DNA from: Syntrophaceae bacterium
GTDB lineage: Bacteria > Desulfobacterota > Syntrophia > Syntrophales > PHBD01
Assembly (NCBI GenBank): GCA_013177825.1
Contig: JABLXX010000015.1
Location: 1 to 37,347, forward strand
Direction of reading: 5' to 3'
DNA length: 37,347 nucleotides
Positions 1-37,347 of the stretch are shown here, piece by piece. Both the position numbers and the translations under genes were made by a program. Below the pieces are notes generated by a model. That model did no database searches. It saw nothing but the letters and a program-made list of their open reading frames with translations, and was not told the origin of the DNA. Every line of letters begins with the position of its first letter. Position 1 is the stretch's first letter.

Positions 1-1
1 G

Positions 2-121
2 ACGACGGGGTGGGTGACGCGGGCGTGGCTGATGAAGCAGCACCCGAAGTGGCTCAAGGAGATGGAGCACGAGGGCAAGCTGGTGGTTTCCGGGGAGGAG
101 AAGCCCGGCGGCGGCCACTGA
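2..121 (+). CDS. C-terminal fragment of an unidentified protein
   Basis: An open frame enters from the left edge and stops with TGA at 119-121, giving 39 residues that end in a Gly-rich tail (KPGGGH). The segment is rich in Lys, Glu and Trp (for example HPKWLKEMEHEG) and looks soluble and helical. A strong rho-independent terminator 32 bases downstream supports a genuine gene end. The visible part carries no diagnostic motif, so no family is assigned. Confidence 0.6.
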   Translation, partial: TTGWVTRAWLMKQHPKWLKEMEHEGKLVVSGEEKPGGGH

Positions 122-153
122 GTCCCGGACGTCCATTGATCATGATCGAGCAG

Positions 154-183
154 AAGGCCTGCCCTCCGGGGCGGGCCTTTTTT
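154..183 (+). terminator. Rho-independent terminator after the first gene
   Basis: A 10-bp stem (154-163 pairing with 170-179, one G-U wobble) with a six-base loop is followed by six T residues at 178-183. It sits 32 bases after the stop codon of the partial gene and would end rightward transcription. Confidence 0.85.
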
Positions 184-194
184 CTGATGTCAGA

Positions 195-236
195 GGGGGG
201 CGGATTTCAAATCCGCTCCCCTTCTTTTTCTTTTTT
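195..236 (+). terminator. Second hairpin terminator, GCGGATTT family
   Basis: GCGGATTT at 200-207 pairs with AAATCCGC at 209-216, and flanking G and C runs extend the stem with one bulge. A pyrimidine tract with T5 and T6 runs follows at 222-236. The same palindrome core recurs at 37183-37199 and, degenerate and reversed, at 612-635, so this is one member of a repeated terminator-like element. Confidence 0.7.
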
Positions 237-269
237 CGGAGAACCGGACATGGATGATAGGCCGACTCC

Positions 270-590
270 CGGAGGAGGGGGCTTCCCTCGCGCTCAGAAG
301 AGTTTTTTCGACCCTGCAGCGTCTCGCTCCGCTGCAAAGTCATAACTCGCGCCTGGCGGCGCTCAGACAGATGACTTTGCGGGCGCTGCGCTGCGACGGC
401 AGGGTGCCCCGAAAAAGCCTCTATTCGCGCTCCGGGAAAACCCTTCTCCACGTCCGCGGGGGCGCGGCCGGGGGTTCCCAGAGGAGCGATTAGGAGAATT
501 TTCCACCCGGATGGCTGCTCGGTCGGACAATGCACTCCGCAGGAAATTCTCCGCGACGGCGGGAGCCCCCGTGACAGCCCTCGCGCCACG
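270..590 (-). repeat. Degenerate dispersed intergenic repeat (inverted relative to 6581-7007)
   Basis: This gene-free stretch has no convincing coding frame. Two blocks match the reverse complement of the repeat at 6581-7007: 455-490 against 6742-6777 (about 34 of 36 bases by eye) and about 552-587 against 6646-6680. The order of the blocks is kept in inverted orientation. Outer limits are uncertain because similarity fades outside these blocks. It lies between two terminators that face each other, so it is probably not transcribed by its neighbours. Confidence 0.6.
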
Positions 591-593
591 ATG

Positions 594-635
594 CAAAAAG
601 AAAGAAAAGGTGGAGCGGATTTGAAATCGGCTTCC
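594..635 (-). terminator. Terminator of the leftward radical SAM operon
   Basis: On the minus strand an imperfect hairpin (612-622 with 624-635, core CGGATTT/AAATCGG) is followed by a T-rich tract (complement of 594-609). It lies about 50 bases after the stop of the radical SAM gene. It is a reversed, slightly decayed copy of the hairpin at 195-236. Confidence 0.65.
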
Positions 636-682
636 CTCTTCAGTGTTTGCGCAGATTTGCACAGAGATGAAGATGTATTCTC

Positions 683-1831
683 TCAGATGTACTGCTGCAT
701 GATCTTCGACAGATCTCGGTCCATGGCGCCGGGGCCGGACGTTTCGTAGGAGTCGATGAGATCCCCCAGCCGGTTGTAGGTGTAGGCGTCGGAGAGGTCG
801 CCCAGGCGCCGGTAGATGCCCTTCCGCCGTCCCAGGCGGTAGATCAGGCGGTCCCGGTCGGGGAGGTCGAAGAAGCGGTCGATCATGGCCAGGAGCCGCG
901 GCTTGTCCTCCGGAAGCTTTCCCTCCAGTTCCTCCAGAAGGTTGAGGATGTGGTCGCTCACGATGGTGGAGGCGATGCCGTCGAGGGTCTCGATGAACAG
1001 CCGGATCTCCTTGAGGATCTCCTCGTCCGGCAGGGGGCTGAACTCGCCCTTCTGCCGCATCTCGTAGAGATCCGTTCCCGGAACGACCTGGAGGGTCCGG
1101 AGTCGGATGAAGTCGGGGTTGATGGCGTTGAGCACCTTTGCCGTCTCGACGGCATGCTCCGTGGACCAGCGGTCGCCTCCGAGGCCCGGGATGACGTATT
1201 CCGAGAGCGAAATCCCCGCGGCGACGACGTTTTGTCCGCCCCGGATGTGGTCCTGGGCGGTGGCGCCCTTTTTGATGAAGTCCAGGACCGGGTCATACCC
1301 GCTCTCCAGGCCGATGTGGATCCGGGAGAGGCCCGCCTCCTTCAGGCGCGTGAGCTCCTCCACGCTCTTGCGGGCCGCCGTCTTGGAGCGGCAGTAGGAG
1401 GTGATCCGCTTGACCCAGGGGAACTGCTCCCGGATGAAGTTCAGCACGTCCACCAGGTCGTCGGTCTTCATGATGATGGAGTTGGCGTCCTGAAGAAAGA
1501 CCGATTCGCCGCCGAAATAGAGCCAGGCGACAACGGACCGGATGCTCTCGCCGTGAACTTCGTCGGACTCGAAGAAATAGTTCGCCACCGACTGGGTGAT
1601 CCGGCCACCGTGGCCGTATTTCCAGGAGGTCTCGGTGATCCGTTCCACCATGGAGCGGATCGTCCGGATGTCGTCCTTGATCTCTGCGACGGGCCGCAGC
1701 TCGAATTTCGTTCCCCGGTAGGTGTGGCAGAAGGCGCACTTGTTCCAGGGACAGTTGCGGGTCAGGCGGATGAGGAGGCTTCTGGCCTCGCTGGGGGGCC
1801 GGATGGGGCCCAGTTCAAACGTGCCGTTCAT
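683..1831 (-). CDS. Radical SAM protein of unknown substrate
   Basis: This 382-residue protein carries a radical SAM cluster motif near its N-terminus, CPWNKCAFC, with Cys27, Cys32 and Cys35. The spacing is Cx4CxxC rather than the commoner Cx3CxxC. An IHIGLESG strand typical of the Elp3/MiaB-like TIM barrel and a following GLGG turn are also visible. A 4Fe-4S cluster would cleave S-adenosylmethionine to start radical chemistry; the substrate cannot be read from sequence. The ATG at 1829-1831 is chosen because GGAG lies about ten bases upstream and the family consensus starts just before the first Cys; the frame stays open upstream but runs into nlpD. It is the last gene of a leftward operon, 41 bases after nlpD, and is followed by a terminator. 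Confidence 0.88.
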   Translation of the reverse strand: MNGTFELGPIRPPSEARSLLIRLTRNCPWNKCAFCHTYRGTKFELRPVAEIKDDIRTIRSMVERITETSWKYGHGGRITQSVANYFFESDEVHGESIRSVVAWLYFGGESVFLQDANSIIMKTDDLVDVLNFIREQFPWVKRITSYCRSKTAARKSVEELTRLKEAGLSRIHIGLESGYDPVLDFIKKGATAQDHIRGGQNVVAAGISLSEYVIPGLGGDRWSTEHAVETAKVLNAINPDFIRLRTLQVVPGTDLYEMRQKGEFSPLPDEEILKEIRLFIETLDGIASTIVSDHILNLLEELEGKLPEDKPRLLAMIDRFFDLPDRDRLIYRLGRRKGIYRRLGDLSDAYTYNRLGDLIDSYETSGPGAMDRDLSKIMQQYI

Positions 1832-1872
1832 GGGGGATACTCCAATCGTTCGACATGGCGTAATATGGGTAC

Positions 1873-3210
1873 TCAGTTGAGGAAAAGCAAGGGATTGCAG
1901 GCCTTGTTCTTCACGCGGACCTCGAAGTGGAGCACGCCGGTGGCGGCCCGCTCGTCCCGGCCTACCGAACCGATCCGGGCGCCCGCCCGGACCTTGTCGT
2001 CGGCGTTCACCAGGCGGCTGCCCAGGTTCGTGTAGACCGTGGCGTAGGAGTCCTCGTGCCGGAGGATGATGGTCTCGCCGTAATCCTTCAGGGGGGCCGA
2101 GAAGATGACCGTCCCGTGCTCGGCGGCGACGACGGGGGTGCCTTCCCGGGCGGCGATCCGGACGCCGTTGGAATACATGCCGTTCTGCTGCGGGCCGAAG
2201 CGTGTGAGGACCCGGCCCTTCACGGGCCATTGGAGCTTCTTCCGTTTCTCCTTCTCCGGCTTCTCATCCCCGGACGTCGTTCCGGCGGCAGGAGGCTTTC
2301 CCTTCGCGGCCGGTGCGACGTCCTTCGCATGCTCCGGTTCACCCCCGGGCTTTACGGCCGCTGACCGCGTTCCATCCGGCCGTTCCCCCGGCTTCGGGGC
2401 CGGTTCCTTCGCTGCCTCTGCGGCCCGGTTCCTTGACTCGGCTGCCTCCTTTTCCGCTTTTTCCCTGTCTGCCTCCGAAAGGAAGACCTGTCCCTCAGCG
2501 ACGGTGATCCGCCCCGCCGGCGCTGCCGGTTTTTCCGTACGGGCCGGTGCCTTCGCTGCGGCCTTCAGGGGGGCGGGAGCGGAGGCCGGATCGGCGGTTC
2601 CCGCCGCCTTGGGCTTGAGGGCCGCCGGTTTTCGGGTTTTTGGCTCTGCGGCCGGAAAGTCCGGAGCAGGCCTGTCCTTTTTGGCTTTCGCTTCTTTCTG
2701 CTTGGGCCGGGCCGGCTCTTTCGCGCCGGCGGTCTCTTTTTCCCGTGCCTTCCCGCTGCCTTTCCTTTCCCTGCCGGAGGATGCCCTCTCCGCGGATGGC
2801 GGGGGAGGCTTGGCGGATTTTCTCGACGCCTTGGGGCGGGTGTCGTCGATGGCCGTCTTCGCTCCCGGGATAAAGAGCGCCCGGTCGGTCTCCAGGCGGT
2901 CCTTCGCGGACATGTTGTTGGCCTGCCGGATCGTATCGACGGTCACTCCGTAGGCCTGGGCGATTCCGGACAGGGTCTCCCCCTTCTTGACCAGGTGGTA
3001 GACCCCTTTGGAGGGGCGGGTTCGGGAGGCGGCGTCCGCAGGGGCAAGAAGGATTGCCACGGCCAGAAAGGCCGGCAGAATCGCCAGGACAATCAGAAAA
3101 CGGCGGAAAGAGGCCCGCAGGAACCGGCGGGGGACCGCTCCGGCGGCGGGTCCGTCAGTGCGCCTGCCAGCCGTGGTCTCCGATGAGGTCCACAAAGCGG
3201 CATCCCCCAA
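1873..3210 (-). CDS. nlpD: NlpD-like LysM/degenerate LytM murein hydrolase activator
   Basis: The 445-residue protein has a membrane or signal segment (about residues 38-58), a LysM peptidoglycan-binding domain (about 70-115), a long Lys/Ala/Pro/Glu-rich linker (about 120-322) and a C-terminal LytM/M23 domain (about 326-445). Two of three zinc ligands of active M23 enzymes appear lost: the HxGxD motif reads with Ser347 and Arg351, and only His428 of the HxH motif remains. This is the state of EnvC/NlpD proteins, which activate cell-wall amidases instead of cutting peptidoglycan. It follows pcm directly, as nlpD does in the surE-pcm-nlpD-rpoS cluster of gammaproteobacteria. The start used is TTG at 3208-3210, with AAGGA six bases upstream; it overlaps the end of pcm by 56 bases. 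The start is uncertain, and a shorter N-terminus is possible. Confidence 0.85.
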
Positions 3211-3814
3211 GATTTTCCTTTTTCAGGTCGTTCGGATCCTCGGAAAGGCGGGTGTATTTCATGAGTGTCTGGGTGAAGCGACCCCCGACGGGAACGACAA
3301 GACGTCCTCCCACGGCGAGCTGGAGGATCAGAGGGTCCGGAACGGCGGGAGCCCCTGCGGTGACGATGATCCCGTCGAAGGGGGCCTCGTCGCGCCAGCC
3401 ATACGTGCCGTCGGCCACCCGGACGGCCACGTTGTAAAGGTTCATTCCCTCCAGGAGTCGCCGGGCCTTCGTTGCCAGGGCGGGAATCCGTTCGATGGAG
3501 AAGACGTGGTCCGCCAGCATCGCCAGGATTGCCGCCTGGTAGCCCGATCCCGTCCCGATCTCGAGAACCTTTTCCTTTCCCGTCAACTCCAGGGCCTCCG
3601 TCATGAGCGCGACGATGTAGGGCTGGGAAATCGTCTGGTGCTCGTCGATCGGGAGGGGGCTGTCGTTGTAGGCCTGGCTGATGATGGCCTCGTCGACGAA
3701 GATGTGGCGCGGGACCGTCTCCATGGCCTTCAGGAGCCTCGGATCGGCGACGCCCCGGGCCCGGATCTGTGTTTCCACCATCTTCAGCCGCTGTTTCCGG
3801 TAGAGATCCGTCAT
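3155..3814 (-). CDS. pcm: Protein-L-isoaspartate O-methyltransferase
   Basis: This 219-residue protein matches the PCMT family along its length. It has the [11 protein letters not shown] segment of the active site, the SAM-binding motif [16 protein letters not shown], and the [11 protein letters not shown] and LVVPVG segments. The enzyme methylates isoaspartyl residues in aged proteins so that they return to normal aspartate, a repair role useful in slow-growing cells. Its ATG overlaps the stop of the upstream small gene in an ATGA arrangement, implying translational coupling. Downstream it overlaps nlpD. Length is close to the usual 208-220 residues. Confidence 0.95.
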
Positions 3815-4197
3815 CTTTCAACCAAGCGTTGCTTCCTGGGCGGAATGCGGTAGAATTCCTCGATCCGCTGATGCCGGCGGAGACCCAGGGCCTCGCGGGT
3901 TACGATCAGGTAATACATGCGGACCTCGGCATATTCACGGGCGGTATTGAACTGATCGATCTTCTCGTTGACGCCGGAGATCAGTTTCGCCCGGTGCCGG
4001 TACTCGGGGCCGAAGAATTCCGGGCTTTCTCCCTGGGCCTTCAGGAGGGCCATGTCCTCGTCGATACCCGCCTCGATGCCCTTGAGCGTGTCGAGGGCCT
4101 GGGTCAGCCGCTCGCTCGCCCGGGTGAGAACGGCGATCCGTTCCTTCAGGAGCTCTTCCTGCAGAATGTCCTGTGCGGTTTTTTTCGTCGTGATCAT
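3811..4197 (-). CDS. Small predicted coiled-coil protein, unknown function
   Basis: This 128-residue, highly charged protein has no membrane segment or signal peptide. It is predicted by eye to be almost wholly helical, with heptad-like Leu/Ile spacing (residues about 10-60), then a Tyr/Arg-rich C-terminus. I do not recognise a family. It is the first gene of the leftward operon and its stop overlaps the pcm start by four bases (ATGA), so it is co-translated with pcm. A link to envelope or stationary-phase repair, like its neighbours, is only inference. Confidence 0.75.
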
Positions 4198-4240
4198 GGG
4201 CCTCTGCCGTACCGGGTTTTTCCGAGCGGGAAACGGTTTT

Positions 4241-4337
4241 CACCTATCATGACGCCCGCTTCAATTCAACCCCAAAGCCCATCCGGCCGCGGACCCGTGC
4301 AAGTTCCCCTTTACACCCCCCCGGGTTTTCGTTAAAA
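4241..4337. promoter_or_regulatory. Divergent promoter region between the pcm operon and the mutase gene
   Basis: Between divergent start codons at 4197 and 4377, TTTACA (4310-4315) and TTAAAA (4332-4337) with a 16-base spacer could serve the rightward gene. On the minus strand TTGAAT (4264-4269) and TAGGTG (4241-4246), 17 bases apart, could serve the leftward operon. Both are only partial matches to sigma-70 consensus. Confidence 0.3.
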
Positions 4338-4376
4338 AGTCGGGGCTTAAGAAATTCCTCCGAAAGGTTCGTTTTC

Positions 4377-5966
4377 ATGTCCATGCCGTCTTCTTTTCCC
4401 ATGTCCGCCGCCGTCCGTGAGGCCTACCGTTCCGGCCGGGAGGACGAGACCCTTCCGCCCGTCGTTCTCTGTGATGCCGGGGGGCGACCCCTGGGCCGCT
4501 TCCGGAAGGGCGATTCCGTGATCTTCTACAACATCCGCGGGGAGCGGGAGGGGGAACTGACGGAGAGCCTGATTCGAGATGATTTTCCGCATTTCCCGGT
4601 GGAGAACGGCCTGGACCTCCGGTTCGCCACGATGATCTCCTACGGAAAAGACCTGGACGTCCGGGTGGCCTTTCCCTCCGAGGAGGCGGTTCTGGACACC
4701 CTGGGAGACGTCCTCTCCCGCCACGGCATCCCCCAGGTCCGGATCACCGAGGCGGAGAAGGCCGTCCATGTCGGGTTCTTCCTCAGCGGGAAGCGGACCG
4801 GCCTTCTTCCCGGGGAGGAGCGGATCGTCGTGCCCACCCGGAAGGACGTGGCCCTCTTCGACGAGGCGCCCGAGATGTCGATCACGGGCATTACCGAGGC
4901 CGTCCTGGCCAGGATCCATGACCCGTCGGCCCGCTTCGTCTTCGCGAACCTGCCCAACGTGGACGTGGTGGGCCACATCGAGAACGAAGAGGCCGTCATG
5001 AAGGCCGTCGAGGCGGTGGACCGGGCCGCCGATATCCTGACCGGCGAGGCCCTCCGGGCGGGCTGGACCGTCGTCGTCACCGCCGACCACGGATCCGCCG
5101 AGAAATGGCTCTATCCCGACGGCGCCGTGGATACGGGCCACACCGACAGCCCCGTGCCGTTTCTGCTCCTCGGCCCGGCGGGCCCGGTCCCGCTCCGCCC
5201 GCAGGGCACCCTGATCGACGTGGCACCGACGATCCTGGAGCTTCTGGGCCTTCCGGCCCCCCCCGCCATGACGGGCCGGAGCCTCCTGACGAACGAAGGG
5301 GCGAAGCCCCGGGCCGAGCGGCTCCTCGTGCTCCTCCTGGACGGATGGGGGTTGAACCCTGCGAGGGAAGGGAACCTGATCGCCCGGGCCAGGACGCCCG
5401 CCATGGACCGGCTCCTGGCGGCCGGGGCGCACGCGGCCCTGGAGGCGGCCGGAGAGGCTGTCGGCCTGCCTGCCGGCACCGTGGGAAACTCCGAGGCGGG
5501 ACATCTGCACATCGGCGCCGGCCGGGTGATCTACTCCGACCGGGTCCGGATCGACCGGGCCATCGCCGACGGGTCGTTTGCCCGGAACGAGGCCTTCCGC
5601 TGGGCCGTCGAGGGGGCGAAGCGGGACGGCAGGGCCCTCCACCTGATGGGCATCGTCTCCTTCTTCAGCTCCCACGGATCCCTGAACCACCTGTATGCCC
5701 TGATGGACCTGGCCGTGGAGGCGGGACCGGCGGAGGTCTACATCCACGCCATGCTGGGCCGGCGGGGGGAGCAGCCGGAGAGCGGGGCCCGGTACATCGA
5801 GCAGGTGGAGCGGCGGGCCGCCGGGACCGGCTGCGGCCGCGTCGTCTCCGTCATCGGCCGCTACTGGTCCATGGACCGGGAGGAGAACTGGGACCGCATC
5901 GAGAAGACCTACCGGATGCTCGTCCACGGAGAAGGGCAGCCGGTCTCGGACGAAAAGGGAACGTAG
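4377..5966 (+). CDS. Circularly permuted cofactor-independent phosphoglycerate mutase
   Basis: The 529-residue protein contains all parts of GpmI but in swapped order. Residues about 10-303 match the canonical C-terminal half and residues about 315-520 match the canonical N-terminal half. The order of active-site equivalents is Arg54, Arg57, Lys156, Asp196, His200, Asp237, His238, His255, then Asp322, Ser372 (in GNSEAGH), His433, Arg463, Arg495, Arg501. In Bacillus iPGM the second group comes first. The break falls inside the phosphotransferase domain, and a linker of about ten residues joins the old C- and N-termini. The position of canonical Asp154 is Gly464. Total length is near the normal 510-530, so no half is missing or doubled. 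The expected role is interconversion of 3- and 2-phosphoglycerate with manganese; the Asp loss leaves room for a shifted activity. The start has GAAAGG upstream. Confidence 0.85.
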   Translation: MSMPSSFPMSAAVREAYRSGREDETLPPVVLCDAGGRPLGRFRKGDSVIFYNIRGEREGELTESLIRDDFPHFPVENGLDLRFATMISYGKDLDVRVAFPSEEAVLDTLGDVLSRHGIPQVRITEAEKAVHVGFFLSGKRTGLLPGEERIVVPTRKDVALFDEAPEMSITGITEAVLARIHDPSARFVFANLPNVDVVGHIENEEAVMKAVEAVDRAADILTGEALRAGWTVVVTADHGSAEKWLYPDGAVDTGHTDSPVPFLLLGPAGPVPLRPQGTLIDVAPTILELLGLPAPPAMTGRSLLTNEGAKPRAERLLVLLLDGWGLNPAREGNLIARARTPAMDRLLAAGAHAALEAAGEAVGLPAGTVGNSEAGHLHIGAGRVIYSDRVRIDRAIADGSFARNEAFRWAVEGAKRDGRALHLMGIVSFFSSHGSLNHLYALMDLAVEAGPAEVYIHAMLGRRGEQPESGARYIEQVERRAAGTGCGRVVSVIGRYWSMDREENWDRIEKTYRMLVHGEGQPVSDEKGT

Positions 5967-6049
5967 GGCCGGGCCTTCCGGCGGAGGGAACGGTAGAGGC
6001 TTGCTGATTCCGGAAGCGCCCGGCCGGGGCCGGGCCGGGAGGGGATACG

Positions 6050-6580
6050 ATGGAAGCGGTGATCAACAAGACGAGGCTGGTCCTCGTCGAAGGGGACATC
6101 ACCCGGGAGGAGACGGACGCCATCGCCAATGCGGCCAACGAAGGGCTCCGGGGCGGGGGCGGCGTGGATGGCGCCATCCACCGGGCCGGGGGACCGGCCA
6201 TCATGGCGGAGTGCCGGAAGATCGGGTACTGCCCCACGGGTCAGGCCGTCGTCACCACCGGCGGGGACCTGAAGGCGAAGTACGTGATCCACACGGTGGG
6301 TCCCGTGTACCGGGGCGGGACGAGGGGCGAGGAGAGACTGCTGGCGAGCTGCTACACCGAGTGCCTGAAGCAGGCCGCCGCCCGGGGGTTGAAAAGCATC
6401 GCCTTTCCGTCCATCAGCACGGGGGTCTACGGATATCCCATGGATGAGGCCGCCCATGTCTCGCTGAAGGCGACAATCGAATTTCTGAAGGGGAACGAAA
6501 CCCTGGATACGGTGCGGTTTGTCCTGTTCGGGAAGGCGGCGCTGGAGGTGTACGAGCAGGAACTGCGGAAACTGCTGTAA
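6050..6580 (+). CDS. Macrodomain protein, ADP-ribose or O-acetyl-ADP-ribose hydrolase type
   Basis: This 176-residue single-domain protein has the MacroD/YmdB signature: GDIT near the start, an NAAN motif, the GGGGVDGAIHRAGG loop, and STGVYGYP in the distal ribose loop. Family members remove the acetyl group from O-acetyl-ADP-ribose or ADP-ribose from acidic residues of proteins. One consensus Val before NAAN is Ala here. A GGAGGGG ribosome site precedes the ATG. It lies 83 bases after the permuted mutase on the same strand and may be co-transcribed; a functional link between them is not evident. Confidence 0.92.
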   Translation: MEAVINKTRLVLVEGDITREETDAIANAANEGLRGGGGVDGAIHRAGGPAIMAECRKIGYCPTGQAVVTTGGDLKAKYVIHTVGPVYRGGTRGEERLLASCYTECLKQAAARGLKSIAFPSISTGVYGYPMDEAAHVSLKATIEFLKGNETLDTVRFVLFGKAALEVYEQELRKLL

Positions 6581-7007
6581 CAGGCTGCTGAAAAATGGCG
6601 CCTGCTGCGCTGCCCTCATCCCGCGCCGGCAGAAGATTTGTCCGAGGCGCGGGGCTGTCGCGGGGGCTTCCGCCGTCGCGAAAACTCTTCCATCCCGGCC
6701 GTTTGAAACCGGAAAGCCGCGAAACTGGAAAAGTTATTCCAATTGCTCCTCTGGAAACCCCCGGCCGCGCCCCCGCGAATACAGGCTCCGTTGCTGCGTT
6801 GAGAAACAGGGAAGAGCGGCCCTTCCGGGGAAGGCTGTTCAAAAGGGATTGGAGGCGAGGCGCCCGAAGTTCCGGCAGAGATGCGGGACGGCCGCGAAAA
6901 AGCCCGCAGGCAAGGCGCGCAAGTCCTGAGGAGTGAGGCGTACTACCGGTACGTCGCAACGACGAAGGATGCAGCGCAACGCAGCATCCGGGCTTTTCCC
7001 GTGGCCG
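6581..7007 (+). repeat. Dispersed intergenic repeat, long copy
   Basis: This gene-free stretch starts right after the macrodomain stop with CAGGCTGCTGAAAAA and ends near GCATCCGGGCTTTTCCCG. The start and end resemble the shorter copy at 13966-14110, which begins GGCTGTTGAAAAAG, shares GTTGCCCTCATC-like sequence, and ends GCATCCGGGCATTTT. The middle is also related, inverted, to 455-587. Several inner segments are self-complementary. No reliable open frame with a ribosome site is present. Such elements are common between genes of Desulfobacterota; no transposase is associated. Confidence 0.7.
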
Positions 7008-7415
<408 letters not shown>

Positions 7416-7438
7416 TCACTCTTTTCTGCAGGACCGCC

Positions 7439-7951
7439 ATGCGCCGCAAGGGTTCCCCGAAACTGGAGCCTCTCGGACAGATCATCCGGAAGGTGGCGAA
7501 GCGGGAGGGGCTCCCCCTCCAGGCGGCGGACCTGCGCCTTCTGACCTTCTGGGACCGGACGGTGGGACCCCAGGTGGCCGCCCAGACCTACCCGGAGGAT
7601 ATCCGCCGCGGCATTCTCCAGGTGCGGGTTTCCTCCTCCGTATGGATGCACCAGCTCCAGTTCCTGAAGGAGGACATTCTCCGGAAACTTCAGGGCGTCA
7701 TGGGGAGCGACAGCGTCAAGGGGTTTCGCTTCTCCATCGGCGAGATTCCCCGGCCGGCCCCGGCCCCGAAACCGGAGACCCCGCCTTCGGAGATCCTCGG
7801 CACCTCGCTCCTGAAACCACGGGACCGGCGGCTCATCGAGGAGAACCTCACGGTTGTGGCGGATCCGGAGCTACGGGAACTGCTGCGGCGGGTCATGACG
7901 AAGGATCTGCTTCGCCGGCGGATCCGGGAGCAGAGGAAAGGCCGTCCATAA
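7439..7951 (+). CDS. DUF721 (DciA-like) protein
   Basis: The 170-residue protein has the DUF721 core at about residues 12-85, including FWDRTVGPQVAAQT and a VRVSSSVWMHQLQFLKED segment. Family members include DciA, which helps load the replicative helicase in bacteria lacking DnaC or DnaI; that role here is inference. The C-terminal part after a Pro-rich linker (about 100-125) is charged and helical. The ATG at 7439 is preferred over an in-frame upstream start because AGGA lies five bases before it. Its 3' end overlaps the convergent methyltransferase gene by 59 bases. Confidence 0.85.
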   Translation: MRRKGSPKLEPLGQIIRKVAKREGLPLQAADLRLLTFWDRTVGPQVAAQTYPEDIRRGILQVRVSSSVWMHQLQFLKEDILRKLQGVMGSDSVKGFRFSIGEIPRPAPAPKPETPPSEILGTSLLKPRDRRLIEENLTVVADPELRELLRRVMTKDLLRRRIREQRKGRP

Positions 7952-8681
7952 GCCGCTGCATCTCGCCGGAGTACCGTTCCCCTTCGCCGTACAGGAACAG
8001 CGGCGGCATCACCTCCAGTTCCTCTCCCCCTCCCAGGGTCCCCTCGACGAGGACGAACTCGCCTTCCGAATCGGACCGGGAATGGACCATCCGGAGGCGC
8101 TTCGGCTCCAGGCCCCGGGTCTTCATCGCCGTGATCAGCGTGGCCGCCCGTGCCGCCGGATAGATTGCATAGACCCTCCCGCCCTCTTTCAGGAGCAGCG
8201 CCGCCGAGGCAAGGAAATCCTCCAGCGTCCCGGCGATCTCGTGACGGGCGAGGGCCTTCTCCCGGTTTGGATTGACCCGGCCGGAGCGGGACTTCCGATA
8301 GGGAGGGTTGAAAACGACAAGCTCGAAGGAAGATGCGGCCAGGATCGGGACGGTCCGGCGAACATCGCCTTCCCGGACCCGGATGCGATCGCCCAGTCCG
8401 TTGATCTCCGCCGAACGGCGGGCCCGATCGGCCAGCTCCGGCTGCAGCTCCAGGGCCTCCACGAAGGGGCGCTCCGGTCGGGTGGCGAGGATCAGGGCGA
8501 GAATGCCGCTCCCCGCTCCCAGGTCCGCCGCCGTCTCTCCCGGACGGAGGCGCACGAACGAAGCCAGAAGCAGGGAGTCGACGGAGAAGCGGTAACCCCG
8601 CTTCGCCTGGATCACGCGAAGACGTCCTCCACAGATGGGATCCAGGGTCTCGTCTTCCTTCAGGAGTGCGGCGTGTTCCAT
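7893..8681 (-). CDS. TrmN6-like tRNA1(Val) adenine-N6 methyltransferase
   Basis: The protein (262 residues) begins with the DETLDPICGGRLRVIQ and GYRFSVDSLLLA segments characteristic of the YfiC/TrmN6 family. It has the SAM-binding motif AADLGAGSGILALILA and the catalytic motif NPPY (within VVFNPPYRKS). The E. coli homologue methylates N6 of adenine 37 in tRNA1(Val). The ATG at 8679-8681 fits the family N-terminus. A TTG at 8726 would add 15 residues and overlap the upstream gene's stop by eight bases, but neither start has a clear ribosome site. The 3' end overlaps the DUF721 gene on the other strand by 59 bases. Confidence 0.87.
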   Translation of the reverse strand: MEHAALLKEDETLDPICGGRLRVIQAKRGYRFSVDSLLLASFVRLRPGETAADLGAGSGILALILATRPERPFVEALELQPELADRARRSAEINGLGDRIRVREGDVRRTVPILAASSFELVVFNPPYRKSRSGRVNPNREKALARHEIAGTLEDFLASAALLLKEGGRVYAIYPAARAATLITAMKTRGLEPKRLRMVHSRSDSEGEFVLVEGTLGGGEELEVMPPLFLYGEGERYSGEMQRLMDGLSSAPGSAGEADPSS

Positions 8682-8718
8682 GAGTCCCGGCGGTACCGGG
8701 CGGTTTCGTCCCGAGGTG

Positions 8719-9963
8719 TCAGCCAAGCAAATGAACGAAGAGACCGCTCCGGAGCTTCGGCTCGAACCAGGTTGATTTCGGGGGCATGACGCGGCCGGTG
8801 TCGGCCACCGCCATCATCTGGTCGAGGCTCGTGGGGAAAAGTGTGAAGGCTGCGGCAGCGCGGCCCGAGTCGACCAGCCGCTCCAGTTCCCCGGGGCCGC
8901 GGATGCCGCCGACGAAGTCGATGCGGCGGTCCGTCCGGGGGTCGCCGATGCCCAGGACCGGCCCCAGGAGGCGGTCCTGGAGAATCGAGACGTCCAGGGA
9001 GGCGACGGGGTCTTGAGTGTCCTCCGGCCCCGGCAGATACGTCAGGCCGTACCAGCGGCCCCGGAGGTACATGCCGAAGTCGCCCGCCCGGCCCGGTCTC
9101 TTCTCCGGGACGCCGGGGGTGACGCGAAAGCGGCGGGACACTTCCCGGAGGAAGGACTCCTCGTCCATTCCATTCAAGTCATGGACAGCCCGGTTGTAGT
9201 CCATGATGCGGATCTCGTCGTGGGAAAACAGGACGGCGAGGAAGAAGTTCCAGGGGGCATCCTCATTTCGGGAATCCGGGTCGGCTTCCCGCCTCGCGCG
9301 GGCCACCGCGGCGGCCGCCGCCGCCCGGTGATGTCCGTCGGCGATGTAAAGCGTGTCCACGGCGGCGAAGGACTCCCGGATGGCCGCTTCCACGGCGGCG
9401 TCCTCCACCGTCCATACGGTATGCACGACGCCGTCGTCGGCGGTGAAATCGACCGCCGGAGGTCCGCTGCTCACCTTCCGCAGCGTGTCCCGAAGATCCT
9501 CGCGGCTCCGATAGGCGACGAACACCGGCCCCGTCTGGGCGTTCAGCCGGTCGACGTGGCGGGTTCTCTCCCGCTCCTTGTCCTCCCGGGTGAACTCGTG
9601 CCTGCGGATCGTTCCGGACTCGTATTCGCGGGTGCTCAGGACGGCCACGAGGCCCGTCTGGCTGTGGCCGCCCATGGTTTGGCGGTACAGGTAGAAATGC
9701 GGGGCTCCGTCGCGAACGAGGATCCCTTCCCGGAGCATCCGGTCCAGGTTCTCCCGGCCCCGGGCAAAAACGGCTGCGTCGTCGGAAGAGACATCCGGCG
9801 GCAGGTCGATTTCCGATTTCTCCACCCGGAGAAAGCAGAGAGGGTTGGCCTCGGCCAGGCGGGCGGCCTCGTCGCGGCTGACAACGTCATAGGGGGGGGC
9901 CGCCACCTGCCGGGCGCAGTCCCAGCGGGGGTGAACGGCGGCAAAGGGCTTTACGGTTACCAT
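8719..9963 (-). CDS. DUF1015 family protein
   Basis: The 414-residue soluble protein matches DUF1015 throughout: an N-terminal APPYDVVS segment, the HEFTREDKERERTRH region, and the highly conserved YIADGHHR motif (about residues 210-220). Biochemical function of the family is not established; members often sit beside serine biosynthesis genes, which are absent here. The ATG at 9961-9963 has AAGGA ten bases upstream. Its stop lies 37 bases before the methyltransferase ATG, so the two probably form one leftward transcript. Confidence 0.88.
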   Translation of the reverse strand: MVTVKPFAAVHPRWDCARQVAAPPYDVVSRDEAARLAEANPLCFLRVEKSEIDLPPDVSSDDAAVFARGRENLDRMLREGILVRDGAPHFYLYRQTMGGHSQTGLVAVLSTREYESGTIRRHEFTREDKERERTRHVDRLNAQTGPVFVAYRSREDLRDTLRKVSSGPPAVDFTADDGVVHTVWTVEDAAVEAAIRESFAAVDTLYIADGHHRAAAAAAVARARREADPDSRNEDAPWNFFLAVLFSHDEIRIMDYNRAVHDLNGMDEESFLREVSRRFRVTPGVPEKRPGRAGDFGMYLRGRWYGLTYLPGPEDTQDPVASLDVSILQDRLLGPVLGIGDPRTDRRIDFVGGIRGPGELERLVDSGRAAAAFTLFPTSLDQMMAVADTGRVMPPKSTWFEPKLRSGLFVHLLG

Positions 9964-10058
9964 GGTTTACAGATCCTTCTTGCGAAAAAGACTTTGGACT
10001 GGCAGAATTCTGACCCCTCATAGCACAAGCCAAATATCCTGAACAGGAGGAAGTTCCC

Positions 10059-10544
10059 ATGTCCCAGCCGGTTCGCGCGTTCATCCACGGCCTCGAAAGC
10101 ACAGGCCGGGGCACGAAGGGAGTCTGGTTCCGGGAGCGCTATCCCGGAATGATCATCGAAGATTACCAGGGGAGCCTGGCGGAGCGGATGGAGGCGCTCC
10201 GGAAGAGGCTGGACGGCATGGAGAACCTCATCCTGGTCGGTTCCAGCTACGGCGGTCTCATGGCGGCCCTGTTCGCCTGCGCTTCCCCGGAGCGGGTCCG
10301 CCGGCTCGTTCTCCTGGCGCCGGCCCTCCATCTGGCCGAGTTCGCACCCTGCCTGGACCGGAAGATCGACCTGCCGGTCTTTCTGTATCACGGCTCCTTC
10401 GACGACGTGGTGCCCCCGGGGCCAGTCCGGGACATCGCCGGACGGGTGTTCCCCGACCTGACGTACCGGCTCGTGGAGGACGACCACAGCATCCACCGGA
10501 ACTTCCCGCTCCTGCCGTGGGACGTCCTCCTGGAGGTCCGCTGA
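10059..10544 (+). CDS. Small alpha/beta hydrolase (YqiA-like)
   Basis: This 161-residue protein is a minimal alpha/beta hydrolase. The nucleophile elbow GSSYGG contains Ser63, the acid is Asp115 or Asp116 in HGSFDDVVP, and the catalytic histidine is probably His143 in DDHSIH. An oxyanion HG motif is seen near the start (FIHGLES). It lacks a lid domain and is shorter than typical esterases, as in the UPF0227/YqiA group. Substrate is unknown. AGGAGG lies just upstream. It is divergent from the DUF1015 gene across a 95-base gap and lies ahead of the PHA operon, which has its own promoter. Confidence 0.85.
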   Translation: MSQPVRAFIHGLESTGRGTKGVWFRERYPGMIIEDYQGSLAERMEALRKRLDGMENLILVGSSYGGLMAALFACASPERVRRLVLLAPALHLAEFAPCLDRKIDLPVFLYHGSFDDVVPPGPVRDIAGRVFPDLTYRLVEDDHSIHRNFPLLPWDVLLEVR

Positions 10545-10567
10545 AGGAGATTCTCCGGGCTTTCCCG

Positions 10568-10596
10568 TTGACACGGATCCGGATTCATATTACCTT
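10568..10596 (+). promoter_or_regulatory. Promoter candidate for phaE-phaC-GAF
   Basis: A perfect -35 box TTGACA (10568-10573) is followed after 17 bases by TACCTT (10591-10596), a weak -10. It lies about 100 bases before the phaE ATG in a non-coding gap of 153 bases. Confidence 0.45.
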
Positions 10597-10697
10597 TCAA
10601 TCAGTTCCCACAATCAGGACCACCCGTGCCGGAACATCCCGTCCCGTTTCCGGACGAAACCGTTCACCCTTTGCCGCCACTGCCGGGAGGTTCCACC

Positions 10698-11636
10698 ATG
10701 AGCGCAGAACAACCGGAGAAGGGCCGGCTGGAGTTTCCGCTGGCCGACTGGATGAAGCAGTCTCAGGAGTTCTGGACGACCTGGATGCGGATGGCCGCGC
10801 CGTCCCGGGAGGCCGGGGGGCCATGGAAGGTCCCGCCGGGAGAGGCCGGACCGGGGGCGGCCCGCGGACGCATGCAGGAGAGCTGGGAGACGGTCTTCCG
10901 GATGTGGCAGTCTTTCTCGAGCGCCGCCAGCGATCCGACCACTGCCGATGCCGCCGTCAAGGGGCTGGAAACGCTGCCTGATTTTTACCTGAAGCTGGCG
11001 CAGGCCGGCTGGCTGGCCGTGATGAAGGCCCAGGAGCGGATGGTCGAGAAGGCCGGCAAGATCGGGCAGAAGACGGAGGCCTACCATTTCGAGGCCATCG
11101 ACCAGAACCTGATCAAGGCCTGGAAGGAGATCTACGAGGAGGAGATCAGTCAGTTCTACAAGATTCCCCAGCTCGGGCTGACCCGCTACTACCAGGAGCG
11201 GTTCAACGAGTGCATGGATCAGATGAATCTTTTCCAGGCGGCCTTTTCGGAGTTCCTCTACGTCCTCTCCGTCCCGGTGGAGAAAACCTCCAAGGTCTTC
11301 CAGGAGAAGCTGGAGGAGCTGCAGCGGGAGGGAAAGATCCCCGAGAAGTCGAGGGACTACTACCAGTTGTGGCTCCGGATCCTGGAAGGCCACTACATGA
11401 CACTCTTCCAGTCCCCCGAGTACCTGGAGGCCCTGCGGAACATGCTCGGCCAGCTGGATTCCTTCATCGCCTCGAAAAATTCGGTCCTGCAGGACGTGCT
11501 CCAGTTCCTGCCGGTGCCCACGAACAAGGAGATGGACGAACTGATCAAGGACCTGCACATCTTCAAGCGGCGGGTCCGGGAGCTGGAACGGCGGGTGAAG
11601 GCCCTCGAAAAAGGATCCACTCCCGCCACCGGATAG
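10698..11636 (+). CDS. phaE: Class III PHA synthase subunit PhaE
   Basis: The 312-residue protein has the PhaE features: a Trp-rich amphipathic N-terminus (residues about 10-35), a helical middle with FYKIPQLGLTRYYQER, and a C-terminal coiled coil (about 285-305) ending in a short polar tail. PhaE has no catalytic residues of its own; it binds PhaC and activates it at the granule surface. The ATG at 10698 is chosen over a GTG 24 codons upstream because GGGAGG lies seven bases before it. phaC follows after nine bases, as in Allochromatium and cyanobacteria. Confidence 0.93.
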   Translation: MSAEQPEKGRLEFPLADWMKQSQEFWTTWMRMAAPSREAGGPWKVPPGEAGPGAARGRMQESWETVFRMWQSFSSAASDPTTADAAVKGLETLPDFYLKLAQAGWLAVMKAQERMVEKAGKIGQKTEAYHFEAIDQNLIKAWKEIYEEEISQFYKIPQLGLTRYYQERFNECMDQMNLFQAAFSEFLYVLSVPVEKTSKVFQEKLEELQREGKIPEKSRDYYQLWLRILEGHYMTLFQSPEYLEALRNMLGQLDSFIASKNSVLQDVLQFLPVPTNKEMDELIKDLHIFKRRVRELERRVKALEKGSTPATG

Positions 11637-11645
11637 GAGGGAACG

Positions 11646-12905
11646 ATGGAACAGCCGAAGATCTCTCTGGACCTCATCCTGGCCAACCTGGCGGAAGATG
11701 CCGAAAAGGCGCAGGAGCGCGTGACCAAGGCGTCGGAAGTCCTGTTGAGCCCGCTCCACACCGACCTGGCCACCACGCCCTATGACATGGTCTGGCAGGA
11801 GGACCGGGTCAAGCTCAAGCACTACCGGACGGATGTGGAGAAGTCCGTCAGGACCCCGCTCCTGGTGGTGTACGCCCTCATCAACCGGGAGACCATGCTG
11901 GACCTCCAGCCGGACCGGAGCGTCGTCAAAACCTTCATGAACAGCGGGCTGGATCTCTACATGCTGGACTGGGGCTACCCGACCCGCAAGGATCGATATC
12001 TGACCATCGACGATCACGTCAACGGCTACATCGACGGAGCCGTCGACTTCATCCGGGAGCGGACCGGAACGGAGAAGATCAACCTGATGGGGATCTGCAT
12101 GGGCGGGACGTTCTGCGTCATCTACTCGGCCCTGCACCCCGAGAAGATCCGGAACCTCGTTACCACCGTCACCCCCTCCAGCTTCGACACCAGCAAAGGG
12201 CTGCTCCACGTCTGGATGCGGGCCATCGATGTGGACAAGCTCGTGGACACGTTCGGCAACCTGCCCGGCGACGTCATGAACATGGGGTTCCTGCTCCTGA
12301 ACCCGGCCCGGCTGATGATCGACAAGTACATCGGCTTCTTCGAGAACATGGACAACAGGGCCTTCGTGGAGAATTTCGTCCGCATGGAGAAATGGATCTT
12401 CGACAGCCCCGATGTTCCCGGGGAGACCTTCCGCCAGTTCATCAAGGATTTCTATCACGGGAACCTGCTTATCCAGAGCAAGCTGATGGTGGGCGGAAAG
12501 CGGGTGGACCTGAAGCGGATCACCATGCCGCTCCTGAATTTCTACGGCCAGTACGACCACCTGGTTCCACCGGAGGCCTGTGACAAGCTGACAAAGGCGG
12601 TGGGCAGCAAGGATACGGAGGACATCTGTCTGGACACGGGGCACATCGGGATCTATGTCAGCTCCAAGACCCAGCGGGAGTTCGCCCCGAAGATCGTCCG
12701 GTGGCTGATGGAGAGGGACGGCGCCCCCGCGGCGAAGAAAAAACCGGCGGCGCGGCTGGCCGAGATGATGGCGGCGGCCAAACCGGCGGCGAAGGAAGCG
12801 AAAGGGAAAGGAAAAGCCGGGAAAAAACCGGCGGCGCCGCGGACTCGAGGCGGCAGCGCACCGGCGGACCGGACGACGGGCCGCGAATCCATGGAAGCGA
12901 GGTAG
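11646..12905 (+). CDS. phaC: Class III PHA synthase catalytic subunit PhaC with basic tail
   Basis: The first 358 residues are a normal class III PhaC, which polymerises (R)-3-hydroxyacyl-CoA into PHA. The lipase-like box GICMGG contains the nucleophile Cys151, with Asp304 and His333 completing the triad, two residues offset from Allochromatium vinosum PhaC (149, 302, 331). The unusual part is residues about 359-419: a Lys/Ala/Pro-rich tail with AAKPAA and KGKGKAGKK segments, resembling the histone H1-like tail of PhaF-type phasins. Class III PhaC proteins normally end near residue 355-360. The tail codes without frameshift up to the TAG at 12903-12905, and the next gene starts six bases later. 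Confidence 0.95.
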   Translation: MEQPKISLDLILANLAEDAEKAQERVTKASEVLLSPLHTDLATTPYDMVWQEDRVKLKHYRTDVEKSVRTPLLVVYALINRETMLDLQPDRSVVKTFMNSGLDLYMLDWGYPTRKDRYLTIDDHVNGYIDGAVDFIRERTGTEKINLMGICMGGTFCVIYSALHPEKIRNLVTTVTPSSFDTSKGLLHVWMRAIDVDKLVDTFGNLPGDVMNMGFLLLNPARLMIDKYIGFFENMDNRAFVENFVRMEKWIFDSPDVPGETFRQFIKDFYHGNLLIQSKLMVGGKRVDLKRITMPLLNFYGQYDHLVPPEACDKLTKAVGSKDTEDICLDTGHIGIYVSSKTQREFAPKIVRWLMERDGAPAAKKKPAARLAEMMAAAKPAAKEAKGKGKAGKKPAAPRTRGGSAPADRTTGRESMEAR

Positions 12906-12910
12906 AGACG

Positions 12911-13966
12911 ATGGCTGCGAAAAAGGAAGGGAAGGATTTTTTCCAGACGATCAAGAAGGTGAGCCGCGCTTTGGGAACCACCCTGGAGAGAGACAAACTT
13001 CTCGACCTGATCGTCCGGAGCGCCATGGAGGCCATGGACGCAAAGGCGGCCGCCCTGTTCCTGGCGGATGAAAAAACGAAGCAGTACGTGGCGGCAGCCC
13101 AGAAGGGACTCTCCAGGAAGTACCAGCATGCCGGGCCGGGACACGTGGACCGCGTTCCACAGGAGCTTATGAAGAAAGGCTACCTTCACTACCGGGATGC
13201 GGTGAACGATAAGCGGCTGGAAAACCGGGACCTCAAGAAGGCCGAGGGGATCGGTTCCATCCTGACAGTGCCGGTCATGGTGAACGACCGGCCCATCGGC
13301 GTCCTTTCTCTCTACACGGCGGATATCCGCGATTTCTCCAAGGAGGAGATCGAATTCCTCACCACCTTGGCCGAGCAGGGGGGAATGGCGGTGGAGCATG
13401 CCCGGCTGCTGGAGACCATCCGGGCCAACATCCGCATCTCCCTGGAGCTGCTGTCTGCCATCAACTCGAGCCTCGACATCCGGGTGATCCTCCAGACCAT
13501 GACGGAGAAGGTGGCCTTGGCCCTCGGCGTAAAGGCCGCCAGCATCCGCCTGCTGAACGACGACAGGACGGAACTGCGCCTTGCCGCCAGCTACGGCCTG
13601 AGCGAGAAGTACATCAACAAGGGGCCGATCTACGCGGAGCGGAGCATTGCCGAGGCCCTCTCGGGTGTACCCGTGGTGGTGAAGGATGCCGCCCGGGACA
13701 AGGGCGTCCAGTACCGGAAAGAAAAAGTGCAGGAAGGCATCGTGTCGATTCTCTGTGTCCCCATCAAGGCCCGGGAAGACGTCATCGGAGTCCTCCGCCT
13801 GTACACGGATGCGCCCCGGGAGTTCTCGGATCTGGAAATCCTGCAGGTGTCCGTCCTGGCCCATCACGGCGGCCTCGCGATCCAGAACGCGAGCCTCTAC
13901 ATGATGCTGCAGAACGACCTGAAGGGGATGAAAGATGACGCGTGGAGTCATCGCTGCTGGTTTTGA
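12911..13966 (+). CDS. Tandem GAF-domain protein
   Basis: The 351-residue soluble protein holds two GAF domains, at about residues 22-170 and 188-338. Each has the late strand motif of the fold (GSILTVPVMVNDRPIGVLSLY and SILCVPIKAREDVIGVLRLY are the matching segments). No kinase, HTH, GGDEF or other output domain follows; the C-terminus is only a helix of about 20 residues. It may therefore act as a stand-alone sensor that binds a small ligand or a partner. It is the third gene of the phaE-phaC operon, five bases after the phaC stop, with GAGG at the junction. A role in controlling PHA synthesis is suggested only by this position. Confidence 0.88.
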   Translation: MAAKKEGKDFFQTIKKVSRALGTTLERDKLLDLIVRSAMEAMDAKAAALFLADEKTKQYVAAAQKGLSRKYQHAGPGHVDRVPQELMKKGYLHYRDAVNDKRLENRDLKKAEGIGSILTVPVMVNDRPIGVLSLYTADIRDFSKEEIEFLTTLAEQGGMAVEHARLLETIRANIRISLELLSAINSSLDIRVILQTMTEKVALALGVKAASIRLLNDDRTELRLAASYGLSEKYINKGPIYAERSIAEALSGVPVVVKDAARDKGVQYRKEKVQEGIVSILCVPIKAREDVIGVLRLYTDAPREFSDLEILQVSVLAHHGGLAIQNASLYMMLQNDLKGMKDDAWSHRCWF

Positions 13967-14110
13967 GGCTGTTGAAAAAGGGCCGTCTGCGGCGTTGCCC
14001 TCATCACGAGCCGCTCAACGTACCCGAAAGTGCGGCTCGCGGCTCTTAATCTCGGGCGCCTTGCATCCCTCGTGGATGGGCATCGCATCCGGGCATTTTG
14101 AACGGCCCGG
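13966..14110 (+). repeat. Dispersed intergenic repeat, short copy
   Basis: It begins at the GAF gene stop with GGCTGTTGAAAAAGG, passes through CGGCGTTGCCCTCATC, and ends about GCATCCGGGCATTTTGAACGG. Start, second block and end correspond to the copy at 6581-7007, with much of the middle missing. A further short match, GCCTTTTTCAACAG, reversed, lies at 21816-21829. Confidence 0.65.
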
Positions 14111-14187
14111 ATGATCGCTGTTTGCAGGAACCTTCCCGACGGAAAAACACCGGCTGTTTGGAATGATCGATCGAAAGGAGAAGAGAC

Positions 14188-14616
14188 ATGACGGGCATCA
14201 CCATCGACCGGATGAAGGTCGGAGACGCCGCTGAATTCGCCAAGACCGTTTCGGAGACGGATGTTTACCTGTACGCCGGCATCAGCGGCGATTTCAACCC
14301 CGCGCACCTGAATCAGGCCTATGCCGAGAAAACCTTCTTCAAGGGCCGGATCGCCCACGGCATGCTTTCGGCGGGCTTCATCTCCGCCCTCCTGGGAACG
14401 CAGCTCCCTGGCCCGGGGACCATCTACCTGCGGCAGGAGCTGAACTTCCTGGCGCCCGTCCGTATGGGCGATACGATTACCGCGCGGGTGGAAGTGGCGG
14501 AGCTGATCCCGGAGAAGAACCGGGCCCGCCTGAAGACCACCTGCCGGAACCAGGACGGGATCGTCGTCCTCGACGGGGAAGCGGTCGTCATGCCGCCGAA
14601 GGCTCCGAAGTCGTGA
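14188..14616 (+). CDS. phaJ: (R)-specific enoyl-CoA hydratase, MaoC type
   Basis: The 142-residue protein is a single hot-dog domain with the hydratase 2 motif: Asp35 and His40 in GDFNPAHLN, followed by AHGML. It hydrates trans-2-enoyl-CoA to (R)-3-hydroxyacyl-CoA, the PhaC substrate, and so links beta-oxidation to PHA. AAAGGAGAAG precedes the ATG. Position between two PHA gene groups supports PhaJ rather than another MaoC-like dehydratase. Its stop overlaps the next gene's GTG by two bases. Confidence 0.92.
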   Translation: MTGITIDRMKVGDAAEFAKTVSETDVYLYAGISGDFNPAHLNQAYAEKTFFKGRIAHGMLSAGFISALLGTQLPGPGTIYLRQELNFLAPVRMGDTITARVEVAELIPEKNRARLKTTCRNQDGIVVLDGEAVVMPPKAPKS

Positions 14617-15650
14617 ACATGGAAAAAATTCTGAACGAATCCGTCGATGCGGCGCCCGGGGAATCCGGGCGCCCCCCGGTTGCCCTCACGGGCCGGGGGG
14701 GCGGCTGGAAGGCCCGAACGACCTTTTTGCGGACGCGTCTGTTTTTCTTCCTGATGATTCTCTTCCTGGCGGGCTGCGCGTCCGCGCCGGACCGCCTGGC
14801 AATGGATCCGGCGGCCGCCTGGCCAGGACGCTGCGAGACCGTGCGACGGAGCCTGCTGAAGGAACCGTCCGCCGGCGTCGTGGTCACCCCCCGTCCAGAT
14901 CGTTCCTACTCCATTCCTTACTGGGTGATCGTCGTCGACGGCGTTCCGATCCCCATTCCCCCCGTTCGTTACCGGGACATCCACATCACACCCGCTTCCT
15001 TTTCCGGCGGCCTGCCCACGGTCATCCTCGTCGGAGCGGAGCCGCCCACAGCGGTGACGCTGGCCTCCATTTCACCGCCGGCTCCCTATGAAGACATCTT
15101 TGCCCTGGCCGGAGAGGAGCCGACGAAGGAGGGACGGGTCCTGACGATGCGACTCTTCGGCGGACCCGTAGCACACGACCGGCTCATGGAGATCGGATTC
15201 GCCGGCCGTCCGGCAGATCTCACGTGCCGTCCGGACCGCTGGGAGAAGGAAATTGCCCTGGCCTCCGCACTGGTTCTGAAGACGGTTGGAAATCCGCTGG
15301 AGGCGGTCCATGAAGGGATCGCGGGCCGGCGCGGCTGGGTGACCCTTTCGGCGGGGGCCGATCGTACAAACCTGTGGCAGACGACGCTCCCGGGAACCGG
15401 CCGCTGGATCCTGATCGACATCCGCGCGGCTGCCGGAGGACCTTTTCAGGACGTCGGCCTGGCGGTTGGAAGGGCCGACATGGTCCGGGCGATGGGCCGC
15501 CCGCCCTGGCTGGCCGCGCTAGCGGCGGTCCTGGACGACCCGGAAAACGGGAAACTCCGGGAAGTCCTCGCGGATGCGCTGGAAAAGGCGCAATTCACGC
15601 CGGAGTCCGTCGAGCGGGTCCGATCTCCGGCCACCGGGGTGACCCGGTGA
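14613..15650 (+). CDS. Predicted lipoprotein of unknown function
   Basis: The 345-residue product has a hydrophobic segment ending in the lipobox LAGC (Cys about residue 55), then an exported domain with no family I recognise. Features include a Pro-rich segment with VVDGVPIPIPPVRY near residue 110 and mixed alpha/beta character to the end. The GTG at 14613 overlaps the phaJ stop and has AAGG upstream, but gives about 38 polar residues before the signal segment, which is unusual. A TTG at 14727 would give a textbook lipoprotein signal peptide, though without a close ribosome site. The stop overlaps the start of the next gene (GTGA), so the two are translationally coupled. Confidence 0.72.
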   Translation: MNMEKILNESVDAAPGESGRPPVALTGRGGGWKARTTFLRTRLFFFLMILFLAGCASAPDRLAMDPAAAWPGRCETVRRSLLKEPSAGVVVTPRPDRSYSIPYWVIVVDGVPIPIPPVRYRDIHITPASFSGGLPTVILVGAEPPTAVTLASISPPAPYEDIFALAGEEPTKEGRVLTMRLFGGPVAHDRLMEIGFAGRPADLTCRPDRWEKEIALASALVLKTVGNPLEAVHEGIAGRRGWVTLSAGADRTNLWQTTLPGTGRWILIDIRAAAGGPFQDVGLAVGRADMVRAMGRPPWLAALAAVLDDPENGKLREVLADALEKAQFTPESVERVRSPATGVTR

Positions 15651-17755
15651 AAGGCCCCGATTCCGGCGCCGGACCTTCGCCGGGAAGCAGTGCGGCGCGA
15701 GCAGTTCTCACGGGCCATGTCTTCCTCGGCGCGTTCCTCCTTTTTTCCCTGGAGCCGATGACGGGCCGCCTCCTCCTGCCCCTCATGGGCGGGACCGTCC
15801 AGGTCTGGCTCGTCTGCCTGATGTTTTTCCAGGGAATGCTCCTGGCGGGTTATCTTTATGCTCACCTCTGGGCTGTCCGGGCCGGAGCCGTCCACCTGCT
15901 GCTCCTTCTCGTCCCGCTGGCCTTTCTTCCTCTGTCGATTCCCCAGGTGCCGGACCCCGGAACGCCGCTAGTGTCGCTCTTTCGCTTGCTGCTGCAGCAC
16001 GTAGCCGTCCCCTTTGCGGTCCTATCCACCACCGCCGTGGTGGCCCAGCTCTGGCTGGCCCGCTCTTCCCTCGGTGGCGGAGCCAATGTCTTCGTGCTCT
16101 ACGGCGCATCCAACGCCGGTTCGCTGTCGGGCCTCCTGGCCTATCCCTTCCTGGTGGAGCCTTACCTCGGCCTGGCGGCCCAGGGCCGGGTCTGGACGGC
16201 CGGCTACGTCATGTACGGTCTCCTGGCGGCCGCTTCCTGGCTGCTCCTGCGCCCCGGGAAAAGGATGCCGGAGGCGACACGGCCCTCCGTTTCGGTAGAC
16301 CTTCCCTCCGGTTCGGGAAGGAGCCGCTGGATTCCCTGGCTGCTGCTGGGCGCCCTGCCTTCGGCCTTCCTGCTGACGGTGACGAACGTCATCGCCGTGG
16401 AAGTCGGCTCCTATCCACTCGTCTGGATCCTCCCGCTGGCCCTGTACCTGGCCAGTTTCGTCGTCGTTTTCCGGGACGGACGCGGACTGCCGCGCCTTCT
16501 CGTCCGCCTGTGGCCGGAGATCCTGCTGGCGGCTCTCCTCCTCTATCTTCTGACGTCTCCGCAGGTGATTTACCTGGCGGCGCACCTGGCGGTCCTGTTC
16601 GTCCTCTGCCTTCTGGCCAATGATGCGCTTTACCGGCTTCGTCCGCCGCCCGCCGGCCTGACGGGATATTACCTGATGATCGCCCTGGGCGGTGCCCTCG
16701 GCGGCGCCGCCGTCAGCCTCGGCGCCCCGCTCCTGTTCGGCGGCCTCTACGAATACCCACTGACGGTCCTCGCTCTGGGAGCAGTCCTGGCATGGATGCA
16801 GCGAAAGGAACTGCCGGGATTCTGGCGGAATTCGACGTCGGCAATGAAAACCGTGCACGCGGCGGGGCTGGGCGTGCTGGCGGGGATGGTTCTCCTGGGC
16901 GCCTGGCCGGCGGCCTCTTTCCAGGAAAAGGAACGACTGCGGAATTACTACGGCATCCTCCGGGTGGTGGAAGAGGCCGCGGGTTCCGATGCCCCCCGCG
17001 GGATCCGGACGCTCATTCACGGCTCCACACTGCACGGCACCCAGTTTCTCGACGAGTCGAGGCGCCGCCGGCCCACATTGTACTATGGAGAAAGCAGGGG
17101 TTTGGGTGACGTCTTTGCAGGGCTTCCCGCTCCCCGGCGCATCGCCGCCGTCGGCCTTGGGGCTGGGACTGCGGCGGCCTACGGGCGCCCGGGAGACCGG
17201 ATCGACTTCTTCGAGATCGATCCCGACGTGGAAACCGTAGCGCGGCGCTGGTTCAGCTATCTGGCCGACACACCGGCGCGGATTCGGGTCTTCCAGGGGG
17301 ACGGACGGTTGTCCCTGGAGCGCGGCGTGGGTGGGGAGGAAGCGTATGATCTCGTGTTCGTTGACGCCTTCAGCGGCGACGGCATCCCGACCCATCTGCT
17401 GACGGCGGAGGCCGTCGAGGGATACCGAAAACGCCTGTCCGGGGGAGGGCTGATGCTCTTCCACCTCTCCAATCGTTATTACGACCTCCGGCCGGTCGTA
17501 AAGGCGATTGCCGGAAAACTTTGTCTGAAAGGGGTTGTGAAGGTGTCGGGCCCCGATCCCGCCGACGGCCGCTACCGGCTGACGACGGTCTATGTGGCCC
17601 TGGCGGCGGAGCCCGGCCGGCTGGCCGCGCTGAAAGAGCGGGGATGGATTCCCTTCGGGACGGAGGACGGAATCGCCGCGTGCCGCCCCTGGACGGACGA
17701 TTACGTGAACGTCCTGGTGCCCCTGGCGGCGAAGATCGGGGCCGGCCTGCTATGA
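15647..17755 (+). CDS. Membrane protein fused to a spermidine synthase-like domain
   Basis: The 702-residue protein has an N-terminal membrane domain of many helices (residues about 20-430) and a C-terminal Rossmann domain (about 440-690) like spermidine synthase. The SAM-type nucleotide motif AAVGLGAGT, the acidic FFEIDPD and the DLVFVDAFSGDGIPTHLL segments are visible. The glycine motif differs from the GGGDGG of true SpeE, so polyamine synthesis is not assured. Such fused MFS/spermidine-synthase proteins are widespread and mostly uncharacterised. The GTG at 15647 overlaps the lipoprotein stop by GTGA, which argues for a joint function with that exported protein. The 3' end overlaps the convergent coiled-coil gene by six bases. 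Confidence 0.85.
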   Translation: MKGPDSGAGPSPGSSAARAVLTGHVFLGAFLLFSLEPMTGRLLLPLMGGTVQVWLVCLMFFQGMLLAGYLYAHLWAVRAGAVHLLLLLVPLAFLPLSIPQVPDPGTPLVSLFRLLLQHVAVPFAVLSTTAVVAQLWLARSSLGGGANVFVLYGASNAGSLSGLLAYPFLVEPYLGLAAQGRVWTAGYVMYGLLAAASWLLLRPGKRMPEATRPSVSVDLPSGSGRSRWIPWLLLGALPSAFLLTVTNVIAVEVGSYPLVWILPLALYLASFVVVFRDGRGLPRLLVRLWPEILLAALLLYLLTSPQVIYLAAHLAVLFVLCLLANDALYRLRPPPAGLTGYYLMIALGGALGGAAVSLGAPLLFGGLYEYPLTVLALGAVLAWMQRKELPGFWRNSTSAMKTVHAAGLGVLAGMVLLGAWPAASFQEKERLRNYYGILRVVEEAAGSDAPRGIRTLIHGSTLHGTQFLDESRRRRPTLYYGESRGLGDVFAGLPAPRRIAAVGLGAGTAAAYGRPGDRIDFFEIDPDVETVARRWFSYLADTPARIRVFQGDGRLSLERGVGGEEAYDLVFVDAFSGDGIPTHLLTAEAVEGYRKRLSGGGLMLFHLSNRYYDLRPVVKAIAGKLCLKGVVKVSGPDPADGRYRLTTVYVALAAEPGRLAALKERGWIPFGTEDGIAACRPWTDDYVNVLVPLAAKIGAGLL

Positions 17756-18235
17756 AGAGAGGGGCTGTTTCTTCTTGTCGAATTGCCGCCCCATGGCTTC
17801 GATGAGCTTCTGGAACTCGTCGGCCTGTTTCTGCATCAGGTCCTGAAATCCCTCGATCATGCCGGCCGGATCCAGCCCCTTTTCACCGAGGAGATCCTGC
17901 TGCCTGCGAAGGGTTTCCTCCAGTCGGGCGACCGTCTTCTTCAACTCTTCGTTTTCCCGCTGCAGGGCCGCCAGGTCCTCACGGGGGACGACGTCGAAAA
18001 GGGCCAGGTATTCGCGGAGCGACGCCAGGAAGGATTCCTGGGTCTTTTGCCAGAAATCGGCGGTGTCCGTTTTTTCCTCCCGGTCCAGCCCGTAGGCCTT
18101 GCGAAAGACCTCCGTCAGACCTTCGGAACCCTGGAATCCCTGGCGCATCCAGGCCGTCACGTCCTCGAACTGCTGCCGGCCCCGGGCCAGGCCCAGGAAG
18201 TAGCGTCCCCAGAATTCGTAAAAGCTTCGATCCAT
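17750..18235 (-). CDS. Phasin-like coiled-coil protein of the PHA locus
   Basis: This 161-residue protein has an aromatic-rich N-terminus (SFYEFWGRYF), a helical middle, and a heptad coiled coil at about residues 90-120. There is no membrane segment. The pattern of an aromatic amphipathic start followed by a coiled coil resembles PhaE and granule-bound proteins, and the next gene upstream encodes a PhaC-like enzyme. It may be that enzyme's PhaE-like partner; this is inference. The ATG at 18233-18235 has GGGAGGTGA upstream, which rules against a longer frame. It ends six bases inside the convergent membrane-protein gene. Confidence 0.72.
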   Translation of the reverse strand: MDRSFYEFWGRYFLGLARGRQQFEDVTAWMRQGFQGSEGLTEVFRKAYGLDREEKTDTADFWQKTQESFLASLREYLALFDVVPREDLAALQRENEELKKTVARLEETLRRQQDLLGEKGLDPAGMIEGFQDLMQKQADEFQKLIEAMGRQFDKKKQPLSS

Positions 18236-18323
18236 CGGGTCACCTCCCAGGGGCATCCTTGATCATTCGGATGCAGGGTCTTTGTCCTCCCGGAATTTCT
18301 CTTTCCCGGAGAGGCCTCTCGAT

Positions 18324-20075
18324 TTATTCCGCCTCTGACTCCGCCTCCAGATCGAGCTGGAAGCGGACGGGTCCCCGGTATCCCTTGCCGAAACGGGTAT
18401 GGAGGGCGCAGGCGGAGTCGGGATCGGACCAGGACGTGGCGATGGCGCCGTGGCCCTTCGGGAAGGGCGTCACCTCCACGTCGTCGAGGTGGTCCAGAGG
18501 CGCCAGGGCTGCGTCGCGATCCACCAGGTCGTCCCCCTCGGCGTAGCAGATGAGCCAGCGGATTCCCTTCTCGCGAATGCCCCGCAGGTTGAGGGTTCTG
18601 CCGAAGAGCGTCACAGGCAACGTACCGTCGGTGGTGATGGGGATCGTATAGGAGTAAAAGCTGAGCCGAGTGATTCCCTCCGGCAGGTCATTCCGGTCAT
18701 AGATCAACCAGTGGTTCATCGCCGCCGCCGTCTTGCCGATCCTCACGGGCCCGTCATCGCGCTGGAAATTCATCATGTCCCGGTAGAGGGTCACCAGGGG
18801 CGCTTCCTTGTCCATGCTCTTGAGCTTGTAGACCCAGCTCATGACCTTGCCGTCGACGATGCGGTTGCCGTTGGGCAGCCCCTTGACGGCGTAGTTCAGG
18901 TCCCGGAAGCGCGGCGGCAGGTGTTGCATGTACTCCACCAGCGATTTGCTCCGGGTGCCGTCCATGGGAGCGACGCAGGTGATCAGCGCGTCCGCCAGTC
19001 CGTCGAGTTCCCCCGACAGGATGTCCAGGAGGGCGATGAAGCCGCCCTGGCAAAAGCCGTTGAGCGTAACGGGGCGGCCGTGGGCGGCCTTCAGGGTCTC
19101 GCAGAAGCGCCGGGTGTCCAGGGCGTCGTCCTCTCCGGTCATGACCTGCACGGCCGGATTCGTCTCGATGTCCTTGAGGATCCGGATGTACGTCGGGACG
19201 CCCCGGTTGGCGAAGGCGTGGACGTAGCTCTTGTTTTCTCCGGGCAGGAAGGCCAGGATGTTGGGGCCCAGGACATAGGGGTGCATGATCAGGACGGGCT
19301 TGCCGGATCGCCGGGTTTTCACGGCCGGATCCCGCGGCAGGACCCGGTAGAGGAAAAAGCGGTCCGTTTCATCCGCCAGAACGTATCCGCCGTCGTCGAA
19401 ATGAAATCCGAACTCCGGCTCGATGGCCCGGATCGCCTCGGGATAGCGGTACACCAGCGCGTCCATCAGGCGGGCCATGCCGGCGCTGTAGTCCTTGAGC
19501 CCTTCCTCTCGTTTGCCCAGGAGGCTGTTGAGAACCGCCCTGCCGAGACGGAGGGCCTCCCGGCGGTGGAAGTCTTCAAGCCCGCTCATCGTCCCTTTCA
19601 CGCCCTGTTCGGCGATCTGGGTGTTGAACTGAAGCAGTTCGAAATAATCCACTGCGCTCTGCAGTAAGGGCGTCCGGACGAGCTTGTCCTTTTCCAGTGA
19701 ACTGAAGGAGCTCAGGGCCGTCCAGTAAGGATTCATAAACTCGTTGAGATAGGCCAGGACGCCGACGCCGTAGTGCTGTCCGGCTTCGACGGCATGGGTC
19801 GCCGTCTCCAGAGCCCGAAGGCAATGTTCGGACTGGAGATCAAGGAGGGAACGGATGGATTCCCATAGGGGGACCGAGATGCCGGTGGGGTAGGTCAGGA
19901 CGCTTTTCAGGAGCGATGTATTGGCCCGCCAGGTCTCCGTGAAGGCGGCGAACAGTTCCATGTGCGTCTCGGAGAGCCGCTGCCGGCAGTCTCGGGTGAT
20001 GAAAAAGGATGCCTCGGCGATCGTATCCGGGGCGGTGCTCTTGGAAATCATGTTTGAAACCCCAAAGCAGGACAT
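18324..20075 (-). CDS. Second PhaC-like alpha/beta hydrolase (PHA synthase or depolymerase)
   Basis: The 583-residue protein has a helical N-terminal region of about 255 residues and an alpha/beta hydrolase domain. Key sites are the box GFCQGG with Cys342, an acid at Asp515 or Asp516 in EGDDLVD, and His542 in KGHGA. Cys in the nucleophile box and the overall length resemble class I/II PHA synthases, but other segments diverge strongly, so a cysteine-type intracellular depolymerase or another acyltransferase is also possible. It is unrelated in length and sequence to the class III PhaC at 11646. The ATG at 20073-20075 is used; a second ATG lies eight codons later, and neither has a strong ribosome site. 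Flanking genes encode phasin-like proteins. Confidence 0.82.
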   Translation of the reverse strand: MSCFGVSNMISKSTAPDTIAEASFFITRDCRQRLSETHMELFAAFTETWRANTSLLKSVLTYPTGISVPLWESIRSLLDLQSEHCLRALETATHAVEAGQHYGVGVLAYLNEFMNPYWTALSSFSSLEKDKLVRTPLLQSAVDYFELLQFNTQIAEQGVKGTMSGLEDFHRREALRLGRAVLNSLLGKREEGLKDYSAGMARLMDALVYRYPEAIRAIEPEFGFHFDDGGYVLADETDRFFLYRVLPRDPAVKTRRSGKPVLIMHPYVLGPNILAFLPGENKSYVHAFANRGVPTYIRILKDIETNPAVQVMTGEDDALDTRRFCETLKAAHGRPVTLNGFCQGGFIALLDILSGELDGLADALITCVAPMDGTRSKSLVEYMQHLPPRFRDLNYAVKGLPNGNRIVDGKVMSWVYKLKSMDKEAPLVTLYRDMMNFQRDDGPVRIGKTAAAMNHWLIYDRNDLPEGITRLSFYSYTIPITTDGTLPVTLFGRTLNLRGIREKGIRWLICYAEGDDLVDRDAALAPLDHLDDVEVTPFPKGHGAIATSWSDPDSACALHTRFGKGYRGPVRFQLDLEAESEAE

Positions 20076-20163
20076 AAACGAATCCCGGCGATCTCACGGC
20101 CGCCGGGATCCGGGGTTCAGGAGTTTTGCGGTCGAATGAACGACCCGGGCGGGATGCTGCGGA

Positions 20164-20427
20164 TTACTTTGCCTTGGCGAAATACTCTTCGACTTTCTTG
20201 TAGTTCGCTTCCACGATGCCCTTGTAGTCTTCGCGGCCCTTCTTGTAGGCTCGAACCCACTCGTTGATGAGTTTCTTTCCTTCTTCGGGAAACCAGGGAG
20301 CCTGCTCCAGGTACATGCTGACCATCTTTTCCGTCTGGTCCTGGAGGACCGTCATAGCATTGAAAGTGTTATCAAAGGCTGTCTTGTTGAAATCGATCAT
20401 CTGCTTGGTCATCTGTTTGGGATCCAT
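20164..20427 (-). CDS. Small phasin-like granule protein, copy 2
   Basis: This 87-residue helical protein has FNAMTVLQDQTEKM, a central APWFPEEGKK segment and a WVRAYKKGREDYK helix. It is a clear paralogue of the product of the gene just upstream (FNAMTILQEQSEKM, SPWIPEEGRK, WMKAYRQGRDDFR). Both have the size and amphipathic character of phasins, which coat PHA granules. AAAGGAGG lies eight bases before the ATG at 20427, a strong site for a highly made protein. The 53-base gap to the upstream copy suggests one transcript. Confidence 0.82.
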   Translation of the reverse strand: MDPKQMTKQMIDFNKTAFDNTFNAMTVLQDQTEKMVSMYLEQAPWFPEEGKKLINEWVRAYKKGREDYKGIVEANYKKVEEYFAKAK

Positions 20428-20480
20428 CGTCCAACCTCCTTTCGGGCGGTGCGGGTTCTGCCGGCTTTTCCCGGCGGGTC

Positions 20481-20789
20481 TCACTTGGTTTTGCGGGCTT
20501 TCTGGGCTTCCTGCGCCACGTCCTGCCAGGTCTTGGAGGAAAAGAAGCTTTCCACTTTCCCGTAGCTTTCGTCAACGGCGGACCGGAAGTCGTCCCGGCC
20601 CTGACGATACGCTTTCATCCATTCCCCGACAATCTTGCGGCCCTCTTCGGGAATCCACGGGGACTGATCCAGAGCGGTCTGCATCATCTTCTCGGACTGC
20701 TCCTGAAGGATCGTCATTGCGTTGAAGCTGCTGTCAAAGGTGGTCTTGTAAAAACCGATGATCTGCTTCACGATTCTTTCCTGTTCCAT
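20481..20789 (-). CDS. Small phasin-like granule protein, copy 1
   Basis: This 102-residue helical protein is the promoter-proximal member of the tandem pair. It shares roughly half its positions with the downstream copy and has an extra Lys-rich tail (about residues 85-102, ending KARKTK). No membrane segment or enzyme motif is present. GGGAGGT precedes the ATG and a strong sigma-70 promoter lies about 45 bases further upstream. Together with phaR on the other strand this forms the usual phasin/PhaR control pair. Confidence 0.82.
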   Translation of the reverse strand: MEQERIVKQIIGFYKTTFDSSFNAMTILQEQSEKMMQTALDQSPWIPEEGRKIVGEWMKAYRQGRDDFRSAVDESYGKVESFFSSKTWQDVAQEAQKARKTK

Positions 20790-20833
20790 TTTTCGGGTAC
20801 CTCCCTGCGCTCCTGCGCTTGATTTTTGCTGCT

Positions 20834-20861
20834 AATATAATGCGGCTGGAGGGTGTGTCAA
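20834..20861 (-). promoter_or_regulatory. Strong promoter for the phasin genes
   Basis: On the minus strand a perfect -35 TTGACA (complement of 20856-20861) is followed after 16 bases by TATATT (complement of 20834-20839). It lies about 45 bases before the phasin ATG. The surrounding DNA is AT-rich compared with the genome. Confidence 0.75.
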
Positions 20862-20867
20862 GGAAAA

Positions 20868-21002
20868 ATGTTGCAATGCAATAAAGCGCTGCTTGTGGCA
20901 ATTTTTTGTCGGAAATAATTTAAAGATCTGTATATATTGATAATTTATCTTCTTGGCTACCCATTTATCGGACGGTAAAAATATTTATGTTGCAACGAGG
21001 CA
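20868..21002. promoter_or_regulatory. Candidate PhaR operator motifs (ATGTTGCAA pair)
   Basis: ATGTTGCAA occurs at 20868-20876, just upstream of the phasin -35 box, and again at 20987-20995, 46 bases before the phaR ATG. The first continues as a direct repeat (TGCAATGCAAT), the second as TTGC-N6-GCAA. PhaR proteins in other bacteria bind TGC/GCA-rich sites near phaP and phaR. A further GCTGC-N5-GCAA lies at 20889-20902. Confidence 0.5.
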
Positions 21003-21040
21003 ATCTTCCGGGTAGATTTGTCCTCCATGGAGAAAAGACA

Positions 21041-21526
21041 ATGACCAAGATGCTGCTCGTAAAAAAATATGGGAACCGCCGCCTCTACGATACGGAACGA
21101 AGCGCCTACATCACGCTGGAGGACCTGACCCGTTCGATCAAGGAGGGGAGAACCGTCACGGTGGAAGATGCAAAGACGAAGGAAGACGTGACCGCTTTCA
21201 TCCTGACCCAGATCCTTCTGGAGGAGTCCCGGAAGAAGCAATTCCTGCTCCCCGTTCCCTTTCTTCACCTGATGATCCGCTTCGGGGACAACATTCTCTC
21301 GGACTTCTTCGAGACATACCTCCAGCAGATCCTGAAGAATTACCTTGCCTACCGGTCCGTCGCGGACGACCAGTTCAGGAAGTGGCTGGATCTGGGAACC
21401 GAATGGTCCCAGTCCGCCGGGAAAACGGCCTCACCCATAGCCCCTTTTCAGCCTTTTCTCGACCTGTTTTCCGAGACCCTCGGAAAAAACAGGGAAGGAG
21501 AAAAAGAAAAGGAGTCTCCGCCATGA
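21041..21526 (+). CDS. phaR: PHA synthesis repressor PhaR
   Basis: The 161-residue protein carries the highly conserved N-terminal DNA-binding region of PhaR, including VKKYGNRRLYDTERSAYITL and DLTRSIKEGRTV, and the phasin-binding region with LTQILLEE. PhaR represses phasin genes and its own gene, and lets go when it binds nascent PHA granules. The ATG at 21041 is chosen because GGAG lies eight bases upstream and the family starts here; an upstream in-frame start would add 18 unconserved residues. The stop overlaps the next ATG (ATGA). Confidence 0.94.
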   Translation: MTKMLLVKKYGNRRLYDTERSAYITLEDLTRSIKEGRTVTVEDAKTKEDVTAFILTQILLEESRKKQFLLPVPFLHLMIRFGDNILSDFFETYLQQILKNYLAYRSVADDQFRKWLDLGTEWSQSAGKTASPIAPFQPFLDLFSETLGKNREGEKEKESPP

Positions 21527-21810
21527 ACGCCGAGTGGACAAAAAAGGTCGACGCGGTCCTGGATCGTGTCCGGGACCCCGAGAGCGGGTTGCCGGTCTCG
21601 GACCTCGGGATCGTCAAACGGGTCCGGCTGAGCGAGCAGGAAAAAACGCTGTACGTGTTCCTGGACACTTACGGCCACCTGCCGCGATGCGTCACCTGCG
21701 CCGCCATTGCCCAGACGGTCCTGGCCGGGATTGCCCGGGACCTGCAGGCCGCTTTCGGGGAAGCCTTTCCCGGAATGGAAATCACCATCCTGCCGGCCGG
21801 CCCGAAGTGA
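21523..21810 (+). CDS. MIP18/DUF59-family protein (iron-sulfur assembly type)
   Basis: The 95-residue protein has the DUF59 pattern VRDPESGLPVSDLGIVKRV followed by a strand and a Cys pair in RCVTCAA. Relatives such as SufT and PaaD help mature iron-sulfur proteins. The second motif is diverged from the common TxxxCP form, reading HLPRCVTC, so the exact role is uncertain. It is translationally coupled to phaR through an ATGA overlap, with GGAG upstream. Its 3' end is 23 bases from a convergent gene. Confidence 0.8.
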   Translation: MNAEWTKKVDAVLDRVRDPESGLPVSDLGIVKRVRLSEQEKTLYVFLDTYGHLPRCVTCAAIAQTVLAGIARDLQAAFGEAFPGMEITILPAGPK

Positions 21811-21833
21811 CCGAAGCCTTTTTCAACAGACGT

Positions 21834-22352
21834 CTAGAAGAAGCGTCCGAACGCCATGGCCGCGTACGCCGGGTCGTGATCGGCCCGGACATTCCGCACC
21901 ATGACCACGTGTGACTTTTCCTCCTTGACGATCTTCTCGAAGAGCTTCTTCTGTTCCCTGTCTCGCGAGAGCTTTGCCAACTCCGAGTAGAGGAGGATGG
22001 CATTCTTCTCGGCCGCCATCGCCATCACAGCCGCGGCTACCGGACTGTCCACCCGTTCCAGCCGCTTGTTCACGGTATCACCCTTGGGGAACAACCCATC
22101 CTGGACGATGGCCTCCATGTAATCGTCAATGTCCGGGTCCCTCAGGATCTGGTCTATGTCCAGGGTGTCCGCTTTCATTTTGAGTTCCGTGAAGAGTTTG
22201 AGGTGGACAGCCTCTTCCTTGGCCAGCTTCAGGAAGAGGTTCTTCAGGTCGGAGTCGGTGAATTTCTTGGCCGCCTTCGTGTAGAAATCGATTCCTTCCT
22301 TTTCCGCGCGAATGGCGAAGTCGAAGACGTTCAGCGGTTGCCTTTTGGCCAT
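21834..22352 (-). CDS. Ferritin-like/rubrerythrin-type diiron protein
   Basis: The 172-residue helical protein has the two Glu/His helix pairs of the ferritin-like fold: an early Glu in AIRAEKEGIDFY with KEEAVHLKLF, and a later AAEKNAILLY with KEEKSHVVMV. These would bind a diiron centre. There is no C-terminal rubredoxin domain, so it is not a classical rubrerythrin. Such proteins detoxify peroxide or store iron in anaerobes. AGGAGG precedes the ATG. The 246-base gap upstream (22353-22598) holds no gene; it has a minus-strand TTGACA (complement of 22517-22522) but no good -10. Confidence 0.87.
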   Translation of the reverse strand: MAKRQPLNVFDFAIRAEKEGIDFYTKAAKKFTDSDLKNLFLKLAKEEAVHLKLFTELKMKADTLDIDQILRDPDIDDYMEAIVQDGLFPKGDTVNKRLERVDSPVAAAVMAMAAEKNAILLYSELAKLSRDREQKKLFEKIVKEEKSHVVMVRNVRADHDPAYAAMAFGRFF

Positions 22353-22598
22353 GGTTCTTCCTCCTTCTGGAAAGCGGGTCTATTTTTCAGGCGGTGCGGG
22401 CCGCCCCCTGCATTGCCGGTGGAAGAATCAGGATGACGAGGATCGTCCGGGACCAAACGTCCCGAAGCGGAAGATAACGCTTCACTGTGTTTGAAGTTGC
22501 CTGACAGAAAACCACATGTCAAGAAAAAACTCCATCAGGATAAGGACTTCGTGAGGCAGGGGGCGGAGTTACGGACGTTCCGGGATGTTTTTCGCGTC

Positions 22599-23297
22599 TT
22601 ATCGATCTTTCCTTTTGCCCGTGGAGGAATCCTCTTCCGGTTTCAGGACGGAAGGGAGCCATCGATAGACCGGATCGAAGGAGCGGGCCACCCTGTTCTT
22701 GCGGGGTATGAGGAAGATGAAGCATTTCCGTTGTTCGGGAACGAGGGCGATATGGCGGACCTGACCGGGGTCGCCGTGCCCTTCGACGTACCGGTGGAGG
22801 TGGCCGCGCATGGCCTCGCCGCCATAGTAAAGCAGGAACTTCTTCGTACCCCAGGCGATTTCCTCCCGCTGGAGCATGGACTCGTTCGAGATTTTCGGGC
22901 CCCGGAAACGGGCATAGCCCGTCTCGATCAAATGCCCTTCCCCAATTGGGTTGCGGCGCAGGTGGATCGTCACGAAGAGCCGGTCGTATTTCCGGACGAT
23001 CTTGGAGATGGGCATCCAGAGCCAGGAGTGGCGGGGAAGAAACGTGATCGTGGCGTCGATCCGCTCGAAGGGAGACCGTTTCGGCGGTGTGAGCCGGGCA
23101 TGGAAGCCGATGATCCCGCCGATGTTGGTGAAGGTCTGGTCGACGGGCTTGACAATGTCCACGAGGTCCTGAAAAGACGTCCTGTACAGCTTCTCGTTGT
23201 AGCGCTTGCCCCAGAAATAGCCGAAACTCAGAAGCGCCGAAAAGGCGATGAAGAGGTAGAAAAGGGGCTGGCCGGCGAGGTAATCGTGTTCAAACAT
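22599..23297 (-). CDS. Membrane-anchored protein of unknown function
   Basis: This 232-residue protein has one membrane helix near its start (about residues 10-30), then a basic soluble domain facing presumably the cytoplasm. The soluble part contains many Arg and His residues and mixed strands, with no family I recognise. Its ATG overlaps the stop of the ArsA-like ATPase gene by eight bases, implying co-translation. It is the last gene of the cluster and may be the membrane partner of that ATPase; this is inference from position. Confidence 0.7.
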   Translation of the reverse strand: MFEHDYLAGQPLFYLFIAFSALLSFGYFWGKRYNEKLYRTSFQDLVDIVKPVDQTFTNIGGIIGFHARLTPPKRSPFERIDATITFLPRHSWLWMPISKIVRKYDRLFVTIHLRRNPIGEGHLIETGYARFRGPKISNESMLQREEIAWGTKKFLLYYGGEAMRGHLHRYVEGHGDPGQVRHIALVPEQRKCFIFLIPRKNRVARSFDPVYRWLPSVLKPEEDSSTGKRKDR

Positions 23298-24249
23298 CGG
23301 TACCTTCCATGGATGTGAGGTGTTTTGTAAGGTCTTCCGGCAGGGTGAAAAGCCCGGCCGACTGCTCCGGCAGGGAGGCCTCGAGACGAACCCGCTGCAG
23401 GGGGATTCCCGGAGCGACCTTTTCCCGCAGGATACCGGCCGTGCGGTCCGCCGTCCTGCGGTTTTCTTCGGTGACCTTGTTCTGGATCAGCAGCCGCAGG
23501 GGCAGCTTCAATTCCTTCAGACCGTCCAGGAGCCGTTCCGATTCACGCAGGGACAGGATGTCGGGATTGAAAACGAGAACAATGCCACAGCCCCGGCCCT
23601 GGAGAATGCGGTTCAATGCCACATAGTTCGAGTGGAGCGCCTTGAGACGCTTGAGGATGTCGTCATCATCCTCCCGGTAGTTGAGGACGATCTCCCGGCT
23701 TTTCGCCTCGGCGTCGGCGGCGCCGCGGATCTTCTGGATGGTGAAGCGCTTCTTCAGGATTTGCCGGCGGATGGCTGTGAGGCGTTCAATCCATGTGATG
23801 GTGACCTGGGGCAGGGCCAGGAAGCGAAGAGTCAGGCCCGTGGGCGGCGTATCGAAGAGGATGTAGTCGAAGCGGGTGTCTTCGCGAATCGTCTTCTCGA
23901 TGCTGGTGAGGAGGGCGTATTCCTCGATGCCCGGCGAATACTGGAGGACGGAGAAATACGAGTCGAGATTGAGCACCTGCAGGTAGTTGTAGGTCTCCGA
24001 GAGGACCGTGACCTCCCGCTTCAGGTACGCCCGGGTCAGCTTTTTCAGGTCCACTTCTTCAAGGTGCAAGTTGTCGGTGAAGCGTTTCCGCCGGCCCCGG
24101 AGGGTTACGCCGAAGACGTCCCCCAGGTTGTGGGCCGGGTCCAGGGAGACGACCAGAACGCGGTGGCGCTGCGAAAGCTGCCAGGCCGCCGCCGCCGCCA
24201 TGGTCGATTTTCCGACGCCGCCCTTGCCCGTGTAAAAGAGAATCCTCAT
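23290..24249 (-). CDS. ArsA/Get3-family ATPase
   Basis: The 319-residue protein has a deviant Walker A loop GKGGVGKST (residues 8-16), the switch I segment LDPAHNLGD with Asp37, and switch II FDTPPTGLTLRFL. This is the ArsA/Get3 class of dimeric signalling ATPases. The Cys pair that binds zinc in Get3 and the metal-binding Cys residues of ArsA are absent, and no ars genes are nearby, so neither arsenite export nor tail-anchored protein insertion is implied. It overlaps a small upstream gene by four bases (ATGA) and the membrane-protein gene downstream by eight, so all three are made together. Confidence 0.88.
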   Translation of the reverse strand: MRILFYTGKGGVGKSTMAAAAAWQLSQRHRVLVVSLDPAHNLGDVFGVTLRGRRKRFTDNLHLEEVDLKKLTRAYLKREVTVLSETYNYLQVLNLDSYFSVLQYSPGIEEYALLTSIEKTIREDTRFDYILFDTPPTGLTLRFLALPQVTITWIERLTAIRRQILKKRFTIQKIRGAADAEAKSREIVLNYREDDDDILKRLKALHSNYVALNRILQGRGCGIVLVFNPDILSLRESERLLDGLKELKLPLRLLIQNKVTEENRRTADRTAGILREKVAPGIPLQRVRLEASLPEQSAGLFTLPEDLTKHLTSMEGTDV

Positions 24250-24530
24250 CCTTCGACCCCCAGGATGCCCATCATCTCCGCCAGCGTGTCCGGGGCGTCC
24301 TCCGCACGCTGATGAAGCACCCGCAGTTCCTTCTCCATAAATGGCAGGAGTTCCACCGACAGAAAGGTCGGCGGCGCCGGGAGACCCACAAAGGATCCCA
24401 GGAGAAGGAGTGCGAAGATGTTCTCCAGTTCCCGCTCCTCAATGCAGGTCAGCGCCGCCAGACGCTCCCGCTGGGCGGTGCCCAGGCCGGAGGCGATATC
24501 ACGGCAGTAGCGGAAAAAGGAAGATCGCAT
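24246..24530 (-). CDS. Small conserved-looking partner of the ArsA-type ATPase
   Basis: This 94-residue protein is largely helical, with a hydrophobic stretch around residues 38-62 (NIFALLLLGSFVGLPAPP) and an acidic C-terminus. I do not recognise the family. It is the first gene of a three-gene cluster with the ATPase, with an ATGA overlap. The ATG at 24528-24530 is preferred to a GTG two codons earlier; no clear ribosome site supports either. The hydrophobic stretch could be a membrane hairpin or a buried helix. Confidence 0.65.
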   Translation of the reverse strand: MRSSFFRYCRDIASGLGTAQRERLAALTCIEERELENIFALLLLGSFVGLPAPPTFLSVELLPFMEKELRVLHQRAEDAPDTLAEMMGILGVEG

Positions 24531-24550
24531 GAACACCGGGCCGGGAAAGG

Positions 24551-24582
24551 GAACCGGCGCGGAGTTCGCCCCGCGCCGGTTC
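24551..24582 (-). terminator. Hairpin terminator after cstA
   Basis: A perfect 12-bp GC-rich stem (24551-24562 with 24571-24582) with an eight-base loop lies 31 bases past the cstA stop. On the minus strand it is followed by CCTTTCCC, a weak U tract, so termination may be partial and the ATPase cluster could be read through from cstA. Confidence 0.6.
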
Positions 24583-24612
24583 GTCGTTCAAAAGGCGGTT
24601 GTCGATGCCGTC

Positions 24613-26388
24613 CTACTTCTTCCCCGACTTCGCGAAGTCGACGATGAAGAGGATGTTCAACAGCAACATGATCCCCATGATGATCTGGACCGTCCAGCCC
24701 GGACCGGCGCTCTTGGCGATTGCTCCGGGCATGACGACGTACATGAACCAGATGATGGCCGCCGTGACGGTGAACCAGAGGATCCAGGCGGGAACCGTGG
24801 CCATGATGGCGAACTGGGACTTCAGCCGCTTGGATGCATAGGCCGCTCCGGTCATCAGGGCGATAGACGCGATGAGCTGGTTGGCGGCGCTGAAGGACGG
24901 CCAGAGGATGGTGAACTGATTGCTCCAGGCCAGGTAGATGCCGATGGCCGCCGGGATCAGCGAGGCGGTCCAGCGGAAGGTCAGGGCCTTGTAGAGGCCC
25001 TCCGCCTTGTCCTTCAGGGGCTGCAGCATCTCGACCAGGCAGTAGCGAGCCAGACGGTTCGTCGTGTCGAGGGTCGTAAGCGCGAAGGCGGAGATCCAGA
25101 GTCCCGCGATGATCTTGACGATCTTCACGGGGATGAAGGCCAGGAAGGTGGCCGCCACCATGTCGGAGAAGCACTGGACGATCATGTTCGGTGCCGAGAG
25201 CTTCAGGACCGTCGTCGTCTTCGTGTAGAGTTCTCCCCAGTTGTCCATGGTCAGGGCCAGCGTCGGGGCCGTGAAGGCGGCGCCCGCGGCGGCGGCCTTG
25301 GCGGCGTCGGCGGCCACCTGGGCGGCGTGGGCGTTCTGGATGGCCGTGTATCCGAACCCGCCGATGGCGCAGATGATCACCGTCGAGAGGAATCCTTCCG
25401 TGAACATGGCGCCGTACCCGACGAAAAGACCGTCACTTTCCTTGGACAGCTGCTTGGATGACGTTCCCGATGCGACGAGGGAGTGGAAACCCGAGAGAGA
25501 GCCGCAGGCGATGACCAGCGGGATGGCGGGCCAGAACGGTGTCGGCTTGCCGCCCAGGAGGATCGGGGAGAACGTCGTGGCCATGGGGATCTCGAAGCCC
25601 CGGAAACTGACAACGGCGGCAATGAACCCGAGGGCGATGCCGAAGTACAGGAGGAAGGAGTTCATGTAATCCCGAGGTTGAAGGAGAATGTTCACCGGGA
25701 TCGCCGCGGCAATGATGATGTAAACGAAGAGGACCACCATCCACACGTTATAGCTGCCCGGGACGGGGATCTCCGATCCCAGCCAGATGGCGAAGGCCAT
25801 CAGGACGATCCCAATGACCGTTGCCCCCGGCAGGTTCATCTTCACCCGGTAGATCAGGGCTCCCAAGATGAGGGCGGCGATGGTCATGTAGATGGAGGCC
25901 CCGGAGATCTCCGGAGTTTTTGCGAACATCAGGCCGATGATATTGGCGAAGGCCGCCACCACCAGGATCAGGAGGAAGAAGACGATCCAGTAGAAGGCCG
26001 TCCCCGTCCGCTTGGAGATCAGGTCGGTGGCCACGAACTGGACGGACTTGCCGTCGTAGCGTACGGACGCCATCAGGGCCAGGTAGTCATGGACGGAGCC
26101 GATCAGGACGTTGCCGATCCAGACCCACAGAAGGCCCGGAAGCCAGCCCCAGCAGAGGGCCATGGCGGGTCCGACGAGCGGTCCCGCCCCGGCGATCGAG
26201 GAAAAGTGATGCCCGAAGAGGACCGCCTTGTGGGCGGGGATGTAGTCCACGCCGTCGTAAAGGCGCTGGGAGGGCGTTGCGTTCTCGTCCGACGCCCGGA
26301 CCACGTCTCGCTCGATCTTTTTCCCGTAGGTGAAGTAAAGACCGATGTAAATGAGAAAACCGATGATGATGATCACAGTGGTGGTCAT
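24613..26388 (-). CDS. cstA: CstA-family carbon starvation transporter
   Basis: The 591-residue protein is hydrophobic throughout with about 15-16 membrane helices. It matches CstA in segments such as HHFSSIAGAGPLVGPA near residue 60, GSVHDYLALMASVRYDGKS, and SGFHSLVASGTSSKQL. Family members import peptides or pyruvate and are induced on carbon starvation. At 591 residues it is the shorter form (E. coli CstA is about 700). AAAGGAGG precedes the ATG. The gene is divergent from an XRE-cupin regulator and pyruvate-type oxidoreductase operon, with matching promoter elements, which suits a pyruvate-linked role. Confidence 0.94.
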   Translation of the reverse strand: MTTTVIIIIGFLIYIGLYFTYGKKIERDVVRASDENATPSQRLYDGVDYIPAHKAVLFGHHFSSIAGAGPLVGPAMALCWGWLPGLLWVWIGNVLIGSVHDYLALMASVRYDGKSVQFVATDLISKRTGTAFYWIVFFLLILVVAAFANIIGLMFAKTPEISGASIYMTIAALILGALIYRVKMNLPGATVIGIVLMAFAIWLGSEIPVPGSYNVWMVVLFVYIIIAAAIPVNILLQPRDYMNSFLLYFGIALGFIAAVVSFRGFEIPMATTFSPILLGGKPTPFWPAIPLVIACGSLSGFHSLVASGTSSKQLSKESDGLFVGYGAMFTEGFLSTVIICAIGGFGYTAIQNAHAAQVAADAAKAAAAGAAFTAPTLALTMDNWGELYTKTTTVLKLSAPNMIVQCFSDMVAATFLAFIPVKIVKIIAGLWISAFALTTLDTTNRLARYCLVEMLQPLKDKAEGLYKALTFRWTASLIPAAIGIYLAWSNQFTILWPSFSAANQLIASIALMTGAAYASKRLKSQFAIMATVPAWILWFTVTAAIIWFMYVVMPGAIAKSAGPGWTVQIIMGIMLLLNILFIVDFAKSGKK

Positions 26389-26519
26389 GCGCGACCTCCT
26401 TTCCAGAACAACGGGCTGTGCCCGGAAGACTTGTCCCGCCGCAGGATTCCCGGCCGTGCTCCACCTTCGAGCAGGAATGCCGGGGACCGGCGGCCCGAAG
26501 AATAATGAATTGCAGTGAA

Positions 26520-26548
26520 AAACTACTCTCCCGGCAGTTTGCAGTCAA
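26520..26548 (-). promoter_or_regulatory. cstA promoter element
   Basis: On the minus strand TTGACT (complement of 26543-26548) and TAGTTT (complement of 26520-26525), spaced 17 bases, enclose TGCCGGGAGAG. The same string TTGACT-N3-AA-N2-GCCGGGAG-TAGT appears on the plus strand at 26679-26706. Transcription from here would leave a leader of about 125 bases before cstA. That leader can fold: the minus-strand TGCTC and GAGCA pair around seven bases, and ATTCC/GGAAT extends the stem (26455-26480). Confidence 0.5.
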
Positions 26549-26678
26549 ATGATTTTTTCCCTTTGGTATATTTTTCAGAGTATTTCATAGGTGATAAATC
26601 CGCATTTTCGTAATTTTCTATGATGTCGGATTTCCGATGTCGATGTTGATTTATGATTAAAAGTTTTTGAAAAAAAAG

Positions 26679-26706
26679 TTGACTTCCAATGTGCCGGGAG
26701 TAGTCT
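26679..26706 (+). promoter_or_regulatory. Promoter element of the XRE-cupin/oxidoreductase operon
   Basis: TTGACT (26679-26684) and TAGTCT (26701-26706), 16 bases apart, with GCCGGGAG just before the -10 position. It mirrors the cstA element about 130 bases away in opposite orientation. The 382-base gap between cstA and the regulator has no gene; its middle (26549-26678) is AT-rich and contains the inverted repeat TCGGA-TT-TCCGA at 26626-26637, a possible operator. Confidence 0.5.
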
Positions 26707-26770
26707 GACCGCAGGGAGCGCACGCTGCGTTCTTCATGTTACCCGCCCGGCATCGCCATCGAGGTGCATC

Positions 26771-27367
26771 ATGAACCAGGAACAGTCAATGGAAGCGTTT
26801 GAGGGGCTCAAGATCGGTGCCAAGATCCGGGAGGCGAGGGAGAACAAGTCCCTCACCCTGCAGGATCTGGCGGCCCGATCGGGAATGACCCGGGAGAGCC
26901 TGGAGAAGATCGAGGCCGGCGAACTCGTCCCGCCCGTGGCGACCCTCCTGAAGCTGGCCCGGGCGCTGGGCGTGGGAATGGCCCGCTTCTTCGAGGACGA
27001 ACAGCCCGCAGCCCGGGTGTCCATCACCCGCCTCGCGGACCGGCGCAAGATCGCCCGCCGCCCCCACCATCACGAAGGGGAGGTGGATTACATCTACGAG
27101 GCGCTGGAGACCCGAAAACCGGAAAAGCACATGGAGCCGCTCTTCGTCGAGTTCCGGCCGCTGGAGACGGGGGACATGGTCTTCACTTGCCACGACGGCG
27201 AGGAGTTCGTTTATGTCCTGGAGGGGCGGCTCGAATTCCGCACCGACGACCGGGTGGAGGCGCTCTCCCCCGGGGAAGCCCTCTATTTCGATTCCGACCA
27301 GAACCACAGTTTCCGGGGCCTCGACGGACGGCCCGCACGTGCAATTGTCGTCGTCTGGAGCCTCTGA
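26771..27367 (+). CDS. XRE-family regulator with C-terminal cupin domain
   Basis: The 198-residue protein has a lambda-repressor-like helix-turn-helix (about residues 16-70, with LTLQDLAARSGMTRESLEKIE) and a cupin domain (about 110-196, with HDGEEFVYVLEGRLEF and PGEALYFDSDQNHSF). In such regulators the cupin binds a small metabolite or metal. It sits directly before the oxidoreductase genes (17-base gap), so it is likely part of the operon and controls it, perhaps also cstA. The ATG has GAGGTG upstream. Confidence 0.92.
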   Translation: MNQEQSMEAFEGLKIGAKIREARENKSLTLQDLAARSGMTRESLEKIEAGELVPPVATLLKLARALGVGMARFFEDEQPAARVSITRLADRRKIARRPHHHEGEVDYIYEALETRKPEKHMEPLFVEFRPLETGDMVFTCHDGEEFVYVLEGRLEFRTDDRVEALSPGEALYFDSDQNHSFRGLDGRPARAIVVVWSL

Positions 27368-27384
27368 ACAACGGGAGACGGGAC

Positions 27385-27954
27385 ATGGTGGAGATCCGGT
27401 TCCACGGCCGCGGCGGCCAGGGGACGGTGGTACTGACGATCCTCCTGGCCAAGGCTTTCTTCCAGGCGGGCTGGGAGGTTCAGAGTTTTCCATTCTTTGG
27501 GGTGGAGAGGCGGGGGGCGCCGGTGGAGGCATACCTCCGGCTGGATCGAACCAAAATCCTGGCCCGGACGAACGTCACCGCGCCGGACCACGTGGTCGTC
27601 CAGGACCAGACGCTCCTGGCGAGCATCGACGTGACCCGGGGTCTCAAGCCCGGCGGATGGGTTCTCCTGAACAGCGCTATCGACCCCGAAAATCCGGACG
27701 TTTACGCGGGGCAGCGGCTTGCCTGCGTGGACGCAGGCCGGATCGCCCTCGGTCACCGCCTCGGGAGCCGGACCGCTCCCATCGTCAATACGGCCATGAT
27801 GGGAGCCTTTGCCCGCATGTTCGGGGAACCGCCCATGGAGGCCATCGTCGCCGCCATCCGCGAAGAGGTTCCGTCGGAGCCGGACCGCAACATCGCAGCG
27901 GCCGAGGAGGCATACCGGGAAGTCCGGATCCTCGGCCGGGTCGCCGCGTCCTGA
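27385..27954 (+). CDS. porC: 2-oxoacid:ferredoxin oxidoreductase gamma subunit
   Basis: The 189-residue protein has the gamma-domain signature: RFHGRGGQGTVV at the start, FPFFGVERRGAPVEA, then VVVQDQTLL and a TAMMGAFAR segment. The gamma subunit holds coenzyme A and joins the alpha and beta subunits. It is followed after 19 bases by the flavoprotein-delta fusion. The pyruvate assignment rests on the beta subunit; other 2-oxoacids cannot be excluded. Confidence 0.9.
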   Translation: MVEIRFHGRGGQGTVVLTILLAKAFFQAGWEVQSFPFFGVERRGAPVEAYLRLDRTKILARTNVTAPDHVVVQDQTLLASIDVTRGLKPGGWVLLNSAIDPENPDVYAGQRLACVDAGRIALGHRLGSRTAPIVNTAMMGAFARMFGEPPMEAIVAAIREEVPSEPDRNIAAAEEAYREVRILGRVAAS

Positions 27955-27973
27955 CCCATCGGGAGGGGAACGC

Positions 27974-29722
27974 ATGAACCGAGACCAGAGCAGGGCCGAG
28001 GCGCTGTTTCTGCCCCGGTCCTACACCACCACGGAGAGCAACCTGACCGGCTCGTGGCGGTACCTCCGCCCGCGGTTCGAAGAGAAGACGGCCCCCTGCA
28101 GCGCCACCTGCCCGGCCGGTGAGGACATCCCCCGCATCGAGATGCTGACCACCCAGGGCGCCTTCCGGGAGGCCTGGGAAACGATCCTGATGGAGAACCC
28201 CTTTCCGGGAGTCTGCGGGCGGGTCTGTTTCCACCCCTGCGAGGGCGTCTGCAACCGCGGCGGATTCGATTCAGCGGTGGCGGTCCACACGGTGGAGCGA
28301 TTTCTCGCCGACCTTGCCCTGCGTAACGCCTTCCGGTCCGACCTGGGACGGCTCCCGACCCGAAAGGAGAAGATCGCCGTCGTCGGCGCCGGCCCCTCCG
28401 GGCTGGCCGCGGCCTTTTTCCTGGCCCGCCTGGGCTATCGCGTCAGCATCCTGGAAGCCATGCCGGAGCCGGGCGGCATCCTCCGCTGGGGGATCCCCGC
28501 GTATCGTCTCCCGAACGCCGCCCTCCGGCCCGAGATTGCCCGCCTGGAAAGCCTCGGCGTGGAGATCCGGACGGACTGCCGGATCGACCGGGCAGGACTG
28601 GAAACCCTTGAGCGGGACCACGACGCCGTGTTTCTCGGCTGCGGGTTCGGGAAGGAACGGCCGCTGGGGATCCCGGGGGAAGGGGGCGAAGGGGTCGAAG
28701 AAGGACTCACTTTCCTGGCCCGGGTCCGGGGCGGCGCGTCGCCGCCGGCAGGAGGCATGTCGATCGTCGTGGGCGGAGGGAACACCGCCGTCGACGTGGC
28801 CCGGACCTTGGTCCGCCTGGGCGGGCGGGCGGTCATCGTCTACCGGCGCCGTCGGCAGGACATGCCGGCCTTCGAAGAAGAACTGCAGCTGGCCCTGGAG
28901 GAAGGGGTCGAACTGCGGGAACTCCTGGCTCCGGCGGGTGTCCTCCGCCGGGACGGGAAGCTCCGGGTCACGTTCCGCCGGATGAGGATCGAGGGGGAGG
29001 ACGCCGACGGCCGGGGACGCATCGTGCCGGACGGCGACGCGACACTGGAGATCGAGGCGGACCGCCTGTTCAAGGCCGCGGGCGCCGGGGCGGCGCATGA
29101 CTGGCATCTCCCGCCCCGGAATGAGGCGAATCTCGTCGAACTCAGCCATTCCGTCCTTGTCGCCCCGGAAGGGCGGTCGGTGCGGGTATATGGCGGCGAC
29201 GTTACGAACGACGTCCAGATGGTCGTTACCGCCGTGGCCTCGGGCAAGCAGGCGGCCCTGGCCCTGGACGTCCTGTTCCGGGAGGGTCCGCCGACGGTGA
29301 AAGACCGTCTGGACGCCTGCGCCGTCGGTCCCGGGCCGTCCCTGTCCATGGAGATCTTCACGGGCGGACCCCGGGGGCTGCGGACCCGCCACGTCGTCCT
29401 GCCGGAGGAGATCAACACGGACTATTTCGCCTTCGAACCCCGGATCACCCAGCCGCGCCTCCTGGTGGAGGAGCGGTCCCGCTCCTTCGCCGAGATCGAT
29501 CTGAAGATCTCCGCGGGCCTGGCCATGCGCGAAGCGGGCCGTTGCTTCAACTGCGGCATCTGCAACGGCTGCGACAACTGTTACCTTTTCTGTCCCGACG
29601 TCTCCATCGCCCGCGGCCACGAAGGGGAGGACCGCCGGATCAACTACGACTACTGCAAGGGATGCGGGCTCTGTGTGGTCGAGTGTCCACGCAACGCCAT
29701 GACCCTGGAGGGGGAATCATGA
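27974..29722 (+). CDS. GltD-like flavoprotein fused to a 2x[4Fe-4S] delta domain
   Basis: The 582-residue protein joins two modules. Residues about 35-450 are GltD-like: an N-terminal Cys cluster (CSATCPAG and CGRVCFHPCEGVC), an FAD motif VVGAGPSGLAAAFFLARLGY and an NAD(P) motif IVVGGGNTAVDVARTL. Residues about 515-582 are a ferredoxin-like PorD domain with CGICNGCDNCYLFCPD and CKGCGLCVVECPR. The fusion takes the place of the delta subunit and gives the oxidoreductase an NAD(P)H-reactive site, allowing electron exchange between 2-oxoacid, ferredoxin and NAD(P)H. GGGAGGGG precedes the ATG. Its stop overlaps the alpha-subunit start (ATGA). Confidence 0.93.
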   Translation: MNRDQSRAEALFLPRSYTTTESNLTGSWRYLRPRFEEKTAPCSATCPAGEDIPRIEMLTTQGAFREAWETILMENPFPGVCGRVCFHPCEGVCNRGGFDSAVAVHTVERFLADLALRNAFRSDLGRLPTRKEKIAVVGAGPSGLAAAFFLARLGYRVSILEAMPEPGGILRWGIPAYRLPNAALRPEIARLESLGVEIRTDCRIDRAGLETLERDHDAVFLGCGFGKERPLGIPGEGGEGVEEGLTFLARVRGGASPPAGGMSIVVGGGNTAVDVARTLVRLGGRAVIVYRRRRQDMPAFEEELQLALEEGVELRELLAPAGVLRRDGKLRVTFRRMRIEGEDADGRGRIVPDGDATLEIEADRLFKAAGAGAAHDWHLPPRNEANLVELSHSVLVAPEGRSVRVYGGDVTNDVQMVVTAVASGKQAALALDVLFREGPPTVKDRLDACAVGPGPSLSMEIFTGGPRGLRTRHVVLPEEINTDYFAFEPRITQPRLLVEERSRSFAEIDLKISAGLAMREAGRCFNCGICNGCDNCYLFCPDVSIARGHEGEDRRINYDYCKGCGLCVVECPRNAMTLEGES

Positions 29723-30897
29723 GACGGGTCCTCGAGGGAAGTCATGCCGTGGCCGAGGCGGTTCGGCTGGCCAGGGTCCAGGTCATCTCGGCCTACCCCA
29801 TCACGCCGCAGACGCACATTGTGGAAATCCTCTCGGACTATTGCGCCTCGGGGAAGATGAACGCCCGCTTCCTCCGGGTCGAGAGCGAGCACTCCTGCCT
29901 GGCGGCCCTGATTGGAGCCCAGAGCACCGGCGTCCGGACCTTTACCGCCACCTCCTCCCAGGGGCTGGCCCTGATGCACGAGCTCCTGCACTGGGCCTCC
30001 GGGGCACGCCTGCCCATCGTCATGGCGGAGGTGAACCGGGCCCTCGCGCCTGGGTGGAACATCTGGACGGACCAGAGCGACAGCCTGGCCCAGCGGGACA
30101 CCGGCTGGATGCAGTTCTACTGCGAGGACGCCCAGGAGGTCCTCGACACGATGCTGATGGCCTACCGCCTGGCGGAGATGGTGAACCTCCCCGCCATGGT
30201 GGTCCTGGACGCCTTTTTCCTTTCCCACACGTATGAGCCGGTGGACGTGCCCGGGCAGGAGGAAGTGGACCGCTTCCTGCCTGCATACGCACCGGGTTTC
30301 CGCCTGGACACGGCCCATCCCTTTGCCCTGAGCCCCCTGGTGGCGCCGAACGCTTACATGGAGATGCGCTACGAGATCGCCGCCGCCATGGAGGACGTCC
30401 TGGAGAAGCTCGACTCCGTCGAAGGGGAATTCGCCGGGATCTTCGGCCGCCGTTACGGCGCTGTGGAGGCGGTCCGCTGCGAAGACGCCGACATCGTCCT
30501 GGTGACCAGCGGGACGGTGACGAGCACGGCAAGGATTCTTCTCGAAGAACTGCGGGCAAAGGGGGAAAAGGTCGGCATTCTGAAAATCAAGATGTTCCGC
30601 CCATTCCCGGTGGAGGCCATCCGCCGGGCCCTGGCGGGGGCGAAAAAGATCGCCGTGGTGGACCGCAACTTCTCCTTCGGGGCGACAGGCATCTTCGCGC
30701 AGGAGGTGCGGGCCGCCGTCTGCAACGTGCCGGAACATCCGCCCGTCTTCGGGTTCATCGCCGGCCTGGGAGGGCGGGACATCACGACGGGCGTGCTGGC
30801 GTCGATGATCGAACAGACCAAGACCGCCGAGGCTCCGCCGGCGGAAAGCATCTGGATCGGGCTTACGGAGGCCGCCTATGCAACTGGACGTTCTTGA
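29719..30897 (+). CDS. porA: 2-oxoacid:ferredoxin oxidoreductase alpha subunit
   Basis: The 392-residue subunit has the pyrimidine-binding domain features AYPITPQTHIVE, an ESEHSCLAALIGAQ helix, and ATSSQGLALMHELLHWASG, plus a C-terminal transketolase-like domain (about residues 245-390). With the beta subunit it forms the thiamine diphosphate site that decarboxylates the 2-oxoacid and passes it to CoA. It starts inside the stop of the upstream gene and overlaps porB by 20 bases, so subunits are made in step. Length fits PorA (about 390). Confidence 0.93.
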   Translation: MRRVLEGSHAVAEAVRLARVQVISAYPITPQTHIVEILSDYCASGKMNARFLRVESEHSCLAALIGAQSTGVRTFTATSSQGLALMHELLHWASGARLPIVMAEVNRALAPGWNIWTDQSDSLAQRDTGWMQFYCEDAQEVLDTMLMAYRLAEMVNLPAMVVLDAFFLSHTYEPVDVPGQEEVDRFLPAYAPGFRLDTAHPFALSPLVAPNAYMEMRYEIAAAMEDVLEKLDSVEGEFAGIFGRRYGAVEAVRCEDADIVLVTSGTVTSTARILLEELRAKGEKVGILKIKMFRPFPVEAIRRALAGAKKIAVVDRNFSFGATGIFAQEVRAAVCNVPEHPPVFGFIAGLGGRDITTGVLASMIEQTKTAEAPPAESIWIGLTEAAYATGRS

Positions 30898-31759
30898 CCA
30901 GGAACTGATGTGTTCGGGCCACGTGGGCTGCCCGGGGTGCGGGGCTACCATCGCCATGCGCTTTTTCCTCAAGACCCTGGGGGAAAAAACCGTCATGGTC
31001 CTGCCGGCCTGCTGCTGGTCCGTCATCGCCGGCCCCTATCCCCAGTCAACCCTGAAGATCCCGGTCATCCATACGGCGTTTGAAACGGGGGGAGCCACCG
31101 CTACCGGCGTCCGGGCGGCCCTCGACATGCTGGGGGACACCGAGACGACCGTCGTCACCTGGGCCGGCGACGGGGGGACCTTCGACATCGGCTTCCAGGC
31201 CTTAAGCGGCGCCGTGGAGCGGAACGAGGACTTCATCTACGTCTGCTACGACAACGAAGCCTACATGAACACGGGGATCCAGCGCAGCTCCTCGACCCCT
31301 TACGGGGCCTGGACGACGACGACCCCGGGTACGCACTGGAAGCATCTGCGGAAAAAGAACATCGTGGAGGCCCTGGTGGCGCACCGGATTCCCTATGCGG
31401 CGACGGCGAACATCGCCTTCCCGGAGGACCTCGTCCGGAAGGCCCGGAAGGCCAAGTCCATCAAGGGTTCCCGGTTCCTCCACATCTTTGCGAGCTGTCC
31501 CACGGGCTGGCGGATTCCCTCCGAGATGTCCATCAAGATCGCCCGCATGGCCGTCCAGACGAACATCTTCCCCCTCTATGAGGTGGAGGATGGCGTCCGG
31601 TACACCATCAACTACAAGCCCAGGGAATACCTCGTGCGGGAGTACTTCAAGCTCCAGGGGCGGTTCCGGCACCTGACAGACCAGGACCTGGACGCGATCC
31701 AGGAGATGGTGAACGAGGACTGGCAGCTCCTGCTCCGAAAGGCAGGGGAGCACGCCTGA
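30878..31759 (+). CDS. porB: 2-oxoacid:ferredoxin oxidoreductase beta subunit, pyruvate type
   Basis: The 293-residue subunit has the thiamine diphosphate motif GDGGTFDIGFQ ending in YDNEAYMNTG, and 4Fe-4S ligands including Cys18 and Cys21 in HVGCPGCGAT. The segments TGIQRSSSTPYGAWTTTTP and SCPTGWR are typical of pyruvate oxidoreductases rather than 2-oxoglutarate or branched-chain enzymes. It overlaps the alpha gene by 20 bases and ends the operon; a convergent gene ends 22 bases away. Confidence 0.92.
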   Translation: MQLDVLDQELMCSGHVGCPGCGATIAMRFFLKTLGEKTVMVLPACCWSVIAGPYPQSTLKIPVIHTAFETGGATATGVRAALDMLGDTETTVVTWAGDGGTFDIGFQALSGAVERNEDFIYVCYDNEAYMNTGIQRSSSTPYGAWTTTTPGTHWKHLRKKNIVEALVAHRIPYAATANIAFPEDLVRKARKAKSIKGSRFLHIFASCPTGWRIPSEMSIKIARMAVQTNIFPLYEVEDGVRYTINYKPREYLVREYFKLQGRFRHLTDQDLDAIQEMVNEDWQLLLRKAGEHA

Positions 31760-31781
31760 TCATCGGGAGCTCGGCTGACGA

Positions 31782-33302
31782 TCATTTCCCAGTTTCGGCC
31801 TTCGCATCGACGGGCGCCGGATGCTGTGGCTGCGGAGTGGGCGGTGCGGCGGTTTTCGACTCCCCGGCTGAATCATGAATCCCCGCGGCCGGTGGGTTTC
31901 CCGGCAGCCGTCCTCCCATGTCCCGCACCATTTTCCGGAAGGGCTCCGACGAGAGGAGCAGTCTCTGCGCGACGCCGCGGAGGCGGTCCACCTCGCCCGC
32001 CGGCAGGTAAAGGGATGTGGGGATGGACTGGAAATATTCCCGCTCCGCCTGGTCCGGCAGGTAATCGAAACTCAGCTCGATGACGTAGAACTCGATGGGC
32101 GGCATGCCGGCGGCATGCAGTTCTTCGGACCAGTCCCGCACGTACCGCCTCAACAGGTCGACGGTCTCGAAGTTATAGCGGTTGATCATGACGGTGGAGG
32201 ATGCCCCCACGATCGCCGCCAGGCCGGGGATCTCATCCAGGAGCCGCCACCGGGGCTTTTCCCGCGTTTCCGCGTTGACGATGATGAAGGCCATCCGCCG
32301 GACTTTGGTGTAGCCCTGCTCCCGCAGGGAATCCCGGATGCCGCCCCTTACTGCCAGGTACTCCAGGATGCTCCGGAGGCCCAGGTTGTCCGAGACACCG
32401 CCGTCCAGGAGGTGGATGTACGGTTTGCTGCCCCGGTCGAGATAGGATGCCATGCTTCTGGCCATGTGATAGCCGCGGCTGGACGGATCGGGCCTCTCCA
32501 GGGCCTTGGTCATCCACTCGGGGGGCTTCCACCCGCAGTCACCGGCGTAGTTCTTCAGGATCACCGGGGTGAAAGCGCCCGGGAAGGCCGCCGAAGCCGC
32601 GACGGCCCGTGAGATGGGAAATCGTTTCCAGTCGGAGCAGATCAGGGAAAACTGGAGGGTCGTGAAGGGGAAAACCTGGCCGTTCAGGATGTCTGTCGCG
32701 AGGATCATGACGGCGGGCCTGTCATGCCGGGGGATGTCTCCCAGCGTCGCGCCGTCAAAGAGGATCTGGTCGTAGTATTCCTGGGCCATGTCGCTCCGTC
32801 CGAAGCGGGGCGACCACAGGCGGGCCCAGTTGAGGGGGCTGAGGAAGCCGGCGACCAGGTGGGACTGGTGGTCCCGGAGGAGAAAGCGCCCGCGGTAGTC
32901 CCGGAACATGTCCTTGCCGCGGAGGCCGTACGTGGCTGCCGTGAAGCTGCCCCCGGAGACGGAAGTGATCAGGTTCACCTCGTCCAGGAGTGTGCGGTTC
33001 CCGGGGATCTCGATGCGTTCGAGGGCCTCCAGCAGGCCGTAGGACAGCGCTGCCGCCCGGGTTCCCCCGCCGGAGAAGGCCAGGATGAGGAACAGGGGGT
33101 CATCCTTCTCGATGACGACGCGGGCCGACGGAGAAACGGTTTGCCGCGGACCCAGAACGGGATTCAGGGGATATTGAGCCGTACAGCCGGCCAGGACCGA
33201 CAGGATTCCGAGGATCAGGAGAGTGACCTGAAACGGACGGTTGCGGAAACGGGAGCACCGATCTGCGCGCCTGCAATGATCGGGCAATCTGGAAGGATCC
33301 AT
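31782..33302 (-). CDS. Patatin-like phospholipase lipoprotein
   Basis: The 506-residue protein has a signal segment ending in the lipobox LAGC (Cys about residue 40), so it is probably lipid-anchored in the envelope. The patatin domain shows the oxyanion loop FSGGGTRAAA, the nucleophile motif VSGGS (a GxSxG form with Ser in SVSGGS) and the catalytic DGGVSDNLG Asp. It should hydrolyse acyl esters of phospholipids or related lipids. The C-terminus after about residue 465 is Pro/Ala-rich and disordered. The ATG at 33300-33302 is preferred over a GTG one codon earlier. A near-consensus promoter lies 30-58 bases upstream. Confidence 0.9.
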   Translation of the reverse strand: MDPSRLPDHCRRADRCSRFRNRPFQVTLLILGILSVLAGCTAQYPLNPVLGPRQTVSPSARVVIEKDDPLFLILAFSGGGTRAAALSYGLLEALERIEIPGNRTLLDEVNLITSVSGGSFTAATYGLRGKDMFRDYRGRFLLRDHQSHLVAGFLSPLNWARLWSPRFGRSDMAQEYYDQILFDGATLGDIPRHDRPAVMILATDILNGQVFPFTTLQFSLICSDWKRFPISRAVAASAAFPGAFTPVILKNYAGDCGWKPPEWMTKALERPDPSSRGYHMARSMASYLDRGSKPYIHLLDGGVSDNLGLRSILEYLAVRGGIRDSLREQGYTKVRRMAFIIVNAETREKPRWRLLDEIPGLAAIVGASSTVMINRYNFETVDLLRRYVRDWSEELHAAGMPPIEFYVIELSFDYLPDQAEREYFQSIPTSLYLPAGEVDRLRGVAQRLLLSSEPFRKMVRDMGGRLPGNPPAAGIHDSAGESKTAAPPTPQPQHPAPVDAKAETGK

Positions 33303-33331
33303 CACATTCCCCCGGGCTCAATGTGGAGCGG

Positions 33332-33360
33332 AGTATAGGCCGCGTGGCCAGGGCCGTCAA
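33332..33360 (-). promoter_or_regulatory. Promoter of the patatin-like lipoprotein gene
   Basis: On the minus strand TTGACG (complement of 33355-33360) and TATACT (complement of 33332-33337) are separated by the ideal 17 bases. The -10 box is 30 bases before the ATG. Confidence 0.75.
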
Positions 33361-33379
33361 GGGGAAGCATTCAATTTCC

Positions 33380-33409
33380 TTGCCTTTCAACTCCCGATGC
33401 CTGTATAGA
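33380..33409 (+). promoter_or_regulatory. Promoter candidate of the TetR gene
   Basis: TTGCCT (33380-33385) and TATAGA (33404-33409) are 18 bases apart, 30 bases before the ATG. No copy of the GTAAAC palindrome found upstream of the acyl-CoA dehydrogenases is seen here, so there is no sign of autorepression through that site. Confidence 0.55.
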
Positions 33410-33438
33410 GCGGCACGGAACGGGAGAGGATGTGACGC

Positions 33439-34083
33439 ATGGCGACGGAAGGTGATACGTTTTCCAAACTGAAGCTCCGGGAGCGGGAAGCCAGGAGAAT
33501 CCTTATCGTTGACGCCGCAGAGCGCTCCTTTGCCGCCAAACCCTTCAACAAGGTGAGCATGAGGGACATCGCCCGCGAGGCCGGCATATCCCCCGCGTCG
33601 ATTTACCGCTATTTCCCGGACCAGCAGACCCTGTTCGTCGAGGCCTTTCTCCGGGGATCCCGCCGCGTCATCGAGTCTTTCCGGCAGGCTGTCGAGGAGA
33701 ACCAGGGGGTTTCCCTGGAACGCATCGCCGGGGAGTTCCTGGACTTCCTGATCGAGAACGATCCCTATTTCCGCATGATGACCCACTTCATGCTCGACGG
33801 CTCCCTGAGCCCGGCCCTGGTGGAACGCCTCAACGAGGAGTCCCGCCTCCTCATCGACCAGTTTGACTGCCTCTTCGGCAAGATGAACGCTGCCGGCGAT
33901 CGCCGCCTCCTGGCCCACGCCTTCTTTTCCGCCATGAACGGCATCCTCATCACGTTCCGCGATTACCCGGGCCGCTCGAGGGAAGAGGTGGTGGAGCACA
34001 TGAAACTGGTCGGGCGGGTTATTTCGCGACTCTTTGCATTCGGCATGGCTTCACCTGACTGGTACCGCGGCCTTTCGGCCTGA
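33439..34083 (+). CDS. TetR/AcrR-family regulator
   Basis: The 214-residue protein has a TetR-type helix-turn-helix at about residues 20-65 (VSMRDIAREAGISPASIYRYF) followed by an all-helical ligand domain. Regulators of this kind next to acyl-CoA dehydrogenases commonly sense acyl-CoA, as FadR/PsrA types do. The genes it likely controls begin 144 bases downstream, where a palindromic operator overlaps the promoter region. It ends in a strong terminator, so it is transcribed apart from them. Confidence 0.92.
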   Translation: MATEGDTFSKLKLREREARRILIVDAAERSFAAKPFNKVSMRDIAREAGISPASIYRYFPDQQTLFVEAFLRGSRRVIESFRQAVEENQGVSLERIAGEFLDFLIENDPYFRMMTHFMLDGSLSPALVERLNEESRLLIDQFDCLFGKMNAAGDRRLLAHAFFSAMNGILITFRDYPGRSREEVVEHMKLVGRVISRLFAFGMASPDWYRGLSA

Positions 34084-34085
34084 GC

Positions 34086-34123
34086 GGGAAAGGGGGACCG
34101 ATTGAAATCGGTCCCCCTTTCCC
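34086..34123 (+). terminator. Strong terminator after the TetR gene
   Basis: An essentially perfect stem of about 17 bp (34086-34102 with 34107-34123) with a four-base loop lies two bases after the stop. It is symmetrical, with an A run on the left and T run on the right, so it could act in both directions. Its core GACCGATT/AATCGGTC recalls the GCGGATTT hairpins elsewhere in the window. Confidence 0.85.
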
Positions 34124-34140
34124 GTCTTTCCACAAACCAG

Positions 34141-34169
34141 TTGACTTTCGGCAACTACCCCGGTTAATT
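34141..34169 (+). promoter_or_regulatory. Promoter of the acyl-CoA dehydrogenase genes
   Basis: TTGACT (34141-34146) and TTAATT (34164-34169) are 17 bases apart, about 60 bases before the first dehydrogenase ATG. The palindrome at 34170-34184 starts at the base after the -10 box, so a bound repressor would cover the transcription start. Confidence 0.7.
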
Positions 34170-34184
34170 GTAAACGCTGTTTAC
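34170..34184. promoter_or_regulatory. Palindromic operator, probably for the adjacent TetR regulator
   Basis: GTAAACGCTGTTTAC is a perfect inverted repeat of six-base arms with a three-base centre. Its place over the expected transcription start and next to a TetR gene is the classical arrangement for a TetR repressor site. Binding by this regulator is inferred. Confidence 0.7.
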
Positions 34185-34227
34185 ATCCAGAAACAGCCCG
34201 TCAGAAATATGCCCGAAGGAGGTTGCC

Positions 34228-35826
34228 ATGACCCTGCCGAACCGAAACAATCCCTACAAATTCCAAGAGTTTTTAGACTGGAGACAATCCGTCGACTACT
34301 ATGCCGACGATCCCTTCATCCAGAAGGTGATCCGCTGTTTCACCGGTGACGAGGCCCCGGCCGTGGATGCGGCGGCCCGGGAGATATCGAAGAAGGTCTC
34401 CTATCGCTGGCGCGACCTGTCGGAGCGCATCGCCTGGCCCGAGAAGCGAATCTTCATGATGCACTACGACGGCCACAACCGCCGGATCGACCGGATCGTC
34501 CGCCCCGCGGAGACGGAGATCCTGGAGCGGGAAATCTTTGCGGAGGCCCTGTATTCCGAGAAGACACCCCTGTGGGAGCGGCTCGTCAAGATGTACCTTA
34601 TCTACCAGAACGGCGAAGCCTGCATCGCCTGTCCCGTCACCTGCACGGAAGGGCTGGTGGCCCTTCTCGACCGCTTCGCCGACACGCCGGAGACGCGGGA
34701 GATCCTGCGCCATGCCAAGGAGGGGATCGATGGAGCATTCGCCATCGGCGCCCAGTATCTCTCGGAGATCCAGGGCGGCTCCGATGTGCCCGCCAATCTC
34801 CTCGAGGCGGTCCGGGAAGACGGCGGGTGGCGTCTCTACGGGACGAAGTTCTTCTGCTCCGCCGCCCACGCCGACTATGCCGTCGTCACGGCGAAGCCCA
34901 CGGGCTCGGAAGACGTCGCCCTCTTCGTCATCCCCTCATGGCTCCCGGGAAACAAGGAGAAGGAAATCCGCAACAGCTTCACCATCGACCGGATCAAGTG
35001 GAAGACGGGAACAAGCGAACTGCCCACGGCGGAGATCACCTTCAACGGCGCCGTGGCCTATCCCGCGGGACCCCTGGACCGGGGGCTGGCCAACGTGGTG
35101 GGGATCGTCCTGACCTACTCGCGCCTCACCGTCGGCCTCTCCTGCGCCGCCATGATGACCCGGGCCGTCCGGGAGGCGAAGCAGTACAGTGAGTTCCGCA
35201 GCGCCTTCGGCCTCGTCATCGGCCGATTTCCCATGGTGGAGGGCCAGATCGCATGGATGGACCGCTCGGTGAAGCGGACCACCGCCGGGGCCTTCAAACT
35301 CTACCGGGACTTCCTCACCCTGGAGGGGGGGCTGAAGGGTGGCCTGGAGACGGGCGAGGCGGAGGACATGAAGAAGAAGCGCTTCGATGTCCGGGAGATG
35401 ATCATGCTCCAGAAGATCACCGCTTCCTGGGACTGCACGGACGTGATCCGCATGGCCATGTCCATCTTCGGCGGCCACGGGATCATGGAGGACTTCTCGT
35501 CCCTGCCCCGGCTCTACCGCGATGCTGCCGTGAACGAGCTGTGGGAGGGGCCCCGGAACGTCCTTCTCACCCAGATGCACAGGGACTTTCAGCGGGCCGC
35601 GAAGTGGTATCCCCCGGCGGAGTTTGTCGGGAACGTCCTTGCGGGAGCGGATCCGGGCCTGATCGAAAAACTCTCCGCGGAGATCACGGAGCTCCTCGCC
35701 CACCCGAACCTTTTCACCCCCGACGAGAAGACCCTTGAGGTCTGCCGGCGCTGGGACGCCTTCTGCGCCGACCTGACCCACGCCTATCAGGACCTGGCGA
35801 TGAGAGAAGTGGAGGAAAGCCGGTAA
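34228..35826 (+). CDS. AidB-like acyl-CoA dehydrogenase
   Basis: The 532-residue flavoprotein has the acyl-CoA dehydrogenase fold with the extended length of the AidB group. Seen are AIGAQYLSEIQGGSDV (flavin-binding segment near residue 180), KWKTGTSELPTAEITFNG, the dimer segment FGGHGIMED, and LWEGPRNVLL with Glu440 at the usual position of the catalytic base. It should oxidise an acyl-CoA to an enoyl-CoA, passing electrons to an electron-transfer flavoprotein; substrate is unknown. AAGGAGG precedes the ATG. It is the first gene of the pair under the TetR-type operator. Confidence 0.9.
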   Translation: MTLPNRNNPYKFQEFLDWRQSVDYYADDPFIQKVIRCFTGDEAPAVDAAAREISKKVSYRWRDLSERIAWPEKRIFMMHYDGHNRRIDRIVRPAETEILEREIFAEALYSEKTPLWERLVKMYLIYQNGEACIACPVTCTEGLVALLDRFADTPETREILRHAKEGIDGAFAIGAQYLSEIQGGSDVPANLLEAVREDGGWRLYGTKFFCSAAHADYAVVTAKPTGSEDVALFVIPSWLPGNKEKEIRNSFTIDRIKWKTGTSELPTAEITFNGAVAYPAGPLDRGLANVVGIVLTYSRLTVGLSCAAMMTRAVREAKQYSEFRSAFGLVIGRFPMVEGQIAWMDRSVKRTTAGAFKLYRDFLTLEGGLKGGLETGEAEDMKKKRFDVREMIMLQKITASWDCTDVIRMAMSIFGGHGIMEDFSSLPRLYRDAAVNELWEGPRNVLLTQMHRDFQRAAKWYPPAEFVGNVLAGADPGLIEKLSAEITELLAHPNLFTPDEKTLEVCRRWDAFCADLTHAYQDLAMREVEESR

Positions 35827-35920
35827 CGCCCGGGAAGGGGCGTCCGGACGGAATGAAAAAAGCTCCCGGCGCCGCGGGAAGCGGACGCGGGAGAATAAGA
35901 ATCCTGAACGGGAGGTTGCC

Positions 35921-37171
35921 ATGTTCGATTACGTATTGACGCCGGAGCAGATCAAGATCCGCGACGAAGCACGGGACTTCATCAAGTCCATTCCCCGCCA
36001 GATGGTCCTCGACATGGACCAGGACAAGATCAAGTTCCCGAAGGAATTCCTCCGGGAGGCGGGCCGTCGGAACCTGATGGGCTGCCGGTATCCGAAGAAG
36101 TGGGGCGGCCGGGACATGGACTGGGTCACCACCGGCACGGTCATGGAGGAGATCGGAACCCTGGGCTACGAGTTCGCCTGCGTCTTCGGCGTCGGGGCGG
36201 AGCTGGTCTGCGATGCCATCATCCAGCACGGCACCGACGAGCAGAAGGAAAAGTACGTGAAGCCCCTCCTGGCGGGCGACCTTTTCGCCGCCGAGTGCCT
36301 CACGGAGCCGCGGGGCGGATCGGACTTCTTCGGCGCCACGTCGAAGGCGGAGGACAAGGGGGACCACTTTCTCCTCAACGGACAGAAGCGGTTCATCGTC
36401 GGCGGCGAGGGGGCGGACTTCTTCTTCGTCTACGCCCGGACGAACTTCGATCCCAAGGCGAAGCCCCAGGACTGCCTCACGGCCTTCATCGTCGACCGGG
36501 GCCCCGGCGTGGAGACGAAGTACCTTTACAACCTTCTGGGCTGCCGCGGCGGCGGCACGGCACGGCTTGTCTTCAAGGACGTGAAGATCCCGAAGGAGAA
36601 TGTCGTCGGCCGGGTGAACGGCGCCTATGACGTCTTCAACACGATGATGATCCCCGAGCGGCTGGGAACGGCGCTCATGACCGTCGGTCCCGCCCGGGCG
36701 GCCCTGGAAATAGCCACCCACTACACGGCCCGGCGGAAGGCCTTCGGGCAGATCATCGCCACGTTCGAGGGCGTCAGCTTCCAGGTCGCCGAGGCGTCGA
36801 TGCTGCTCGACGCCTCCCGGAGCCTGGGATACGCGACCTGCCTCGCCGTGGACAACAAGGTGGAGCGTGCACGGATTCGCCGGATGATCTCGGAGACGAA
36901 GAAATTCATCACCGAGAACTGCCAGAAGGTCGTCCACAACTGCATGCAGGTCGTGGGCGGCATCGGGTACACCAACGTCTATCCCCTCGAGCGGATCTAC
37001 CGCGACATCCGCCTGGCCTCCATCTGGACGGGGACCAGCGAGGTCATGTCCATGATCGTGGCCCACGAGTGGTACCGGGAGTACTTCAAGGCCCGCCAGG
37101 CGAAGCTGACCCGGGACATCGAGGAGGACGCCGAGGAGGCCTTCGCCGAGGACGAGAAGATCTACGAATAA
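35921..37171 (+). CDS. Acyl-CoA dehydrogenase with isovaleryl-type catalytic Glu
   Basis: The 416-residue protein is a standard acyl-CoA dehydrogenase: CLTEPRGGSDFF near residue 130, KRFIVGGEGADFFFVYAR, RRKAFGQ, and QVVGGIGYTNVYPLERIYRD. The Glu of the common YEGT motif is Thr370 (IWTGTSEVM). A Glu at residue 246 in IPERLGTAL lies where isovaleryl- and long-chain acyl-CoA dehydrogenases carry their base, so it is probably active by that route. The tail after about residue 395 is acidic. It follows the first dehydrogenase after 94 bases with GGGAGG before the ATG, and ends in a hairpin terminator. Confidence 0.93.
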   Translation: MFDYVLTPEQIKIRDEARDFIKSIPRQMVLDMDQDKIKFPKEFLREAGRRNLMGCRYPKKWGGRDMDWVTTGTVMEEIGTLGYEFACVFGVGAELVCDAIIQHGTDEQKEKYVKPLLAGDLFAAECLTEPRGGSDFFGATSKAEDKGDHFLLNGQKRFIVGGEGADFFFVYARTNFDPKAKPQDCLTAFIVDRGPGVETKYLYNLLGCRGGGTARLVFKDVKIPKENVVGRVNGAYDVFNTMMIPERLGTALMTVGPARAALEIATHYTARRKAFGQIIATFEGVSFQVAEASMLLDASRSLGYATCLAVDNKVERARIRRMISETKKFITENCQKVVHNCMQVVGGIGYTNVYPLERIYRDIRLASIWTGTSEVMSMIVAHEWYREYFKARQAKLTRDIEEDAEEAFAEDEKIYE

Positions 37172-37172
37172 G

Positions 37173-37220
37173 GAAGGGCGGGGCGGATTTTAAATCCGCT
37201 CCTCTTCCTTATTTCCTTTT
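37173..37220 (+). terminator. GCGGATTT-family hairpin terminator
   Basis: GCGGATTT (37183-37190) pairs with AAATCCGC (37192-37199), and GGAAG/CTTCC arms extend the stem with mismatches. T-rich sequence follows to 37220. It is the third member of the hairpin family seen at 195-236 and 594-635, and lies just after the last dehydrogenase gene. Confidence 0.65.
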
Positions 37221-37225
37221 GGTAA

Positions 37226-37345
37226 TTAGTCCCATTTTGGCACAAGATCGCAGAGAAAAGTAGCAACTTGGTCGAAAATATCAGAGTTGCGATTATTATA
37301 TCGAAACTCCAGTTCTTTCAAATAAAGAGGGAACTGTTCCTTGGA
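37226..37345 (-). CDS. IS1595-family transposase, C-terminal fragment
   Basis: On the minus strand an open frame enters from the right edge and stops with TAA (complement of 37226-37228), giving 39 residues. The segment LYLKELEFRYNNRN and a following helix match the C-terminal end of ISXO2-like DDE transposases of the IS1595 family. Base composition drops to clearly AT-rich at about 37200, unlike the rest of the window, fitting a mobile element. The terminal inverted repeat should lie in 37200-37225 but cannot be defined from one end. Confidence 0.72.
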   Translation of the reverse strand, partial: SKEQFPLYLKELEFRYNNRNSDIFDQVATFLCDLVPKWD

Positions 37346-37347
37346 GA

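Follow-up and report, generated by a model that had tools for sequence, protein, structure and literature searches.

Is a reading frame that contains every segment of bacterial cofactor-independent phosphoglycerate mutase (iPGM, GpmI), with the second half placed before the first, a genuine gene, and does its product still serve as a phosphoglycerate mutase (PGM)? The question is raised by contig JABLXX010000015.1 of a Syntrophaceae bacterium (assembly GCA_013177825.1), of which we analysed positions 1 to 37,347, hereafter called the window. An open frame on the plus strand starts with ATG and encodes P0001, a protein of 529 amino acids followed by a stop codon. An initial annotation had read it as a natural circular permutation of GpmI. 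The features of the locus are as follows.

4377–5966, plus strand: circularly permuted GpmI-like gene (Pfam, TIGR01307, phmmer, dN/dS)
4410–5291, plus strand: residues 12–305, corresponding to iPGM 219–510, the remainder of the transferase domain and the C-terminal part of the phosphatase domain (phmmer to 1ejj; model against 4nwj)
5292–5324, plus strand: linker, residues 306–316, between the old C and N termini (alignment of 85 proteins)
5325–5948, plus strand: residues 317–524, corresponding to iPGM 7–214, the N-terminal part of the phosphatase domain and the initial part of the transferase domain (phmmer to 1ejj; separate fragment model)
5490–5492, plus strand: Ser372, the Ser62 equivalent (85/85 permuted and 32/32 canonical proteins)
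5658–5681, plus strand: SFFSSHGS, residues 428–435, replacing SDGGVHSH, with His433 (His123) retained (alignment)
5757–5771, plus strand: GRRGE signature, residues 461–465, replacing DGRD(T/A/V), with Arg463 (Arg153) retained and Asp154 lost (85/85 permuted, 0/32 canonical proteins)

Comparison with phmmer aligned residues 317–524 of P0001 to residues 7–214 of the 1ejj chain (191.3 bits) and residues 12–305 to residues 219–510 (191.7 bits). The overall E-value of 8e-113 excludes a chance match, and the two parts of P0001 align separately to opposite halves of 1ejj, with the C-terminal half first, as had been proposed. The best Pfam stretches, Metalloenzyme at residues 100–293 and iPGM_N at 392–522, likewise place the C-half before the N-half; a second iPGM_N stretch was counted by Pfam, and the positions quoted are those of the best one. 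Because this best stretch ends at profile position 131 of 217, close to the C-terminal end of P0001, the break lies inside the iPGM_N domain, which agrees with the break within the phosphotransferase domain that the initial annotation had described. In the numbering of the Geobacillus enzyme, the new termini lie between residues ~213 and 219. The GpmI equivalog model TIGR01307 matched P0001 in two stretches of swapped order with 447.1 bits (cut-off 330.65), and the stricter equivalog model PRK05434.1-5 (NF003897), with which P0001 alone was scored, gave 379.7 bits, below its cut-off of 862. The canonical order, in which the N-part with DGWG and Ser62 precedes the C-part with most of the metal ligands, was present in all 32 canonical controls and absent in P0001. 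The old termini are connected by the short linker that had been noted before, with a median of 12 residues (range 8–60) between the columns of residues 305 and 317 in 85 permuted proteins. P0001 shows the characteristics of a natural circular permutant: each segment occurs once, the order is rotated, the old termini are joined, and homologues of normal order exist. We conclude with near certainty that the gene encodes a natural circular permutant of bacterial iPGM, with termini at ~213–219 and the old ends linked by ~12 residues.

The permuted protein is widespread, as the initial annotation had thought possible. Of 41 genomes searched, 22 encode it as an uninterrupted full-length protein, that of the window and one of the same genus among them; one carrier genome (G035) consists of a single contig of 3,179,300 bases. 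A search across 155 Syntrophales genomes gave a permuted match in 66 at E < 1e-80, partial copies included. A pattern search of a named collection hit 440 stretches, of which 390 encode a relative; the 80 best were retained, every one of them is permuted, and many lie within long contigs. The genome set and the named collection overlap, since locus L056 shares its contig with the match in G001. The dN/dS value of the window gene against the 91%-identical L056 is 0.13, and the gene is under purifying selection. The idea that an assembly or annotation artefact explains the swapped halves has next to no probability given this value and the identical order in the 22 genomes, one of them a single contig, and in the best 80 named loci, many inside long contigs; the assembly error that the initial annotation had named as a possible refutation is rejected by the recurrence of the order on other contigs.

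The loci carry the labels Syntrophaceae, Smithella, other deltaproteobacterial bins, Aminicenantes, Stahlbacteria/WOR-3, Zixibacteria, Eisenbacteria, Chloroflexota, Armatimonadetes, and candidate division B38, of which single ones may be wrong because nearly all loci come from metagenome bins. Across phyla, the permuted proteins are 52–68% identical. Among the matches listed for a phylum-wide sample of 395 genomes, permuted ones came from Syntrophales and from families f40 and f22, and many matches had the normal order. At least 11 of 199 genomes from the phylum of G547, an Aminicenantes bin, had a one-piece permuted match, five of which were already known through the named loci. None of 25 viral pattern matches was a relative.

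We next consider the origin of the permutation. For a phylogenetic tree, 39 of the 85 permuted proteins, picked by hand for spread, were rotated to the usual order and combined with all 32 canonical proteins. The permuted proteins formed one clade (support 100/100; stem of 0.79 changes per site), separate from the 26 typical canonical proteins and from the six divergent canonical ones of Syntrophales. On account of this grouping, a single origin of the permutation is well supported on this sample. On the tree, the permutation is older than the dispersal of the family across several phyla of bacteria, and it probably arose by tandem duplication followed by loss of the outer halves. Two long one-piece matches, considered as tandem-duplication intermediates (in G389 and G241), proved to be the normal-order genes L146 and L147, and no intermediate turned up incidentally. 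None of the 32 canonical proteins was a transitional form combining normal order with the permuted signature, and normal-order N-halves reached at most 49% identity among the matches listed in the 395-genome and 199-genome searches.

An AlphaFold2 model of whole P0001, computed from the window protein and named relatives, had a mean pLDDT of 91.9; less certain blocks include residues 431–440 (pLDDT 76) and 461–470 (pLDDT 70). Residues 7–306 of the model aligned to residues 214–505 of 4nwj (Z 22.3; rmsd 1.7 over 292). The rmsd was larger, up to 8.1, with other structure entries; order-bound aligners pair the first part of P0001 with the second part of iPGMs. In VIA-align, iPGMs fill the first 16 of 50 rows, and all 22 Foldseek matches at E ≤ 0.001 are iPGMs as well. 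When the last 219 residues were modelled separately, residues 1–218 aligned to residues 3–243 of 1ejj (Z 12.5; rmsd 3.2 over 200) with a mean pLDDT of 68.5, a weak value that may be expected because the fragment is part of a domain. Numbered from 1, this fragment carries D12, S62, H123, R153, R185, and R191 at the standard iPGM numbers. Identity to 1ejj in the structural alignments was 38% for the C-part and 45% for the N-part. The permuted protein is predicted to adopt the iPGM fold, and the superposition suggested in the initial annotation came out in its favour.

The pocket was compared in an alignment of the 85 permuted and 32 canonical (26 typical, six divergent) proteins. Asp12, Asp403, His407, Asp444, His445, and His462, which we take to be the two-metal ligands of iPGM, are invariant in 85/85 permuted and 32/32 canonical proteins. 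Equally invariant in both sets are the equivalents of Ser62, presumably the iPGM nucleophile, and of His123, Arg153, Arg185, Arg261, and Arg264; that of Arg191 is likewise constant across the 85 permuted and the 26 typical canonical proteins and falls in a gap in the six divergent ones. We assume that His123 and the five arginines are substrate residues of iPGM. In P0001, R54, R57, D196, H200, D237, H238, H255, D322, S372, H433, R463, R495, and R501 occupy exactly the positions that had been listed as active-site equivalents. Lys156, from the same list, is correctly placed as the Lys336 equivalent, but lysine occurs there in only 54 of the 85 permuted proteins, as well as in 17 of 26 typical and none of six divergent canonical proteins (17/32 in total).

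Other positions of the pocket have changed throughout the family. Asp154, which contacts the glycerate in iPGM, is aspartate in 32/32 canonical and glycine in 85/85 permuted proteins. Both the identity of this glycine in P0001 (Gly464) and the altered SDGGVHSH region had been recognized in the initial annotation. Asn447 of the DHGN motif, present in 32/32 canonical proteins, is replaced by threonine in 83 and by serine in two permuted proteins. Asp151→Gly, Gly152→Arg, glutamate at residue 155, Ser-Ser at residues 121–122, and Ser124→Gly are fixed in the permuted set, where Asp119 is replaced by Phe, His, Lys, or Arg and Gly120 by Phe or Tyr. At the level of loops, DGRD has become GRRGE, DGGVHS has become (F/H/K/R)(F/Y)SSHG, and DHGN has become DHGT or DHGS. 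The changed residues presumably line the substrate site. As far as the sequence tells, the suggestion that activity may have shifted was right: the residue pattern looks like that of an enzyme in which the chemistry has stayed the same and the substrate has changed.

Whether a normal gpmI or gpmA accompanies the permuted gene had been raised as a further check. In the window genome, the permuted gene is the only GpmI-like gene, and no match to the cofactor-dependent enzyme (dPGM) was found. The genome contains two PF10143 genes, one of the PRK04200/TIGR02535 type ('proposed homoserine kinase') and one matching the PGM equivalog model PRK04135 with 580 bits (cut-off 468). For the 155 Syntrophales genomes, a presence table was compiled by hand from search listings. 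The presence of canonical GpmI was partly read from match counts, with an unassigned second match in G128 left uncounted, and partial PRK04135 genes in G006, G044, G097, and G147 were counted as present. Canonical GpmI occurred together with PRK04135 in one genome (Fisher p = 1.7e-13) and together with dPGM in one (p = 9e-5), and PRK04135 and dPGM showed a weaker exclusion trend (seven genomes; p = 0.09); these p values overstate the evidence because the genomes are related. The permuted gene did not clearly depart from independence with canonical GpmI (20 genomes; p = 0.50), PRK04135 (28; p = 0.51), or dPGM (16; p = 0.10). According to our reading of the listings, the families in which it co-occurs with another PGM number 10 for PRK04135, four for canonical GpmI, and seven for dPGM.

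For the comparison of carriers with non-carriers, genomes with fragments only (G039, G042, G097, G099, G134, and G141) were set aside. At a completeness of at least 95%, another PGM was present in 45 of 47 carriers and 34 of 35 non-carriers (two ambiguous genomes set aside); the corresponding numbers were 51/54 and 48/52 at ≥90% (two set aside) and 57/66 and 69/83 at any completeness (six set aside). Canonical GpmI, PRK04135, and dPGM were all not found in three carriers, G038, G075, and G010 (96, 95, and 92% complete), nor in six further, less complete carriers of the 155-genome set. In these nine genomes the permuted gene could be the mutase. Among 31 carriers reached through named loci, all 31 had another PGM and a PF10143 gene. 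PRK04135 was present in 30 of these genomes, which were picked as carriers so that the count describes carriers only; 28 exceeded the cut-off, and G546 and G558 had it in pieces on contig ends. The remaining one, G552, has canonical GpmI. The 31 genomes include G563, which is G153 of the 155-genome set, and G564, which is G274 of the 395-genome sample (identical coordinates).

From its family name and the exclusion pattern, PRK04135 is probably the housekeeping PGM of many carriers. The accessible part of Foster et al. (2010; PMC2964296) supports this role, as it describes the archaeal-type iPGM as often the sole PGM of bacteria. It also reports that many bacteria keep two PGMs, and co-occurrence alone is therefore no proof of a new function. 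Three archaeal-type iPGMs are ascribed there to Syntrophus aciditrophicus; G035 contains three PF10143 genes. A PF10143 gene occurs in 38 of 41 genomes searched. The PRK04200/TIGR02535 model fits three of ten PF10143 genes examined (L136 at G000:C1:208600-211000, L141, and L143), and by score most Syntrophales genomes seem to have a gene of this type besides any PGM. The divergent normal-order GpmI proteins of Syntrophales (L024–L028 and L030) have frames of ~544–580 amino acids, form a deep clade of their own, and are almost never found in the same genome as PRK04135 or dPGM.

The gene neighbourhood was analysed by clustering the open frames of 81 loci, the 80 named ones and the window; neighbour order was examined in 34 of the 80. 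By our own grouping, 52 loci, including the window, are labelled deltaproteobacterial. In these, pcm-like genes lie near the start of the permuted gene on the opposite strand (45/52), M23-peptidase-type genes lie upstream, mostly on the opposite strand (45/52), and macro-domain homologues lie on the same strand (43/52). The neighbours of this set in the window are the following.

1873–3814, minus strand, and 6050–6580, plus strand: window neighbours from the pcm-like, M23-type, and macro-domain set

An M23-type gene on either strand occurs near the permuted gene in seven of the 29 other loci, with the domain confirmed at one of them, and is the sole neighbour seen to be shared across phyla; M23 genes are common, and we attach no conclusion to this. 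Downstream of the permuted gene, Aminicenantes often have ABC-2-type transporter genes (domains checked at one locus), and in two Chloroflexota a His_Phos_1 gene of the histidine-phosphatase superfamily lies directly 3′ of it on the same strand (L103:8554-9177:+ and L114:8566-9189:+). No conserved neighbour or operon that names a pathway or substrate was found among the 81 clustered loci. In the Desulfobacterales-labelled bin G552, an ATP-sulfurylase/APS-kinase gene (L124:3-1028:+, incomplete at its start) precedes the permuted gene. Elsewhere in the window, a 676-codon frame at 10614–12644 on the minus strand has no Pfam match at 1e-5 and may be a GC-rich shadow frame.

How does the permuted protein compare with known systems? 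It shares with bacterial GpmI (TIGR01307; 1ejj, 1o98, 4nwj) the predicted fold, both halves, the two-metal site, and the equivalents of Ser62, His123, and the five arginines. It differs in the order of the halves, the new termini inside the transferase domain, Asp154→Gly, the GRRGE and SSHG loops, the change from DHGN to DHGT/S, and the presence of another PGM in most carriers. The archaeal-type iPGM (PRK04135/TIGR00306, PF10143) belongs to the same superfamily, but PF10143 is not among the Pfam matches of P0001 and TIGR00306 scored 36.3 bits (cut-off 320). The divergent canonical GpmI of Syntrophales comes from the same bacterial order as P0001 and belongs to the iPGM family; it differs in that its halves stand in the normal sequence, its identity to the P0001 halves is ~29–36%, and its clade is separate (100/100). 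A precedent for permutation is PGM3, a phosphomutase that has a phosphoserine loop and whose first domain is a natural circular permutation of the corresponding domain in its paralogues (PMC5570346). PGM3, however, belongs to the alpha-D-phosphohexomutase superfamily, and ~60 residues of domain 1 have moved (PMC5570346), compared with half of the protein in P0001. A precedent for another reaction in the iPGM superfamily, by family name only, is PhpG (CMP-5′-phosphonoformate--3-phosphoglycerate phosphonoformyl transferase, NF038358), from which P0001 differs with a score of 18 bits (cut-off 545).

The initial annotation knew of no permuted GpmI, and no description of a circularly permuted iPGM was found in the literature searched, which covered few subscription papers; nor was a permuted member of the alkaline phosphatase superfamily found there. 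The accessible portions of PMC2876114, PMC6957218, PMC11046441, and PMC5570346 do not mention a permuted iPGM, 'permut' is absent from PMC2964296 and PMC12077085, and the whole word 'circular' is absent from PMC5382265, the available part of which gives the metal-site residues of C. elegans iPGM.

What, then, does the permuted protein do? We consider it rather likely, as a whole, that it is a once-arisen permutant of iPGM that has been repurposed and probably does not serve its hosts as the housekeeping mutase. It would fold as an iPGM and retain the two-metal site, the serine, and the arginines that bind phosphate and carboxylate. Because these are retained, a phosphoryl group is most likely still moved via a phosphoserine intermediate. 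Most plausibly, it has been turned into a mutase or phosphatase for some phosphorylated acid that is neither 2- nor 3-phosphoglycerate. Since the pocket changes are fixed, a separate PGM is usual, and the gene stands outside the exclusion pattern of the PGMs, the protein probably plays an accessory part as a repurposed phosphotransferase. That the permutation marks such a repurposed paralogue, and not a housekeeping enzyme with its halves exchanged, is likely, though short of proof; against a change of function, the retained arginines, His123, and metal ligands would equally suit a true phosphoglycerate mutase. We see an even chance for the more specific proposal of a new phosphomutase or phosphotransferase activity on an unrecognised phosphorylated acid, carried by a separate SSHG...GRRGE family that descends from a once-permuted GpmI in syntrophic and subsurface bacteria of several phyla.

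The protein might instead be a second, working phosphoglycerate mutase for some conditions, such as metal supply or gluconeogenesis, in which the pocket changes are tolerated. Such a role would suit the serine, metal ligands, His123, and five arginines that are invariant in 85/85 proteins, the score above the TIGR01307 cut-off, the PGM redundancy reported in the available part of PMC2964296, and the three carriers of at least 92% completeness in which no other PGM was found. It is nevertheless unlikely: Asp154, Asn447, and the DGRD loop, invariant in 32/32 canonical proteins, are altered in 85/85 permuted ones, and canonical GpmI nearly excludes PRK04135 and dPGM in Syntrophales, as one mutase per genome predicts, whereas the permuted gene stands outside this pattern. 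Still less probable, and to our mind quite doubtful, is a phosphatase or regulator in which, without Asp154, the phosphoserine is hydrolysed or phosphoglycerate is merely sensed. The loss of this glycerate contact could uncouple the second transfer, and the less certain blocks of the model include residues 431–440 and 461–470; yet a sensor would require far less conservation than the retained residues show, and a plain phosphatase would have little use for the entire transferase domain, which is kept in proteins of different phyla with 52–68% identity.

The point of the initial annotation that calls for amendment is the designation 'central glycolytic enzyme': a further PGM accompanies the permuted gene in most near-complete carriers, and the altered pocket is constant in the family. 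For these reasons the protein is better described as a 'permuted and repurposed paralogue' than as a 'permuted GpmI'. As P0001 scores above the TIGR01307 cut-off, automatic annotation likely credits carriers with a second glycolytic mutase where the protein may be something else. Because an old permutation of single origin, purifying selection, and a fixed pocket change occur together here, permutation and functional change are open to joint study in one family. The true substrate of the permuted protein could reveal an unrecognised metabolic step in syntrophic and subsurface bacteria.
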